A program made the position numbers and the translations under genes. Shown one piece after another: positions 1 to 64,000 of a stretch of 64,000 bases of DNA. The notes beneath the pieces were generated by a model. The model was not told the origin of the DNA and did no database searches. It was given only the letters and a program-made list of their open reading frames with translations. The number at the start of each line of letters is the position of its first letter. The stretch's first letter is position 1. This DNA comes from Thermus sp. CCB_US3_UF1 (GTDB lineage: Bacteria; Deinococcota; Deinococci; Deinococcales; Thermaceae). The stretch is from contig NC_017278.1 in assembly GCF_000236585.1 (NCBI RefSeq), positions 434,001-498,000 of the forward strand. The letters run 5' to 3'.

Positions 1-559
1 GGACATCACCGAGCCCTTTCTGGTCTCCCTCAAGGTGGCGGCCTTCGGCGGCCTGGTCTTGGCCCTGCCCTTCATCGTCTACCAGGTCTGGGCCTTCATC
101 GCCCCGGGGCTTTACGAGCACGAGAAGCGCCTGGCGGCCCCCTTCCTCCTGGGGGCGGGGTTCAGCTTCGCCCTAGGGGCGCTTTTCGCCTACTACGGCT
201 TCCTGCCCTTCGCCATCCCCTTCCTCCTGGGCTTTTTGGGGGACGTGATCACCCCCCAGATCTCCATTGGCCGCTACATGGGCCAGGTGCTCATGATGAT
301 GAGCGTCATGGGCCTGGTCTTTGAGATGCCGGTGGTGAGCTACCTCCTGGCCCGGCTGGGGATCCTCTCCTCGGGCTTTTTGGCCCGCAACTGGCGGGTG
401 GCCGTGGTCCTTCTCCTCACCCTGGCGGCGGTCATCACCCCCACGGTGGACATCGTCTCCCTTTCCATCGTGACCGGCCCCCTTCTCCTTCTGTACTGGG
501 TTTCCGTCCTGGTGGCCCGCCTGGCGGAGCGGGCTAGGCCCAAGGAAGAAACCGCCTGA
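1..559 (+). CDS. tatC: Sec-independent protein translocase TatC (5' end outside window)
   Basis: TatC is the multi-spanning inner-membrane receptor of the twin-arginine pathway, which exports folded proteins. The reading frame is open from base 2, so the gene begins before the window; about 185 residues are visible. The first visible residues (DITEPFLVSLK) match the conserved TatC segment after the first membrane helix. At least four further hydrophobic segments follow, with the conserved proline- and glycine-rich loops (FEMPVV, ITPTVD). The gene ends 5 nt before the aroG-type gene. Identification is by family motifs; I am confident. Confidence 0.93.
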   Translation, partial: DITEPFLVSLKVAAFGGLVLALPFIVYQVWAFIAPGLYEHEKRLAAPFLLGAGFSFALGALFAYYGFLPFAIPFLLGFLGDVITPQISIGRYMGQVLMMMSVMGLVFEMPVVSYLLARLGILSSGFLARNWRVAVVLLLTLAAVITPTVDIVSLSIVTGPLLLLYWVSVLVARLAERARPKEETA

Positions 560-564
560 AGCCT

Positions 565-1632
565 ATGGACGAGCGCATCCTGGCCCTAAGGAAAGAGGTG
601 GACCGGGTGAACCGGGAGCTTTTGCGCCTCCTCTCGGAAAGGGGGCGGCTGGTGCAGGAGATAGGCCGCATCCAGACCGAGCTGGGCCTGCCCCACTACG
701 ACCCCAAGCGGGAGGAGGAGATGCTGGCCTACCTCACGGCGGAAAACCCCGGCCCCTTCCCCGCGGAGACCATCCGCAAGCTCTTCAAGGAGATCTTCCA
801 GGCCAGCCTGGACCTGGAGGAGCGCCAGGACCAGAAGAAGTTCCTCTACTCCAAGGCCCACAAGCCCGAGCCCACGAGGGTGCGGGTCAAGGACGTGGTC
901 TTTGGGGAAAAGCCCCTCCTCATTGCCGGTCCTTGTTCCATTGAGTCCGAGGCGCAGATGCTGGAGACCGCCCGCTTCCTGGCGGGGAAGGGGGTGAGGG
1001 TCCTGCGGGGTGGGGCCTTCAAGCCCAGGACCAGCCCCTACGGCTTCCAGGGCCTGGGGGTGGAGGGCCTGCGCATTGGCCGCAGGGCGGCGGACGCCTT
1101 CGGCATGGTCTTCGTCACCGAGGTCATGGACACCCGGGATGTGGAGGTGGTGGCGGAGTACGCGGACATCCTGCAGATCGGGGCCCGCAACATGCAGAAC
1201 TTTGCCCTCCTCAAGGAGGTGGGCAGGGCGGGCAGGCCCGTCCTCCTCAAGCGGGGGCTTTCCGCCACCATGGAGGAGTGGTTCTATGCCGCCGAGTACA
1301 TCCTCTCCCAGGGCAACGAGCAGGTGATCCTGGCGGAAAGGGGGATCCGCACCTTTGAGCGCTGGACCCGGAACACCCTGGACCTTTCCGCCGTGGCCCT
1401 GGCCAAGCAGGAGACCCACCTGCCCGTGATCGTGGACGTGACCCACGCCGCCGGGCGCACGGATCTCCTGGCCCCCCTGGCCCGGGCGGCCCTGGCGGTG
1501 GGGGCGGACGGGGTGCACGTGGAGGTCCACCCCAACCCCAAGGTGGCCCTTTCCGACAACCAGCAGCAACTGGACTTCCCCCAGTTCGCCCGCTTCCTCG
1601 AGGCCATACGGGACCTTCTCCCCGGGGGCTAG
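565..1632 (+). CDS. aroA(G): Bifunctional chorismate mutase / 3-deoxy-7-phosphoheptulonate (DAHP) synthase
   Basis: This 355-residue protein makes DAHP from phosphoenolpyruvate and erythrose 4-phosphate, the first step of aromatic amino acid synthesis. Residues 1-85 form an AroQ-type chorismate mutase helix bundle. Residues 105-355 are a type I-beta DAHP synthase barrel with the signature GPCSIES at 122-128 and GGAFKPRTSPY just after. In related Gram-positive and Thermus enzymes the N-terminal mutase acts as the feedback sensor for prephenate or chorismate; regulation here is inferred. The ATG lies 5 nt after tatC, and the stop codon is followed at once by the next ATG, suggesting one transcript. 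Confidence 0.95.
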   Translation: MDERILALRKEVDRVNRELLRLLSERGRLVQEIGRIQTELGLPHYDPKREEEMLAYLTAENPGPFPAETIRKLFKEIFQASLDLEERQDQKKFLYSKAHKPEPTRVRVKDVVFGEKPLLIAGPCSIESEAQMLETARFLAGKGVRVLRGGAFKPRTSPYGFQGLGVEGLRIGRRAADAFGMVFVTEVMDTRDVEVVAEYADILQIGARNMQNFALLKEVGRAGRPVLLKRGLSATMEEWFYAAEYILSQGNEQVILAERGIRTFERWTRNTLDLSAVALAKQETHLPVIVDVTHAAGRTDLLAPLARAALAVGADGVHVEVHPNPKVALSDNQQQLDFPQFARFLEAIRDLLPGG

Positions 1633-2574
1633 ATGGGCTTCTTGGATAACCTGCTCCAGGCCTTCCTCAAGGCCACGGACCCCCGGCCCCGCTACACCGA
1701 GGCCCGCTGCCTCCTCTACAAGAACAGCGTGGGGGGGTGCGACCGCTGCCACCAGGCCTGCCCTAAGGGGGCGGTGCGCCTCGAGGGGTGGCGGGTGGAG
1801 CTGGACGAGGTCCTGTGCACCGGTTGCGGCCTGTGCACCGGGGTCTGCCCGGGGGTGGCCCTGGAGTTTCCCCTCGGGGGGGTGCAGGAGGCCCTTATCC
1901 GGGGCAAGGGGCAGCTGCGCTGCTCCAAGGCCGAGGGCAAGGGGGAGGAGGTCTTGTGCCTGGGCCGCCTCACCCCGGGGCTTCTGGCCGAGGCGGGAAG
2001 CCGCTTTGGCCGGGTGGTCCTGGCCCGGGGGGCGTGTGAGGGTTGCCGGGTAGGGGGGGCTTCTGTGCCCCAGCACCTGGAGCGCATGGCCGCCGAGGCC
2101 CGGCGCTACTTCCCGGTGGAGGTGGAGGTGCGCCAGGGGGAGCTTCCCGGAGAGAAGGTGGGGCGGCGGGAGCTTTTCCAGGCCCTTATGGGGAGCGCCA
2201 AGCGCACCGCCGCCGACCTGGTCCCCGAGCTGCCCCTGCCCCAGGAGCCTGAGGAGAAGGGCCTCCCCGCCGAGCTCCGGCTGCGCGCCTTGGCCGCAAG
2301 CCGCTCCCCGGAGGTCCGCTGGCCCCGGATCCGGGTGGAGGAGGGGTGCACCCTCTGCCCGGTCTGCACCAACGTCTGCCCCACGGAGGCCGTGTCCCGG
2401 GTGCGGGAGGGGGAGGAGTACGTCCTACGCCTCCGGGTGGCCGCCTGCACCGGGTGCGGGGCCTGTGTGGAAAGCTGCCCCCCCCAGGTGATCCGCCTCG
2501 AGGAGGCCCCCAAGGACCTCCTGGGGGAGGAGGTGGAGCTCTTCCGGGGCAAACCCCCCTGGTACGACCTCTGA
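1633..2574 (+). CDS. Multi-cluster 4Fe-4S ferredoxin-like protein
   Basis: A 313-residue protein, probably soluble, with four ferredoxin-like cysteine motifs: CDRCHQACP (36-44), CTGCGLCTGVCP (62-73), CTLCPVCTNVCP (239-250) and CTGCGACVESCP (272-283), each ending in the usual Cys-Pro. A middle region has further Cys residues (CSK, CLG, CEGC). This suggests two pairs of 4Fe-4S clusters separated by a linker of about 165 residues, fit for electron transfer. No signal peptide is seen. The ATG starts directly after the aroA(G) stop codon. The partner enzyme is unknown; the FAD dehydrogenase downstream is one candidate but has its own promoter. Confidence 0.75.
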   Translation: MGFLDNLLQAFLKATDPRPRYTEARCLLYKNSVGGCDRCHQACPKGAVRLEGWRVELDEVLCTGCGLCTGVCPGVALEFPLGGVQEALIRGKGQLRCSKAEGKGEEVLCLGRLTPGLLAEAGSRFGRVVLARGACEGCRVGGASVPQHLERMAAEARRYFPVEVEVRQGELPGEKVGRRELFQALMGSAKRTAADLVPELPLPQEPEEKGLPAELRLRALAASRSPEVRWPRIRVEEGCTLCPVCTNVCPTEAVSRVREGEEYVLRLRVAACTGCGACVESCPPQVIRLEEAPKDLLGEEVELFRGKPPWYDL

Positions 2575-2580
2575 TCCGGG

Positions 2581-2597
2581 TACAATCCCCATAACCT
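2581..2597 (+). promoter_or_regulatory. -10 box TACAAT of a leaderless promoter for the FAD dehydrogenase
   Basis: TACAAT at 2581-2586 ends 11 nt before the ATG at 2598, and there is no Shine-Dalgarno sequence in between. Transcription would start within a few bases of the start codon. No convincing -35 box is visible. Confidence 0.55.
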
Positions 2598-4238
2598 ATG
2601 GACGCCGAGGCCATCGTGGTAGGGGGCGGGTTGGCGGGCCTGGTGGCGGCCACGGAGCTTGCGGCCAAGGGCAAGCGGGTTCTCCTCCTGGAGCAGGAGG
2701 CCCATCTTGGGGGGCAGGCCTTCTGGTCCTTCGGTGGGCTTTTCCTGGTGAACTCCCCGGAGCAGCGGCGCCTGGGCATCCGGGACTCGGTGGAGCTGGC
2801 CTTCCAGGACTGGATGGGCTCGGCCGCCTACGATCGGGAGGAGGACCACTGGGGGAGGCTCTTCGCCCAGGCCTACCTGGAGTTCGCCGCAGGGGAGAAG
2901 CGGGCCTGGCTGGCCTCCATGGGGGTGCGCTTTTTCCCCGTGGTGGGCTGGGCCGAGCGGGGCGGAGGGCTGGCCAGCGGCCATGGCAACTCCGTGCCCC
3001 GCTTCCACATCGTCTGGGGCACGGGGCCGGGGCTTCTGGAACCATTTCTGCGGCGGGCGAGACAACTGGAGGAGCGGGGCCTCCTCCAGGTCCGCCTGCG
3101 CCACCGCGCGGAGGAGGTCCTGGTGGAGGGGGGAAAGGCGGTGGGGGTGGCGGGCCTGGTCTTGGAGGAGGACCCCAAACCCCGGGGCGTCCCCACAAGC
3201 CGGCGGGCCCTGGGGGAGTTTTGCTACCGGGCCCAGGCGGTCCTCCTGGCCACCGGGGGGATCGGGGGCAACCTGGAGTTGGTGCGCCGTTTCTGGCCCG
3301 AGCGCCTGGGCAAGCCCCCGCAGAGGATGCTCTCCGGGGTGCCGGACCACGTGGACGGCGCCGGGCTTTTCCTGGCGGAAAGGGCGGGGGCCAGGCTGGT
3401 CAACCTGGACCGGATGTGGCACTACCCCGAGGGGGTGGAGAACCACACCCCCATCTGGAGCCACCACGGGATCCGCATCCTCCCCGGGCCTTCCGCACTC
3501 TGGGTGGACGCCACGGGAAAGCGCCTTCCCCCGCCCCTTTTCCCCGGGTTTGACGCCCTGGAAACCCTGCGCCACCTGCGCCAGAGGGGGTGGGACTGGA
3601 GCTGGTTCATCCTGGACCTCGCCACCCTAAAGAAGGAGTTCGCCCTCTCAGGCTCGGAACAGAACCCCGACCTGACGGGCAGAAGCTGGCTTCGGGTGAT
3701 GCAAAACCGCCTTCTGGGCCCGGCGGCCCCGGTGCGGGCTTTCTTGGAGCGGGGCCGGGACTTTTTAGTGGCCGAGGACCTTTCCGAGCTCCTGAGCAAG
3801 ATGGATGCCCTGGCCCCAGGGGTTCTGGACCCGGTGGGGTTGGAGCGGGAGGTCAAGGCCCGGGACCGGGAACTCCTCCACCCCTTCGCCAAGGACGCCC
3901 AGGTCCAGGCCCTTTGGGGCTTCCGCCGCTACCGTGGGGACCGCCTTTTCCGCGTGGCCAAGCCCCATCCCTTCCTGGGGGGCCGGGGGGGTCCTTTGGT
4001 GGCGGTGCGCCTTTGGACCCTGACCCGCAAGACCTTAGGGGGCATCCAGACCGACCTCAAGGGCCGGGCCCTCACCCCGGGGGGGAAGCCCCTCCCGGGC
4101 CTCTTCGCCGCCGGGGAGGCCGCGGGGTTTGGCGGGGGTGGGTTTCACGGGTACAAGGCCCTGGAGGGTACCTTTCTGGGCGGATGCCTCTTCTCCGGCC
4201 TACAGGCGGCCCGGGGCATCCTGGAGGGGCTAGAATAG
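2598..4238 (+). CDS. FAD-binding dehydrogenase (fumarate reductase / KstD-like flavoprotein)
   Basis: A 546-residue flavoprotein. The N-terminus has a Rossmann FAD-binding motif (VVGGGLAGLVAATELAAKG, residues 6-24) ending in the acidic residue LLLEQE, followed by GGQAFWSFGGLF, and the C-terminus has the second FAD contact (GLFAAGEAAGFGGGG). This layout fits the fumarate reductase/succinate dehydrogenase flavoprotein and 3-ketosteroid dehydrogenase superfamily; the substrate cannot be told from sequence. Downstream, methylmalonyl-CoA epimerase begins 4 nt after the stop. It has its own -10 box, so both joint and separate transcription are possible. Confidence 0.8.
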   Translation: MDAEAIVVGGGLAGLVAATELAAKGKRVLLLEQEAHLGGQAFWSFGGLFLVNSPEQRRLGIRDSVELAFQDWMGSAAYDREEDHWGRLFAQAYLEFAAGEKRAWLASMGVRFFPVVGWAERGGGLASGHGNSVPRFHIVWGTGPGLLEPFLRRARQLEERGLLQVRLRHRAEEVLVEGGKAVGVAGLVLEEDPKPRGVPTSRRALGEFCYRAQAVLLATGGIGGNLELVRRFWPERLGKPPQRMLSGVPDHVDGAGLFLAERAGARLVNLDRMWHYPEGVENHTPIWSHHGIRILPGPSALWVDATGKRLPPPLFPGFDALETLRHLRQRGWDWSWFILDLATLKKEFALSGSEQNPDLTGRSWLRVMQNRLLGPAAPVRAFLERGRDFLVAEDLSELLSKMDALAPGVLDPVGLEREVKARDRELLHPFAKDAQVQALWGFRRYRGDRLFRVAKPHPFLGGRGGPLVAVRLWTLTRKTLGGIQTDLKGRALTPGGKPLPGLFAAGEAAGFGGGGFHGYKALEGTFLGGCLFSGLQAARGILEGLE

Positions 4239-4242
4239 CCCC
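4226..4242 (+). promoter_or_regulatory. Internal -10 box TAGAAT inside a perfect inverted repeat, before mce
   Basis: GGGGCTA (4226-4232) and TAGCCCC (4236-4242) form a 7-bp inverted repeat with a 3-nt centre. It contains a -10-like TAGAAT (4231-4236) and overlaps the stop codon of the upstream gene (4236-4238). The ATG of the next gene follows immediately at 4243. It could be a leaderless promoter, an operator or a small hairpin that couples translation. Confidence 0.4.
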
Positions 4243-4638
4243 ATGCGGCTCCATCACGTGGGGATTGCCGTGGAGGACCTCGAGGCAGCCAAGGCCCGCT
4301 ACCTCCTCCTGGGGTACCGGGTCCTGGCGGAGGGGGAGGTGACGGCCCAGGGGGTGCGGGTGGCCATGCTCCAGGGGGAGGGGGAGACCCTTTTGGAACT
4401 CCTCGCCCCCCTGGGGCCGGATACCCCTGTGGGCCGCTTTTTGGCCAAGCGGGGCCCCGGGCTTCACCACCTGGCCTTCGCCACGCCCCGGATCCTCGAG
4501 GACCTGGCCCGGCTTCGCCAGGAGGGGGCCCAGGCCATTGACGAAACCCCCCGGCCGGGCTTTGGCGGCCACCGGGTGGCCTTTCTGCACCCCTCCTTCG
4601 GCCTGGGGGTGCTCTGGGAGCTGGTGGAAGAGGCATGA
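4243..4638 (+). CDS. mce: Methylmalonyl-CoA epimerase (VOC/glyoxalase fold)
   Basis: A 131-residue vicinal-oxygen-chelate protein. It converts between (R)- and (S)-methylmalonyl-CoA in propionate and branched-chain metabolism. The N-terminal LHHVGIAVEDL and central GLHHLAFATP carry two expected metal-binding histidines, and the C-terminal LGVLWELVEE carries the glutamate ligand; the length is normal for the family. The last 4 nt overlap the start of the VanZ-like gene. No methylmalonyl-CoA mutase gene lies in the window. Confidence 0.85.
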   Translation: MRLHHVGIAVEDLEAAKARYLLLGYRVLAEGEVTAQGVRVAMLQGEGETLLELLAPLGPDTPVGRFLAKRGPGLHHLAFATPRILEDLARLRQEGAQAIDETPRPGFGGHRVAFLHPSFGLGVLWELVEEA

Positions 4639-4976
4639 GGCGCCCCTGGGCCCTGGTCCTGGCCCTTCTCCACATGGGCCTCCTCTTCTGGCTTTCCCAC
4701 CAGCCCGCCACGGGGGCGGGCCTCCCCCACCCTTGGGACAAGGCCGCCCACTTCCTGGCCTACCTCCTCTTGGGCGGGCTTCTGGGCCTCGGCCTAGGCC
4801 GCTGGCGGGCCGCCTTCCTCGGGGCCTTCCTCTACGGGGTGGGGGACGAGTGGCACCAAAGCTTCATCCCTGGCCGGGAGGCCTTCGGCTGGGACCTGGT
4901 GGCCGATGCCCTGGGGGCCTGGGTGGGGGCTAGGTGGGGGGGTAGATGGGAAGCTCCAGAAGCCTCCCTCCCCTAG
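4635..4976 (+). CDS. VanZ-family membrane protein
   Basis: A 113-residue membrane protein with about three hydrophobic segments. The phrases FWLSHQP, DKAAHFLAYLLLGGLLG and DEWHQSFIPGREAFGWDLVADALGA are the typical VanZ signature (the conserved H, DK and D residues). VanZ proteins are linked to glycopeptide resistance in enterococci, but the function of stand-alone bacterial forms is not known. The gene overlaps mce by 4 nt at its start, and its last 47 nt overlap the end of the convergent SDR gene. Confidence 0.8.
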   Translation: MRRPWALVLALLHMGLLFWLSHQPATGAGLPHPWDKAAHFLAYLLLGGLLGLGLGRWRAAFLGAFLYGVGDEWHQSFIPGREAFGWDLVADALGAWVGARWGGRWEAPEASLP

Positions 4977-5613
4977 CCGAGGCGGCTAGGACGATGGCCT
5001 CGGCCAGGAACTCGGGGGCGATCCAGCGACTGGGGTCGGCCTCGGGCATGGCCCGGCGGTTGGCCTCGGTGTCCAGGGTGCCCATGGGGTAAACCACGAG
5101 GAAGCGCACCCCCTCCACCTCCCCCTGCAGGGAGCGGAGGAGGCTGGCCAGGGCGGTCTTGGCCACGGTGTAGAGGACCCGGCCCGGCCCGCTCCCCGTC
5201 CAGGCGGGCCCGGCGGCGATGGCGGCAAAGAAGCCCTCCCCTCGCCGTTCCATGTAGGGGAGGACGGCCCGCAGGAGGTTGTAGGTGGTGCGCAGGTTGA
5301 GGTCCAGCATCCAGTCGTAAAGCCCGGGGTCCGAGTCCAGGAAGCGCCCGGCGGCGAAGCCGCCCACGGTGTGCACCACCCCGTGGAGGGGGGCCTGGCG
5401 TTCCACGAAGCGGGCCAGGGCCTCGGCCTCCTCGAGGCGGGTCAGGTCGGCCACAAAGGTCTCCGCCCCCACCCCTTGGGCCCGTTCCGCCATGCGCTCG
5501 GGACGGGGGTCGGAGAGGAACAGCCTGGCCCCCGCCCGGTGCAGGGCAGGGATGACCGCCCGGGCCAAGGCCCCGCCCGCCCCCGTGACCAAAAAGGCTT
5601 TGCCCTGGAGCAT
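4930..5613 (-). CDS. Short-chain dehydrogenase/reductase (SDR family)
   Basis: A 227-residue classical SDR. The N-terminal VTGAGGALARAV is the TGxxxGxG nucleotide-binding motif, and YTVAK is the catalytic YxxxK pair. The substrate is not evident; the short length and overall shape recall dihydropteridine-reductase-like SDRs. It is the last gene of the minus-strand operon that starts with the two Lpt-type permeases, 4 nt after the lipoprotein gene. Whether it modifies the cargo of that transport system is only a guess. Confidence 0.82.
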   Translation of the reverse strand: MLQGKAFLVTGAGGALARAVIPALHRAGARLFLSDPRPERMAERAQGVGAETFVADLTRLEEAEALARFVERQAPLHGVVHTVGGFAAGRFLDSDPGLYDWMLDLNLRTTYNLLRAVLPYMERRGEGFFAAIAAGPAWTGSGPGRVLYTVAKTALASLLRSLQGEVEGVRFLVVYPMGTLDTEANRRAMPEADPSRWIAPEFLAEAIVLAASARGGRLLELPIYPPT

Positions 5614-5617
5614 GGCC

Positions 5618-6604
5618 TCATTCTACGGGGATGAAGGCCAGGGCGCTGGGGCTAAAGCCCAGGAGGGCGGTGGCCTGGGGCGAGGCCGGGAAGGGGTTGG
5701 CCTGGAGGTCGTAGACCTCCAATAGGTTCCCCCGGGCCAGGTACAGGTAGGCGTCCTGGCCCACCAGCCCCGCCCCATAGGTGGAAAAGCCCTGACGGGG
5801 CCCGGAGTCCTGGGGCTCCAGGGCGCGGAAGCCCCCGCCGTAGGCCGCCAGGCCTTGGACCGGGTCCAGGGCCAGCCGCACCGCTCCCTGGAGTCCAAGG
5901 GACGGGGTGTTAGGGGAGGTTCCCTCCCAGCGGACCAGGTAGGTTTCCGTGGCCCCACGGCCCGCCCCCAGGAGGCGGCCCCGGATTGGGTCCAGCCGGA
6001 GGTCGCTGGGGGTGAAGGCAAGGCCCAGGGCCGCTTCCCCTTTGGGGCTTCCCGTGGGGTTGCTGGGAGGGCGGTAGCCCAAGACGGTATCGGTGAGGTA
6101 GGCCAAAAGCTCCAGGGTGTTTTGGGGGTAGAGGGCCAGGCGGCTTCCTGGGGGCAGGCCCGTGAGGTCGGCCTCCTCCTGGTTTCCCAGGTCCGCCAGG
6201 TTCAGCAGGAAGGCCCGGCCCGCCCCGGGGCAGTGGACCAAAAGCCGGTTCTGCCCCAGGCGCAGGTAGCCCCCGGTGCAGTCCGCGGGCAAGGGGGCAG
6301 ACAGGGGGGGAGCTTGGGGGGCGGCGTTTTCCGTAAAGCCCTGGGTGGCGTAGGCCTCCACCCGGTCGGGGAAAAGCAGGTAAAGCCGCCCCGAGGCGTT
6401 GCTGTAGGCCAGGTCCTGAAGGCCCGGGGTGTTCCAAGTGCCCACGGGGCTCCCCGCGCCCCCCTGCAGGTCCTGGGCGCGGAAGAAGCGCACCTGGCCC
6501 TCCCCTCCTGCGGCCACCAGGGCGGGCAGGAGGGGCTCTTGGCTGCCCGTGCAGGCGTAGAGGCCCAGGAGGAGGAAGGGGAAGAGGCGGAAGAGGCTTC
6601 TCAC
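5618..6604 (-). CDS. Lipoprotein with propeller-like repeats, in the Lpt-like operon
   Basis: A 328-residue protein. The GTG start at 6604 is chosen because it overlaps the upstream stop codon as GTGA, like the other junctions here, and because it opens a lipoprotein signal: a hydrophobic stretch ending in LYAC with Cys at residue 18. The mature part has several degenerate repeats of about 40-45 residues (LQDLAYSNASGRLYLLFPDRVEAY, LRLDPIRGRLLGAG, LALDPVQGLAAYGG, LYLARGNLLEVYDLQ are examples of the repeating pattern), suggesting a beta-propeller. It follows the LptD-like gene directly, where other bacteria would need the lipoprotein LptE; it does not resemble LptE. Confidence 0.7.
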   Translation of the reverse strand: MRSLFRLFPFLLLGLYACTGSQEPLLPALVAAGGEGQVRFFRAQDLQGGAGSPVGTWNTPGLQDLAYSNASGRLYLLFPDRVEAYATQGFTENAAPQAPPLSAPLPADCTGGYLRLGQNRLLVHCPGAGRAFLLNLADLGNQEEADLTGLPPGSRLALYPQNTLELLAYLTDTVLGYRPPSNPTGSPKGEAALGLAFTPSDLRLDPIRGRLLGAGRGATETYLVRWEGTSPNTPSLGLQGAVRLALDPVQGLAAYGGGFRALEPQDSGPRQGFSTYGAGLVGQDAYLYLARGNLLEVYDLQANPFPASPQATALLGFSPSALAFIPVE

Positions 6605-9081
6605 CGCGTACCTCCCAGTTGGATGCCCTCCTCGGAAAGGAGGAGGCCCGCCGCCTGCCCCCCGTAGAGGAAGGCCAGGCCCAGGCTGCCCTTTTGCGCG
6701 TCCAGGGTGAAGCGCAGGGCCCAGCAGCAACGGTCCAGGACCAGGACGAAGCGGGGCCTCAGGGCTTCCCCCGGCAGGTTCTGGCTGAGGAGGGCGGCCA
6801 GGTGGAGCTTGGTCCTTTCCCGGCCCACGAAGGTGAGGGTGGGGCCGAAGTTGCGCAGGGCCAGGGTGTACCCCTCGGGCCTCGAGGGCTGCCTGGTGTA
6901 GGTGAAGGCCCCGGAGAGGGCTAGCCCCGGGATGGCCCCTTCCCCTTTCTCGTCCGCGGGGGTGGGGGGCCAGAGCTCCGCTCCCCCGCTGAAGGTGGCG
7001 TCCTTCAGGTACACCCCCTCGTCCCCCACCTCCGGCAGGTGCAGGTTGGCCGTGAGGCGGAAGCCCACCTCGGGCAGGGCCTGGACCAGGCTCAGGCGGA
7101 GGTTGGTCCCCCTTGGGCCCTCCTGGTAGCGCCCGGAAAGCTGCAGCTCCCCCAGGGGGCCGGGGGCCGTTCCGCTGCGGAACCCCAGGGTGTAGCCCAG
7201 GGCCTGGCGGTCCAGGCTGGCCTGCAGGGAGAGGCTTTCCGGGCCCCAGATGGCCTGGCCCTGGAGGCCCAGGGTGTCCTGCCGCCAGTCCCGGCGGGCC
7301 TGGAGGGTGTAGGCGCTTGTGCCCTCCCTTAGGCTCAGGGCCAGGTCCGTGGTCAGGGCCCCCTCACCGTTTAGGCCGTGGCGGTGGCTTAGGTTGAGGC
7401 TTCCCCCCGGGAGGGCGTAGCCGGCCTGGAGGGCCAGGGGGTCAAAAACCTCCTTGGTGTGGTCATAGCGGAGGCTCATCCGGAGGGAGAAGGGGTAAGG
7501 GGTGAGGCTTCCCTCGGCCCGGGTTTCCAGGGGGCCCTCCCCGGAAAGCCCCCGGCGGTGGACCAGGCTGAGGGCGTAGCCTGCATCCTGGAGGCCGGCC
7601 TGGGCCTCCAGGGGCAGGTACTTGCCCGCTTCCAGATCCCGGCCCGTGCGCAGGGCTAGGTTGAGGGGCCTTTCCTGGAAAGCCAGGGCCAAGGTGGCCT
7701 GGTGGCTTCGCCGCTGGGGTAGGGCGTCAAAGCGGAAGGGGCTTTCCCCCTCCTGAAGGCTCCGGCCATAGCCCAGCTCGGCGCTTACCCCCCCTAGGGC
7801 CTGGCGGAAGCTGGCCGTGGTGGTCCAGTCCACCTGGCGCTCGTACTCCCCGTCCGGGTTTTGCGTGGTGTAGTAGAAGCCCCGGAAGCGGTTTTCCAGC
7901 CGCAGGCTGGCCCCAGTCCAGGGGGTGAGGAGGAGGCTTTCCCCGTGGGTGAGGAGGGCCCGCCCTGCCTCCCCGTAGGGGCCCAGGGCCCGGGCCGAAC
8001 GGTTTAGGGGGTTGGTCTCCGCCAGGTAGCGGCCCAGGACCAGGCTGGCCTGCAGACTGAAGGGGCCCTCGCGCAGGGTGGGGGTCTGGGCCTCCAGCTC
8101 CGGCAGGCGTTGCAGGCTGCGGGGCGGGGGGGTGGTGGGGTCGTGGTCCAGGAAGCCTTCCAGGCGTAGGGCGTAGCGCCAGTCCCCAGGGGTGGGGGTG
8201 CCGGGGAGGAGGGCTTCCAGGCGGAAGCGGGAGAGCTTTTCCCGGGTATCGTCCCGCTCCAGGAGGGCAGAGAGGGCGAACTCGGGCCGCTTCAGGCCGT
8301 ACTCCCCCCGGTACTGGAAGGTGTCTGGGGGGGTGTGGAGGAAGAAGTAGCGTTCCTTGGCCTCCCCGGTGCCGAAGTGGTCCAGGCCGAAGCCATAGCC
8401 CCGCCCGGCGTAGTAGTGGAGGAGGGTGTAGCCCAGGCCCAGGGGGGAAACGTAGGGCAGGGCGGCCTTTAGGTAGGCACCGCCTTCGTCCTGGCCCAGC
8501 TCCAGCCGGGGGCGGCGCTCGGAAAGGTAAAGGAGGAGGACGGGGAGTTCCAGCACGGGCTTCTCCCCCATGAGGAGCACCACCCCCCGGGCCACCACCC
8601 GGTCCCCGGGGTAGAGGAGGATCTCCCGGGCGCGGAAGGCGTAGTCGGGCACCTCCTGCCCGCACCCGGCGCAAGGGGTGGCGTACCCCCTCTCTAGCAG
8701 GATGGCCCCCGCCGCCCGCTGGCATAGGGGCCCGGTGAGGAGGAGGTCTTTGGCCTCTATGCGCACTTCCAGGGCGTCAAAGCTCTCGTCCCCTAGGTCA
8801 ATTTGCAGCTCCTCGGCCTCGATCCGCCGCCCCTCCCGGTCCAGGTAGCGCACCTCCCCGGAGAGGAAAAGGAGCCTCCGCCCGCGGAAGTAGACCACCC
8901 GCAGGGCCTGGATGGCCTCCCCTTCCCGCTCCAGGCGCACGGGGTTACCCGTGAGCACGTACACCTCCTCCCCCCCGTCCTGCCTCAGTTCCAGCCGCTC
9001 GGCCTCCAGGACCTTGAGGGCCTTCTCCTGGGCCCAGGCCGGGGCCAGGAGGAAGAGGAGGAGCCAAAGCCACGGCCTCAC
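6601..9081 (-). CDS. LptD/OstA-like outer-membrane assembly protein
   Basis: An 826-residue secreted protein. Residues 1-17 are a signal peptide ending AWA. Residues 18 to about 130 form an OstA/LptA-like beta-jellyroll domain (LEAERLELRQDGGEEVYVL, EAIQALRVVYFRGRR). ATPCAGC...PDYAFRAREI followed by LPVLLLYLSERR matches the conserved start of the LptD barrel domain. The rest alternates amphipathic strands as in a large beta-barrel. LptD inserts LPS into the outer membrane, but Thermus is known to lack LPS, so the cargo here must differ. The GTG start overlaps the stop of the permease gene upstream. Confidence 0.82.
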   Translation of the reverse strand: MRPWLWLLLFLLAPAWAQEKALKVLEAERLELRQDGGEEVYVLTGNPVRLEREGEAIQALRVVYFRGRRLLFLSGEVRYLDREGRRIEAEELQIDLGDESFDALEVRIEAKDLLLTGPLCQRAAGAILLERGYATPCAGCGQEVPDYAFRAREILLYPGDRVVARGVVLLMGEKPVLELPVLLLYLSERRPRLELGQDEGGAYLKAALPYVSPLGLGYTLLHYYAGRGYGFGLDHFGTGEAKERYFFLHTPPDTFQYRGEYGLKRPEFALSALLERDDTREKLSRFRLEALLPGTPTPGDWRYALRLEGFLDHDPTTPPPRSLQRLPELEAQTPTLREGPFSLQASLVLGRYLAETNPLNRSARALGPYGEAGRALLTHGESLLLTPWTGASLRLENRFRGFYYTTQNPDGEYERQVDWTTTASFRQALGGVSAELGYGRSLQEGESPFRFDALPQRRSHQATLALAFQERPLNLALRTGRDLEAGKYLPLEAQAGLQDAGYALSLVHRRGLSGEGPLETRAEGSLTPYPFSLRMSLRYDHTKEVFDPLALQAGYALPGGSLNLSHRHGLNGEGALTTDLALSLREGTSAYTLQARRDWRQDTLGLQGQAIWGPESLSLQASLDRQALGYTLGFRSGTAPGPLGELQLSGRYQEGPRGTNLRLSLVQALPEVGFRLTANLHLPEVGDEGVYLKDATFSGGAELWPPTPADEKGEGAIPGLALSGAFTYTRQPSRPEGYTLALRNFGPTLTFVGRERTKLHLAALLSQNLPGEALRPRFVLVLDRCCWALRFTLDAQKGSLGLAFLYGGQAAGLLLSEEGIQLGGTR

Positions 9082-10121
9082 CGCCGCCCTCCTAGGAAGA
9101 GGAGAAGGCCCAGGGCCCCGTAGACCAGGTTGGGCCCCCAGGCGGCCAGGAGGGGGTCCAGGGCGTTCTGCTCCCCCATGATCCGCCCCACGCTCCAGGT
9201 GGCGTAGTAGAAGAAGGTGAGGACCGCCACCCCCACCAGGCCCAGGCTGCGCGATCCCCCGAGGAGGTAGAAGGCCAGGCCCACGGCGAAGAGGGCGAAG
9301 ACCAGGGCCGCGGCGGGCTCGGCGTAGCGGCGGTAGTAGGTGGTGGCCTCGAGGCCCGCCTTCACCCCCTGGGCCCGCAGGCGTTCTACCTCCTGGCGCA
9401 GCTGGGCCAGGCCCATGCGGTTGGCGGGGTTCTGCCAGGGCTCAAAGGTCAGGTCCTTGAGCACCAGCTCCCCCCGTTGGAAGCGGGTCAGGGTCCGGGG
9501 CCGGTCCCCCTCGTAGGTCACCCGCTGGCCCCCCCCTACCTGGAGCACCCCGCCCGAAAAGCGTCCCGCCTCGGCCAAGACCACCTCTTCCCGGGAGAGC
9601 ACGCGGAGCTTCCCGATCCGCTCCCCCGCCACCTCCCCCACATAGACCACCCGGCCCTTGGCGTCCTGGAAGGTGGTCCCCGGGGTGAGGAGGGCCCGGG
9701 GACGCTCCAAAACCTGCCGCCTCAGGAGGTCCTGACCCTCGGCCAAGGCCCTGGGCACCAGGCTCTCCCCCAGGAGGAGGCCCAGGAGGGAAAGGGCCCC
9801 GCCCAGGAAGAGGAAGGGCAGGAGAACCCGCTCCCGCCTGACCCCAAGGGCCAGGAGGGCCTTGAGCTCCGAGTCCTCGGCCATGCGGGAGAGGAGGAGG
9901 AGGAGGGCGAAGAGGTAGGCCACCGGGGCTCCCCGCACCAGGGCCTCGGGGGTGCGGTAGAGGAGGTAGAGGAGGAGGGTGGCGGGGTCGGCCCCCTTGG
10001 CCACCAGGGGGGCCAGGACCTCGTAGACCGCCCCCGCCAGGAAGAGGAGGACGATGACGCCAAGCCCCAGGGCGAAGAGGCCCAGGGCTTCCCGCAGGAG
10101 GTACCGGTCCAGGGTCTTCAC
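9078..10121 (-). CDS. lptG-like: LptF/LptG-family permease (second copy)
   Basis: A 347-residue inner-membrane permease. The GTG start at 10121 is chosen because it overlaps the upstream stop as GTGA and gives the family N-terminus VKTLDRYLLREALGLF. There are three N-terminal membrane helices, a periplasmic beta-rich domain (about residues 130-250) and three C-terminal helices, the usual LptF/LptG plan. SELKALLALGVRRERVL is the cytoplasmic coupling helix. With the neighbouring permease it would form a heterodimer powered by an LptB-type ATPase, which is not in this window. Confidence 0.88.
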   Translation of the reverse strand: MKTLDRYLLREALGLFALGLGVIVLLFLAGAVYEVLAPLVAKGADPATLLLYLLYRTPEALVRGAPVAYLFALLLLLSRMAEDSELKALLALGVRRERVLLPFLFLGGALSLLGLLLGESLVPRALAEGQDLLRRQVLERPRALLTPGTTFQDAKGRVVYVGEVAGERIGKLRVLSREEVVLAEAGRFSGGVLQVGGGQRVTYEGDRPRTLTRFQRGELVLKDLTFEPWQNPANRMGLAQLRQEVERLRAQGVKAGLEATTYYRRYAEPAAALVFALFAVGLAFYLLGGSRSLGLVGVAVLTFFYYATWSVGRIMGEQNALDPLLAAWGPNLVYGALGLLLFLGGRR

Positions 10122-11128
10122 CGCAACCTCCAGGTGAGCCCAAGGGCCAAGGCGGCGAAGGCGCCGTTGGGCAGGAAGGCCCACAAGGGGTTCACGTCGT
10201 AGCGGGCAAGCTGGGCCGAAAAGGTCCAGAGGACGTAGTAGCCGAAGATGAGGAGGACGATGCTGAGGAAGGCCCAGGCGGCCTCGCGGAAGGAAAGCCC
10301 CAAGGCCGCGGCCACCCAGGCCAGGAAAAACCCCCCCAGGGCGTCGGCCAGACGGCGGGCCAGGGCGAAGCGGGCCCCGCTTTCCACCTTGCCCCGTTCC
10401 CAAAGCTCCCCTAGGGTGCTGGTGTCGTAGGGGTCGCGGGAGCCCAGGCTTTCCTTGGGGCGGAACTGGGCGGGGAAGGGGAGGGTGCCCTGGAAGGGCT
10501 TGAGCCGCCCCCCTTCCAGCACATACCCCCGGAAGTGCCAGCCCTCGGCGTCCCAGACCCCTTCCGCCCCGCTATAGACCCTTCCCTGTGGGTCCACCAC
10601 CCGCACCCCGAAAAGGCGGTTCTGGCCCACCTCGGGGCGCACCTCCTCGGCGTAGTACACCCCTAGGCCCGGGGGGGCGTAGAGCTGCTGGCGCAAGACC
10701 CCGCTCAGGCCCCCTTCCCCGTAAAGGAGGCGGGCCAGGTGGGCGTCGTAGGCCTCGAGGGCCCTGGGGCGGAGCTCGGCCAGGTTGGCCAGGTTGAGGA
10801 GGCTTACCCCCAGGGCCAGAAGCCCTAGGGGCTTGAGGAGGGCCCAAGGGGGCACCCCGGCGGCGTAGGCGGCCTTGAGCTCCGAGTGGCGGATGAGGCG
10901 GGCAAGCCCCACCAGGATGGCGAAGACCAGGCCCAGGGGCAGGGCCAGGCTCAGGGTCCAGGGGAGGCGGAGGAGGATGAGCCGGCCAATGGCCTCCACC
11001 CCTACCCCCCGGCTCAGGAGGACGCCGGAGAGGCTGGAGAGGAGGTCAAAGGTGAGAAGGGCTACGAAAAGGAAGACCCCCACCAGGTAGGGGACCAGGA
11101 CCTCCTTGAGGGCGTACCGGCCCAACAC
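10118..11128 (-). CDS. lptF-like: LptF/LptG-family permease (first copy)
   Basis: A 336-residue permease and the first gene of the operon. It begins LGRYALKEVLVPYLVGVFLF, has three N-terminal and three C-terminal membrane helices, and contains SELKAAYAAGVPPWALL, the family's coupling helix. The start is GTG, 7 nt after a -10 box. Its stop codon overlaps the GTG of the second permease. Together the two resemble the LptFG pair that extracts lipid-linked glycans from the inner membrane. Confidence 0.88.
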   Translation of the reverse strand: MLGRYALKEVLVPYLVGVFLFVALLTFDLLSSLSGVLLSRGVGVEAIGRLILLRLPWTLSLALPLGLVFAILVGLARLIRHSELKAAYAAGVPPWALLKPLGLLALGVSLLNLANLAELRPRALEAYDAHLARLLYGEGGLSGVLRQQLYAPPGLGVYYAEEVRPEVGQNRLFGVRVVDPQGRVYSGAEGVWDAEGWHFRGYVLEGGRLKPFQGTLPFPAQFRPKESLGSRDPYDTSTLGELWERGKVESGARFALARRLADALGGFFLAWVAAALGLSFREAAWAFLSIVLLIFGYYVLWTFSAQLARYDVNPLWAFLPNGAFAALALGLTWRLR

Positions 11129-11141
11129 CAGGCCGAGTATA
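11129..11141 (-). promoter_or_regulatory. -10 box TATACT of a leaderless promoter for the Lpt-like operon
   Basis: On the minus strand TATACT (11141-11136) ends 7 nt before the GTG at 11128. No Shine-Dalgarno sequence fits between them, so the mRNA is probably leaderless. No clear -35 box is seen. Confidence 0.55.
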
Positions 11142-11167
11142 CGGGGGGAAGATGAGAATGGGTTGGG

Positions 11168-11580
11168 CTAGGGCTGGGCCACCACGTGGATCACCGGCAA
11201 GCCGAAGCGCTCCGCTTGGGTGTGCACGTCCAGCCTCAGCCAGCGGGAAAGCCCTGGGGGCAGGGTGGCCAGGACGATGGCCTGGTAGGTCCCGGGGTGG
11301 GCCTGGAGCTCCTCCTCCAGGGCCAGTAGGGGAGAGATGTCCCCGGGTTTGGCCTCCTCCACGGGGATGCCCTGGGCCTCGAGGGCCGCCTTGGCCCCCT
11401 GGGCCTCCCTTTGGGCTTGGGCCTCCACCTCCCCCTCCTCGTATACCCAGCCTGGGGGGGTACGGCGGGCACCAGGAGGACGAAGCGGGCCTCGGGGTCT
11501 TGGGCCTGGATCTCCTGCAGTTTCTCGGCCAACTCCCGGCTTTTGGCTGTGCGGTGAGCCACCACCAGGTACCGGGCCAT
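11168..11580 (-). pseudogene. Universal-stress-like small protein, broken by a 1-base frameshift at a run of seven C
   Basis: The ATG at 11580 opens MARYLVVAHRTAKSRELAEKL, which runs in frame to LLVPAVPP. At a homopolymer (seven C on the minus strand, 11454-11460) the coding signal moves to another frame, continuing PGWVYEEGEVEAQAQ and ending LPVIHVVAQP at 11168. With eight C the product would be 137 residues with a plausible nucleotide-binding (USP/HUP-like) alpha/beta pattern. It could be a sequencing or assembly error, a real phase-variable mutation or slippage. The family assignment is tentative. Confidence 0.6.
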
Positions 11581-11721
11581 AGGCCACCTCCTTATCCCTT
11601 CCCCTTCAGGCTAGCCCTCCTAGGGGAGGGAAGGGCACATTGCCCAAATGGGATGGATTTTGACCTACTTCGGATAGGCCGGTGAAAGACCCGTGGAGGA
11701 GGGGATTTATCGCATACCACT

Positions 11722-11756
11722 TTACATAACGGCAAGCCGTGGTATACTAAGAAGGT
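11722..11756. promoter_or_regulatory. Inverted repeat upstream of the USP-like gene
   Basis: ATACCAC and GTGGTAT flank a centre that itself holds ACGGC-AA-GCCGT. On the minus strand TTGCCG lies within it and could serve as a -35 box. It lies between the terminator of the alcohol dehydrogenase gene and the USP-like gene, so it may be the control site of the latter. Positions are accurate to a base or two; no binding protein is known. Confidence 0.35.
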
Positions 11757-11762
11757 CAGAGC

Positions 11763-11790
11763 AAAAAGGCCGCCTGCGGGCGGCGCGCTT
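11763..11790 (-). terminator. Rho-independent terminator after the alcohol dehydrogenase gene
   Basis: On the minus strand a 6-bp GC stem (GCCGCC at 11784-11779 with GGCGGC at 11774-11769, 4-nt loop) is followed by five T (11767-11763). It lies just after the stop codon of the dehydrogenase gene at 11796. Confidence 0.75.
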
Positions 11791-11795
11791 GTTCT

Positions 11796-12830
11796 TTAGG
11801 GCACCAGGGCCACCTTGGTGGCCCGGCGCTCGTGGAAGAGGCGGTACCCTTCCGCCGCTTCCCCCAGGGGCAGGCGGTGGCTGAAGACGAAGCTCCCCCG
11901 CAAGCGCCCCACCCGCTGCAGGGCCAGGACCTCCCCGATCCAGCGGGGGATGTTGGCTAGGGCGCTCCGTAGGGTGATCCCTCGGCTGAAGGCGGGAAGC
12001 CAAGGGTAGTCCAGCCGCTCCGCCGTGGGCACCCCCAGGCTGGACACCACCCCCCCGGGCCCCGCCAGGCGCAGGGCCAGCTTCAGGGCTTCCCCGTCCC
12101 CCCCCACGGCCTCCACCACCAGCTCCGCCCCCAGGCCCTCGGTTTCCTTGCGCACCCGGGCCACGGGGTCCTCGGCCTTGGGGTTCACGGGGAGGCTTCC
12201 CAGGGCCTGGGCCTTTTCCAGCCGGCTTTCCTCCGGGTCAATGGCGAAGACCGGCCCGGCCCCCAGGGCGTGGGCCACGGCCTGGGCCATGAGGCCCACG
12301 GGCCCCGAGCCCACCACGGCCACGCTCATCCCCGGGGTGAGGAAGGGCCTCACCCCCCCGTAAGCGGTGGTGAGGATGTCCCCCGCCAGGATGGCCTCCT
12401 CCGCGGGCAGGTCCCCGATGGGGAAGAGGCTGTGCCGGGCGAAGGGCACCCGCACCCGTTGCGCCTGGGCCCCCGGCAGGTTGCCCAGGGCCAGGCCAAA
12501 GCCGTAGACCCCGCCCTTGAGGCAGGCGAAGTACTGGCCCCGGCGGCAGGCGGGGCATTCCCCGCAGGCCACCTGGAAGCTCCCCACCACCCGCTCCCCC
12601 AGGGCCCAGGGCACCAGGGGCCCTTTCTCCACCACCCGCCCCACGAACTCGTGGCCCAGGACGGTCCCGGGCAGGACCCCGGCGATCTTGCCGTGGTAGA
12701 TGTGGAGGTCTGAGCCGCAGATGGCGCTCAGTTCCACCTCCACGATGGCCTCGCCCTCCCCTTCCAGCCTGGGCTCTGGGACCTCCTCCACCGCCACCTG
12801 GAAGGGGCCTTGGTAGACCACGGCCCTCAT
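11796..12830 (-). CDS. Zinc-dependent alcohol dehydrogenase (MDR family)
   Basis: A 344-residue medium-chain dehydrogenase. Catalytic zinc ligands are visible at Cys38 (ICGSDLH), His60 and Glu61 (GHEF); structural zinc ligands are Cys88, 91, 94 and 102. The Rossmann motif is VAVVGSGPVGLMA. The ATG at 12830 overlaps the stop of the SCP2 gene (ATGA), so the two are cotranscribed. The spacing and motifs fit glutathione-independent formaldehyde, threonine or other secondary alcohol dehydrogenases; the substrate cannot be named. Confidence 0.85.
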   Translation of the reverse strand: MRAVVYQGPFQVAVEEVPEPRLEGEGEAIVEVELSAICGSDLHIYHGKIAGVLPGTVLGHEFVGRVVEKGPLVPWALGERVVGSFQVACGECPACRRGQYFACLKGGVYGFGLALGNLPGAQAQRVRVPFARHSLFPIGDLPAEEAILAGDILTTAYGGVRPFLTPGMSVAVVGSGPVGLMAQAVAHALGAGPVFAIDPEESRLEKAQALGSLPVNPKAEDPVARVRKETEGLGAELVVEAVGGDGEALKLALRLAGPGGVVSSLGVPTAERLDYPWLPAFSRGITLRSALANIPRWIGEVLALQRVGRLRGSFVFSHRLPLGEAAEGYRLFHERRATKVALVP

Positions 12831-13219
12831 GCCACCTCCCGCGCCACCCGCACCAGCTCCTGGGCGGCCTGGGCGTAAGGGGCCAGGGCGGCGATGGAGC
12901 CCTTCTTGAGCTCCAAAAGCCCCCGCATGAGGGCGGTGAGGGGCTCGAGGCCCCCGGAGAGCACCTCCTGCCAGGTGGCCAGGTCGGCCTCGATGACGAA
13001 GTCGGCCTCGGCATCCCCCTCCACCACCTTCACCCCGCGGCAGGTCCCGTGCCAGAGGTCCAGGACCACCGCCACCCCCTGGGGCAGGCCCTGGGCGGGG
13101 TCTTGGCGCACCGCCAGGGCCAGGGAGCCTTCCCAGGTGGCGGCGGCCTTCCGGTAGGCCTCGCTTTCCGAGAGCTTTTGGCAGTAGGCCTGGGCCCAGG
13201 CTTCGCTGAAAAGCTGCAT
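12827..13219 (-). CDS. SCP2 sterol-binding-domain protein
   Basis: A 130-residue protein that looks like a lone SCP2 domain, a hydrophobic-ligand pocket. The central DFVIEADLATWQEVLSG and the following GSIAALAPYAQAAQEL fit the family pattern. The ATG at 13219 has a good ribosome site (AGGAGG) and its own -10 box. It overlaps the alcohol dehydrogenase gene downstream by 4 nt. SCP2 proteins often sit beside lipid or alcohol metabolism genes; the ligand is unknown. Confidence 0.65.
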   Translation of the reverse strand: MQLFSEAWAQAYCQKLSESEAYRKAAATWEGSLALAVRQDPAQGLPQGVAVVLDLWHGTCRGVKVVEGDAEADFVIEADLATWQEVLSGGLEPLTALMRGLLELKKGSIAALAPYAQAAQELVRVAREVA

Positions 13220-13238
13220 GGCTTCCTCCTTTGCACCG

Positions 13239-13246
13239 AGTATAAT
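13239..13246. promoter_or_regulatory. Overlapping divergent -10 boxes between the SCP2 and HAD-like genes
   Basis: The eight bases AGTATAAT hold TATAAT on the plus strand (13241-13246), read toward the HAD-like gene, and TATACT on the minus strand (13244-13239), read toward the SCP2/alcohol dehydrogenase genes. Only one polymerase could use the element at a time. The same octamer, reversed, occurs at 62095-62102. -35 boxes are not clear. Confidence 0.5.
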
Positions 13247-13268
13247 CCCTTTGCGCTAGCCTGGGGAG

Positions 13269-13694
13269 GTGGTCTACCTCCTGGACCTTTCCGGGGTGTA
13301 CTGCGAACCGGTGGAGCCCCACCTCCTGCGCCTCCTTTCCCAGGCCAGCGGCGAGCCCCTCTTTTACCTCTCCCAGGCCTTTTACGACCTCCTTCCCCGC
13401 CTCAGGGGGGAAGGCCCTGGGGCCCTGGAAGCCCTTTTCCCCGGGGCCAGCCGGCTTTACCCAAAGGCCTTCCGCCCCCGGGAAAGGGCCTTTCCCGAGC
13501 CCTTTTACCTGGTTTCCGACCTCCCCTTCCCCGAAGGGATGACGGGGTTTTTCCACCCCGAGAAGCTCAAGGCCCTCCCCCTGGCCCTGGCCGCTTTGGG
13601 CCTCTCCCCCGAGGAGGCCCTTTATCTGGACGACAACCCCCTCCTGGTGGAGCGGGCCCGGGCCCTAGGGTACCGGGCCGAGCTTTTCCTCTAG
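13269..13694 (+). CDS. Small HAD-like protein
   Basis: A 141-residue protein with a GTG start, preceded by GGGGAGG. The N-terminus LLDLSGVYCEP is placed like HAD motif I (DxDxT/V), but the second Asp is Ser, so normal phosphatase chemistry is doubtful. The C-terminus ALYLDDNPLLVERARALGYRAELF is a clear motif IV with the acidic pair, as in the haloacid-dehalogenase/epoxide-hydrolase-like subgroup. The cap region is short. Its 3' end overlaps the convergent hrpB stop by 4 nt. Confidence 0.6.
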   Translation: MVYLLDLSGVYCEPVEPHLLRLLSQASGEPLFYLSQAFYDLLPRLRGEGPGALEALFPGASRLYPKAFRPRERAFPEPFYLVSDLPFPEGMTGFFHPEKLKALPLALAALGLSPEEALYLDDNPLLVERARALGYRAELFL

Positions 13695-15972
13695 GGGTTT
13701 TCCGGCCAGGGGTGCTTGGGGTAGCGGCGCATGAGCTCCCGCCGCACCCCGGGGTAGTGGGTTTCCCAGAAGCCCTTCAGGTCCTGGGTGATCTGCACCG
13801 GGCGGCCAGCGGGGGAGAGGAGGGCCACGGCCACCGGCACCCTTCCCCCCAGGACCCGGGGGGTTTCCTTGAGGCCGAAGGCCTCCTGGATGCGCAAGGA
13901 AAGGAGGGGCGGGGCCCCTTCCCGGTAGAGGAGGCGCTTCCGCTTTCCCCCCAGGGGGAGGCTTTCTGGGGCCAGCTCCTCCAGGGTTTTCCGCGCCTCC
14001 CCCAGAAGGGCCAGGAGGATTTCCTTCCAGGGGAGGGCCTCGAGGTCCTCAAGGCGCCGCACCCCCTGGGCCCAGGGCAGGAGCCAGGAGAGGTCTTGCA
14101 ACAGGCTGGCCTCCGTGAGCTCCGGCACCGCTACCCCGTGGGCCCGCAGGAAGCCCAGGCGGAGGAGGACCTGCCTGGTTTCCTCGGGGAGGGGAAGGCC
14201 CTGGGAGAGGGCCTCCCGCAGGTGGGCCTCCCCAGGGGGCCCGGGGTCTATCGCCACCCGCTCCAGGACCAGGGCCCCGTAGCGGCGTTCCAAGTAGCCC
14301 CTAAACTTTCCCTCCTCCCATCCCGCCCAGGCGGCAACCTCTGCCCCTTCCAGGAGGTCCTCCCGGGCCAGGGGGGCGTAGAGGAGGACCCGCCCCAGCT
14401 CCGCCCCCGCGGCCACCAGGTAGGGGGGGCCTCCCCCCGCTTCCAGGCGCAGGAGGGGGCCGGTGGCCAGGCGGTAGCGTCCGGGGGAAAGGGCCTCCGC
14501 CGCCCGGTCGGGGTAGGCGGCGAGGAGGAGGCGGCCCACCGCCTCGGGGGCGGGCAGGCTTTCCAGGGGCTGGGCTCCCAGGCGCCGCCGCCACAGGGCC
14601 GCGGCCCTTTCCACCCCGAGAAAGGGGCCTTTGCCCAGGCGGCGGGCCTCCAGGAGGCCCTCCAGGTGGGCCAGGAGGTCGGGCTCCCCCTCCCAAGGGC
14701 TCCTTTCCTCCAGGAGGGCCATGAGGTCGGCGGCCAAGGGGAGGAGGCCCAGGGCCTCGGCCTCCAGGGCCATCCGCGCCAAGCGGGGGTGGGTGGGGAG
14801 GGCCAGCATCCGTTTCCCCAAGGGGGTGAGCCTCCCTCCTGCCACCGCCCCCAGGCGCTCCAGGAGGTGCCAGGCCCCCTCCAGGGCCCCCGCGGGGGGC
14901 TTGGTGGGCAGGGGCAGGGCCTCGAGGCCCTCCCCGAAGGCCAGGGCCAGGAGGAGGGCCCGGGAGAGGTCGGCCTCCAGGATCTCGGGCCGCTTAGGGG
15001 GGAAGGGGCCTTGGGGGTAAAGGCGGTAGACCCGGCCTGGCCCCACCCGCCCCGCCCTTCCCGCCCGCTGGCGGGCGGAGGCCTCGGGGATGGGGGAGAG
15101 GACCAACCGGGTAAGCCCCGTCCGGGGGTCAAAGCGGGGCTTTTTCGCCAGGCCCGAGTCCACCACCCGCCGTACCCCAGGCAGGGTGAGGCTGGTCTCG
15201 GCCACGTCCGTGGCCAGGACGATCTTCCGGGGCCCGGGCCGCAGGAGGGCGGCTTGCTCCTCCAGGGGAAGCCCCCCGTGGAGGGGGTAGGCGGGAAGCC
15301 CCTGGAGGAGGGCCCGGGTCCGCTCAATCTCCGCCTTGCCCGGGAGGAAGACCAGCACGTCCCCTTCCCCTTCCAGGAAGGCCTCCTTGGCGTAGCGGGC
15401 GGCCAGGGGCTCCAGGGGGCCTTCCGGGGCCTTGGTCAGGTGGAGGATCTCCACGGGGTAGCTCTGCCCCTCCACCGCCAGGCTGGCCCCCTGGAAGGCC
15501 CTCTCCAGGTCCTCATCGGGGGTGGCGGTGAGGAGGGCCAGCTTCAGGTCGGGCCGCAGGGTTTCCTGGATCCGCAGGAGGAGGGCTAGGGCCAGGTCCC
15601 CCTCCAGGTGCCGCTCGTGGGCCTCGTCCAGGAGGACGGCGGAAACCCCTTCCAGGGTGGGGTCTTTCAGGAGGAGGCGGGTGAGGAGGCCCTCGGTCAT
15701 GACGAGAAGCCGCGTTTCCCGGCTCTCCCTCCCCTCCAGGCGCACCCGGTAGCCCACGGTCTTCCCCAAGGGCTCCCCCAGGTTTTCCGCCAGCCGGGCC
15801 GCCACCGCCCGGGCGGCCACCCGCCGGGGCTCAAAGAGGAGGACCCTTCCGGGTAGGGCCTTCAGCACCTGCAGGGGGAAGAGGGTGCTCTTGCCTGCCC
15901 CGGGGTAGGCCTGAAGGAGGAGGCGGCCTTCCTTCAGGAGGAGGGCCACCGCCTGGTCCAGCCAGCCCGGCA

Positions 15973-15973
<1 letters not shown>
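13691..15973 (-). CDS. hrpB: ATP-dependent RNA helicase HrpB
   Basis: A 760-residue DEAH-box helicase of the HrpB family. Visible motifs are I (AYPGAGKST), Ia (EPRRVAARAVA), II (LLDEAHERH), III (LLTATPD), V (ATDVAETSLTLPG) and VI (QRAGRAGRVGPGRVYRLY), followed by the HA2 and HrpB C-terminal domains (PVAVALLSPAGRPVQITQDLKGFW). Substrate and role in most bacteria are unknown. The ATG overlaps the gyrB stop codon (ATGA), so it is cotranscribed with gyrB. Confidence 0.93.
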
Positions 15974-17955
<1,982 letters not shown>

Positions 17956-18011
17956 CTATTGGGTTTAAGTCCAAACTGCATGGGTGGCTTTCCCACCCCC
18001 AGCCGCTGCCT

Positions 18012-18023
18012 TATGATGCCCCC
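18012..18023 (+). promoter_or_regulatory. -10 box TATGAT of a leaderless promoter for the small membrane protein
   Basis: TATGAT at 18012-18017 ends 6 nt before the ATG at 18024, with no ribosome site between. The rest of the 143-nt gap to gyrB shows nothing else I can name. Confidence 0.5.
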
Positions 18024-20788
<2,765 letters not shown>

Positions 20789-20790
20789 GG

Positions 20791-20813
20791 CCCTATCTTA
20801 AGGGGAGATAGGG
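20791..20813. promoter_or_regulatory. Perfect inverted repeat over the kbl -10 box
   Basis: CCCTATCT (20791-20798) and AGATAGGG (20806-20813) are an 8-bp inverted repeat with a 7-nt centre. The minus-strand -10-like TAAGAT (20800-20795) lies inside it, 6 nt before the kbl ATG. This is where an operator would be expected. Confidence 0.5.
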
Positions 20814-20832
20814 TAGGGGACGGCGCTAGGGC

Positions 20833-20846
20833 TTTGAACTTTGAAC
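20833..20846 (+). repeat. Tandem TTTGAAC direct repeat upstream of the protease promoter
   Basis: Two head-to-tail copies of TTTGAAC at 20833-20839 and 20840-20846 end 22 nt before the -35 box of the protease gene. They could be an activator site; nothing more can be said. Confidence 0.35.
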
Positions 20847-20868
20847 AGGGAAGCTTTCTAAGCGGGGC

Positions 20869-20897
20869 TTGACGGAACTTCCTCCTTGGCGTAAGGT
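20869..20897 (+). promoter_or_regulatory. Promoter of the subtilisin-like protease gene
   Basis: A -35 box TTGACG (20869-20874), a 17-nt spacer and a -10 box TAAGGT (20892-20897). This gives a start near 20904 and a leader of about 37 nt with an AGGAGG ribosome site (20931-20936). Confidence 0.7.
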
Positions 20898-20915
20898 GAG
20901 GCCGGTTTCACCTTA
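20892..20915. promoter_or_regulatory. Inverted repeat over the -10 box and start site of the protease gene
   Basis: TAAGGTGA (20892-20899) and TCACCTTA (20908-20915) are a perfect 8-bp inverted repeat with an 8-nt centre. It begins at the -10 box and covers the likely transcription start, a classic place for a repressor. Confidence 0.55.
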
Positions 20916-20940
20916 GCGTTGCCTAACCGTAGGAGGAAGT

Positions 20941-22485
20941 ATGGTCCACACGTATCGGGCGTGGCTTTTGGGCGGGGTGTTGCTGCTTTTGGCTGCGTGC
21001 CAAGTGGGGCCCACAGGCCAGGGTCCCGCTAGGGGGCCCGAGGCTACCTTGGCCCCGGTGTACAACGCAGAAAGCCCGGATGCAGTCCCTGGACAATACA
21101 TCGTAGTCTTCAAGAAGGGTGCAGCTGAGGCGACGCTGGCCGCTCTTCAGGCTGACCGGGAGGGTTTGGCCCCCTTGGGATTGACCCCGCAAGAGGTGCG
21201 CATCCAGGCGGTATATACGGAAGCCCTAGAGGGCTTTGCGGCGCAGTTGAGTGTCCGTGCCCTGGATACCTTGCGGAAGGACCCTCGGGTGGAGTTTATA
21301 GAGGCGGATACCTACGTACGCCTTCAGGCCACCCAGACCAATCCCCCTTGGGGGCTGGACCGTATTGACCAGCGGGGCCTGCCCCTGGATGCCCGTTACA
21401 CCTACACCCTTACCGGTGCTGGGGTCAACGTTTACGTGATAGACACCGGTATCCGTACCACCCATGCGGATTTTGGCGGTCGGGCTTTCGTGGCCTACGA
21501 TGCCCTGGGCGGTAACGGGCAGGATTGCAATGGGCATGGCACCCACGTGGCGGGTACGGTGGGGGGGACCACCTATGGCGTGGCCAAGGGGGTTAGACTC
21601 TACGCGGTTCGGGTGCTGGACTGCAATGGTTCCGGTACCAACTCCGGGGTCATTGCCGGCGTCAACTGGGTCCTCCAAAACCACGTCAAGCCGGCGGTGG
21701 CCAACATGAGCTTAGGAGGAGTTGCTTCCACCGCTCTGGATACGGCGGTGAAGAACGCCATCGCCGCAGGGGTTACCTTTGCTGTGGCTGCGGGCAACGA
21801 GAACCAGGACGCCTGCCTTTCCTCCCCCGCCCGGGTCCCTGAGGCCTTGACCGTGGGGGCTACCACCAACACCGATGCCCGGGCCAGCTTTTCCAACTAC
21901 GGTAGCTGTTTGGACATCTTTGCCCCTGGCCAAAATATCCTCTCGGCTTGGCACACCTCGGATGCGGCTACCAACACCATCAGCGGTACTTCCATGGCCA
22001 CTCCCCACGTAGCTGGTGTGGCAGCCTTGTACCTACAGCAAAATCCCACGACTACCCCAAGCCAGGTGGCTGCCGCTATCCTAAACGGGGCTACCCCGGG
22101 AGTGGTGAGCGGTGGGGGTACGGGTTCCCCTAACCGCCTTCTTTACAGCCTGGTTTCTGGAGGGGGTTCCGACGAGCCCTGCACGGGCTGCGAGAAGTAC
22201 ACGGGAACCCTTTCCCAAGGGGCTTCCGCCTATCAGCCCAATGGGAGCTACTACTACAGCTCGATTTCCGGCACCCATGAGGGTTACCTCCAGGGGCCGA
22301 GCGGAACCGATTTTGACCTTTACCTCCAGAAGTGGAATGGGGCCGCCTGGACTACGGTAGCCAGCGCCACCACCGCTTCTTCCACGGAGAGCATCCGCTA
22401 TAGCGGTACCGCGGGGTATTACCGTTGGCGCATTTACGCCTATAGCGGTTCGGGGGCCTACACCTTCTGGATGAAGCGGCCCTAG
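20941..22485 (+). CDS. Aqualysin I-like secreted subtilase
   Basis: A 514-residue protease precursor. Residues 1-20 form a signal ending LAAC (Cys20), which fits a lipobox. Residues 50-129 are the I9 inhibitor propeptide. The mature enzyme should start at Ala130 (ATQTNPPWG). The catalytic triad is Asp168, His199 and Ser351, with Asn286 for the oxyanion hole. Cys196, 228, 292 and 323 fall at mature positions 67, 99, 163 and 194, the four disulfide cysteines of aqualysin I. A C-terminal PPC domain (about 420-514) would be cleaved for release. Third-position GC is lower than in neighbours. The gene has its own promoter and terminator. Confidence 0.95.
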
Positions 22486-22501
22486 GGGGCCAGGCACTCC
22501 G

Positions 22502-22529
22502 CCGGGCGGACCCTGGTCCGCCCGGTTTT
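22502..22529 (+). terminator. Rho-independent terminator after the protease gene
   Basis: CCGGGCGGAC (22502-22511) pairs perfectly with GTCCGCCCGG (22516-22525) across a 4-nt loop, followed by TTTT. It lies 17 nt after the stop codon. Confidence 0.88.
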
Positions 22530-22583
22530 GCTGGTGAGAGGGTATTTCCCAGGAGACCGCCCTCACACTTTTCTGACCGGAAG

Positions 22584-22612
22584 GCGCTACCCTAGAAAGG
22601 GGGTGGTAGCGC
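22584..22612. promoter_or_regulatory. Inverted repeat just before the ParB-like gene
   Basis: GCGCTACC (22584-22591) and GGTAGCGC (22605-22612) are a perfect 8-bp inverted repeat with a 13-nt centre, ending 4 nt before the ATG at 22617. There is no ribosome site other than purines in the centre. It may be an operator or an RNA hairpin that hides the start. Confidence 0.45.
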
Positions 22613-22616
22613 TTCC

Positions 22617-23528
22617 ATGAGGGGGCATCTGCAGGCGGAAACCGAAGCCGAGCGCCTGGAGCGCCGCGTGAAACTCCTAGAGCTCCTCCACCGCCTCAGG
22701 GGGGAGCCAGACGAGCTCCTTCCCTTTCACCAGGCCCTGGCCCTGAGGCCCAAAGGGGAGCACCACCTGGGCCTCCGCACCATAGAGGTGGACAAGGTGG
22801 TAGGTTCGGTGGACCGCTACGAGGACTTTGACCGCCACTTCCTGCCCAAAACCCTCCACACCCTGGAGCGGTGGAAGCGCCTCCGGGCCTTGCAGCTGGA
22901 AGGGGTAGAGCTCCCCCCCATTGAGGTCTACCAGGTGGGGGAGGCCTACTTTGTCAAGGATGGCCACCACCGGGTGGCCCTGGCCAAGGCCACGGGACAG
23001 AAGTACATGGATGCCTACGTGATCGCTTTGGACGTTCCCGTGCCGGTGGAGCCGGGGGATACGCTCAAGGACCTGATCCTGAAGGCGGAGTACGCGCATT
23101 TTCTGGAGCAAACCAGGCTAAAGGAGCTGGTGCCCGACGCGGAGGAAATCCGCTTCACCGCCTTGGGCCGGTACGACCTCCTCCTGGACCACATCGCCAC
23201 CAGGCGCTACTTCAAGGGCCTCGAGGAGGGGCGCGAGGTGTCCTGGGAGGAAGCGGTGGTGGACTGGTACCAGAACCTCTACCGCCCCACGGTGGAAGCC
23301 ATCCGCCGTTTGGGGCTGTTGCGGGACTTTCCTGGGCGTACCGAGGCCGACCTGTACCTCTGGGTGATGGACCACCGCTACTTCCTGGCCCAGGAGCTGG
23401 GGGTGGACCTAGGCCCCGAAGGGGCGGCCCGCTCCTACGAGGCCCGGTTTGGCCCCCGCTGGAAGCGGCTTGGGGGGTGGCTTAAATGGCTTTTTAAGCA
23501 CTCGATACAAATCCCATTTGACTTTTGA
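22617..23528 (+). CDS. ParB/Srx-fold-like protein of unknown function
   Basis: A 303-residue protein without signal peptide or membrane segment. VDKVVGSVDRYEDFDRHFLP followed by PPIEVYQVGEAYFVKDGHHRVALAKATGQ resembles the ParB/sulfiredoxin nucleotide-binding fold (the DGHHRVA phrase is typical). A longer C-terminal helical domain (LIDHIATRRYF-like, WYQNLYRPTVEAIRRLGLL) is unlike classical ParB, which carries a DNA-binding helix-turn-helix. It is not beside parA. It might be a kinase-like or regulatory protein; I cannot say. Confidence 0.6.
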   Translation: MRGHLQAETEAERLERRVKLLELLHRLRGEPDELLPFHQALALRPKGEHHLGLRTIEVDKVVGSVDRYEDFDRHFLPKTLHTLERWKRLRALQLEGVELPPIEVYQVGEAYFVKDGHHRVALAKATGQKYMDAYVIALDVPVPVEPGDTLKDLILKAEYAHFLEQTRLKELVPDAEEIRFTALGRYDLLLDHIATRRYFKGLEEGREVSWEEAVVDWYQNLYRPTVEAIRRLGLLRDFPGRTEADLYLWVMDHRYFLAQELGVDLGPEGAARSYEARFGPRWKRLGGWLKWLFKHSIQIPFDF

Positions 23529-23553
23529 CTTTACTTCATATATTAAGTTAAAT
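23525..23553 (+). promoter_or_regulatory. Promoter of the CsgG-like gene
   Basis: A -35 box TTGACT (23525-23530), a 17-nt spacer and a -10 box TTAAAT (23548-23553). The -35 overlaps the last codons of the upstream gene. The region is far richer in A and T than the rest of the window. Confidence 0.6.
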
Positions 23554-23557
23554 GTAA

Positions 23558-23577
23558 CCGCCATAGTTTGGCGGTTT
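23558..23577 (+). other. Hairpin at the transcription start of the CsgG-like gene
   Basis: CCGCCA (23558-23563) and TGGCGG (23569-23574) form a 6-bp stem with a 5-nt loop, followed by TTT. It could be a weak terminator for the ParB-like gene or a 5' stabilising hairpin on the CsgG-like mRNA. Confidence 0.45.
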
Positions 23578-23601
23578 GCTAGACGAAGGTAGGTGATAGC
23601 C

Positions 23602-24399
23602 GTGAAAAGGACAACTTTTCTTCCAACAGTTCTGTTACTCGCACTAGCTGCTTGCGCTCCTCAGGTAACAACCAAGGTGGATTCAGGCTTGGCTCCAGAC
23701 AACCCTTATGCTGCCTACACAGGTCCCCGGGCCAAAGTGGTCATTGCATCATTCCCTTGTAAAGCGGAAAAGTGTGGGCCTGGAGTAGATCCATCCCAAG
23801 TAGGAGCAGCAGTTTTGGGGCGCCTTTTTGGAGTGGAGGTATCTACTAGCCGGGGAGACTTGGGATCGGGAGTTGCTGACATGCTTACCACGGCCCTCAT
23901 TAATTCAAATCACTTCATTGTCTACGAGCGTTCTATTCTTGATCAGCTTCAGAAAGAGGCTAGTCTAAGCAACCAAGGCCAGCAGCTCCAGGGAGCAGAA
24001 ATTCTCATTACTGGTACAATTACCTCCTTTGAGCCAGATGCAGGAGGCAGTAGGGGGGGAGGCGGAGGTCTTGTGGGCGGCTTACTAGGGATGCTTGGCG
24101 GGGGGCAGAAGAAGGCATATGTAGCCGTAGACTTCCGCGCGGTGGACGTCCGTACAGGGGCTGTAGTGGCTGCTTTCCGTGTGGAAGGTGAGGCTACGGA
24201 TAGCGATTTTGGTGGATTGTTGGGTAGCCTGGTTCCCGGAGCGGCCTTGGGTGGTGCGTTGAGCCAATACCAAAAGACGCCAATGGGTAAGGCGCTGGCA
24301 GTTATGGTGGGAAAGGCAGTAGAAGAGCTAATCCGCCGTATACCCCCTTCTTATTTCCGATATGGTCCAGATGGCAGGCCTTTACCAGGTCGGAGTTAA
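23602..24399 (+). CDS. CsgG/HfaB-family outer-membrane lipoprotein
   Basis: A 265-residue lipoprotein. The GTG at 23602 is preferred because AGGTGAT lies just before it and because it starts a standard lipoprotein signal (KRTTFLP...LALAAC, Cys18); a GTG at 23593 would add three residues. The mature part has KVVIASFPCK, the phrase SNHFIVYERSILDQLQKE and AEILITGTITSFEP, all typical of CsgG, which forms the curli secretion pore. A glycine-rich insert (about 150-170) interrupts it. No curli genes are nearby. The gene has clearly lower GC and A/T-ending codons, a sign of transfer. Confidence 0.82.
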   Translation: MKRTTFLPTVLLLALAACAPQVTTKVDSGLAPDNPYAAYTGPRAKVVIASFPCKAEKCGPGVDPSQVGAAVLGRLFGVEVSTSRGDLGSGVADMLTTALINSNHFIVYERSILDQLQKEASLSNQGQQLQGAEILITGTITSFEPDAGGSRGGGGGLVGGLLGMLGGGQKKAYVAVDFRAVDVRTGAVVAAFRVEGEATDSDFGGLLGSLVPGAALGGALSQYQKTPMGKALAVMVGKAVEELIRRIPPSYFRYGPDGRPLPGRS

Positions 24400-24465
24400 C
24401 TTCTAGCCTGGACAGAGAGCTCAAGGGGGGGCGGTTTCAAGGCAGACCGTCCCCGCTGCTTGTTA

Positions 24466-24494
24466 TTGACTTTATCTGCCCTGCCTAATATCCT
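24466..24494 (+). promoter_or_regulatory. Promoter of the gntR-proline catabolism operon
   Basis: A -35 box TTGACT (24466-24471), exactly 17 nt, and a -10 box TATCCT (24489-24494). The ATG at 24504 follows 9 nt later, so the transcript is leaderless or nearly so. Confidence 0.72.
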
Positions 24495-24505
24495 GTATAC
24501 AGGAT
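24490..24505. promoter_or_regulatory. 16-bp perfect palindrome, likely GntR operator
   Basis: ATCCTGTATACAGGAT (24490-24505) is a perfect palindrome that covers most of the -10 box, the start site and the first two bases of the ATG. Its core TGTATACA fits sites bound by FadR/FCD-type GntR proteins (GT-x-AC cores). The gene it controls encodes such a protein, so autoregulation is likely. Confidence 0.68.
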
Positions 24506-25163
24506 GCAAGCCCTGGGTTTTCGCCGACCCAACCAGGTGCGCGAGGCCGTGTACGGCCACCTGAAGGCCCTCCTCCTCTCGGGCCGCTTTGCTCCTGGGG
24601 AAAGGCTTTCCGAACCCCTTTTGGCCCAGGAGCTGGGGGTTTCCCGCACCCCGGTGCGGGAGGCCCTGATGCGCCTGGCAGAGGAGGGCCTGGTGGAGCT
24701 GGTGCCGGGGAAGGGGGCTAGGGTCCGGGTCTTCACCCTGGAGGAGGTGGAGGAGGTCTATGGGGTGCGGGCCCTCCTCGAGGGCGAGGCGGCCCGGGAG
24801 GCTGCCCTTAGGGCCACCCCTTGGGAACTGGCCGAGCTGGAAGCCCGGCTGAGGGCCATTGACGAGGCCCCCGCGGAGGACTATCCCGAGCAGATGCGCC
24901 GGGACCTGGAGTTCCACCGGGGCCTGGTGCGCCTTTCCGGGAACAAGACCTTGGCCCGCCTCTACGAGGACCTCCTCTCCTCCTTGGCCCTCGTCCGGAG
25001 CGCCCTCCCCACCCTTTCCCAGGATGAGGCCACCCGGGAGGAGCACCGGGCCATCCTCGAGGCCCTAAGGCGGCGGGACCCGGAAGGGGCCAAGCGGGCG
25101 GTGGAGGCCCACGTGGCCCGGTTTCGCGACCTGGTGGTGGAGGCGCTTCGGAGGAGGGTATGA
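24504..25163 (+). CDS. GntR-family (FCD type) transcriptional regulator
   Basis: A 219-residue regulator. Residues 8-72 are a winged helix-turn-helix ([28 protein letters not shown]), and the rest is an all-helical FCD ligand domain with the metal-binding pattern ([29 protein letters not shown]). It overlaps the proline dehydrogenase gene by 4 nt, so proline or a breakdown product is the probable signal; this is inference. A palindrome over its own promoter suggests autorepression. Confidence 0.9.
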
Positions 25164-26083
25164 ACCTGGACTTGCTCTATCGTCAAGCCGTGCTTTCCGT
25201 GGCGGGCAACCCGCGGGTGGAGGGGCTCATCAAGACCCGGGCCAGGAGCCTGGTGCGCCGCTACGTGGCGGGGGAGAGCCTGGAGGAGGCCCTCAGGGCG
25301 GCGGAGGGGCTGGAGCGGCAAGGGGTGCACGCCATCCTGGACCTCCTAGGGGAGATGGTGCGAAGCGAGGCCGAGGCCCGGGCCTTCCAGGCGGGGATCC
25401 TGGAGCTGGTGCGCCGGGTGGCGGAGCGGCCCTGGCCCAAGTACGTCTCCCTCAAGCCCACCCAGCTGGGGCTGGACCTCTCCGAGGGCCTGGCCCTGGA
25501 GCTCCTTAGGGAGATCCTCCGGGAAGCCGAGCCCAGGGGGGTCTTTGTCCGCATGGACATGGAGGACTCCCCCCGGGTGGAGGCCACCTTGCGCCTCTAC
25601 CGGGCCCTGCGGGAGGAGGGGTTTAGCGGGGTGGGGATTGTTCTGCAAAGCTACCTCTTCCGCACGGAGAAAGACCTTCTGGACCTGCTGCCCTACCGGC
25701 CCAACCTCCGCCTGGTGAAAGGGGCCTACCGGGAGCCCAAGGAGGTGGCCTTCCAGGATAAGCGCCTGATCGACGCCCAGTTCCTGCACCTGGGGAAGCT
25801 GGCCCTAAGGGAAGGGCTTTACGTGGCTTTCGCCACCCACGACCCCCGGCTCATCGCCGAGGTGAAGCGCTACGCAGAGGCCATGGGCTTTCCCAAGACC
25901 GCCTTTGAGTTCCAGCTCCTCTATGGGGTACGTCCGGAGGAGCAGCGGCGCCTTGCCCAGGAGGGGTATACCGTGCGGGCCTACGTGCCCTACGGCCGGG
26001 ACTGGTACCCCTACCTAAGCCGCCGCATCGCCGAGCGGCCGGAAAACCTCTTTTTGGTGCTCAGGAGCCTCCTAGGAGGCTAG
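25160..26083 (+). CDS. putA (PRODH): Proline dehydrogenase
   Basis: A 307-residue FAD enzyme that oxidises proline to pyrroline-5-carboxylate and passes electrons to the quinone pool. It is the stand-alone form known from T. thermophilus. Family landmarks are [53 protein letters not shown] and [22 protein letters not shown], which carries the two arginines that hold the proline carboxylate. The ATG overlaps the regulator's stop (ATGA). The next gene encodes the second enzyme of the pathway. Confidence 0.96.
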
Positions 26084-26093
26084 GGAGGAAGCC

Positions 26094-27644
<1,551 letters not shown>

Positions 27645-27653
27645 CCCCCTAGA

Positions 27654-27684
27654 CCCCAAGGGGCCTCCTGGGCTATCCTTGGGG
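27654..27684. promoter_or_regulatory. Inverted repeat around the trp promoter
   Basis: CCCCAAGG (27654-27661) and CCTTGGGG (27677-27684) are a perfect 8-bp inverted repeat with a 15-nt centre. The right arm overlaps the -10 box TATCCT (27674-27679). It could be an operator for trp control or the transcription end of pruA; there is no T-run. Confidence 0.4.
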
Positions 27685-27685
27685 C
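27674..27685 (+). promoter_or_regulatory. -10 box TATCCT of the trp operon
   Basis: TATCCT (27674-27679) ends 6 nt before the ATG of the leader peptide (27686). A weak -35-like TAGACC lies 18 nt upstream at 27650-27655. Confidence 0.55.
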
Positions 27686-27721
27686 ATGACCCTGGCCTTC
27701 GCTCCCTGGTGGCCCGGCTAA
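27686..27721 (+). CDS. trpL: trp operon leader peptide
   Basis: An 11-residue open frame, MTLAFAPWWPG, with two adjacent tryptophan codons (27707-27712). It begins 6 nt after a -10 box and ends just before three CCCCGGGG blocks that can form alternative hairpins. This is the layout of a classical trp attenuator: ribosome stalling at the Trp codons would favour the antiterminator. Translation is not proven by sequence alone. Confidence 0.75.
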   Translation: MTLAFAPWWPG

Positions 27722-27722
27722 G

Positions 27723-27773
27723 CCCCGGGGCGGAGGCGGTCCATCCCCGGGGTGCACCCCGGGGGTGTTGTTT
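27723..27773 (+). terminator. trp attenuator (competing hairpins)
   Basis: CCCCGGGG occurs at 27723-27730, 27745-27752 and 27757-27764. Copies 2 and 3, with TGCA between them, form a 20-bp palindrome followed by the T-rich TGTTGTTT, a terminator. Copy 1 can pair with copy 2 instead, an antiterminator. A ribosome at the leader stop codon (27719-27721) would cover copy 1 and allow termination. The trpE ribosome site AGGAGG follows at 27774. Confidence 0.75.
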
Positions 27774-27783
27774 AGGAGGTGGG

Positions 27784-29172
<1,389 letters not shown>

Positions 29173-29173
29173 G

Positions 29174-29755
29174 ATGCGGGTGCTGGTGATCGATAACTAC
29201 GACAGCTTCACCTACAATCTGGTGCAGTACCTGGGGGAACTGGGGGCCAACCCCATCGTGTGGCGGAACGACCAGTTTGCCCTCGAGGAGGTGGAGGCCC
29301 TGGACCCGGACCGGATCCTCATCAGCCCCGGGCCCTGCACGCCCCTGGAGGCGGGGCTTTCCCTCCCCCTCATCGCCCGCTACGCCCCCCGCTACCCCAT
29401 CCTGGGGGTCTGCCTGGGCCACCAGGCCATCGGCATGGCCTTTGGCGGGAAGGTGGTTCCCGCCCCCCTCCTCATGCACGGCAAGGTGAGCGCCATCCAC
29501 CACGACGGCACCGGGGTATTCCGCGGCCTACCCAACCCCTTCCCCGCCACCCGCTACCACTCCCTGGTGGTGGAGGCCGTGCCGGAGGCCCTGGAGGTGA
29601 ACGCCTGGGTGGAGGAGGCCGGGGGGCGCACGGTGATGGGGTTCCGCCACCGGGACTTGCCCACCCACGGGGTGCAGTTCCACCCCGAAAGCTACCTGAC
29701 GGAGGCGGGCAAACGCCTCTTGAAAAACTTCCTGGAGGACCCATGGACGCGGTGA
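29174..29755 (+). CDS. trpG: Anthranilate synthase component II (glutamine amidotransferase)
   Basis: A 193-residue class I glutamine amidotransferase. The nucleophile is Cys80 in [12 protein letters not shown], and the His-Glu pair is in [12 protein letters not shown]. It supplies ammonia to TrpE. The ATG follows the trpE stop by 1 nt, and the last 13 nt overlap trpD. The same protein may also serve 4-amino-4-deoxychorismate synthesis, as in some bacteria. Confidence 0.95.
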
Positions 29756-30732
29756 GAAAGGCGCTTTTGGGCCAGGTGCTGAGCGAGGAGGAGGCCTATG
29801 GGCTCATGGGGGCCATGATGCGGGGGGAGGTTTCCCCGGTGCAAACCGCCGGGGTCCTCACCGCCATGGCCCTGAGGGGGGAGACCCCGGGGGAGATCGC
29901 CGCCATGGCCCGGGCCATGCGGGAGGCGGCGCGCCCCTTACGGGTGGGGCGGAGGCCCCTTTTGGACCTGGTGGGCACCGGGGGGGACCACCAGGGGCTT
30001 TTGAACCTCTCCACCCTGGGGGCCCTGGTGGCCGCCGCCGGGGGGGTGGCCGTGGCCAAGCACGGGAACCGGGCGGCGAGCTCCAAAGCGGGGAGCGCCG
30101 ACCTCCTGGAGGCCTTGGGGGTGGACCTCGAGGCTCCCCCCGAGCGGGTGGGGGAGGCCATTGAGGCCCTGGGCTTCGGCTTCCTCTTCGCCCGGGTCTT
30201 TCACCCGGCCATGCGCCACGTGGCCCCGGTCCGGGCTGAGCTGGGCATCCGCACCGTCTTCAACCTCCTAGGCCCCCTCACCAACCCCGCGGGGGCCGAC
30301 CGCTATGTGCTTGGGGTCTATAGCCCCCGCTGGCTTTCCCCCATGGCCGACGCCTTGGAGCGGCTTGGGGCCAGGGGGCTGGTGGTCCACGGGCAGGGGG
30401 CGGACGAGCTGGTCCTTGGGGAAACCCAGGTGGTGGAGGTGGGGAAAGGGGCCTACACCCTGACCCCCGAGGCGGTGGGGCTTTCCCAGCACCCCCTGGC
30501 CGCCTTGCGGGGGGGAAGCCCGGCGGAGAACGCCCAGCTGGCCCGCCGCCTCCTCAAGGGGGAGGAAAGGGGCCCCTTGGCCGAGGCCGTGGCCTTGGCG
30601 GCGGGGGCGGGGTTGTACGCTGCGGGCAAGGCGGAAAGCCTGGAGAAGGGCGTGCGCCTTGCCCAGGAAGTGCTAGCGAGCGGGGAGGCCTACCTGCTTC
30701 TGGAGCGGTACGTGGCCTTTCTCAAGGGCTGA
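29743..30732 (+). CDS. trpD: Anthranilate phosphoribosyltransferase
   Basis: A 329-residue enzyme that joins anthranilate to phosphoribosyl pyrophosphate. Motifs are the PRPP loop [36 protein letters not shown], and [34 protein letters not shown]. The ATG at 29743, overlapping trpG, gives the standard N-terminus ([11 protein letters not shown]). Only trpEGD are clustered here; the other trp genes are not in the window. It ends 7 nt before the convergent purA stop. Confidence 0.96.
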
Positions 30733-30739
30733 CGCGGCC

Positions 30740-31966
30740 CTATACCCAGCTCACCGCCCCGAAGGTGTCCTCCCGCCGGGGGCTGGTGGAGAACAGGACC
30801 ACGGGGATGCCGGTATGCTCCTCAATGAGCTCCAGGTAGCGGAGGAGGCTCTTGGGCAGGTCCTCCCGGCCCCTTATCCCGGAAAGCTCCCCCCAGCCCG
30901 GAAGCTCCAGGTAGCGCACCGCCTCCGGCCTGGCCTCCCCGGGCCGGGCCCCGTCCAGGTACTCCACGGCCACCTTCACCCGGGGTAGCCCCGAGAGCAC
31001 GTCCAGCTTGGTGAGGGCCAGGCCGTCAAAGCCGTTCACCTCGCAGGCGTACTTGAGGGCCACCAGGTCCAGCCAGCCCACCCTGCGGGGCCTGCCCGTG
31101 GTGGTGCCGTACTCCCCGCCCTTTTCCCGCAGGTGGTGGGCCAAGTCCCCGTGGATCTCCGTGGGGAACGGTCCTTCCCCTACCCGGGTGGCGTAGGCCT
31201 TGGCCACCCCGTAGACCTTGGTGAGGGCCTTGTGGGAAAGGCCCGTGCCCACCAGGATCCCCCCCACCGTGGGGTGGGAGCTGGTCACGTAGGGGTAGGT
31301 GCCGTAGTTGAGGTCCAGAAGGGTGGCCTGGGCCCCCTCAAAGAGGAGGCGCTTTCCCTTGCGCACCGCTTCCCGCAGAAGGCTTCCGGTGTCCGCCACG
31401 TAGGGGGCCAGGATCTCCCGCATGCGCCTTAGGTCCTCCAGGGCCTTGGTTTCCGTGTCCCAGCCCGCCTCCCGGGTGGAGTTGGGCTTTTCCAGGAGGA
31501 GGCGGCGCACCCTTTCCTGCAGCACCCCCTCGTCCAGGAGGTCCCCGGCCCGGATCCCCACCCGCCGGGCCCGGTCCGAGTAGGCGGGGCCGATGCCCCG
31601 GCCCGTGGTGCCCACGAAGTTGTGGCGGCTTTCCACGTGCTTGTGGTGGGGGAGGACCAGGTGGGCCCTCTCCGAGACCAGGACCTTGGGCCGGAAGCCT
31701 TCCCGCTCCAGGGCCAGAAGCTCCTCCTGGAGGCGGAAGGGGTCAATGACCATCCCATCCCCCAGGACGTTCACCGCGTGGGGGTGGATGACCCCCGAGG
31801 GCAGGAGGTTCAGCTTGAAGACCCGGCCCTCGGCCACCACGGTGTGCCCGGCGTTGGCCCCGCCCTGGTAGCGGATGACGTAGTCCGCTTCCTTGGCCAG
31901 GGCGTCCACCACCTTGCCCTTGCCCTCGTCCCCCCATTGCGCTCCGATGATGGCGATCCCCGGCAT
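30740..31966 (-). CDS. purA: Adenylosuccinate synthetase
   Basis: A 408-residue GTP-dependent enzyme that converts IMP and aspartate to adenylosuccinate, the first step to AMP. The P-loop-like GDEGKGK (12-18), NAGHTVV, the TTGRGIGPAYSDRARRVGIR region and LTKLDVLSGLP are visible. It is slightly shorter than the E. coli enzyme (about 430). It starts 11 nt downstream of the aldo/keto reductase gene and is probably cotranscribed. Confidence 0.97.
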   Translation of the reverse strand: MPGIAIIGAQWGDEGKGKVVDALAKEADYVIRYQGGANAGHTVVAEGRVFKLNLLPSGVIHPHAVNVLGDGMVIDPFRLQEELLALEREGFRPKVLVSERAHLVLPHHKHVESRHNFVGTTGRGIGPAYSDRARRVGIRAGDLLDEGVLQERVRRLLLEKPNSTREAGWDTETKALEDLRRMREILAPYVADTGSLLREAVRKGKRLLFEGAQATLLDLNYGTYPYVTSSHPTVGGILVGTGLSHKALTKVYGVAKAYATRVGEGPFPTEIHGDLAHHLREKGGEYGTTTGRPRRVGWLDLVALKYACEVNGFDGLALTKLDVLSGLPRVKVAVEYLDGARPGEARPEAVRYLELPGWGELSGIRGREDLPKSLLRYLELIEEHTGIPVVLFSTSPRREDTFGAVSWV

Positions 31967-31977
31967 CCCCCTAAAGC

Positions 31978-32865
31978 TTACGATGCCCCCTCGAGGCGGG
32001 CCACCTCCTCGGGGCTCAGGGCGATGCGCAGGGCCTCGGCGTTCTGCCGCGCCTGCAGGGCGTTTTTGGCCCCAGGGATGGGGAGAGCCCCCTTCTCCAC
32101 CAGGTAGCGCAGGGCGATGGCGGAGGGGCTTACCCCCTTGGCCTCGGCCAGCTCCCTTAGGAGGGGAAGGAGGCGCCGCACCCCCGCCAGGAGGGGGCGG
32201 TACTTGGCGCCCCGGTACCCCTTGGGGGGGCGGTCGGGGTCCAGCTTTCCCGTGAGCCAGCCCATGGCCAGGGGGCTATAGGCCATGAGGGCGATCCCCT
32301 CCCGGCGCAGGGCGGGAAGGTGGGCCTCCCACCCCCTTTGCAGCAGGCTGTACTCCACCTGGTTGGCCAGGAGGGGGACCCGGTGGCGGTCCAGGACCCC
32401 CTTGACCGTTTCCAGCTGGGCCATGGAAGCGTTGGCCACCCCCACCCCCCGGGCCAGGCCCCTTTCGTGGGCCTCGGCCAGGGCCTCGGCCCAGACCCTG
32501 AGGGGCACCGGGGGCCAGGGCCAATGGAGGAGGTAGAGGTCCACCGCCTCCACCCCAAGCCGTCCCAGGCTTCCCCTTAAGGCCCGGAGGAGGTCCTTGC
32601 GGGAAAGCCGCCAGGGGTAGGGGAAGAACTTGGTCACCAGGTAGGGCCGCACCCCCGCTTCCCTCATAAACTGCCCTAAAAGCCTCTCCGAAAGGCCAAA
32701 GCCGTAGAACTCCGCCGTGTCCCAGAGGCCTACCCCGGCCAGGAGGCTTTCCCGGAAGGCCTCCCTCAGATCCCCTTCCCCGTAGTCCCGGCCATACCCC
32801 CAGAACAGCCGGTCCCCCCAGGCCCAGGTACCTACCCCCATGAAATGGCTGAAAAGCGGGTTCAT
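31978..32865 (-). CDS. Aldo/keto reductase
   Basis: A 295-residue NADPH-dependent reductase with a TIM-barrel. The catalytic tetrad is visible as Asp49 and Tyr54 (WDTAEFYGFG), a lysine in YLVTKFFPYPW and a histidine in DLYLLHWPWPP. The substrate is unknown. The ATG overlaps the stop of the transporter gene upstream (ATGA), and purA follows, so it belongs to the minus-strand run from enoyl-CoA hydratase to purA. Confidence 0.9.
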   Translation of the reverse strand: MNPLFSHFMGVGTWAWGDRLFWGYGRDYGEGDLREAFRESLLAGVGLWDTAEFYGFGLSERLLGQFMREAGVRPYLVTKFFPYPWRLSRKDLLRALRGSLGRLGVEAVDLYLLHWPWPPVPLRVWAEALAEAHERGLARGVGVANASMAQLETVKGVLDRHRVPLLANQVEYSLLQRGWEAHLPALRREGIALMAYSPLAMGWLTGKLDPDRPPKGYRGAKYRPLLAGVRRLLPLLRELAEAKGVSPSAIALRYLVEKGALPIPGAKNALQARQNAEALRIALSPEEVARLEGAS

Positions 32866-33530
32866 GCCAGCCGGAAAGGGTTGAAGTCCGTGTCCCGGTC
32901 GTAGACATCCAGGCCCTCGGCCCGCTTGAGGAAGCCCACCACCAGGTAGGTGAGGGGGAGCATGAGGGCCTCTACCCCCAGCTTGAAGGCGTAGTTGGAA
33001 AGGAAGACGGCGAGGAGGACCTCCGGGGGCAGGACCCCGTAGAAGGCCACCAGGAGGAAGAGGGCCGTGTCCAGCCCCTGCCCCACCAGGGTGGAGGCCA
33101 GGGCCCTGAGCCAGAAGAGGCGCCCGGCCGTGCGCACCTTGAGCCGGGCCAGCACGTAGGCGTTGGCGAACTCCCCGGCGAAGTAGGCCAGGAGGCTACC
33201 CAGGACGATCCTGGGGGTGAGGCCTAGGAGAAGGGTGAAGGCCTGGCCGTAGCGCTGGCTTTCCCCGTCCGGAGGAGCGGGCAGGGCGGCCACGGCCTGG
33301 AAGGTGAGGGTGGCGAGGAGGAGGGCCAAAAACCCCGTCCAGATGACCCGCCGGCTCTTGCGGTAGCCATAGACCTCGGTGAGAACGTCCCCGAAGATGT
33401 AGGCCAAGGGGAAGAGGAGGGTGCCCCCGTCAAAGGTGAAAGGCCCCAGGACCACCAGCTTGGTGGAGGCCACGTTGGAAACGAGAAGGACGGTGGCGAA
33501 GAGAGCGGTGATGAGGTCCAGGTACCTCAT
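32862..33530 (-). CDS. yhhQ: Queuosine precursor transporter (YhhQ/VUT family)
   Basis: A 222-residue membrane protein with about six helices. It starts with the family phrase LLVSNVASTKLVVLGPFTFDGGTLLFPLAYIFGDVLTEVYGYRKSRR in register (shown here to mark residues 16 to about 60; key residues are the N, S, K, P and GDVLTEVYGY), and contains FAGEFANAYVLARLK. In E. coli YhhQ imports the 7-deazaguanine base preQ0/preQ1. It sits between hpt, a base-salvage gene, and the aldo/keto reductase, with 4-nt overlaps on both sides. Confidence 0.88.
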   Translation of the reverse strand: MRYLDLITALFATVLLVSNVASTKLVVLGPFTFDGGTLLFPLAYIFGDVLTEVYGYRKSRRVIWTGFLALLLATLTFQAVAALPAPPDGESQRYGQAFTLLLGLTPRIVLGSLLAYFAGEFANAYVLARLKVRTAGRLFWLRALASTLVGQGLDTALFLLVAFYGVLPPEVLLAVFLSNYAFKLGVEALMLPLTYLVVGFLKRAEGLDVYDRDTDFNPFRLA

Positions 33531-34072
33531 TCTTCCTCCGGGCGGATGGAGGTGATGAAGGGCAGGTTGCGGTCAAACTGGGCCCGGTCCAGGCCGTAGC
33601 CGTAGACGTAGGCGTCCTGGATCTCAAAGCCCAGGTAGTGGATGGGCACCTCCACCTGGCGGCGGGAGGGCTTGGAGAGGAGGGCGGCCACGCGCACCGA
33701 GGCGGGTTTGCGGGCCTCGAGGTAGTCCAGGAGGTAGGCCAAGGTGAGCCCGCTGTCCACGATGTCCTCCACCACGATCACGTCCCGCCCATGGATGGGC
33801 AGCCTCAGGTCCTTGATGAGCTCCACCTCCCCGCTGGTGCGGTAGGCGTTGCCGTAGGAGCTGATGGAGATGAAGTCCAGGGTAAGGGGAAGGGGGATGG
33901 CCCGCACCAGGTCGGCCATGAAGATAAAGGCTCCGTTGAGGACGCAGATGAGGTGGGGCGTTTTCCCCTGGTAGTCGCGGGCGATCTCCTGGCCCAGCTC
34001 CGCCACCCGCTTGCCGATGGCCTCGGCGCTGATCTGCACGGGTCCGTTCCCCGCGGTAAACATGCCCTTCAT
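33527..34072 (-). CDS. hpt: Hypoxanthine(-guanine) phosphoribosyltransferase
   Basis: A 181-residue purine salvage enzyme. The PRPP-binding motif is [17 protein letters not shown], with [17 protein letters not shown] upstream and [18 protein letters not shown] near the end. The ATG at 34072 is chosen because it overlaps the stop of the pseudouridine synthase gene (ATGA) and matches the MKGMF start of Thermus homologues; a second ATG lies at 34063. It may act with the base transporter that follows. Confidence 0.95.
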
Positions 34073-34770
34073 TCTACCGGGCTTTCCCCGAGGAGGGCCG
34101 CCACCTCGGCTTCCGAAAGCCGGCGCCACTTCCCCGGGGGCAGGTCCCCCAGCCGGATGGGCCCCACCTGCACCCGGAGGAGGCGCTTCACCGGGTAGCC
34201 CACCGCCTGGAGCATCCGCCGCACCTCCCGCTTTCGCCCCTCGGCCAGGGTGAGGAAGCCCCCTCCGGGGGCTGGGCGGCAGGCCAGGGCCCGGGCGGGG
34301 CCGTCTTCCAGCTCCACCCCCTCCAGGAGCTTCCGGCAGACCCCTGGGGGCAGGGTGCCCCCCTCGGTCCAGACCCGGTAGACCTTCCGCACCCCGTACC
34401 GGGGGTGGGTGAGGCGGAGGGCCAGGTGGCCGTCGTTGGTGAAGAGGAGGAGGCCCTCGGAGTCCCGGTCCAGGCGGCCTGCGGCCTGCAGGCCGGGGAT
34501 GGGGGGGAGGAGCTCGTAGACCGTGCGCCGGGCGTGGGGGTCGGCCCGGGTGGTGGTGTAGCCGCGGGGCTTGTGCAGGGCCAGGACCACCCGCTCCCCT
34601 GGGGGGGGGACCCGTTTCCCGTCCACCTCCACCAGGTCCTCCGGCCCCACCTTCTGCCCCAGCACGGCCACGGCCCCGTTCACCCGCACCCGGCCCTGGC
34701 GGATGAGGGCCTCGGCCTTCCTGCGGCTTGCCACCCCGGCGCGGGCCAGGTAGGCCTGCAGGCGCATCAT
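34069..34770 (-). CDS. rluB: Pseudouridine synthase of the RsuA/RluB/RluE/RluF family
   Basis: A 233-residue enzyme. An N-terminal S4 RNA-binding domain ([31 protein letters not shown] in outline, residues 2-32) leads to the catalytic domain with [18 protein letters not shown], where the Asp of GRLDRD is the nucleophile. [24 protein letters not shown] is the family's final motif. It probably modifies 23S rRNA. Two ATGs in tandem (34770, 34767) could both serve as start; overlap with the upstream stop supports either. Confidence 0.9.
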
Positions 34771-35555
34771 GGGAACTCGGGCTCCCGCTTCTCCTTGAGG
34801 GCCCTGAGCCCGGCCTGGACCTCCTCTCCGGTGAAGCCTAGGAACTCCAAGGCCAAGGAGACCTCAAACTGGGGAAGGAAGGCCCGCAGCCAGCCGTTCA
34901 GGGCGTGCTTGGTGTGGTGAAGGGCCTCCTTGGGCCCCCGGGCCAGGCGCTCGGCCACCTCGAGGGCCTTCCCGTACACCTCCCCATCCTCCACGGCCAA
35001 GGCCACCAGGCCCAGGCGCTCCGCCTCCTCCCCGGTGAGGGGTTTCCCCAGGAGGAGGTGGTACTTGGCCTTGGCCATCCCCACCAGGAGGGGCCAGAGG
35101 AGGACCGCATGGTCCCCCGCCGCCACCCCCAGGCGGAGGTGGCCGTCCAGGAGCCTGGCCCCTTTCCCCACCACCGCCACGTCCGCGGCCAGGGCCAGGG
35201 CCAGCCCCGCCCCCACCGCCACCCCTTCCACGGCGGCCACCACGGGCCTGGGGAAGTTCAGGGGCCCCAAGACCAGCTCCCTGGCCTCCCAGAAGACCCG
35301 CATCCGGGCCTGGTGGGAAGCCTGGATTTCCTCAATGAGGGCGAAAGAGCCTCCGGCGGAGAAGACCCCGCCCTCCCCCCGGAGGAGGACGGCCCGGACC
35401 TCCCCAAGGCTCTCCAGGTCCCGCCACACCTGGGCCAGCTCCCGGTGGGCCTGCGGGCCCAGGGCGTTCAGCTTCTCCCCCCGGAAACCCACCTCCAGTA
35501 CCCCGGGCCGGGGCCAGGCGAAGCGCAGGGAAGGGTAACGTGCTTCCAGGTCCAT
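34767..35555 (-). CDS. Enoyl-CoA hydratase/isomerase family protein
   Basis: A 262-residue crotonase-fold protein. The oxyanion-hole segments are [18 protein letters not shown] and [43 protein letters not shown], here summarised by their conserved GG and GAG residues. The second catalytic glutamate of true hydratases is replaced by a [10 protein letters not shown] sequence, so the reaction may differ from simple hydration. It begins the minus-strand gene run and is divergent from truB. Confidence 0.85.
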
Positions 35556-35585
35556 AGGTCCATTCTTCCTCCCGCGCCTGGGTGG

Positions 35586-35600
35586 TACAATCCCCTAGGC
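35586..35600 (+). promoter_or_regulatory. -10 box TACAAT of a leaderless truB promoter
   Basis: TACAAT (35586-35591) ends 9 nt before the ATG at 35601. No Shine-Dalgarno sequence is present. It drives the truB-ald-asp23-yloV run. Confidence 0.58.
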
Positions 35601-36539
35601 ATGGCCCTCTACGCGGTGGATAAGCCCCTCCACCTCACCTCCCACGATGCGGTGGAGGAGGCCAGGCGTCGCCTGGGGACGCGACGGGTGGGGCATACGG
35701 GCACCCTGGACCCCTTGGCCACGGGGCTCCTCCTCCTGGTCTCCGAGGAGAGCACCAAGCTGGTGCCCTTCCTCTCCGGGGAGGAGAAGGAATACCTGGC
35801 CTGGGTTTCCTTCGGCGCCACCACCCCCACCCTGGACGCCGAGGGTCCGGTGAGCGAGGAGGCTCCGGTGCGTTTTGACCGGAGGGATTTGGAAAGCGTT
35901 TTACCTTCCTTCTTGGGGCTCAAGGAGCAGGTACCCCCCCTCTACTCGGCCATCAAGGTGGGGGGCAAGCGGGCCTACGAGGCGGCCCGGGAGGGTAGGC
36001 CCTTGGAGCTTGGCCCCAGGCCGGTGCGCTACGTGGAGGTGGAACTCCTGGCCCTGGATCCCGAACCCATCCCCCACCCCATCGCCCCTTCGGCCCGGGG
36101 TTGGCGGCTGGCGGAAAAGGGGGGGCGAAGGGTGGAGCTTCCCCGGCCCCTGGGGGCTTACCCCACGGCGGTGATCCGCCTGGTGGTGGGGCCGGGCACC
36201 TACGTGCGGGCCTTTGCCCGCGACCTGGGGGAAAAGCTCAAGACCAAGGCCTTCCTCTCGGGGCTGGTACGCACCCGCATCGGCAAGGTGGGCCTGGAGC
36301 GGTCGGTGCGCCTTGCCGAGCTTTCCCCGGAGAAGGCCATCCCCGAGCCCGATGTCCTGCCCTTTCCTGTGGTGGAACTCTCCCATACCGAGGCCAGGCG
36401 CGTCCTGGAGGGCATTCCCCTGCCCATCCCCGCCCTGGGCTACGTGACCCTGGTAGACTCCCGCAGGCGGCTTTTGGCCATCGCGGAGGGCGATGGCTTC
36501 AAGCTGAAGATCCGTCGGGTTTTCGTAAAGGAGGCGTGA
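35601..36539 (+). CDS. truB: tRNA pseudouridine-55 synthase
   Basis: A 312-residue enzyme that makes pseudouridine 55 in the T-loop of tRNAs. The catalytic Asp37 is in [14 protein letters not shown], and [22 protein letters not shown] and [15 protein letters not shown] follow. The C-terminal part ends in a small PUA-like domain. The ATG at 35601 is the family start; longer upstream frames run antisense to the hydratase gene. ald begins 2 nt after its stop. Confidence 0.95.
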
Positions 36540-36541
36540 CC

Positions 36542-37651
36542 ATGGTGATCGGCGTGCCCAAGGAGATCAAAACCCTGGAGAACCGCGTGGCCCTCACCCC
36601 GGGTGGGGTGGAAAGCCTGGTGAAGCGGGGCCACACCGTCTTGGTGGAGCGCGGGGCGGGGGTGGGCTCGGGCCTATCCGATGCCGAGTATGAGCGGGCG
36701 GGGGCTGAGCTGGTGAGCCGCGAGGAGGCCTGGGGGGCGGGGATGGTGGTCAAGGTGAAAGAGCCCCTGCCCGAGGAGTACTCCTTCCTCAGGGAAGGGC
36801 TTATCCTCTTTACCTACCTGCACCTGGCCGCGGACCGCACCCTTACCGAGGCCATGCTGAGGAGTGGGGTCACGGGGGTGGCCTACGAGACCGTGCAGCT
36901 TCCCGATGGCTCCTTGCCCCTTTTGGTGCCCATGAGCGAGGTGGCGGGGCGGATGGCCCCCCAGGTGGGGGCCCAGTTCCTGGAGAAGCCCCACGGAGGC
37001 CGGGGGGTCCTCCTGGGCGGGGTGCCGGGGGTGGCCCCGGCCAGCGTGGTCATCCTGGGTGGCGGTACCGTGGGCACCAACGCCGCCAAGATCGCCCTGG
37101 GCATGGGGGCCCAGGTAACCATCCTGGACGTGAACCACAGGCGCCTCCAGTACCTGGACGACGTCTTTGGCGGGCGGGTGGTCACCCTGACCGCCACCGA
37201 GGCCAACATCAAGAAGAGCATCCAGCATGCGGACCTCCTCATCGGGGCGGTCTTGGTCCCCGGGGCCAAGGCCCCCAAGCTGGTTACCCGGGAGATGCTT
37301 CCCCTGATGAAGGAGGGCTCGGTGATCGTGGACGTGGCCGTGGACCAGGGCGGGTGCGTGGAGACCATCCGTCCCACCACCCACGCCGAGCCCACCTACG
37401 TGGTGGACGGGGTGGTGCACTATGGGGTGGCCAACATGCCGGGGGCGGTGCCCCGTACCAGCACCTTCGCCCTTACCAACCAGACACTGCCCTATGTGCT
37501 GAGGCTGGCGGAGCGGGGCCTCGAGGCCCTCCGGGAAGACGAGGCCCTCCTCAAGGGCCTCAACACCCACAAGGGCTTCCTCACCCACCCCGGGGTAGCC
37601 GAGGCCTTTGGCCTGCCCTACACGCCCCCCGAGGAGGCCCTAAGGAGGTAG
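36542..37651 (+). CDS. ald: Alanine dehydrogenase
   Basis: A 369-residue NAD enzyme that interconverts alanine with pyruvate and ammonia. It opens [20 protein letters not shown] (residues 1-20), shows [19 protein letters not shown] and the Rossmann motif [15 protein letters not shown], and has the C-terminal phrase [16 protein letters not shown]. The ATG lies 2 nt after truB. Length is normal. Confidence 0.97.
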
Positions 37652-37652
37652 G

Positions 37653-37994
37653 ATGCAAGGCCGCGTGACCATTACGGAAAGCGCCCTGGCCTCCCTGCTG
37701 GGCCTGGCGGCCCACGAGGTGCCGGGGGTGGTGGGGATGGCCCCGGCGGGGCTCAAGGACCAGGTGGTGCGCATCCTAGGGCGCCAGGAGGCCAGCGAGG
37801 GCGTGGTGGTGCGCCAGGACCCCATGAACCCTGGCCGGTACACCGCGGACTTCTACGTGGTGGTGGCCGTGGGCACCCGTATCCCCACGGTGGTGGAGTC
37901 CCTGGCCGAACGGGTGGCCTTTGCCGCCAAAAAGCTTGCCGGGGTGGAGTTCTCCCAGGTGCGGGTCCACGTGGTGGGGGTGGGGCGTGGGTAG
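37653..37994 (+). CDS. Asp23/Gls24 family protein
   Basis: A 113-residue protein. The pattern GRVTITESALASLLGLAAHEVPGVVGM, then YTADFYVVVAVGTRIPTVVESLAERVAFA, followed by VRVHVVGV is the Asp23 (YqhY-like) family. In Firmicutes these link to fatty acid or cell-envelope metabolism. It is followed, with an 8-nt overlap, by the YloV-type gene, a pairing conserved in many bacteria. Confidence 0.85.
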   Translation: MQGRVTITESALASLLGLAAHEVPGVVGMAPAGLKDQVVRILGRQEASEGVVVRQDPMNPGRYTADFYVVVAVGTRIPTVVESLAERVAFAAKKLAGVEFSQVRVHVVGVGRG

Positions 37995-39552
37995 CTGGAC
38001 GCCGGTGGAGCTGGCCGAGGCCTTCCGCTACGCCACGGACTGGTTCCGGGTGTACGTGGAGGAACTCAACGCCCTCAACGTCTACCCGGTTCCCGACGGG
38101 GACACGGGCACCAACATGCACCTCACCCTGCAGTCGGCTAGGCGGGAGCTGGACCTGGCCGACACCCGCAAGATGCCCGAGGTGGCCCGGGCCATCGCCT
38201 ACGGGAGCCTTCTGGGGGCCCGGGGCAACAGCGGGGTGATCCTCTCCCAGATCCTCAAGGGCTTCACGGAGGCCATCCGCAAGCGGGAAGCCCTGGACGC
38301 CAAGGCCTTGGCTGAGGCCCTGCGCCAGGGGGCGGAAACCGGTTACAGGGCGGTGATGAAGCCGGTGGAGGGCACCATCCTCACCGTGGCCCGGGCGGCG
38401 GCGGAAGGGGCCCACGGGAATACCCTGGAAGAGGTTCTGGAAAGCGCCCTCATCGCGGCCCAGGCGGCCTTGGCCCGCACCCCCGAGCTCCTGCCCGTTC
38501 TCAAGCAGGCCGGGGTGGTGGACGCAGGCGGGGCAGGGTATGTGCGCTTTTTGGAGGGAATCCGGGGTTATGCCCTGAAACTCCCCCTCCCCGAGCCCCC
38601 CAAGGTGGAGCGTTACGCCCAGACGGCCTTCGCCACCGAGGAGTTCGGCTACTGCACGGAGTTCCTCATGGAGGGGGTGGAGGTCCCCATTGAGCGGATC
38701 CGCGAGGCCGTAGCCCCCTTCGGGGACTCCCTGTTGGTGGTGGGGGCGGAAGGCTACGTGAAGGGGCACATCCACACCGACGACCCCGATGGCCTCCTCT
38801 CCACCGTGGCCCGCTTTGGCCGCATGGTGCGGACCAAGGTGGAGGACATGACCGAGCAGCACACGGAGATCCTGGCCATGGCCGGCCTCCTGGAGGAGGC
38901 CCCGCCCCCCACGGGCCTGGTGGCGGTGGCCTTGGGCCACGGGCTGAGCAAGGCCTTCCGCAGCCTGGGGGCCCGGGTGGTGGCCGGGGGGCAGACGCAA
39001 AACCCCAGCGTGGAGGACCTCCTCTCCGCGGTGCGGAGCCTTCCCAACCCCAAGGTGATCCTCCTGCCCAACAACCCCAACGTCTTCCTGGCGGCGGAGG
39101 AGGCCGCCCGGTTGGCCAAGGAGGCGGGCAAGGAGGTGTACGTCCTCAAGACCCGCACCCTGGGCCAGGGCCTGGCGGCGGCGGTGCGCTACCTGCCCGA
39201 GGCCGAGCCCGAGACCCTCCTCCCCGAGATGGAGGAGGCGGCCCAAGGGGCCAGGACCCTCGAGGTCACCTGGGCCAGCCGGGACGCCGAGGTGGAGGGG
39301 CTAAAGGTCCTCAAGGACAAGCCCATCGGCCTCCTGGATGGGAAGCTTGTCCTGGTGGGGGAAAGCCCTGAGGAGGTGTTGGAGGGGCTCATCCGCTTGG
39401 CCCAGGAAGGCAAGGAGGTCCTCACCCTTTTCCTGGGGCCCAACACCCCTAGGGAAAAGGCGGAGGCCGTGGCCCAGAATTTTCCCCATTTGGTGGTGGA
39501 AATCCTCCCCGGGGGTCCCGACCTTTACGCCTACCTGGGGGTCTTGGAGTAG
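37987..39552 (+). CDS. DAK2-domain fatty-acid-kinase-like protein (YloV/FakA type)
   Basis: A 521-residue protein. The GTG at 37987 overlaps the previous gene and gives the usual start (SWTPVELAEAFRYATDWF). Residues 1-200 are a DAK2 kinase domain with YPVPDGDTGTNM, whose aspartates bind Mg-ATP, and LGARGNSGVILSQILKGF. A middle domain has CTEFLMEG and GHIHTDDP, and the C-terminus is a FakB/DegV-like domain. FakA phosphorylates fatty acids held by FakB in Firmicutes; no separate fakB lies here. Confidence 0.9.
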   Translation: MGSWTPVELAEAFRYATDWFRVYVEELNALNVYPVPDGDTGTNMHLTLQSARRELDLADTRKMPEVARAIAYGSLLGARGNSGVILSQILKGFTEAIRKREALDAKALAEALRQGAETGYRAVMKPVEGTILTVARAAAEGAHGNTLEEVLESALIAAQAALARTPELLPVLKQAGVVDAGGAGYVRFLEGIRGYALKLPLPEPPKVERYAQTAFATEEFGYCTEFLMEGVEVPIERIREAVAPFGDSLLVVGAEGYVKGHIHTDDPDGLLSTVARFGRMVRTKVEDMTEQHTEILAMAGLLEEAPPPTGLVAVALGHGLSKAFRSLGARVVAGGQTQNPSVEDLLSAVRSLPNPKVILLPNNPNVFLAAEEAARLAKEAGKEVYVLKTRTLGQGLAAAVRYLPEAEPETLLPEMEEAAQGARTLEVTWASRDAEVEGLKVLKDKPIGLLDGKLVLVGESPEEVLEGLIRLAQEGKEVLTLFLGPNTPREKAEAVAQNFPHLVVEILPGGPDLYAYLGVLE

Positions 39553-39590
39553 CTAAAGGAAAGCCCAAGCCTTCCCCCTTTCCCAAGGGC

Positions 39591-39596
39591 TATGCT
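39591..39596 (+). promoter_or_regulatory. -10 box TATGCT before the lipoprotein gene
   Basis: TATGCT (39591-39596) lies 20 nt before the ATG at 39617, with a purine-rich ribosome site (GGGGAAAGGGGGG) between. No clear -35 box. Confidence 0.45.
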
Positions 39597-39616
39597 GAGG
39601 GGAAAGGGGGGTTGTC

Positions 39617-40453
39617 ATGTGGCGTATCCTTTTGGGGGTTCTTGTCCTGGTGCTGGGTGCCTGCGGCCTCGAGGGGCCGCCTCCGGCCAGCGGCGAGCTC
39701 GGCGTGGGCGGTAGCGTGGTGGCTAGCCTCCCGGCGGCAAGGGTGGGACCTGGGGATAGGCCGGTTCCCTCAGTGGCGGTCTACCGAATCCTTCTGCAGC
39801 AGGGTGGGGCTGTCCAGGTGAGTGCGGTTTCCGCGGGGCTGCAACTTCGGGCCAACCTCCGGTTGGTCCTGCTGGACTCCCGGGGTGTGGTCCAGGCGGT
39901 CAGCGTAGCCAGGGATCGCTTCGGGTTGCCCTCTCAGGCCTATGCCTTTCCCCTGGGGCTTTCCCCCCAGGTTTTTCCCGACGTGGGCGTGCGCCTTAAC
40001 TTCCGGGGGGGAGCGAACCAGGTCTTCTACCTCAGGGTGGAGAACTTCGCCACCGAGCCCGATACGGTGAACGTGCAGGCCGCTTCCTTCCTTCCCGATC
40101 CCAACGGGGAACCTGGAGGGCCTTTGCAGACCCTGCCTTCTGGAATCACCCGAGGGGCCATTGAGTTTGTGGGTGAAGCGGATTTCTACCGTCTGCAGTC
40201 TGGTAGTGGGCCTTACCTTTGCTTTGATCCAGGAATCTTGGACCTTGTGGCCAAAATCTCCGCAGGGACCACGCCCGCAAACCCTGTCCGCCTGGACCGG
40301 GTAGTGCGGGGGGTAAACCTCAACGATCTGGACTTCACACCCACCCTGCTGGTGGTGCAGGAGCGCACCCAGTCCATGGCGGGCTTCAACGACATGGAGG
40401 CGCGGTGGAGCGGCCGCTATACCCTGACGCTTTCCCCTATCCCTTGCCCCTAG
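39617..40453 (+). CDS. Secreted lipoprotein of unknown function
   Basis: A 278-residue protein. The signal ends LGAC with Cys16, a clear lipobox. The mature part is rich in beta-strands and may have two domains: one to about residue 155, then SGITRGAIEFVGEADFYRLQ, reminiscent of a PPC-type (prepeptidase C-terminal) domain with GRYTLTLSPIPC at the end. The codon use is slightly less GC-rich than neighbours. It has its own promoter and terminator. I do not recognise a specific family. Confidence 0.7.
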   Translation: MWRILLGVLVLVLGACGLEGPPPASGELGVGGSVVASLPAARVGPGDRPVPSVAVYRILLQQGGAVQVSAVSAGLQLRANLRLVLLDSRGVVQAVSVARDRFGLPSQAYAFPLGLSPQVFPDVGVRLNFRGGANQVFYLRVENFATEPDTVNVQAASFLPDPNGEPGGPLQTLPSGITRGAIEFVGEADFYRLQSGSGPYLCFDPGILDLVAKISAGTTPANPVRLDRVVRGVNLNDLDFTPTLLVVQERTQSMAGFNDMEARWSGRYTLTLSPIPCP

Positions 40454-40510
40454 GGGGCTTTGAGGGATCTTAGAGCTGGCTAAAGGAAGCAAAGACTTTT
40501 CTCATACACT

Positions 40511-40545
40511 CCCGCCGGATAAGCCCCCTATCCGGCGGGCTTTTT
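40511..40545 (+). terminator. Strong Rho-independent terminator after the lipoprotein gene
   Basis: CCCGCCGGATA (40511-40521) and TATCCGGCGGG (40529-40539) form an 11-bp perfect stem with a 7-nt loop, followed by C and TTTTT. Confidence 0.93.
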
Positions 40546-40633
40546 AAAATCGGGAAATTTTACAAGACTGACCCCAGGGGCCCTCCATGAGGTCACCCCC
40601 TCATCTTTCTCAGGAGGCTCCAGGGTTGGCCCG

Positions 40634-40649
40634 CATACTTGGGGGCGCT
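40634..40649 (+). promoter_or_regulatory. -10-like CATACT of a leaderless promoter for the 3D-domain gene
   Basis: CATACT (40634-40639) ends 10 nt before the ATG at 40650. No ribosome site is seen. About 100 nt upstream of it show nothing else. Confidence 0.4.
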
Positions 40650-41072
40650 ATGCGGGGTTTGTTTTTCGCGCTCTTCCTGGCCCTCGCCGTTGCGGGGGCA
40701 TGGGCCCAGGAGAAGACCGTCCTGCGGCTTCAGGCCACGGCCTACACCTCCAGCGTCCGGGAAACCGACCGCACCCCTTTCGTCACCGCCACGGGCATGC
40801 GCACCCGGCTTGGGGTGTTGGCGGTAAGCCCCGACCTCCTCAAGGTGCTCCCCTACGGCACAAAGGTGCGCCTGCGCGACCTGGGCAGCGTCCAGGGCCG
40901 GGGCCGGGGGCAGTTCGCCTACCTTTTCCAAGACCGGGTCTTCGTGGTGGCGGACGTCATGCACTCCCGGATGCGGCGGAAGGTGGATGTCTGGCTGCCT
41001 GACCGGGCCACGGCCCTGCGCTTCGGCCTCCGCTGGGTGGAGTTGGAGGTGGTGGCCTACCCCAAGCGCTAA
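40650..41072 (+). CDS. Secreted 3D-domain protein
   Basis: A 140-residue protein. The ATG at 40650 opens a signal peptide (RGLFFALFLALAVAGAWAQ). The mature part has the 3D (three-aspartate) double-psi barrel pattern: ATAYTSS, LPYGTKVRLRDLGS, VVADVMHSRMRRKVDVWLPD. This domain is found in MltA-type lytic transglycosylases and in YocH/Rpf-like proteins that act on peptidoglycan, so a cell-wall role is likely. The permease gene follows 17 nt later with its own -10 box. Confidence 0.83.
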   Translation: MRGLFFALFLALAVAGAWAQEKTVLRLQATAYTSSVRETDRTPFVTATGMRTRLGVLAVSPDLLKVLPYGTKVRLRDLGSVQGRGRGQFAYLFQDRVFVVADVMHSRMRRKVDVWLPDRATALRFGLRWVELEVVAYPKR

Positions 41073-41077
41073 GGCCG

Positions 41078-41089
41078 TATCTTAGAGGC
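41078..41089 (+). promoter_or_regulatory. -10 box TATCTT of a leaderless promoter for the permease gene
   Basis: TATCTT (41078-41083) ends 6 nt before the GTG at 41090, directly after the stop of the 3D-domain gene. Confidence 0.45.
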
Positions 41090-42205
41090 GTGCGCTTCGC
41101 CCTTTTCCTCGCCCTGGCCCACCTACGGCGCCGGCCCCTGCAGACCGCCTTGGCCCTTTTGGGTGTGGGCGTGGGGGTGGCCGTCCTCCTGGCGGCCCTT
41201 TCCCTCACCAATGGCTTCGTGAGTGGGTTGGTGCGGGCCACCTTGAAGGCCTACCCTCACCTGGTCCTCTTCAGCCTCGGCCAAGACCTCCCGCCCCTAC
41301 CCCCCCACCCGGAGGTGGAGGGGGCCGCCCCCTTCGCCGCCACCAAGGCCCTCCTCATCCGTCCCGCCGAGGGGGCCCGGGGGCCTGGGGTGGACTTCGC
41401 CACCCTGGTGGGGCTGGGGGAAGGGGGGGAGGCCCTGTACCCCGAGCTGGGCCTTCGCCTCGAGCCCGGGGGCATCTACCTGGGTTCGGCCCTGGTGCAG
41501 TCCTTGGGGGTTGTGGTGGGGGAGAGGATCTACGCCATGTCCGCCACCCAAGAACGGCTTACCCTGAGGGTCCTGGGGTCGTTCCGCACCGGCAACTACC
41601 TTCTGGATTCGGGGTACGCCTTTGTGGACCTCAAGACCCTGGAGCGGCTTTCCGGCCTGAGGGCCCAGGGGTACCAGGTGCGCCTAAAAGACCCCTGGCG
41701 GGCCAGGGAAGTGGGCTTTGAACTGGCCGGCACCCGGTTTTTCCCCCAGGCCTGGCAGGACACCCAGCGGACCCTTCTGGAGCAGCTGGCCCTGCAGAAG
41801 CAGGTGCTGGGCATCCTGATCTTCCTCATCGTGGCGGTGGCGGCCTTGGGGGTGGCTAACCTCCTGGTGCTCAAGGTGGTGGAGAAGACCCCGGAGATCG
41901 CCCTTCTCCGGTCCATGGGGGCCTCGAGGCTCACCGTGGGCCTGGTCTTTGCCCTGGAAGGGGTTTTCCTGGGGGTGGGGGGGGTAGGGTTGGGCAACCT
42001 CCTGGGCTACGCCCTCGGCCTTTACCTCTCCCTCCGCCCCGTGCCCCTGCCCGGGGAGCTTTACTTTCTCACCCACTTGCCCGTGGAGATGCGCCTGGCC
42101 GACTTCCTGGCGGTCAGCGGGGCCAGCCTGGTGGCCACCCTGCTTTCCGCCCTCCTTCCCCTTTGGCGCGCCCTCCAGGTCCAGCCGGGGGTGGTGCTGC
42201 GGTAG
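41090..42205 (+). CDS. FtsX/LolC-like ABC transporter permease
   Basis: A 371-residue membrane protein. One N-terminal helix (residues 16-40), a periplasmic MacB_PCD domain (about 40-240) and three C-terminal helices make up the typical layout. VVEKTPEIALLRSMGASRLTVGLVFALEGVFLG is the FtsX signature segment, with ALLRSMGAS conserved. LolC/LolE extract lipoproteins for the outer membrane, and MacB exports peptides; which applies is unclear. No ATPase gene is adjacent. Confidence 0.85.
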   Translation: MRFALFLALAHLRRRPLQTALALLGVGVGVAVLLAALSLTNGFVSGLVRATLKAYPHLVLFSLGQDLPPLPPHPEVEGAAPFAATKALLIRPAEGARGPGVDFATLVGLGEGGEALYPELGLRLEPGGIYLGSALVQSLGVVVGERIYAMSATQERLTLRVLGSFRTGNYLLDSGYAFVDLKTLERLSGLRAQGYQVRLKDPWRAREVGFELAGTRFFPQAWQDTQRTLLEQLALQKQVLGILIFLIVAVAALGVANLLVLKVVEKTPEIALLRSMGASRLTVGLVFALEGVFLGVGGVGLGNLLGYALGLYLSLRPVPLPGELYFLTHLPVEMRLADFLAVSGASLVATLLSALLPLWRALQVQPGVVLR

Positions 42206-42234
42206 TTGCCAAAGGCGCCCCTCTGTCCTAAACT
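42206..42234 (+). promoter_or_regulatory. Promoter of tRNA-Thr
   Basis: A -35 box TTGCCA (42206-42211), exactly 17 nt, and a -10 box TAAACT (42229-42234). The tRNA begins 11 nt later. Confidence 0.75.
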
Positions 42235-42245
42235 CTTGGGGGCGG

Positions 42246-42320
42246 GCCGGTGTAGCTCAGCGGTAGAGCAACCGCCTCGTAAGCGGTAGGCCGCCGGTTC
42301 GAATCCGGCCACCGGCTCCA
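42246..42320 (+). tRNA. trnT: tRNA-Thr (anticodon CGT)
   Basis: A 75-nt cloverleaf. The acceptor stem GCCGGTG (42246-42252) pairs with CACCGGC. The D-arm is AGCTCAGCGGTAGAGC; the anticodon stem ACCGC/GCGGT holds the loop CTCGTAA, so the anticodon is CGT, reading ACG. The T-arm is GCCGGTTCGAATCCGGC. The CCA end is encoded. Confidence 0.96.
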
Positions 42321-42329
42321 GACCCTTTG

Positions 42330-42360
42330 GGCCCCGCCACGTGGCGGGGCCTTCCCTTCT
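42330..42360 (+). terminator. Terminator after tRNA-Thr
   Basis: An 11-bp perfect palindromic stem (42330-42340 with 42341-42351, GGCCCCGCCAC/GTGGCGGGGCC), followed by TTCCCTTCTT. The next promoter starts within its T-rich tail. Confidence 0.82.
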
Positions 42361-42388
42361 TGCCAAAAAGCCCCTAGCCCTGTACACT
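42360..42388 (+). promoter_or_regulatory. Promoter of the str operon
   Basis: A -35 box TTGCCA (42360-42365), a 17-nt spacer and a -10 box TACACT (42383-42388). The -35 and spacing are the same as in the tRNA-Thr promoter. Transcription would start near 42395, giving a leader of about 120 nt. Confidence 0.75.
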
Positions 42389-42402
42389 AGGCAAGTTGAG
42401 GG

Positions 42403-42473
42403 CCCTCAGGGCCAGCCCCTGGCCCTGAGGGTAGTGCCCTGTGCGGGCTAAATCGGGGGAGAGCCCTCCCCCG
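42403..42473 (+). promoter_or_regulatory. Two tandem hairpins in the rpsL leader
   Basis: Hairpin 1 is a perfect 12-bp stem (CCCTCAGGGCCA, 42403-42414, with 42420-42431) and 5-nt loop. Hairpin 2 is a perfect 8-bp stem (42454-42461 with 42466-42473, CGGGGGAG/CTCCCCCG) and 4-nt loop. Neither has a T-run. They may be a site for autogenous control by a ribosomal protein or for antitermination. Confidence 0.6.
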
Positions 42474-42515
42474 GGCGGATCTTGAGAACACGGGGGCAAG
42501 TCCAAGAAGAAGGGA

Positions 42516-42929
42516 GTGGTGGCACTGCCGACGATCAATCAGCTAGTCCGAAGGGGCCGCGAGAAGGTCCAGAAGAAGAGCAAGGTTCCGGCCTTGAAAG
42601 GCTCGCCTTTCCGCCGGGGGGTATGCACGGTGGTGCGCACCGTAACCCCCAAGAAGCCCAACTCCGCCCTGCGCAAGGTGGCCAAGGTGCGCCTCACCTC
42701 TGGCTACGAGGTGACCGCGTACATCCCCGGGGAAGGGCACAACCTGCAGGAGCACTCCGTGGTCCTCATCCGGGGTGGCCGTGTGAAGGACCTGCCGGGC
42801 GTGCGCTACCACATCGTCCGTGGGGTCTACGACACCCAGGGGGTGAAGGACCGCAAGAAGAGCCGCTCCAAGTACGGGACCAAGAGGCCCAAGGAGACCA
42901 AGGGCGCGGCTCCCGCCAAGAAGAAGTAG
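42516..42929 (+). CDS. rpsL: 30S ribosomal protein S12
   Basis: A 137-residue decoding-site protein. It opens [17 protein letters not shown] and has [19 protein letters not shown] with the lysine tied to streptomycin response, and [29 protein letters not shown] (key residues P, G, R, V). The start is GTG at 42516, followed by a second GTG; homologues begin with V-A-L-P. First gene of the str operon; rpsG follows 7 nt later. Confidence 0.97.
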
Positions 42930-42936
42930 GTGCGCT

Positions 42937-43407
42937 ATGGCCCGGAGAAGAAGAGCAGAGGTACGCCAGCTCCAGCCCGACCTGGTCTACGGGGACGTGG
43001 TGGTGTCGGCCTTCATCAACAAGATCATGCGGGACGGCAAGAAGAACCTGGCCGCCCGCATCTTCTACGACGCCTGCCGCATCATCCAGGAGAAGACCGG
43101 GCAGGAGCCCCTGAAGGTCTTTAAGCAGGCGGTGGAGAACGTCAAGCCCCGCCTCGAGGTCCGCTCCCGTCGGGTGGGTGGGGCCAACTACCAGGTGCCC
43201 ATGGAGGTTTCTCCCCGCAGGCAGCAGTCCTTGGCCCTGCGCTGGCTGGTGCAGGCGGCCAACGCCCGCTCGGAGCGCGGCGCGGCGGTGCGCATCGCCC
43301 ACGAGCTCATGGACGCCGCCGAGGGCAAGGGCGGGGCGGTGAAGAAGAAGGAGGACGTGGAGCGGATGGCCGAGGCCAACCGCGCCTACGCCCATTACCG
43401 GTGGTAA
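42937..43407 (+). CDS. rpsG: 30S ribosomal protein S7
   Basis: A 156-residue primary assembly protein of the 30S head that binds the 3' domain of 16S rRNA. It begins [15 protein letters not shown] and ends NRAYAHYRW, as in other Thermus S7. In E. coli, S7 represses its own operon; here a spacer hairpin of that kind is not seen between rpsL and rpsG. fusA starts 3 nt later. Confidence 0.97.
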
Positions 43408-43410
43408 GCC

Positions 43411-45486
<2,076 letters not shown>

Positions 45487-45497
45487 GGACCTTTAGG

Positions 45498-45519
45498 GGG
45501 TGGGCCTTTGGGCCCACCC
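45498..45519 (+). other. Hairpin between fusA and tuf
   Basis: GGGTGGGCC (45498-45506) and GGCCCACCC (45511-45519) form a perfect 9-bp stem with loop TTTG, 12 nt after the fusA stop. No T-run follows. It could be a processing site, a partial terminator or a stabiliser that sets tuf expression apart. Confidence 0.55.
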
Positions 45520-45544
45520 ATGCTTGCCGAAAGGAGTAGCAAAG

Positions 45545-46765
<1,221 letters not shown>

Positions 46766-46773
46766 GGTGAAGC

Positions 46774-47091
46774 ATGCCCAAGATCCGCATCAAGCTTCGG
46801 GGCTTTGACCACAAGACCCTGGACGCCTCCGCCCAGAAGATCGTGGAGGCGGCGCGGCGTTCCGGGGCCCAGGTCTCTGGCCCCGTGCCCTTGCCGACCC
46901 GGGTGCGGCGCTTCACCGTGATCCGGGGGCCTTTCAAACACAAGGACTCCCGGGAGCACTTTGAGCTCCGCACCCACAACCGCCTGGTGGACATCCTGAA
47001 CCCCAACCGCAAGACCATCGAGAGCCTCATGTCCTTGGACCTGCCCACCGGCGTGGAGATCGAGATCAAGACCGTGGGAGGTGGCAAGTGA
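46774..47091 (+). CDS. rpsJ: 30S ribosomal protein S10
   Basis: A 105-residue protein of the 30S head, also the transcription factor NusE. It begins [17 protein letters not shown] and has [15 protein letters not shown] and [14 protein letters not shown]. It starts 8 nt after tuf with GAGGTGA upstream, so the str and S10 operons are joined. It overlaps rplC by 4 nt. Confidence 0.97.
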
Positions 47092-47708
47092 AGGGCATCC
47101 TGGGCACGAAGGTGGGGATGACCCGGATCTACAAGGAGGATCGGGCCATTCCCGTTACCGTGATCCTGGCCGGCCCCTGCCCGGTGGTCCAGCGGCGTAC
47201 CCCGGAGAAGGACGGCTACGTGGCCGTGCAGCTGGGCTTCCAGCCCCAGAACCCCAAGCGGGTGAACCGGCCCCTGAAGGGGCATTTCGCCCGGGCTGGG
47301 GTGGAGCCGGTGCGGATCTTGAAGGAGATCCGCGACTTCAACCCCGAAGGGGATGTGGTGACGGTGGAGATCTTCCAGCCTGGGGAGCGGGTGGACGTCA
47401 CCGGCACCTCCAAGGGGCGGGGTACCGCGGGCGTGATGAAGCGCTGGAACTTTGCGGGCGGGCCCGATTCCCACGGCGCCCACAAGATCCACCGTCACCC
47501 GGGTTCCATCGGTAACCGCAAGACCCCTGGCCGCGTCTACAAGGGCAAGCGCATGGCGGGCCGGTATGGAGCCGAGCGGGTCACGGTGATGAACCTCGAG
47601 GTGGTGGACGTGATCCCCGAGGAGAACCTCCTCTTGGTCAAGGGCGCGGTGCCGGGGCCCAGTGGCGGCCTGGTGGTGGTGCGCGAGACCAAGAAGGTGG
47701 CCAAGTGA
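47088..47708 (+). CDS. rplC: 50S ribosomal protein L3
   Basis: A 206-residue early assembly protein of 23S rRNA near the peptidyl transferase centre. It begins [15 protein letters not shown] and has the central loop [34 protein letters not shown], of which the G, H and R residues are conserved. The start is GTG inside the end of rpsJ; the end overlaps rplD by 4 nt. Confidence 0.97.
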
Positions 47709-48337
47709 AGGAGGGCATGGTGTACCAGATTCCTGTCCTTTCCCCTACCGGCAAGCGGGAGCTTGCCGCCGACCTTCCCCAGGAGGTCAACCCCCATCTC
47801 CTTTGGGAGGTGGTGCGTTGGCAGCTGGCTTCCCGGCGTCGGGGCACCGCCAGCACCAAGACCCGGGGGGAGGTGGCCTACTCCAGCCGCAAGATCTACC
47901 CCCAGAAGCACACCGGCCGGGCCCGCCACGGGGACATCGGCGCCCCCATCTTCGTGGGAGGCGGCACCGTGTTTGGCCCCAAGCCCCGGGACTACGCCTA
48001 CACCTTGCCCAAGAAGGTGCGTAGGGCCGGCCTAGCCATGGCCGTGGCCGACCGGGCCCGGGAGGGGAAGCTCCTCCTGGTGGAGGCCTTCGCCGGGGTG
48101 AACGGAAAGACCAAGGAGTTCCTGGCCTGGGCCAAGGCCGCGGGCCTGGACGGCTCCGAGACTGTCCTCCTGGTGGCGGAAAGCGAGGCGGTGCGGCGCG
48201 CGGCCCGTAACCTCCCCTGGGTGGTTACCCTGGCCCCCGAGGGCTTGAACGTCTACGATATCCTGCGCACCGAGCGCCTGGTCATGGACCTCAAGGCCTG
48301 GGAGGCCTTCCAGGCCCGCGTGGGAGGTGAGGCGTGA
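47705..48337 (+). CDS. rplD: 50S ribosomal protein L4
   Basis: A 210-residue protein lining the exit tunnel. The loop [31 protein letters not shown] (ends at the conserved GRARHG) and [18 protein letters not shown] are visible. In E. coli, L4 controls the S10 operon; no leader target can be placed here because the operon is fused to str. It overlaps both neighbours by 4 nt. Confidence 0.97.
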
Positions 48338-48624
48338 AGACGGCGTTTGACGTGATCCTGGCCCCGGTGCTTTCGGAAAAGGCCTACGCGGGCTTCGCCG
48401 AGGGCAAGTACACCTTCTGGGTCCACCCCAAGGCCACCAAGACCGAGATCAAGAACGCGGTGGAGGCGGCCTTCAAGGTCAAGGTGGTGGGGGTGAACAC
48501 CCTGAACGTGCGGGGTAAGAAGAAGCGCCTGGGCCGCTACCTGGGCAAGCGCCCCGACCGCAAGAAGGCCATCGTGCAGGTGGCCGCCGGGCAGAAGATC
48601 GAGGCCTTGGAGGGCCTCATCTAA
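48334..48624 (+). CDS. rplW: 50S ribosomal protein L23
   Basis: A 96-residue protein at the tunnel exit, the docking site for trigger factor and SRP. It begins [18 protein letters not shown] and has [22 protein letters not shown]. It is of the short bacterial type. A 51-nt spacer with a weak CCGGG/CCCGG hairpin precedes rplB. Confidence 0.96.
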
Positions 48625-48675
48625 AAGACCTTCCGGGAGGGGAGCCCGGCCCCGATCCGGTAAGGAGGAGAGAGG

Positions 48676-49506
48676 ATGGCAGTCAAGAAGTTCAAACCCT
48701 ACACCCCAAGCCGCCGCTTCATGACGGTGGCCGACTTCTCCGAGATCACCAAGACCGAGCCGGAGAAGTCCCTGGTCAAGCCCCTGAAGAAAACCGGGGG
48801 GCGGAACAACCAGGGCCGCATCACCGTGCGCTTCAGGGGCGGTGGCCACAAGCGGCTCTACCGCATCGTGGACTTCAAGCGCTGGGATAAGGCGGGCATC
48901 CCCGCCAAGGTGGCGGCCATTGAGTACGACCCCAACCGCTCTGCCCGCATCGCCCTGCTCCACTACGCCGACGGGGAGAAGCGCTACATCCTCGCCCCCG
49001 AGGGGCTTGCCGTGGGGCAGCAGGTGGTGGCGGGGCCCGATGCCCCCATCCAGGTGGGCAATGCCCTCCCCTTGCGCTTCATCCCCGTGGGTACCGTGGT
49101 GCACGCGGTGGAGCTTGAGCCCAAGAAAGGGGCCAAGCTGGCCCGCTCCGCCGGTACCAGCACCCAGATCCAGGGCCGGGAGGGGGACTACGTCATCCTC
49201 CGCCTGCCCTCGGGGGAGCTCAGGAAGGTCCACGGGGAGTGCTACGCCACGGTGGGCTCCGTGGGCAACGCCGACCACAAGAACGTGGTCCTGGGCAAGG
49301 CGGGGCGTACCCGTTGGCTTGGCCGCAAGCCCCACGTGCGCGGTGCGGCCATGAACCCGGTGGACCACCCCCACGGCGGCGGTGAGGGCCGGGCGCCCCG
49401 GGGCCGTCCCCCCGCTTCTCCTTGGGGTTGGCAGACCAAGGGGCTCAAGACCCGGAAGCGGCGCAAGCCCTCCAGCCGCTTCATCCTTGCCCGGCGCAAG
49501 AAGTGA
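48676..49506 (+). CDS. rplB: 50S ribosomal protein L2
   Basis: A 276-residue protein needed for subunit joining and peptidyl transfer. It has [16 protein letters not shown] and the universal C-terminal [13 protein letters not shown], with the histidine near the catalytic centre. The ribosome site AAGGAGGAG precedes the ATG. Confidence 0.98.
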
Positions 49507-49511
49507 GGTGA

Positions 49512-49796
<285 letters not shown>

Positions 49797-49798
49797 CC

Positions 49799-50140
49799 AT
49801 GGAAGCGAAAGCCATTGCCCGTTACGTGCGCATCGCCCCCAGGAAGGTCCGGCTGGTGGTGGACCTGATCCGGGGGAAGAGCCTCGAGGAGGCCCGCGCC
49901 ATCCTGCGCTACACCCACAAGCGGGGGGCCTACCACGTGGCCAAGGTGCTGGAATCCGCCGCGGCCAACGCGGTGAACAACCACGACATGCTGGAGGACC
50001 GGCTCTTCGTGAAGGCGGCCTTTGTGGACGAGGGGCCTGCCCTGAAGCGGGTGCTGCCCCGGGCCCGGGGCCGGGCGGACATCATCAAGAAGAAGACCAG
50101 CCACATCACGGTGATCTTGGGGGAGAAGCATGGGAAATAA
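49799..50140 (+). CDS. rplV: 50S ribosomal protein L22
   Basis: A 113-residue protein whose loop lines the exit tunnel constriction. It begins [20 protein letters not shown] and ends with the loop [18 protein letters not shown], the erythromycin-linked segment. It is followed, with 11 nt of overlap, by rpsC. Confidence 0.97.
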
Positions 50141-50849
50141 AATCCACCCCATCGGGTTCCGGCTTGGCATCACCCGGGACTGGGAGTCCCGCTGGTACGC
50201 GGGCAAGAAGCAGTACCGCCACCTTCTCCAGGAGGACCAGAGGATCCGGGAGGTCCTCACCAAGGAGCTCTACCCCGCCGGCCTGGCGCGGATCGATATT
50301 GAGCGGGCCGCGGACAACGTGGCCGTGACCGTGCACGTGGCCAAGCCGGGGGTGGTCATCGGCCGGGGCGGGGAGAAGATCAAGGTCCTGCGGGACACCC
50401 TGGCCAAGCTCACGGGGAAGAACGTGGCCCTGAACGTCCAGGAAATCCATAACCCCAACCTCTCCGCTCCCCTGGTGGCCCAGCGGGTGGCGGAGCAGAT
50501 TGAGCGGCGCTTTGCCGTGCGCCGGGCCATCAAGCAGGCGGTGCAGCGGGTGATGGAGTCCGGGGCCAAGGGGGCTAAGGTGATCGTTTCCGGGCGCATC
50601 GGCGGCGCGGAACAGGCCCGCACCGAGTGGGCCGCCGAGGGCCGGGTGCCCTTGCACACCCTGCGTGCTAACATAGACTACGGCTTTGCCTTGGCCCGCA
50701 CCACCTACGGGGTGCTGGGGGTCAAGGCGTACGTCTTCTTGGGCGAGGTGATCGGCGGCCAGAAGGCCAGGCCCCGCCCCGAAGGGGCTAAGCCGGAGGA
50801 GAAACCCCGCCGCCGCCGCCCCGCCGTGCGGGTGAAGAAGGAGGAGTAG
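50130..50849 (+). CDS. rpsC: 30S ribosomal protein S3
   Basis: A 239-residue protein of the mRNA entry site with helicase role. It has an N-terminal segment ([20 protein letters not shown]), a KH domain ([17 protein letters not shown]) and a C-terminal domain with the conserved [13 protein letters not shown]. The tail is rich in Lys and Arg. It overlaps rplV by 11 nt and ends 3 nt before rplP. Confidence 0.97.
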
Positions 50850-50852
50850 GCC

Positions 50853-51278
50853 ATGCTGATGCCCAGGCGCATGAAGTACCGGAAGCAGCACCGGGGCCGG
50901 ATGAAGGGGGCGGCCAAGGGCGGGGATTACGTGGCCTTCGGCGACTTCGGCTTGGTGGCCATGGAGCCTGCCTGGATCACCGCCCAGCAGATCGAGGCCG
51001 CCCGTGTGGCCATGGTGCGCCACTTCCGCCGCGGGGGTAAGATCTTCATCCGCATCTTCCCCGACAAGCCCTACACCAAGAAGCCCCTCGAGGTGCGGAT
51101 GGGTAAGGGCAAGGGCAACGTGGAGGGGTACGTGGCCGTGGTGAAGCCCGGCCGGGTGATGTTTGAGGTGGCCGGGGTCACGGAGGAGCAGGCCCTCGAG
51201 GCCCTGCGCATCGCCGGCCATAAGCTCCCCATCAAGACCAAGGTGGTGAGGAGGGACGCCTACGATGAAGCCCAGTGA
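50853..51278 (+). CDS. rplP: 50S ribosomal protein L16
   Basis: A 141-residue protein at the A-site of the 50S subunit. It begins [19 protein letters not shown] and has [28 protein letters not shown] (conserved KP and MGKGKG). The arginine hydroxylated in E. coli is in the same region. rpmC begins 14 nt before its stop codon. Confidence 0.97.
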
Positions 51279-51462
51279 GATCCGCAAGCTCTCTCCGGCG
51301 GAGATCGAGAAGCTGGTACGGGAGAAGAAGCGAGAACTCATGGAGCTCCGCTTCCAGGCCTCCATCGGCCAGCTTTCCCAGAACCACAGGGTCCGGGAGA
51401 CCCGGCGCCTCATCGCCCGGCTCCTCACGATCCTGAACGAGAAGAGGAGGGCCAATGCCTAA
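51265..51462 (+). CDS. rpmC: 50S ribosomal protein L29
   Basis: A 65-residue helical hairpin near the tunnel exit. It begins [22 protein letters not shown] and has the family motif [29 protein letters not shown], where LMELRFQ is typical. It overlaps both neighbours (14 nt and 8 nt), a sign of tight coupling. Confidence 0.96.
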
Positions 51463-51772
51463 GAAGGTGCTGACCGGGGTGGTGGTGAGCGACAAGATGC
51501 AGAAGACCGTCACGGTCTTGGTGGAGCGCCAGTTCCCCCACCCCCTTTACGGCAAGGTGATCAAGCGCTCCAAGAAGTACCTGGCCCACGACCCCGAGGA
51601 GCGGTACAAGGTGGGGGACGTGGTGGAGATCATCGAGTCCCGGCCCATCTCCAAGCGCAAGCGCTTTAGGGTCCTGCGCCTGGTGGAGGGGGGCCGCCTG
51701 GACTTGGTGGAAAAGTACCTGGTGCGCCGCCAGAACTACGCGAGCCTGTCCAAGCGGGGAGGTAAGGCATGA
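51455..51772 (+). CDS. rpsQ: 30S ribosomal protein S17
   Basis: A 105-residue OB-fold protein of the 30S body. It begins [21 protein letters not shown], has [18 protein letters not shown] and [20 protein letters not shown]. Thermus S17 has a longer C-terminal helix than the E. coli protein (about 84 residues), and this one does too. It overlaps rplN by 4 nt. Confidence 0.97.
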
Positions 51773-52137
51773 TCCAGCCCCAGACCTACCTGGAGGTGGC
51801 CGACAACACCGGGGCCCGCAAGATCATGTGCATCCGTGTGCTCAAGGGCTCCAACGCCAAGTACGCCACGGTGGGGGACGTGATCGTGGCCAGCGTTAAG
51901 GAGGCCATCCCCCGCGGTGCGGTCAAGGAAGGGGACGTGGTCAAGGCGGTGGTGGTGCGCACCAAGAAGGAGGTCAAGCGCCCCGACGGTTCCGCCATCC
52001 GCTTTGACGACAACGCCGCCGTCATCATCAACAACCAGCTAGAACCCCGCGGCACCCGCGTCTTCGGCCCCGTGGCCCGCGAGCTGCGGGAGAAGGGCTT
52101 CATGAAGATCGTTTCCCTGGCCCCGGAGGTGCTCTGA
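51769..52137 (+). CDS. rplN: 50S ribosomal protein L14
   Basis: A 122-residue protein at the subunit interface. It begins [22 protein letters not shown], with the family VADNTGA, and has [18 protein letters not shown] and [15 protein letters not shown]. Its stop shares one base with the rplX start (TGATG). Confidence 0.97.
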
Positions 52138-52469
52138 TGCAGGCCAAGGTTCACGTGAAGAAGGGGGACACCGTCTTGGTGGCCTCCGGCAAGTACAAGG
52201 GCCGGGTGGGTAAGGTGAAGGCCGTCCTGCCCAAGAAGGGCGCGGTGGTGGTGGAGGGGGTCAACCTGGTCAAGAAGGCGGTGCGGGTCAGCCCCCAGTA
52301 CCCCCAGGGCGGTTTTGTGGAGCAGGAAGCCCCCCTGCACGCCTCTAAGGTGCGGCCCATCTGCCCCGCCTGCGGCAAGCCCACCCGGGTGCGCAAGAAG
52401 TTCCTGGAGGACGGGCGGAAGGTGAGGGCCTGCGCCAAGTGCGGCGGGTCTTTGGACGTGGAGGAGTAA
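52137..52469 (+). CDS. rplX: 50S ribosomal protein L24
   Basis: A 110-residue KOW-domain protein that starts 50S assembly. [20 protein letters not shown] is the KOW motif. It carries four cysteines in a zinc-ribbon-like arrangement ([14 protein letters not shown] and CAKCGG), which is common in thermophilic L24. It starts within the rplN stop codon. Confidence 0.96.
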
Positions 52470-52470
52470 G

Positions 52471-53019
52471 ATGCCCCTGGACGTAGCCCTAAAGAAGAAG
52501 TACCTGGAGGAGGTCCGGCCCGAGCTCATCCGCCGCTTCGGCTACCAGAACGTCTGGGAGGTGCCGCGGCTGGTCAAGGTGGTGGTCAACCAGGGCCTGG
52601 GGGAGGCCAAGGAAGACGCCCGCATCCTGGAAAAGGCTGCCAAGGAGCTCTCCCTCATCACCGGGCAGAAGCCCGCCGTCACCCGGGCCAAGAAGTCCAT
52701 CTCCAACTTCAAGCTGAGGAAGGGGATGCCCATCGGCCTCAGGGTTACCCTGCGGGGGGATCGGATGTGGATCTTCCTGGAGAAGCTCCTGAACGTGGCC
52801 CTGCCCCGCATCCGCGACTTCCGCGGCGTGAACCCGGGCAGCTTTGATGGCCGGGGCAACTACAACCTGGGGCTCAAGGAGCAGCTCATCTTCCCCGAGA
52901 TCACCTACGACATGGTGGACGCCCTGCGGGGTATGGACATCGCGGTGGTGACCACCGCCAAGACCGACGAGGAGGCCAAGGCCCTCCTGGAGCTTCTGGG
53001 TTTCCCCTTCCGTAAGTGA
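52471..53019 (+). CDS. rplE: 50S ribosomal protein L5
   Basis: A 182-residue 5S-rRNA binding protein. Visible landmarks are [46 protein letters not shown] (conserved TGQKP) and [30 protein letters not shown] (conserved RDFRG). The end is [16 protein letters not shown]. It starts 1 nt after rplX. Confidence 0.97.
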
Positions 53020-53026
53020 GGCGAGC

Positions 53027-53212
53027 ATGGCGAGAAAAGCGCTGATCGAAAAGGCCAAGCGTACCCCCAAGTTCAAGGTGCGGGCCTACACCCGTTGCGT
53101 GCGTTGCGGGCGGGCCAGGAGCGTCTACCGCTACTTCGGCATCTGCCGCTTGTGCCTCCGGGAACTGGCCCACAAGGGGCAGCTGCCTGGGGTGAAGAAG
53201 GCCAGCTGGTAG
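53027..53212 (+). CDS. rpsZ: 30S ribosomal protein S14, zinc-binding type
   Basis: A 61-residue protein with a zinc ribbon: Cys24, Cys27, Cys40 and Cys43. This C+ type is usual in Thermus and Gram-positives. The 68-nt gap to rpsH holds a small palindrome (GACC-GCAT-GGTC, about 53240-53251) and a ribosome site, and otherwise nothing. Confidence 0.97.
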
Positions 53213-53280
53213 GCCGTGGCCGGTCGGGGGGGTTCCCTCGAGACCGCATGGTCCAAGCGTGAGGTAAAAGGAGAGAGGAA

Positions 53281-53697
53281 ATGCTGACGGACCCCATTGC
53301 CGACATGCTGACCCGGATACGGAACGCCACCCGGGTCTACAAGGAGAGCACCGAGGTGCCCGCCTCCCGCTTTAAGGAGGAGATCCTCAAGATCCTGGCG
53401 CGGGAGGGTTTCATCAAGGGGTACGAGCGGGTGGAGGTGGACGGCAAGCCCGTCCTGCGCATCCATCTAAAGTACGGTCCCCGGCGCCAGGGCCCTGACC
53501 CGCGCCCGGAGCAGGTCATCAAGCACATCCGCCGCATCAGCCGTCCGGGGCGGCGGGTTTACGTGGGGGTCAAGGAGATCCCTCGGGTGCGCCGGGGCCT
53601 GGGGATCGCCATTCTTTCCACCCCCAAGGGCGTCCTCACCGACCGCGAGGCGCGGAAGTTGGGCGTGGGCGGCGAGCTCATCTGCGAGGTGTGGTGA
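53281..53697 (+). CDS. rpsH: 30S ribosomal protein S8
   Basis: A 138-residue protein that binds the central domain of 16S rRNA and, in E. coli, represses the spc operon. It begins [19 protein letters not shown] and ends [33 protein letters not shown] (final part conserved). Its stop shares one base with the rplF start. Confidence 0.97.
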
Positions 53698-54239
53698 TGT
53701 CTAGGATTGGTCGGCTTCCCATTCCCCTGCCCAAAGGGGTCACGGTGGAGGTGGCCCCCGGGTTGGTCAAGGTTAAGGGGCCTAAGGGCGAGCTTTCCGT
53801 GCCCGTGTCCCCGGAGATGCGGGTGGTGGTGGAAGGGGGCGTGGTCCGGGTAGAACGCCCCTCGGACGAACGCCGCCATAAAAGCCTTCACGGCCTCACC
53901 CGCACCCTGATCGCCAACGCCATCAAGGGTGTGGCGGAAGGGTACGTGAAGGAGCTCCTCATCAAGGGGATCGGCTACCGCGCTCGCCTGGCGGGCCGGG
54001 CGGTGGAACTCACCGTGGGCTATAGCCACCCCGTGGTGGTGGAACCCCCGGAAGGGATCACCTTTGAGGTGCCCGAGCCCACCAAGATCCGTGTCCTGGG
54101 GATCGACAAGCAGAAGGTGGGCCAGGTGGCGGCCAACCTGCGTGCGGTGAAGAAGCCCAGCGCCTACCACGAGAAGGGCATCTACTACGCGGGCGAGCCC
54201 GTCCGCCTCAAGCCTGGCAAGGCCGGGACCAAGAAGTAG
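53697..54239 (+). CDS. rplF: 50S ribosomal protein L6
   Basis: A 180-residue protein near the sarcin-ricin loop. It begins [19 protein letters not shown]; this start, at 53697 within the rpsH stop (TGATG), matches homologues. A GTG two codons upstream is less likely. Two repeated L6 domains are visible ([26 protein letters not shown], conserved GIGYRA). Confidence 0.97.
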
Positions 54240-54247
54240 GGGGAAGT

Positions 54248-54586
54248 ATGGCACGGCTTACCGCATACGAACGCCGTAAGTTCCGGGTGCGCAACCGCGT
54301 CAAGCGCGCGGGCCGGCTCCGCCTTTCCGTCTTCCGGAGCCTCAACCACATCTACGCCCAGATCATTGACGACGAGAAGGGCGAGACCCTGGTGGCCGAG
54401 TCCAGCCTCGCCCTCAAGCTCAAGGGCAACAAGACCGAGGTGGCCCGGCAGGTGGGCCGGGCCCTGGCGGAGAAGGCCCTGGCCAAGGGCATCCGCCAGG
54501 TGGCCTTTGATCGGGGTCCTTACAAGTACCACGGCCGGGTGAAGGCCCTGGCGGAGGGAGCCCGCGAGGGCGGCCTGGAGTTCTAA
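54248..54586 (+). CDS. rplR: 50S ribosomal protein L18
   Basis: A 112-residue 5S-rRNA binding protein. It has [24 protein letters not shown] and the C-terminal [28 protein letters not shown] (conserved FDRG.YHGR). It starts 8 nt after rplF. Confidence 0.97.
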
Positions 54587-54598
54587 AGGGGAGGAACC

Positions 54599-55072
54599 AT
54601 GCCCGAGACCGATTTCGAGGAGAAGATGATCCTGGTGCGGCGCACCGCCAAGACCTACCAGGGCGGCCGCCGCTTCCGCTTCGGGGCCTTGGTGGTGGTG
54701 GGGGACCGCCAGGGCCGGGTGGGCCTGGGCCTGGGCAAGGCCAAGGAGGTGCCCCTGGCGGTGCAGAAGGCCGGCTACTACGCCCGCCGCAACATGGTGG
54801 AGGTGCCCCTCCTGAACGGCACCATCCCCCACGAGATCGAGGTGGAGTACGGGGCCTCCAAGATCCTGCTCAAGCCCGCGGCCCCCGGTACGGGGGTGAT
54901 CGCCGGGGCGGTACCCCGGGCCATCCTGGAGCTGGCGGGCATCACCGACATCCTTACCAAGGAGCTTGGAAGCCGGAACCCCATCAACATCGCCTACGCC
55001 ACCATGGAGGCCCTGCGGCAACTCCAGACCAAGGAAGACGTGCGGCGCCTGAGGAAGGGCGGGGAGGAGTGA
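54599..55072 (+). CDS. rpsE: 30S ribosomal protein S5
   Basis: A 157-residue protein tied to accuracy and mRNA helicase activity. It begins [20 protein letters not shown], has the double-stranded-RNA-binding-like [31 protein letters not shown] and [31 protein letters not shown] precedes the ATG. Its stop overlaps rpmD. Confidence 0.97.
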
Positions 55073-55254
55073 TGGCTAGGCTAAAGGTCAAGCTGGTGAA
55101 GAGCCCCATCGGCTACCCCAAGGACCAGAAGGCCGCCCTGAAGGCCTTGGGGCTCACCAAGCTGCAAAGGGAGAGGGTCCTTGCCGATACCCCCGCGGTC
55201 CGGGGGAACATCCAGAAGGTGAGCCACCTTCTCCAGGTGGAGGTGTTGGAATGA
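55072..55254 (+). CDS. rpmD: 50S ribosomal protein L30
   Basis: A 60-residue protein. The ATG at 55072 shares a base with the rpsE stop (TGATG) and gives the family length; a GTG one codon upstream is possible. The motif [22 protein letters not shown] is typical (conserved SPIG and ALGL). It overlaps rplO by 4 nt. Confidence 0.95.
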
Positions 55255-55703
55255 AGCTGACCGACCTAAAGCCCAACCCCGGGGCCAACAAGAAGCGCAA
55301 GCGGGTGGGCCGCGGCCCGGGGTCTGGCCACGGCAAGACCGCGACCCGGGGCCACAAGGGCCAGAAGTCCCGTTCCGGTGGCCTCAAGGATCCCCGCCGC
55401 TTTGAGGGCGGGCGCTCCACCACCCTCATGCGCCTGCCCAAGCGGGGGATGCAGGGCCAGGTGCCGGGGGCGATCCCGCGCCCCAGGTACCAGGGGGTCA
55501 ACCTGAAGGACCTGGCCCGCTTTGAGGGGGAGGTGACCCCGGAGCTGTTGGTCCAGGCGGGGATCCTGAAGAAGGGGTACCGCCTGAAGGTGCTGGGGGA
55601 TGGGGAGGCCAAGGCCCTCAAGGTGGTGGCCCACGCCTTCTCCAAAAGCGCCCTGGAGAAGCTGAAGGCCGCGGGCGGCGAGGCCGTCTTGCTGGAGGCT
55701 TGA
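55251..55703 (+). CDS. rplO: 50S ribosomal protein L15
   Basis: A 150-residue protein with a glycine- and arginine-rich N-terminal tail ([22 protein letters not shown], conserved GRG.GSGHGKT) and a globular domain ending [13 protein letters not shown]. secY starts 1 nt later. Confidence 0.97.
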
Positions 55704-55704
55704 G

Positions 55705-57021
55705 ATGCTGAAGGCCTTCCGGAGCGCCCTCGCCATCCCCGAGCTTCGCCAGCGCATCCTCTTCACCTTACTGGTGCTGGCCGCTTACCGCCTGGGGGCC
55801 TTCATCCCCACCCCCGGGGTGGATCTGGACAAGATCCAGGAGTTTCTGCGCACCACTCAGGGCGGGGTGTTCGGCATCATCAACCTCTTCTCTGGGGGGA
55901 ACTTTGAGCGCTTCTCCATCTTTGCCCTGGGGATCATGCCCTACATCACCGCGGCCATCATCATGCAGCTCCTGGTGAACGTGGTCCCGGCGTTGGAGAA
56001 GCTTTCCAAGGAAGGTGAGGAGGGCCGCCGCATCATCAACCAGTACACCCGCATCGGCGGCATCGCTCTGGGGGCCTTCCAGGGCTTCTTCCTGGCCACG
56101 GCTTTCCTGGGGGCGGAGGGCGGGCGCTTCCTCCTTCCCGGCTGGGCCCCTGGGCCCTTCTTCTGGTTGGTGGTGGTGGTCACCCAGGTGGCGGGGATCG
56201 CCCTCCTCCTCTGGATGGCGGAGCGCATCACCGAGTACGGCATCGGCAACGGCACCAGCATGATCATCTTTGCCGGGATCGTGGTGGAATGGCTGCCCCA
56301 GATCCTGCGCACCGTCGGCCTCATCCGTACCGGGGAGGTGAACCTGGTGGCCTTCCTCTTCTTCCTGGCCTTCATCGTCCTGGCCTTCGCCGGCATGGCG
56401 GCGGTGCAGCAGGCGGAAAGGCGCATCCCCGTGCAGTATGCCCGCAAGGTGGTGGGCCGCCGGGTCTATGGGGGGCAGGCCACCTACATCCCCATCAAGC
56501 TGAACGCCGCTGGGGTGATCCCCATCGTCTTCGCCGCCGCCATCCTGCAGATCCCCATCTTCCTCACCGCCCCTTTCCAGGACAACCAGGTCCTTCAGGC
56601 CATCGCCAACTTTTTCAACCCCACTCGGCTTTCCGGCCTCCTCCTGGAGGTGGCGCTCATCGTCCTCTTCACCTACGTCTATACCGCGGTGCAGTTTGAC
56701 CCCAAGCGCATCGCTGAAAGCCTCAGGGAGTACGGGGGCTTCATCCCGGGCATCCGTCCAGGGGAGCCCACGGTGAAGTTCCTGGAGCACATCGTTTCCC
56801 GCCTCACCCTCTGGGGGGCCCTTTTCCTGGGTCTGGTGGCCGCTTTGCCCCAGATCATCCAGAACCTCACCGGGGTCAAGAGCATCGCCTTTTCCGGGAT
56901 TGGCCTTTTGATCGTGGTGGGGGTGGCCTTGGACACCCTCAGGCAGATTGAGAGCCAGCTGATGCTGAGGAACTACGAGGGGTTCCTCTCCAAGGGCCGC
57001 ATCCGCGGCCGTACCCGTTAG
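55705..57021 (+). CDS. secY: Protein translocase subunit SecY
   Basis: A 438-residue channel with ten membrane helices. It begins with the amphipathic LKAFRSALAIPELRQRILFTLL, has the plug region GGNFERFSIFALGIMPYITAAIIMQLL (conserved LGIMPYI), IRPGEPTVKFLEHIVSRLTLWGA and the C-terminal RNYEGFLSKGRIRGR. It works with SecE and SecG, encoded elsewhere. Confidence 0.98.
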   Translation: MLKAFRSALAIPELRQRILFTLLVLAAYRLGAFIPTPGVDLDKIQEFLRTTQGGVFGIINLFSGGNFERFSIFALGIMPYITAAIIMQLLVNVVPALEKLSKEGEEGRRIINQYTRIGGIALGAFQGFFLATAFLGAEGGRFLLPGWAPGPFFWLVVVVTQVAGIALLLWMAERITEYGIGNGTSMIIFAGIVVEWLPQILRTVGLIRTGEVNLVAFLFFLAFIVLAFAGMAAVQQAERRIPVQYARKVVGRRVYGGQATYIPIKLNAAGVIPIVFAAAILQIPIFLTAPFQDNQVLQAIANFFNPTRLSGLLLEVALIVLFTYVYTAVQFDPKRIAESLREYGGFIPGIRPGEPTVKFLEHIVSRLTLWGALFLGLVAALPQIIQNLTGVKSIAFSGIGLLIVVGVALDTLRQIESQLMLRNYEGFLSKGRIRGRTR

Positions 57022-57030
57022 GGAGGAGCG

Positions 57031-57585
57031 ATGGGGGAAGCGGTGATCTTCTTGGGGCCGCCCGGGGCGGGCAAGGGTACCCAGGCGGCGAGGCTTTCCG
57101 AGGAGTTGGGCTTCAAGAAGCTTTCCACGGGGGACATCCTCCGGGACCATGTGGCCCGGGGGACCCCTCTGGGGCAGCAGGTCAAGCCCATCATGGACCG
57201 GGGGGACCTGGTGCCGGATGAGCTCATCCTGGCCCTGATCCGGGAAGAACTGGCCGACCGGTTCATCCTGGACGGTTTCCCCCGCACCCTGCCCCAGGCG
57301 GAGGCCTTGGACCGGCTTCTGGCGGAGACGGGCACCCGGCTCCTGGGGGTGGTGCTGGTGGAGGTGCCGGAGGAGGAGCTGGTGCGGCGCATGCTCCGGC
57401 GGGCGGAGCTCGAGGGCCGCTCGGACGATAACGAGGCCACCATCCGCCGCCGCCTCGAGGTCTACCAGGAAAAGACCGCTCCCCTCATCCAGTACTATGA
57501 GAAGAAGGGCGCCCTGAAGCGGGTGGAGGGCGTGGGTGCCCCTGACGAGGTCTACGCCCGCATCCGGGCTGCCTTGGGAATCTGA
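57031..57585 (+). CDS. adk: Adenylate kinase, short type
   Basis: A 184-residue enzyme that interconverts ATP plus AMP with two ADP. The P-loop is GPPGAGKGTQAA, with LSTGDILRDHV and FILDGFPRTLPQA. The LID is short and lacks zinc cysteines, as in T. thermophilus adenylate kinase. It starts 9 nt after secY with GGGAGGAG upstream, and its stop overlaps map (TGATG). Confidence 0.97.
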   Translation: MGEAVIFLGPPGAGKGTQAARLSEELGFKKLSTGDILRDHVARGTPLGQQVKPIMDRGDLVPDELILALIREELADRFILDGFPRTLPQAEALDRLLAETGTRLLGVVLVEVPEEELVRRMLRRAELEGRSDDNEATIRRRLEVYQEKTAPLIQYYEKKGALKRVEGVGAPDEVYARIRAALGI

Positions 57586-58352
57586 TGGCCATCAAGCTGA
57601 AAAGCCCCTGGGAGATTGAGCGCATGCGGGAGGCTGGGGCCCTCCTCACCGAGGTGGTGGAGGAGGTGGCCCGCCACGTGGAGCCCGGGATCACCACCAA
57701 GGAGCTGGACCGGATCGCCCACGAGGCCATCCGGCGCCGCAAGGCCAAGCCGGCCTTCCTAGGGCTCTATGGCTTCCCCGCCACCTTGTGCACCTCGGTG
57801 AACGAGGTGGTGGTCCACGGCATCCCCTCGGAGGAACCCCTGAAGGAAGGGGATATCCTCTCCGTGGACGTGGGCCTCATCCACGGGGGCTTTGCCGCGG
57901 ATATGGCCCGCACCTTCCCCGTGGGCCGGGTTTCGGAGGAGGCGGAAAGGCTCATCCGGGATACGGAGGCCGCCTTCTGGGAAGGCCTCAAGTACCTCCG
58001 CCCCGGGTACCGCATCGGGGACGTGGCCCACGCGGTGCAGACCTTCCTGGAGTCCCGGGGGTACGGGGTGGTGCGGGAGTTCGTGGGCCACGGGGTGGGG
58101 CGGGAGATCCACGAGGATCCCCAGCTCCCCAACTTCGGCAAGCCGGGCACCGGGCCCAAGATCCGCCCGGGGATGACCCTGGCCCTCGAGCCCATGGTCA
58201 CCTTACGCCCGGCCCCTGTGGTAATATTGGAAGATGGCTGGACGGCGAGCGCCGGCAAAGGCAACCTCGCCGCCCACTACGAGAACACCGTCTTGGTAAC
58301 GGAGGAGGGCCCGGAGCTTCTCACCGGGGTTCCCCTGGTGCGGGCGCAGTAG
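57585..58352 (+). CDS. map: Methionine aminopeptidase, type I
   Basis: A 255-residue metalloenzyme that removes the initiator methionine. The metal ligands are in [19 protein letters not shown] (two Asp), [14 protein letters not shown] (His), LEPMV (Glu) and [17 protein letters not shown] (Glu). The start shares a base with the adk stop. It is followed by infA after 7 nt. Confidence 0.97.
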
Positions 58353-58359
58353 GAGGGGT

Positions 58360-58578
58360 ATGGCGAAGGAGAAGGACACCATTCGGGCGGAGGGCGTGGT
58401 CACCGAGGCTTTGCCCAACACCACCTTTCGGGTGAAGCTGGACTCGGGGCCGGAGATCCTGGCCTATATCTCGGGGAAGATGCGCATGCACTACATCCGC
58501 ATCCTGCCCGGGGACCGGGTGGTGGTGGAGATTACCCCCTACGACCCCACGCGGGGCCGCATCGTTTACCGCAAGTAG
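58360..58578 (+). CDS. infA: Translation initiation factor IF-1
   Basis: A 72-residue OB-fold protein that binds the A-site of the 30S subunit. It has the usual [26 protein letters not shown] (conserved GVV.E.LPN..F.V) and [33 protein letters not shown] (conserved R..YIRI.PGD.V). Confidence 0.97.
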
Positions 58579-58586
58579 GAGGCGCG

Positions 58587-58700
58587 ATGAAGGTACGGGC
58601 ATCGGTCAAGAAGATGTGCGAGAAGTGCAAGGTGGTGCGCCGGCATGGCCGGGTCTACGTGATCTGCGAGAACCCCAAGCACAAACAGCGTCAGGGCTAG
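58587..58700 (+). CDS. rpmJ: 50S ribosomal protein L36
   Basis: A 37-residue zinc-binding protein. It begins [20 protein letters not shown] and has the ligands Cys11, Cys14, Cys27 and His32 (C+ type). It lies 8 nt after infA with GGAGG upstream. It is the smallest gene in the cluster. Confidence 0.97.
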
Positions 58701-58713
58701 ATAAGGAGGAACC

Positions 58714-59094
58714 GTGGCGAGGATTGCAGGCGTAGAGATTCCCAGGAACAAGCGGGTGGACGTGGCCCTCACCTACATCTACGGGGTGGGCCCCGCCCGG
58801 GCCAAGGAGGCGCTGGAGAAGACGGGCATCAACCCGGCCACCCGGGTGAAGGACCTTACCGAGGCCGAGGTGGTGCGCCTCCGCGAGTATGTGGAGAACG
58901 CCTGGAAGCTGGAGGGCGAGCTCCGGGCGGAGGTGGCCGCCAACATCAAGCGCCTCATGGACATCGGCTGCTACCGCGGCCTGAGGCACCGCCGGGGCCT
59001 TCCCGTGCGCGGCCAGCGCACCCGCACCAACGCCCGTACCCGCAAGGGGCCCCGCAAGACCGTGGCGGGCAAGAAGAAGGCCCCCAGGAAGTAA
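58714..59094 (+). CDS. rpsM: 30S ribosomal protein S13
   Basis: A 126-residue protein of the 30S head that contacts the 50S subunit and P-site tRNA. It begins [23 protein letters not shown] (start GTG at 58714 after AAGGAGGA) and ends with the RNA-binding tail [18 protein letters not shown]. The gap to rpsK is 58 nt. Confidence 0.97.
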
Positions 59095-59127
59095 TTCCCC
59101 GGGCCAGAAGATACTCCGTGGTACGGC

Positions 59128-59140
59128 TTAGCCGTGGATT
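59128..59140 (+). other. Small palindrome in the rpsM-rpsK gap
   Basis: ACGGCT-T-AGCCGT, about 59123-59137, sits in a stretch with GATACT upstream that could be a weak -10 box. It may be a hairpin or an internal promoter; support is slight and the position is approximate. Confidence 0.3.
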
Positions 59141-59152
59141 CTGAGGGAGAGT

Positions 59153-59542
59153 ATGGCCAGAAAAGCAACCAAGAAAAAGGTCAAGCGGCAGGTCGCCAGC
59201 GGGAAGGCGTACATCCACGCCTCCTACAACAACACCATCGTCACCATTACCGACCCGGACGGCAACCCCATCACCTGGTCCTCGGGCGGGGTGATCGGCT
59301 ACAAGGGGAGCCGTAAGGGCACCCCTTACGCGGCCCAGCTTGCGGCCATGGACGCGGCCAAGAAGGCCATGGCCTACGGCATGCAGAGCGTGGACGTGGT
59401 GGTGCGCGGCACCGGGGCGGGCCGGGAGCAGGCCATCCGGGCCCTCCAGGCTTCCGGCCTCCAGGTGAAGTCCATCGTGGACGATACCCCCGTGCCCCAC
59501 AACGGCTGCCGGCCCAAGAAGAAGTTCCGCAAGGCTTCGTAA
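59153..59542 (+). CDS. rpsK: 30S ribosomal protein S11
   Basis: A 129-residue protein of the 30S platform. It has [25 protein letters not shown] (conserved NNT.VT.TD..G) and the C-terminal [20 protein letters not shown] (conserved [13 protein letters not shown]-like). The start has GGGAGAG upstream. Confidence 0.97.
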
Positions 59543-59555
59543 GGAGTAGGAGAAG

Positions 59556-60185
59556 ATGGGTCGTTACATTGGACCAGTTTGCCGCCTTTGCCGCCGGGAA
59601 GGAGTTAAGCTCTACCTGAAGGGGGAGCGCTGCTACAGCCCCAAGTGCGCCATGGAGCGCCGCCCGTACCCTCCGGGCCAGCACGGGCAGAAGCGCACCC
59701 GCCGTCCTTCGGACTACGCGGTGCGCCTTAGGGAGAAGCAGAAGCTCCGCCGCATCTACGGGATTTCCGAAACCCAGTTCCGCAACCTCTTTGAGGAGGC
59801 CAGCCGCAAGAAGGGCGTCACGGGTACGGTCTTCCTGGGCCTTTTGGAGTCCCGCCTGGACAACGTGGTTTACCGCCTGGGCTTTGCCGCAAGCCGCCGC
59901 CAGGCCCGGCAGATGGTGCGCCACGGCCACATCACCGTGAACGGCCGCCGGGTGGACCTTCCCGCCTACCGGGTTAAGCCGGGGGACGAGATCGCCATCG
60001 CCGAGGGGAGCAAGAACCTGGCCTTTATCCGGGAGAACCTCGAGGCCATGAAGGGCCGCAAGGTGGGCCCCTGGCTCTCCTTGGACGTGGAGGGGATGAA
60101 GGGCAAGTTCCTGCGCCTGCCCGACCGCGAGGACCTGGCCCTGCCCGTGAACGAGCAGCTGGTGATTGAGTTCTACTCCAGGTAA
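59556..60185 (+). CDS. rpsD: 30S ribosomal protein S4
   Basis: A 209-residue primary 16S-binding protein and, in E. coli, the repressor of the alpha operon. It has an N-terminal zinc site (Cys9, Cys12, Cys26, Cys31), as in T. thermophilus S4, and an S4 RNA-binding domain ([32 protein letters not shown] in outline). A hairpin lies between it and rpoA. Confidence 0.97.
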
Positions 60186-60192
60186 TCCTCGA

Positions 60193-60215
60193 GGCCCGGT
60201 CCATCCGGGCCCTTT
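60193..60215 (+). other. Hairpin between rpsD and rpoA
   Basis: GGCCCGG (60193-60199) and CCGGGCC (60205-60211) form a 7-bp stem with a 5-nt loop, followed by CTTT. It may be a weak attenuator or a processing site that sets the level of alpha subunit. A copy of CCTCGAGG overlaps its left edge (60187-60194). Confidence 0.5.
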
Positions 60216-60233
60216 GCGCCTGCAAGGAGGCCT

Positions 60234-61187
60234 ATGTTTGAGAGCAAGCTGAAAGCCCCGGTCTTCACGGTGCGCACCCAGGGGCGGGAATACGGGGAGT
60301 TCGTCCTGGAACCCCTGGAGCGGGGGTTCGGCGTCACCTTGGGCAACCCCCTGAGGCGGATCCTCCTCTCCTCCATCCCGGGGACCGCGGTTACCAGCGT
60401 CTACATTGAGGATGTTCTCCACGAGTTCTCCACCATTCCTGGGGTTAAGGAGGACGTGGTGGAGATCATCCTGAACCTCAAGGAGTTGGTGGTGCGCTTC
60501 CTGGACCCCAAGATGCAGACCACCACCTTGGTCCTGCGGGCCGAGGGCCCCAAGGAGGTGAAGGCCGCCGACTTTACCGTTCCCTCGGACGTGGAGCTCT
60601 TGAACCCCGACCTGCACATCGCCACCCTGGAAGCCGGGGGGAGGCTGTACATGGAGGTGCGGGTGGACCGCGGGGTGGGGTATGTGCCCGCGGAGCGCCA
60701 CGGAACCAAGGACCGGATCAACTCCATTCCCGTGGACGCCGTCTTCTCCCCCGTGCGCCGGGTGGCCTTCCAGGTGGAGGATACCCGCCTGGGCCAGCGC
60801 ACCGACCTGGACAAGCTCACCCTGCGGATCTGGACCGACGGCTCCGTCACCCCCATGGAGGCCTTGAACCAGGCGGTGGAGATCCTCAAGGAGCACCTTT
60901 CCTACTTCGCCAACCCCCAGACCACCGCCCTGCCCACCCCGGAGCCCGCCGTGGGGGAGCGCCCGGAAAGGGGAGGGGAGAAGGAAGAGGACCTGGACCT
61001 GCCCCTGGAGGAGCTGGGGCTTTCCACCCGGGTGCTCCACAGCCTCAAGGAAGAGGGCATTGAGTCGGTCCGGGCCCTTCTGGCCTTGAACCTTAAGGAC
61101 CTCAAGAACATCCCCGGCATCGGGGAGCGGAGCTTGGAGGAGATCCGCGAGGCCCTGGCCAAGCGGGGCTTCGCCTTGAAGGAGTGA
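60234..61187 (+). CDS. rpoA: RNA polymerase alpha subunit
   Basis: A 317-residue subunit. The N-terminal domain (residues 1-230) dimerises and holds beta and beta-prime ([28 protein letters not shown] in outline). The C-terminal domain (about 250-317) has [19 protein letters not shown] and [17 protein letters not shown], with the helix-hairpin-helix that reads UP elements. The linker is acidic. AAGGAGG precedes the ATG. Confidence 0.98.
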
Positions 61188-61191
61188 GACC

Positions 61192-61548
61192 ATGCGCCAC
61201 CTAAAGTCTGGAAGGAAGCTCAACCGCCACTCTTCCCACCGCCTGGCCCTGTACCGGAACCAGGCCAAGAGCCTTCTGGCCCATGGCCGCATCACCACCA
61301 CCCTGCCCAAGGCCAAGGAGATCACCGGCTTCGTGGACCACCTCATCCACCTGGCCAAGCGGGGGGACCTGCACGCCCGCCGCCTGGTCCTTCGGGACCT
61401 GCAGGACGTGAAGCTGGTGCGCAAGCTCTTTGACGAGATCGCCCCCAGGTACCAAAACCGCCCCGGGGGGTACACCCGGGTGCTGAAGCTGGCGGAGCGC
61501 CGCCGGGGGGACGGGGCCCCTTTGGCCTTGGTGGAGCTGGTGGAGTAA
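61192..61548 (+). CDS. rplQ: 50S ribosomal protein L17
   Basis: A 118-residue protein near the tunnel exit and the last gene of the alpha operon. It begins [20 protein letters not shown] and has the family [20 protein letters not shown]. It starts 4 nt after rpoA and is followed by a terminator. Confidence 0.97.
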
Positions 61549-61570
61549 CCCGGGCGGACCCGGGTGTTCC

Positions 61571-61605
61571 CTAGGGGGTGGGGCCCGCCCCCTAGCCTTC
61601 TTTTT
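61571..61605 (+). terminator. Terminator of the str-S10-spc-alpha cluster
   Basis: CTAGGGGG (61571-61578) pairs with CCCCCTAG (61588-61595) around a 9-nt loop, followed by CCTTCTTTTT. Its right arm contains the stop codon (61592-61594) of the convergent LapA-like gene. Confidence 0.82.
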
Positions 61606-62065
61606 CCCGGGGGCCTAGGAGCCTGAGGACCTGGTCCTCCAGCTCCCCGATGTAGGCGGCCAGGGTGTTGCCGTGCTTTTCTAGGGTTTCGGCCAGGCGG
61701 GCCTCGAGGGCCTGGATCTCCTCCTTCTCCACTTGGGCCAGGCGCTGGAGTTCGGCCTCCAGGTAGCGCTTGAGCTCGGTGTAGCGGCTTTGCTCCGCGT
61801 CCTCGGCCAGCTTTTTGTAGTGGAGGAGCTCGCGGGCGTACCGCTTCACCTCCAGCAGGGCGGCGGTTTCCAGGCCGATGGTGAAGAGGAGGTAGAGGAG
61901 GGAAACCGTCCCCAGGGCCACCACCAACACCAGGCCCAAGGGGGCCTCTACCCGGGTCAGGCCCAGGGAAAGGGAGGTGGGCCGGGTAATCTCCCCCCAG
62001 TTCAGCCAGCTGAAGAGAAAGAGGAGGAGAAGGACCAGGAGGGCGAAAAGGGTACGGGCGCTCAT
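61592..62065 (-). CDS. LapA-like two-helix membrane protein with coiled coil
   Basis: A 157-residue protein. The ATG at 62065 has GGAGG at the right spacing; an upstream GTG at 62086 would add seven residues. Two hydrophobic segments (about residues 4-22 and 42-64) enclose WLNWGEITRPTSLSLG, as in LapA/DUF1049 proteins, and are followed by a long charged helix (about 75-150) likely to form a coiled coil in the cytoplasm. Function unknown. Confidence 0.7.
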   Translation of the reverse strand: MSARTLFALLVLLLLFLFSWLNWGEITRPTSLSLGLTRVEAPLGLVLVVALGTVSLLYLLFTIGLETAALLEVKRYARELLHYKKLAEDAEQSRYTELKRYLEAELQRLAQVEKEEIQALEARLAETLEKHGNTLAAYIGELEDQVLRLLGPREKEG

Positions 62066-62094
62066 ACGGCGGCCTCCATAGGGCACCTTGGGCG

Positions 62095-62102
62095 ATTATA
62101 CT
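62095..62102. promoter_or_regulatory. Overlapping divergent -10 boxes between the LapA-like and EamA genes
   Basis: The eight bases ATTATACT hold TATACT on the plus strand (62097-62102), 8 nt before the EamA ATG at 62111, and TATAAT on the minus strand (62100-62095), reading toward the LapA-like gene. It is the reverse complement of the element at 13239-13246. The plus-strand transcript would be leaderless; the minus-strand one has a ribosome site. Confidence 0.55.
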
Positions 62103-62110
62103 CTTTGCCC

Positions 62111-62944
62111 ATGGGCTACCTGTACCTGCTCCTGGCGGCCTTTCTTTGGGGGCTTATCGGCCCGGTAAGCCGCATGGCCTTCCAAGAGGGTCTTCCCCCC
62201 CTCCTGGTGGCCTTTTTCCGTGCGGTCATCGCCTGGGCCTTCTTTGGCCTCCACGCCCTGTGGGCGCGCCAGGTGCGGGTGGCGGCCAGGGATCTTCCCG
62301 CCCTTTTCCTCTTCGGCCTGGTGGGGGTGTCCCTCTTCTACGGTTCCTACCAGCTGGCGGTGGGGTACGGGGGGGCGGCCTTGGCCTCGGTCCTCCTCTA
62401 CACCGCCCCCGCCTGGGTGGCCCTCCTTTCCTTCCTGGTCCTCCGCGAGCCCTTGGACCGCCAGGGGCTTTTGGCCGTGGCCCTTACCCTCCTGGGGGTG
62501 GGGCTCATGGGCCTGGGCGGGGGGAGCGAGGTGCGCGCCGGTCCCTTGGCCCTCCTCTTCGGCCTGCTTTCGGGGTTCACCTACGCCCTTTACTACATTT
62601 TTGGGAAGCTCTACCTTCCCCGCTACGCCACGCCCACCCTCTTCCTCTACGCCCTTCCCGTGGGGGCCTTGGGCCTCCTTCCCTTCGTGGACCCCGTCCC
62701 CTTGCGCCCCGGGGCCCTTGGGGCCCTCCTCTTCCTGGGGGTCTTTTCCACCTACGGGGCCTATTTGGCCTACTATGCCGGGCTTAAACGCCTTCCCGCC
62801 ACCCGGGCCAGCGTGGTGGCCACCCTCGAGCCCGTGGTGGCCAATCTCTTCGCCTTCCTCCTCTTCCGGGAGGTGCTTTCCCCCTTGGGCTACCTGGGGG
62901 CTGCCTTGGTCCTCCTGGCGGTCCTCCTCAGCGTGCGGCGGTAG
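62111..62944 (+). CDS. EamA/DMT-family transporter
   Basis: A 277-residue membrane protein with ten helices in two EamA repeats. The first has WGLIGPVSRMAFQEGLPPLLVAFFRAVIAW (outline) and ALASVLLYTAPAWVALLSFLVLREPL; the second has FSTYGAYLAYYAGLKRLPATRASVVATLEPVVANLFAFLLFREVL, with the repeating E-P pair. These usually export amino acids or metabolites. The substrate is not known. Confidence 0.9.
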   Translation: MGYLYLLLAAFLWGLIGPVSRMAFQEGLPPLLVAFFRAVIAWAFFGLHALWARQVRVAARDLPALFLFGLVGVSLFYGSYQLAVGYGGAALASVLLYTAPAWVALLSFLVLREPLDRQGLLAVALTLLGVGLMGLGGGSEVRAGPLALLFGLLSGFTYALYYIFGKLYLPRYATPTLFLYALPVGALGLLPFVDPVPLRPGALGALLFLGVFSTYGAYLAYYAGLKRLPATRASVVATLEPVVANLFAFLLFREVLSPLGYLGAALVLLAVLLSVRR

Positions 62945-62981
62945 GGGTGGGGCAGGCGGGGTTGCCTGGGTTTGGGGTGGG

Positions 62982-63518
62982 CTACCGCAAAAAGGCCTCC
63001 AGGTAAGGCCTCCAGTCCTCCGGAACCTCCTTGAGCTCGGCCAAAAAAAGGGGCGCCCTAGGCGCCCGCGGGGACTTGAGCAGGCGCATCCCCGCCTCCT
63101 CCGGGGTGCGGTCCCCCTTTTTGAGGTTGCAGGGGCGGCAGGCGGCCACCAGGTTCTCCCAGGTGCCCTTGCCCCCCCGGCTCCGGGGCAGAACATGGTC
63201 CACGGTGAGCTCCCCACCCTGGCGGCCACAGTACTGGCAGGTGTACCGGTCCCGCCGGAGGACGTTGCGGCGGTTGAGGGGGATGCGGCTTGGACCCCGG
63301 CGCACCAGGCGCTTCAGGCGGATGACGCTGGGCACGGGGATGCGGGTGGAGGGGGTGTGGAGGAAGCGGCCGCTTTCGGAAACCATCTCCGCGCTCCCAG
63401 AAAGGACCAGGAGGACGCTCCGCTTGATGCTGGCCAAGCCCAGCACCTCATAGGCGGCGTTGAGCACCAAGACCCTGGGAGCGTCCAGGTCCGAGGCCTT
63501 GGGGTGAGCCGGGCCCAC
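62982..63518 (-). CDS. HNH endonuclease-fold protein
   Basis: A 178-residue protein. The GTG at 63518 is chosen because a -10 box ends 6 nt before it and because DAPRVLVLNAAYEVLGL, the usual start of this family, follows. It has Cys94, Cys97 (CQYC), the HNH core with DH (107-108) and Asn122, and Cys127, Cys130 (CRPC), so zinc and metal sites are complete. These chromosomal HNH proteins are common and their role is unclear. It is divergent from the TPR gene. Confidence 0.85.
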   Translation of the reverse strand: MGPAHPKASDLDAPRVLVLNAAYEVLGLASIKRSVLLVLSGSAEMVSESGRFLHTPSTRIPVPSVIRLKRLVRRGPSRIPLNRRNVLRRDRYTCQYCGRQGGELTVDHVLPRSRGGKGTWENLVAACRPCNLKKGDRTPEEAGMRLLKSPRAPRAPLFLAELKEVPEDWRPYLEAFLR

Positions 63519-63530
63519 AAGACCAGGATA
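63519..63530 (-). promoter_or_regulatory. -10 box TATCCT of a leaderless promoter for the HNH gene
   Basis: On the minus strand TATCCT (63530-63525) ends 6 nt before the GTG at 63518. No ribosome site lies between. Confidence 0.5.
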
Positions 63531-63563
63531 GCAAAGCCCGAGGAGGTTGCGGGAAAGGTGTGC

Positions 63564-63569
63564 TATGCT
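63564..63569 (+). promoter_or_regulatory. -10-like TATGCT before the TPR gene
   Basis: TATGCT (63564-63569) lies 28 nt before the ATG pair. A ribosome site GGAGG is at 63588-63592. No clear -35 box. Confidence 0.4.
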
Positions 63570-63597
63570 GGGGGCAACGACGGGTTTGGAGGCCCCT

Positions 63598-64000
63598 ATG
63601 ATGAAACCCATTCCCAAAGCCCTTCCGCTCCTTCTGGGGTTGGGCCTGGCCCTGGCCCAGCCCTCCTTGGAGCAGGCGGAGGCCCTGCTGAAGGCGGGGA
63701 ACTACGCCCAGGCCGCCTTGGCCTACGAGGAGGTCCTGGCCCGGGACTATGGCCGCCTCGAGGCCCACCTGGGCCTGGGGGTGGCCCTCTTCCGGGCGGG
63801 CCGCCTGGAGGAGGCCCGCTTCGCCTTTGACCAGATGGTCCGGGTCTTCCCCGAACGCTACGAGGGCCACTTCAACCTGGGCCAGGTTTACCTGCGCCTG
63901 GGGAAGCCCCAGGAGGCGGCGGGGGCCTTTGCCAAGGCCGCGGAGCTTTCCCCCAGCGAGGAGGCCTACTTGGGCTGGGCCAGCGCCCTGGCCCAGGCCG
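63598..64000 (+). CDS. Secreted TPR-repeat protein (3' end outside window)
   Basis: About 134 residues are visible before the window ends. The start has two ATG codons (63598 and 63601) after GGAGG. A signal peptide (KPIPKALPLLLGLGLALAQ) leads to TPR repeats: AEALLKAGNYAQAALAYEEVLARDY, then HLGLGVALFRAGRLEEARFAFDQMV and HFNLGQVYLRLGKPQEAAGAFAKAAEL (outline). Such proteins act in the periplasm as scaffolds. Partner unknown. Confidence 0.85.
   Translation, partial: MMKPIPKALPLLLGLGLALAQPSLEQAEALLKAGNYAQAALAYEEVLARDYGRLEAHLGLGVALFRAGRLEEARFAFDQMVRVFPERYEGHFNLGQVYLRLGKPQEAAGAFAKAAELSPSEEAYLGWASALAQA

Follow-up and report, generated by a model that had tools for sequence, protein, structure and literature searches.

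An lptF-lptG-lptD operon in a Thermus genome without detected lipid A or Kdo genes: a probable Lpt-type exporter of non-LPS glycolipid

How the outer leaflet is built in diderm bacteria that have no LPS is an open question, which we address here through an operon of Thermus. Among the closest known machines is the Lpt system of E. coli (LptB2FGC-LptA-LptDE), with which Thermus shares the LptF and LptG permeases, the LptB ATPase and an LptA-type bridge. It departs from the E. coli system in that neither LptE nor LPS genes were detected, two LptA-type proteins are encoded and lptF, lptG and lptD lie together in one operon. Borrelia burgdorferi offers another comparison, since it too is a diderm with an Lpt system but without LPS, for which a glycolipid cargo has been proposed (PMC10353723). 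It belongs, however, to another phylum, and Thermus, in contrast, has relatives that keep lipid A genes, so that the loss of lpx genes from lineages that kept Lpt can be followed inside a single phylum. The same paper mentions Lpt orthologs in Thermus thermophilus and Thermotoga maritima, citing Putker et al. 2015, as well as the unusual glycolipids of T. thermophilus (PMC10353723); the T. thermophilus orthologs are presumably the machine described here, and the passage concerned mentions them without operon anatomy, LptD structure or a survey of the phylum. A 2016 study inferred that the ancestor of Deinococcus/Thermus carried LPS and that some members have lost it (PMC5007114), and a 2022 survey described atypical diderms with a "reduced" Lpt system (LptA, B, C, F and G) that has no lptD or lptE (PMC8871954). 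Given that Lpt without LPS, in Borrelia and by mention in Thermus, and an LPS-bearing ancestor have already been published, the general idea is not new. What we add is the presence of LptD and its larger predicted barrel, a propeller lipoprotein where LptE is missing, and the pattern of retention across the phylum.

The window, that is, the whole stretch of 64,000 nucleotides that we analyzed (G000:C2:434001-498000), comes from a 2.26-Mb genome with two contigs. The preliminary description had read an LptF-LptG-LptD operon with GTGA overlaps from this DNA, and its reading was borne out by five consecutive genes on the minus strand (Table 1), by the family scores of the two permeases and by the fold of the LptD-like protein. 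GTGA overlaps occur at three junctions (lptF/lptG, lptG/lptD and lptD/lipoprotein), whereas the lipoprotein and SDR genes do not overlap, a TGA being followed by a 4-base gap and an ATG. The order lptF-lptG-lptD is common to the Thermaceae, to families f4 and f3 and to the Trueperaceae-type loci of family f5, and this recurrence across the phylum indicates that the arrangement is not due to chance.

Table 1. Features of the lpt operon, in window positions
Feature	Position	Strand	Evidence
lptF-type ABC permease gene (336 aa), operon gene 1	10118..11128	-	PF03739, 175 bits; LptF/LptG are the closest solved relatives
lptG-type ABC permease gene (347 aa)	9078..10121	-	PF03739, 251 bits; GTGA overlap with lptF
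lptD gene (826 aa; signal peptide 1-17)	6601..9081	-	AlphaFold model and PDB fold matches; GTGA overlap with lptG
LptD N-terminal periplasmic all-beta domain (OstA/LptA-like), approximate limits	8572..9030	-	Model strands; weak profile matches to LptD/LptA N-domains
LptD C137xxC140, invariant cysteines	8662..8673	-	Alignments A1 and A3; hhalign with E. coli LptD
LptD beta-barrel region (about 38 strands predicted; limits approximate)	6664..8508	-	DSSP of the model
LptD C785-C786, invariant pair (DRCCWAL)	6724..6729	-	Alignment; comparison with E. coli LptD
Lipoprotein gene (328 aa; lipobox LYAC at residue 18)	5618..6604	-	Beta-propeller model; GTGA overlap with lptD
SDR oxidoreductase gene (227 aa), last, downstream of the lipoprotein	4930..5613	-	PF00106, 72 bits

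Both permeases matched PF03739 over its full length, with scores (Table 1) to be read against a curated cut-off of 27.9 bits. When a profile of the LptG-type family was compared with solved structures, only LptF and LptG chains were matched. The two genes of the operon are the only PF03739 genes in the whole genome. A further LptF/LptG-type permease gene, about 390 codons long and standing apart, makes three in most Deinococcota genomes (for example, G049:C106:1779878-1780966 and G009:C1:451339-452436), while the present genome has two only.

The protein encoded by the third gene matched no Pfam or NCBIfam family at an E value of 0.1 and no PHROGs entry, and a single-sequence search of the PDB did not identify it; a profile of its family gave weak matches to the N-domains of LptD and LptA. 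Because a Pfam LptD or LptD_N match is a criterion of detection and not of structure, we used the fold match in its place. The AlphaFold model, built from 38 sequences, is nearly all beta and has a mean pLDDT of 87.4. Searching 350,542 PDB chains with this model returned LptD for all of the top 37 matches, with E values down to 9.4e-19 and with the best matches extending over some 700 to 790 alignment columns. By its modeled structure the protein is thus an LptD, with a beta-taco domain predicted at the N terminus and an outer-membrane barrel behind it. Superposition on known LptD structures nevertheless gave low TM-scores (0.2 to 0.35) and a high rmsd (13 to 18 Å), indicating that the overall shape of the barrel either differs or is mis-modeled. 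Proteobacterial LptD barrels have 26 strands, whereas about 38 are predicted here; a barrel enlarged to this extent would account for the poor overall fit, although a modeling artifact is possible.

In both Thermus and E. coli, LptD combines a periplasmic beta domain at the N terminus with a barrel at the C terminus and has cysteine pairs, yet by sequence alone the two proteins resemble each other weakly (E of about 0.008 for one comparison). Four cysteines, C137, C140, C785 and C786, are invariant in the 25 Deinococcota homologues that were aligned. In hhalign, C137 fell on C173 of E. coli LptD (stretch GYATPC versus NGSFTSC), and the motif containing C785-C786 is equivalent to SSCCYAI of E. 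coli (C724-C725). The second N-domain cysteine is placed differently in the two proteins, lying in a CxxC in Thermus and at the N terminus in E. coli (C31). The N-domain pair and the C-terminal CC pair match the inter-domain disulfide pattern of LptD, with a pairing that is putative. In three Thermus genomes (G047, G051 and G052), lptD is split over frames or has internal stops, which represent either assembly errors or decay, and the LptFG matches are still there.

We then considered the distribution of these genes in 111 Deinococcota genomes (85 of the 111 of good quality, and 27 of the 111 Thermus; no named Deinococcus species was among the loci), taking the absence of a gene from profile and protein searches. 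LptFG was found in 110 of the 111 genomes and in all 85 good ones, LptD in 106 (83 of the good ones), and the LptA-type domain PF03968 in 102. For lptD, these data contradict the "reduced" system reported for the same phylum (PMC8871954), and the fact that Pfam and NCBIfam models miss this lptD probably explains its absence from that survey. Correcting the view of a reduced Lpt without LptD is relevant to the debate on how the outer membrane arose.

Other parts of the machine are encoded elsewhere in the genome, where the preliminary description had proposed to look for LptB, LptC and LptA. LptB is encoded by one gene, whose TIGR04406 score of 325.7 bits exceeds the cut-off of 240 and whose 15 best solved relatives are all LptB-type entries; among the 58 ATPase matches, the second best reached 177 bits. 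Two adjacent genes at C2:1595-1597 kb encode LptA-type proteins, the first matching PF03968 with 39.1 bits (cut-off, 20.4) and the second, a paralogue, matching it weakly. Just upstream of them lies a gene for a 185-residue protein with one N-terminal membrane span, which is kept in 100 of the 111 genomes and has an lptA-type neighbor in those cases that were compared. Neither the Pfam LptC family nor, in hhalign, E. coli LptC showed sequence similarity to this protein, so that LptB and LptA were recovered as such and LptC as a candidate, by position and topology.

LptE was found in none of the 111 genomes above the PF04390 cut-off in a profile search. The lipoprotein encoded directly after lptD is not an LptE homologue, since its model (pLDDT 94.1) has beta-propellers as fold matches. 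Most of its homologues carry a lipobox of the C-T-G-[ST] type, and two further cysteines are invariant. As the gene follows lptD both in the Thermaceae and in the sister family f4, a link to Lpt is plausible, and the lipoprotein probably works at LptD. That it perhaps stands in there for LptE is an attractive idea, by analogy with LptE in proteobacteria.

The lineage had been described as one without LPS. For Thermus this stands: this genome has no LpxC, LpxB-like protein or Kdo transferase, and neither LpxC nor an LpxB-like protein was found in any of the 27 Thermus genomes. Relatives such as Meiothermus, by contrast, carry an lpx cluster. Over the phylum, LpxC occurs in 61 of 111 genomes and an LpxB-like protein in 62; as LpxB profile matches in the relatives were short (mostly about 40 residues), a full-length relative served as the query instead. 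The Kdo transferase domain (kdtA) was detected in none of the 111 genomes. Lipid A clusters are present in the Meiothermus-like genome G033 (L083) and in genomes G009 (L087) and G083 (L093) and comprise lpxD, lpxC, a Gfo/Idh dehydrogenase gene, fabZ, lpxA, an lpxB-like gene and an MsbA-like transporter gene, not all of which were read in each; their LpxA and LpxD exceed the curated cut-offs. G083 has much of the cluster and no LpxC match. These clusters, coming without a Kdo transferase, suggest that Meiothermus and its kin may make a Kdo-free lipid A-like glycolipid. On a tree of LptF plus LptG, the presence or absence of Lpx needs three changes, at least two of them forced by well-supported branches, while Lpt stayed. 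Lpt has thus persisted through repeated losses (or gains) of lipid A genes and so does not depend on them. Lineages that kept Lpt and lost Lpx, set beside relatives that keep both, provide a natural comparison for what Lpt recognizes.

Taken together, the operon, LptB, the LptC-like protein and the LptA-type proteins are fairly likely, in our judgment, to constitute an Lpt-type trans-envelope exporter of a non-LPS glycolipid. LptF and LptG would form the inner-membrane permease pair, powered by LptB, and by homology LptB2FG would extract the lipid on the periplasmic side of the inner membrane. The single-span LptC-like protein and the two LptA-type proteins would bridge the periplasm as far as the N-domain of LptD. 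From there LptD, by way of a presumed lateral gate, would insert the lipid in the outer leaflet, perhaps with the propeller lipoprotein replacing LptE. With lipid A and Kdo genes missing from Thermus, something other than LPS should be carried, in agreement with what the preliminary description had proposed. T. thermophilus HB8 has neutral glycolipids in which a diacylglycerol glycoside bears an N-acylated glucosamine, along with an acidic glycophospholipid that carries a third alkyl chain (PMC3398001), and three-chain, sugar-headed lipids of this kind are reasonable as Lpt cargo. The cargo would most likely be a bulky multi-acyl glycolipid, such as an N-acyl-glucosamine diacylglycerol glycolipid of the NGL-A/NGL-C type or an acidic phosphoglycolipid of the AGL-B type. 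A fuller version we advance only tentatively: that Deinococcota with an enlarged LptD of about 38 strands, CxxC-to-CC disulfides and a propeller in place of LptE lost lipid A at least twice and now export N-acyl-glucosaminyl glycolipids that mimic lipid A in their multi-acyl shape. As Thermus can be cultured, is genetically tractable and has chemically known glycolipids, the question of the cargo is directly testable.

The same machine could carry an ordinary phospholipid or a lipid-linked polysaccharide, such as a cell-wall or surface glycan, instead of free glycolipids. K34, K40 and K41 of proteobacterial LptG touch lipid A or the inner core (PMC6744409), and the LptG proteins of Thermus and its relatives have Y, A and P at the aligned positions, which makes for a different binding site. 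These positions depart from E. coli in the lpx-keeping lineages as well, however, and are thus uninformative on cargo; nor did the first-helix residues of LptF and LptG, compared between lineages with and without lpx, contain an obvious cargo marker. A glycolipid cargo is the current view for Lpt systems of diderms that lack LPS (PMC10353723), and we consider a phospholipid or glycan cargo rather unlikely.

The intact machine, and the LpxA, LpxC, LpxD and LpxB-like proteins kept in most related genera, would also suit a Thermus in which a non-homologous route yields a lipid A-like LPS for export through an ordinary Lpt system. The lack of LpxC and LpxB-like proteins in all 27 Thermus genomes and the phylum-wide absence of Kdo transferase speak against such a route, as does the statement that T. 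thermophilus HB8 has no LPS, made by its authors as data not shown (PMC3398001), and we regard this as the least probable reading. Descent from an LPS-bearing ancestor of the phylum (PMC5007114) would likewise allow the machine to be a relic, either decaying or reused for a role other than lipid export, and the broken lptD frames in three Thermus genomes would fit decay. A relic is nonetheless very unlikely, given that the operon is kept in nearly all other Thermus genomes and in the sister genus, that the frames of lptF, lptG, lptD, lptB, the lptC-like gene and both lptA genes are open in this genome and that the four LptD cysteines have not varied. Export of a non-LPS glycolipid is the reading that we prefer.

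At the downstream end of the operon, the SDR gene is a less constant member. It lies within the operon only in Thermus and in genus g5, whereas Calidithermus- and Meiothermus-type loci have an SDR homologue (50% identical) a few kilobases away on the opposite strand. The SDR gene is probably cotranscribed with the operon here, but its membership is weak and its link to Lpt uncertain, and as a pathway enzyme it was downgraded because it falls outside the operon beyond these two genera. The suggestion that lipoprotein and SDR belong to the same path as the Lpt proteins therefore remains plausible for the former and weak for the latter. On the plus strand, a VanZ-family gene and a glyoxalase-like gene (window positions 4635-4976 and 4243-4638, respectively) adjoin the lpt operon in several genera. 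Upstream of lptF lies a small gene on the minus strand (11168-11587) that is read in two frames here and as a single open frame in loci L068, L069, L071 and L072. Alignment with L068, L069 and L071 places one missing base in a run of C near position 11445, which is either a sequencing error or a real frameshift.
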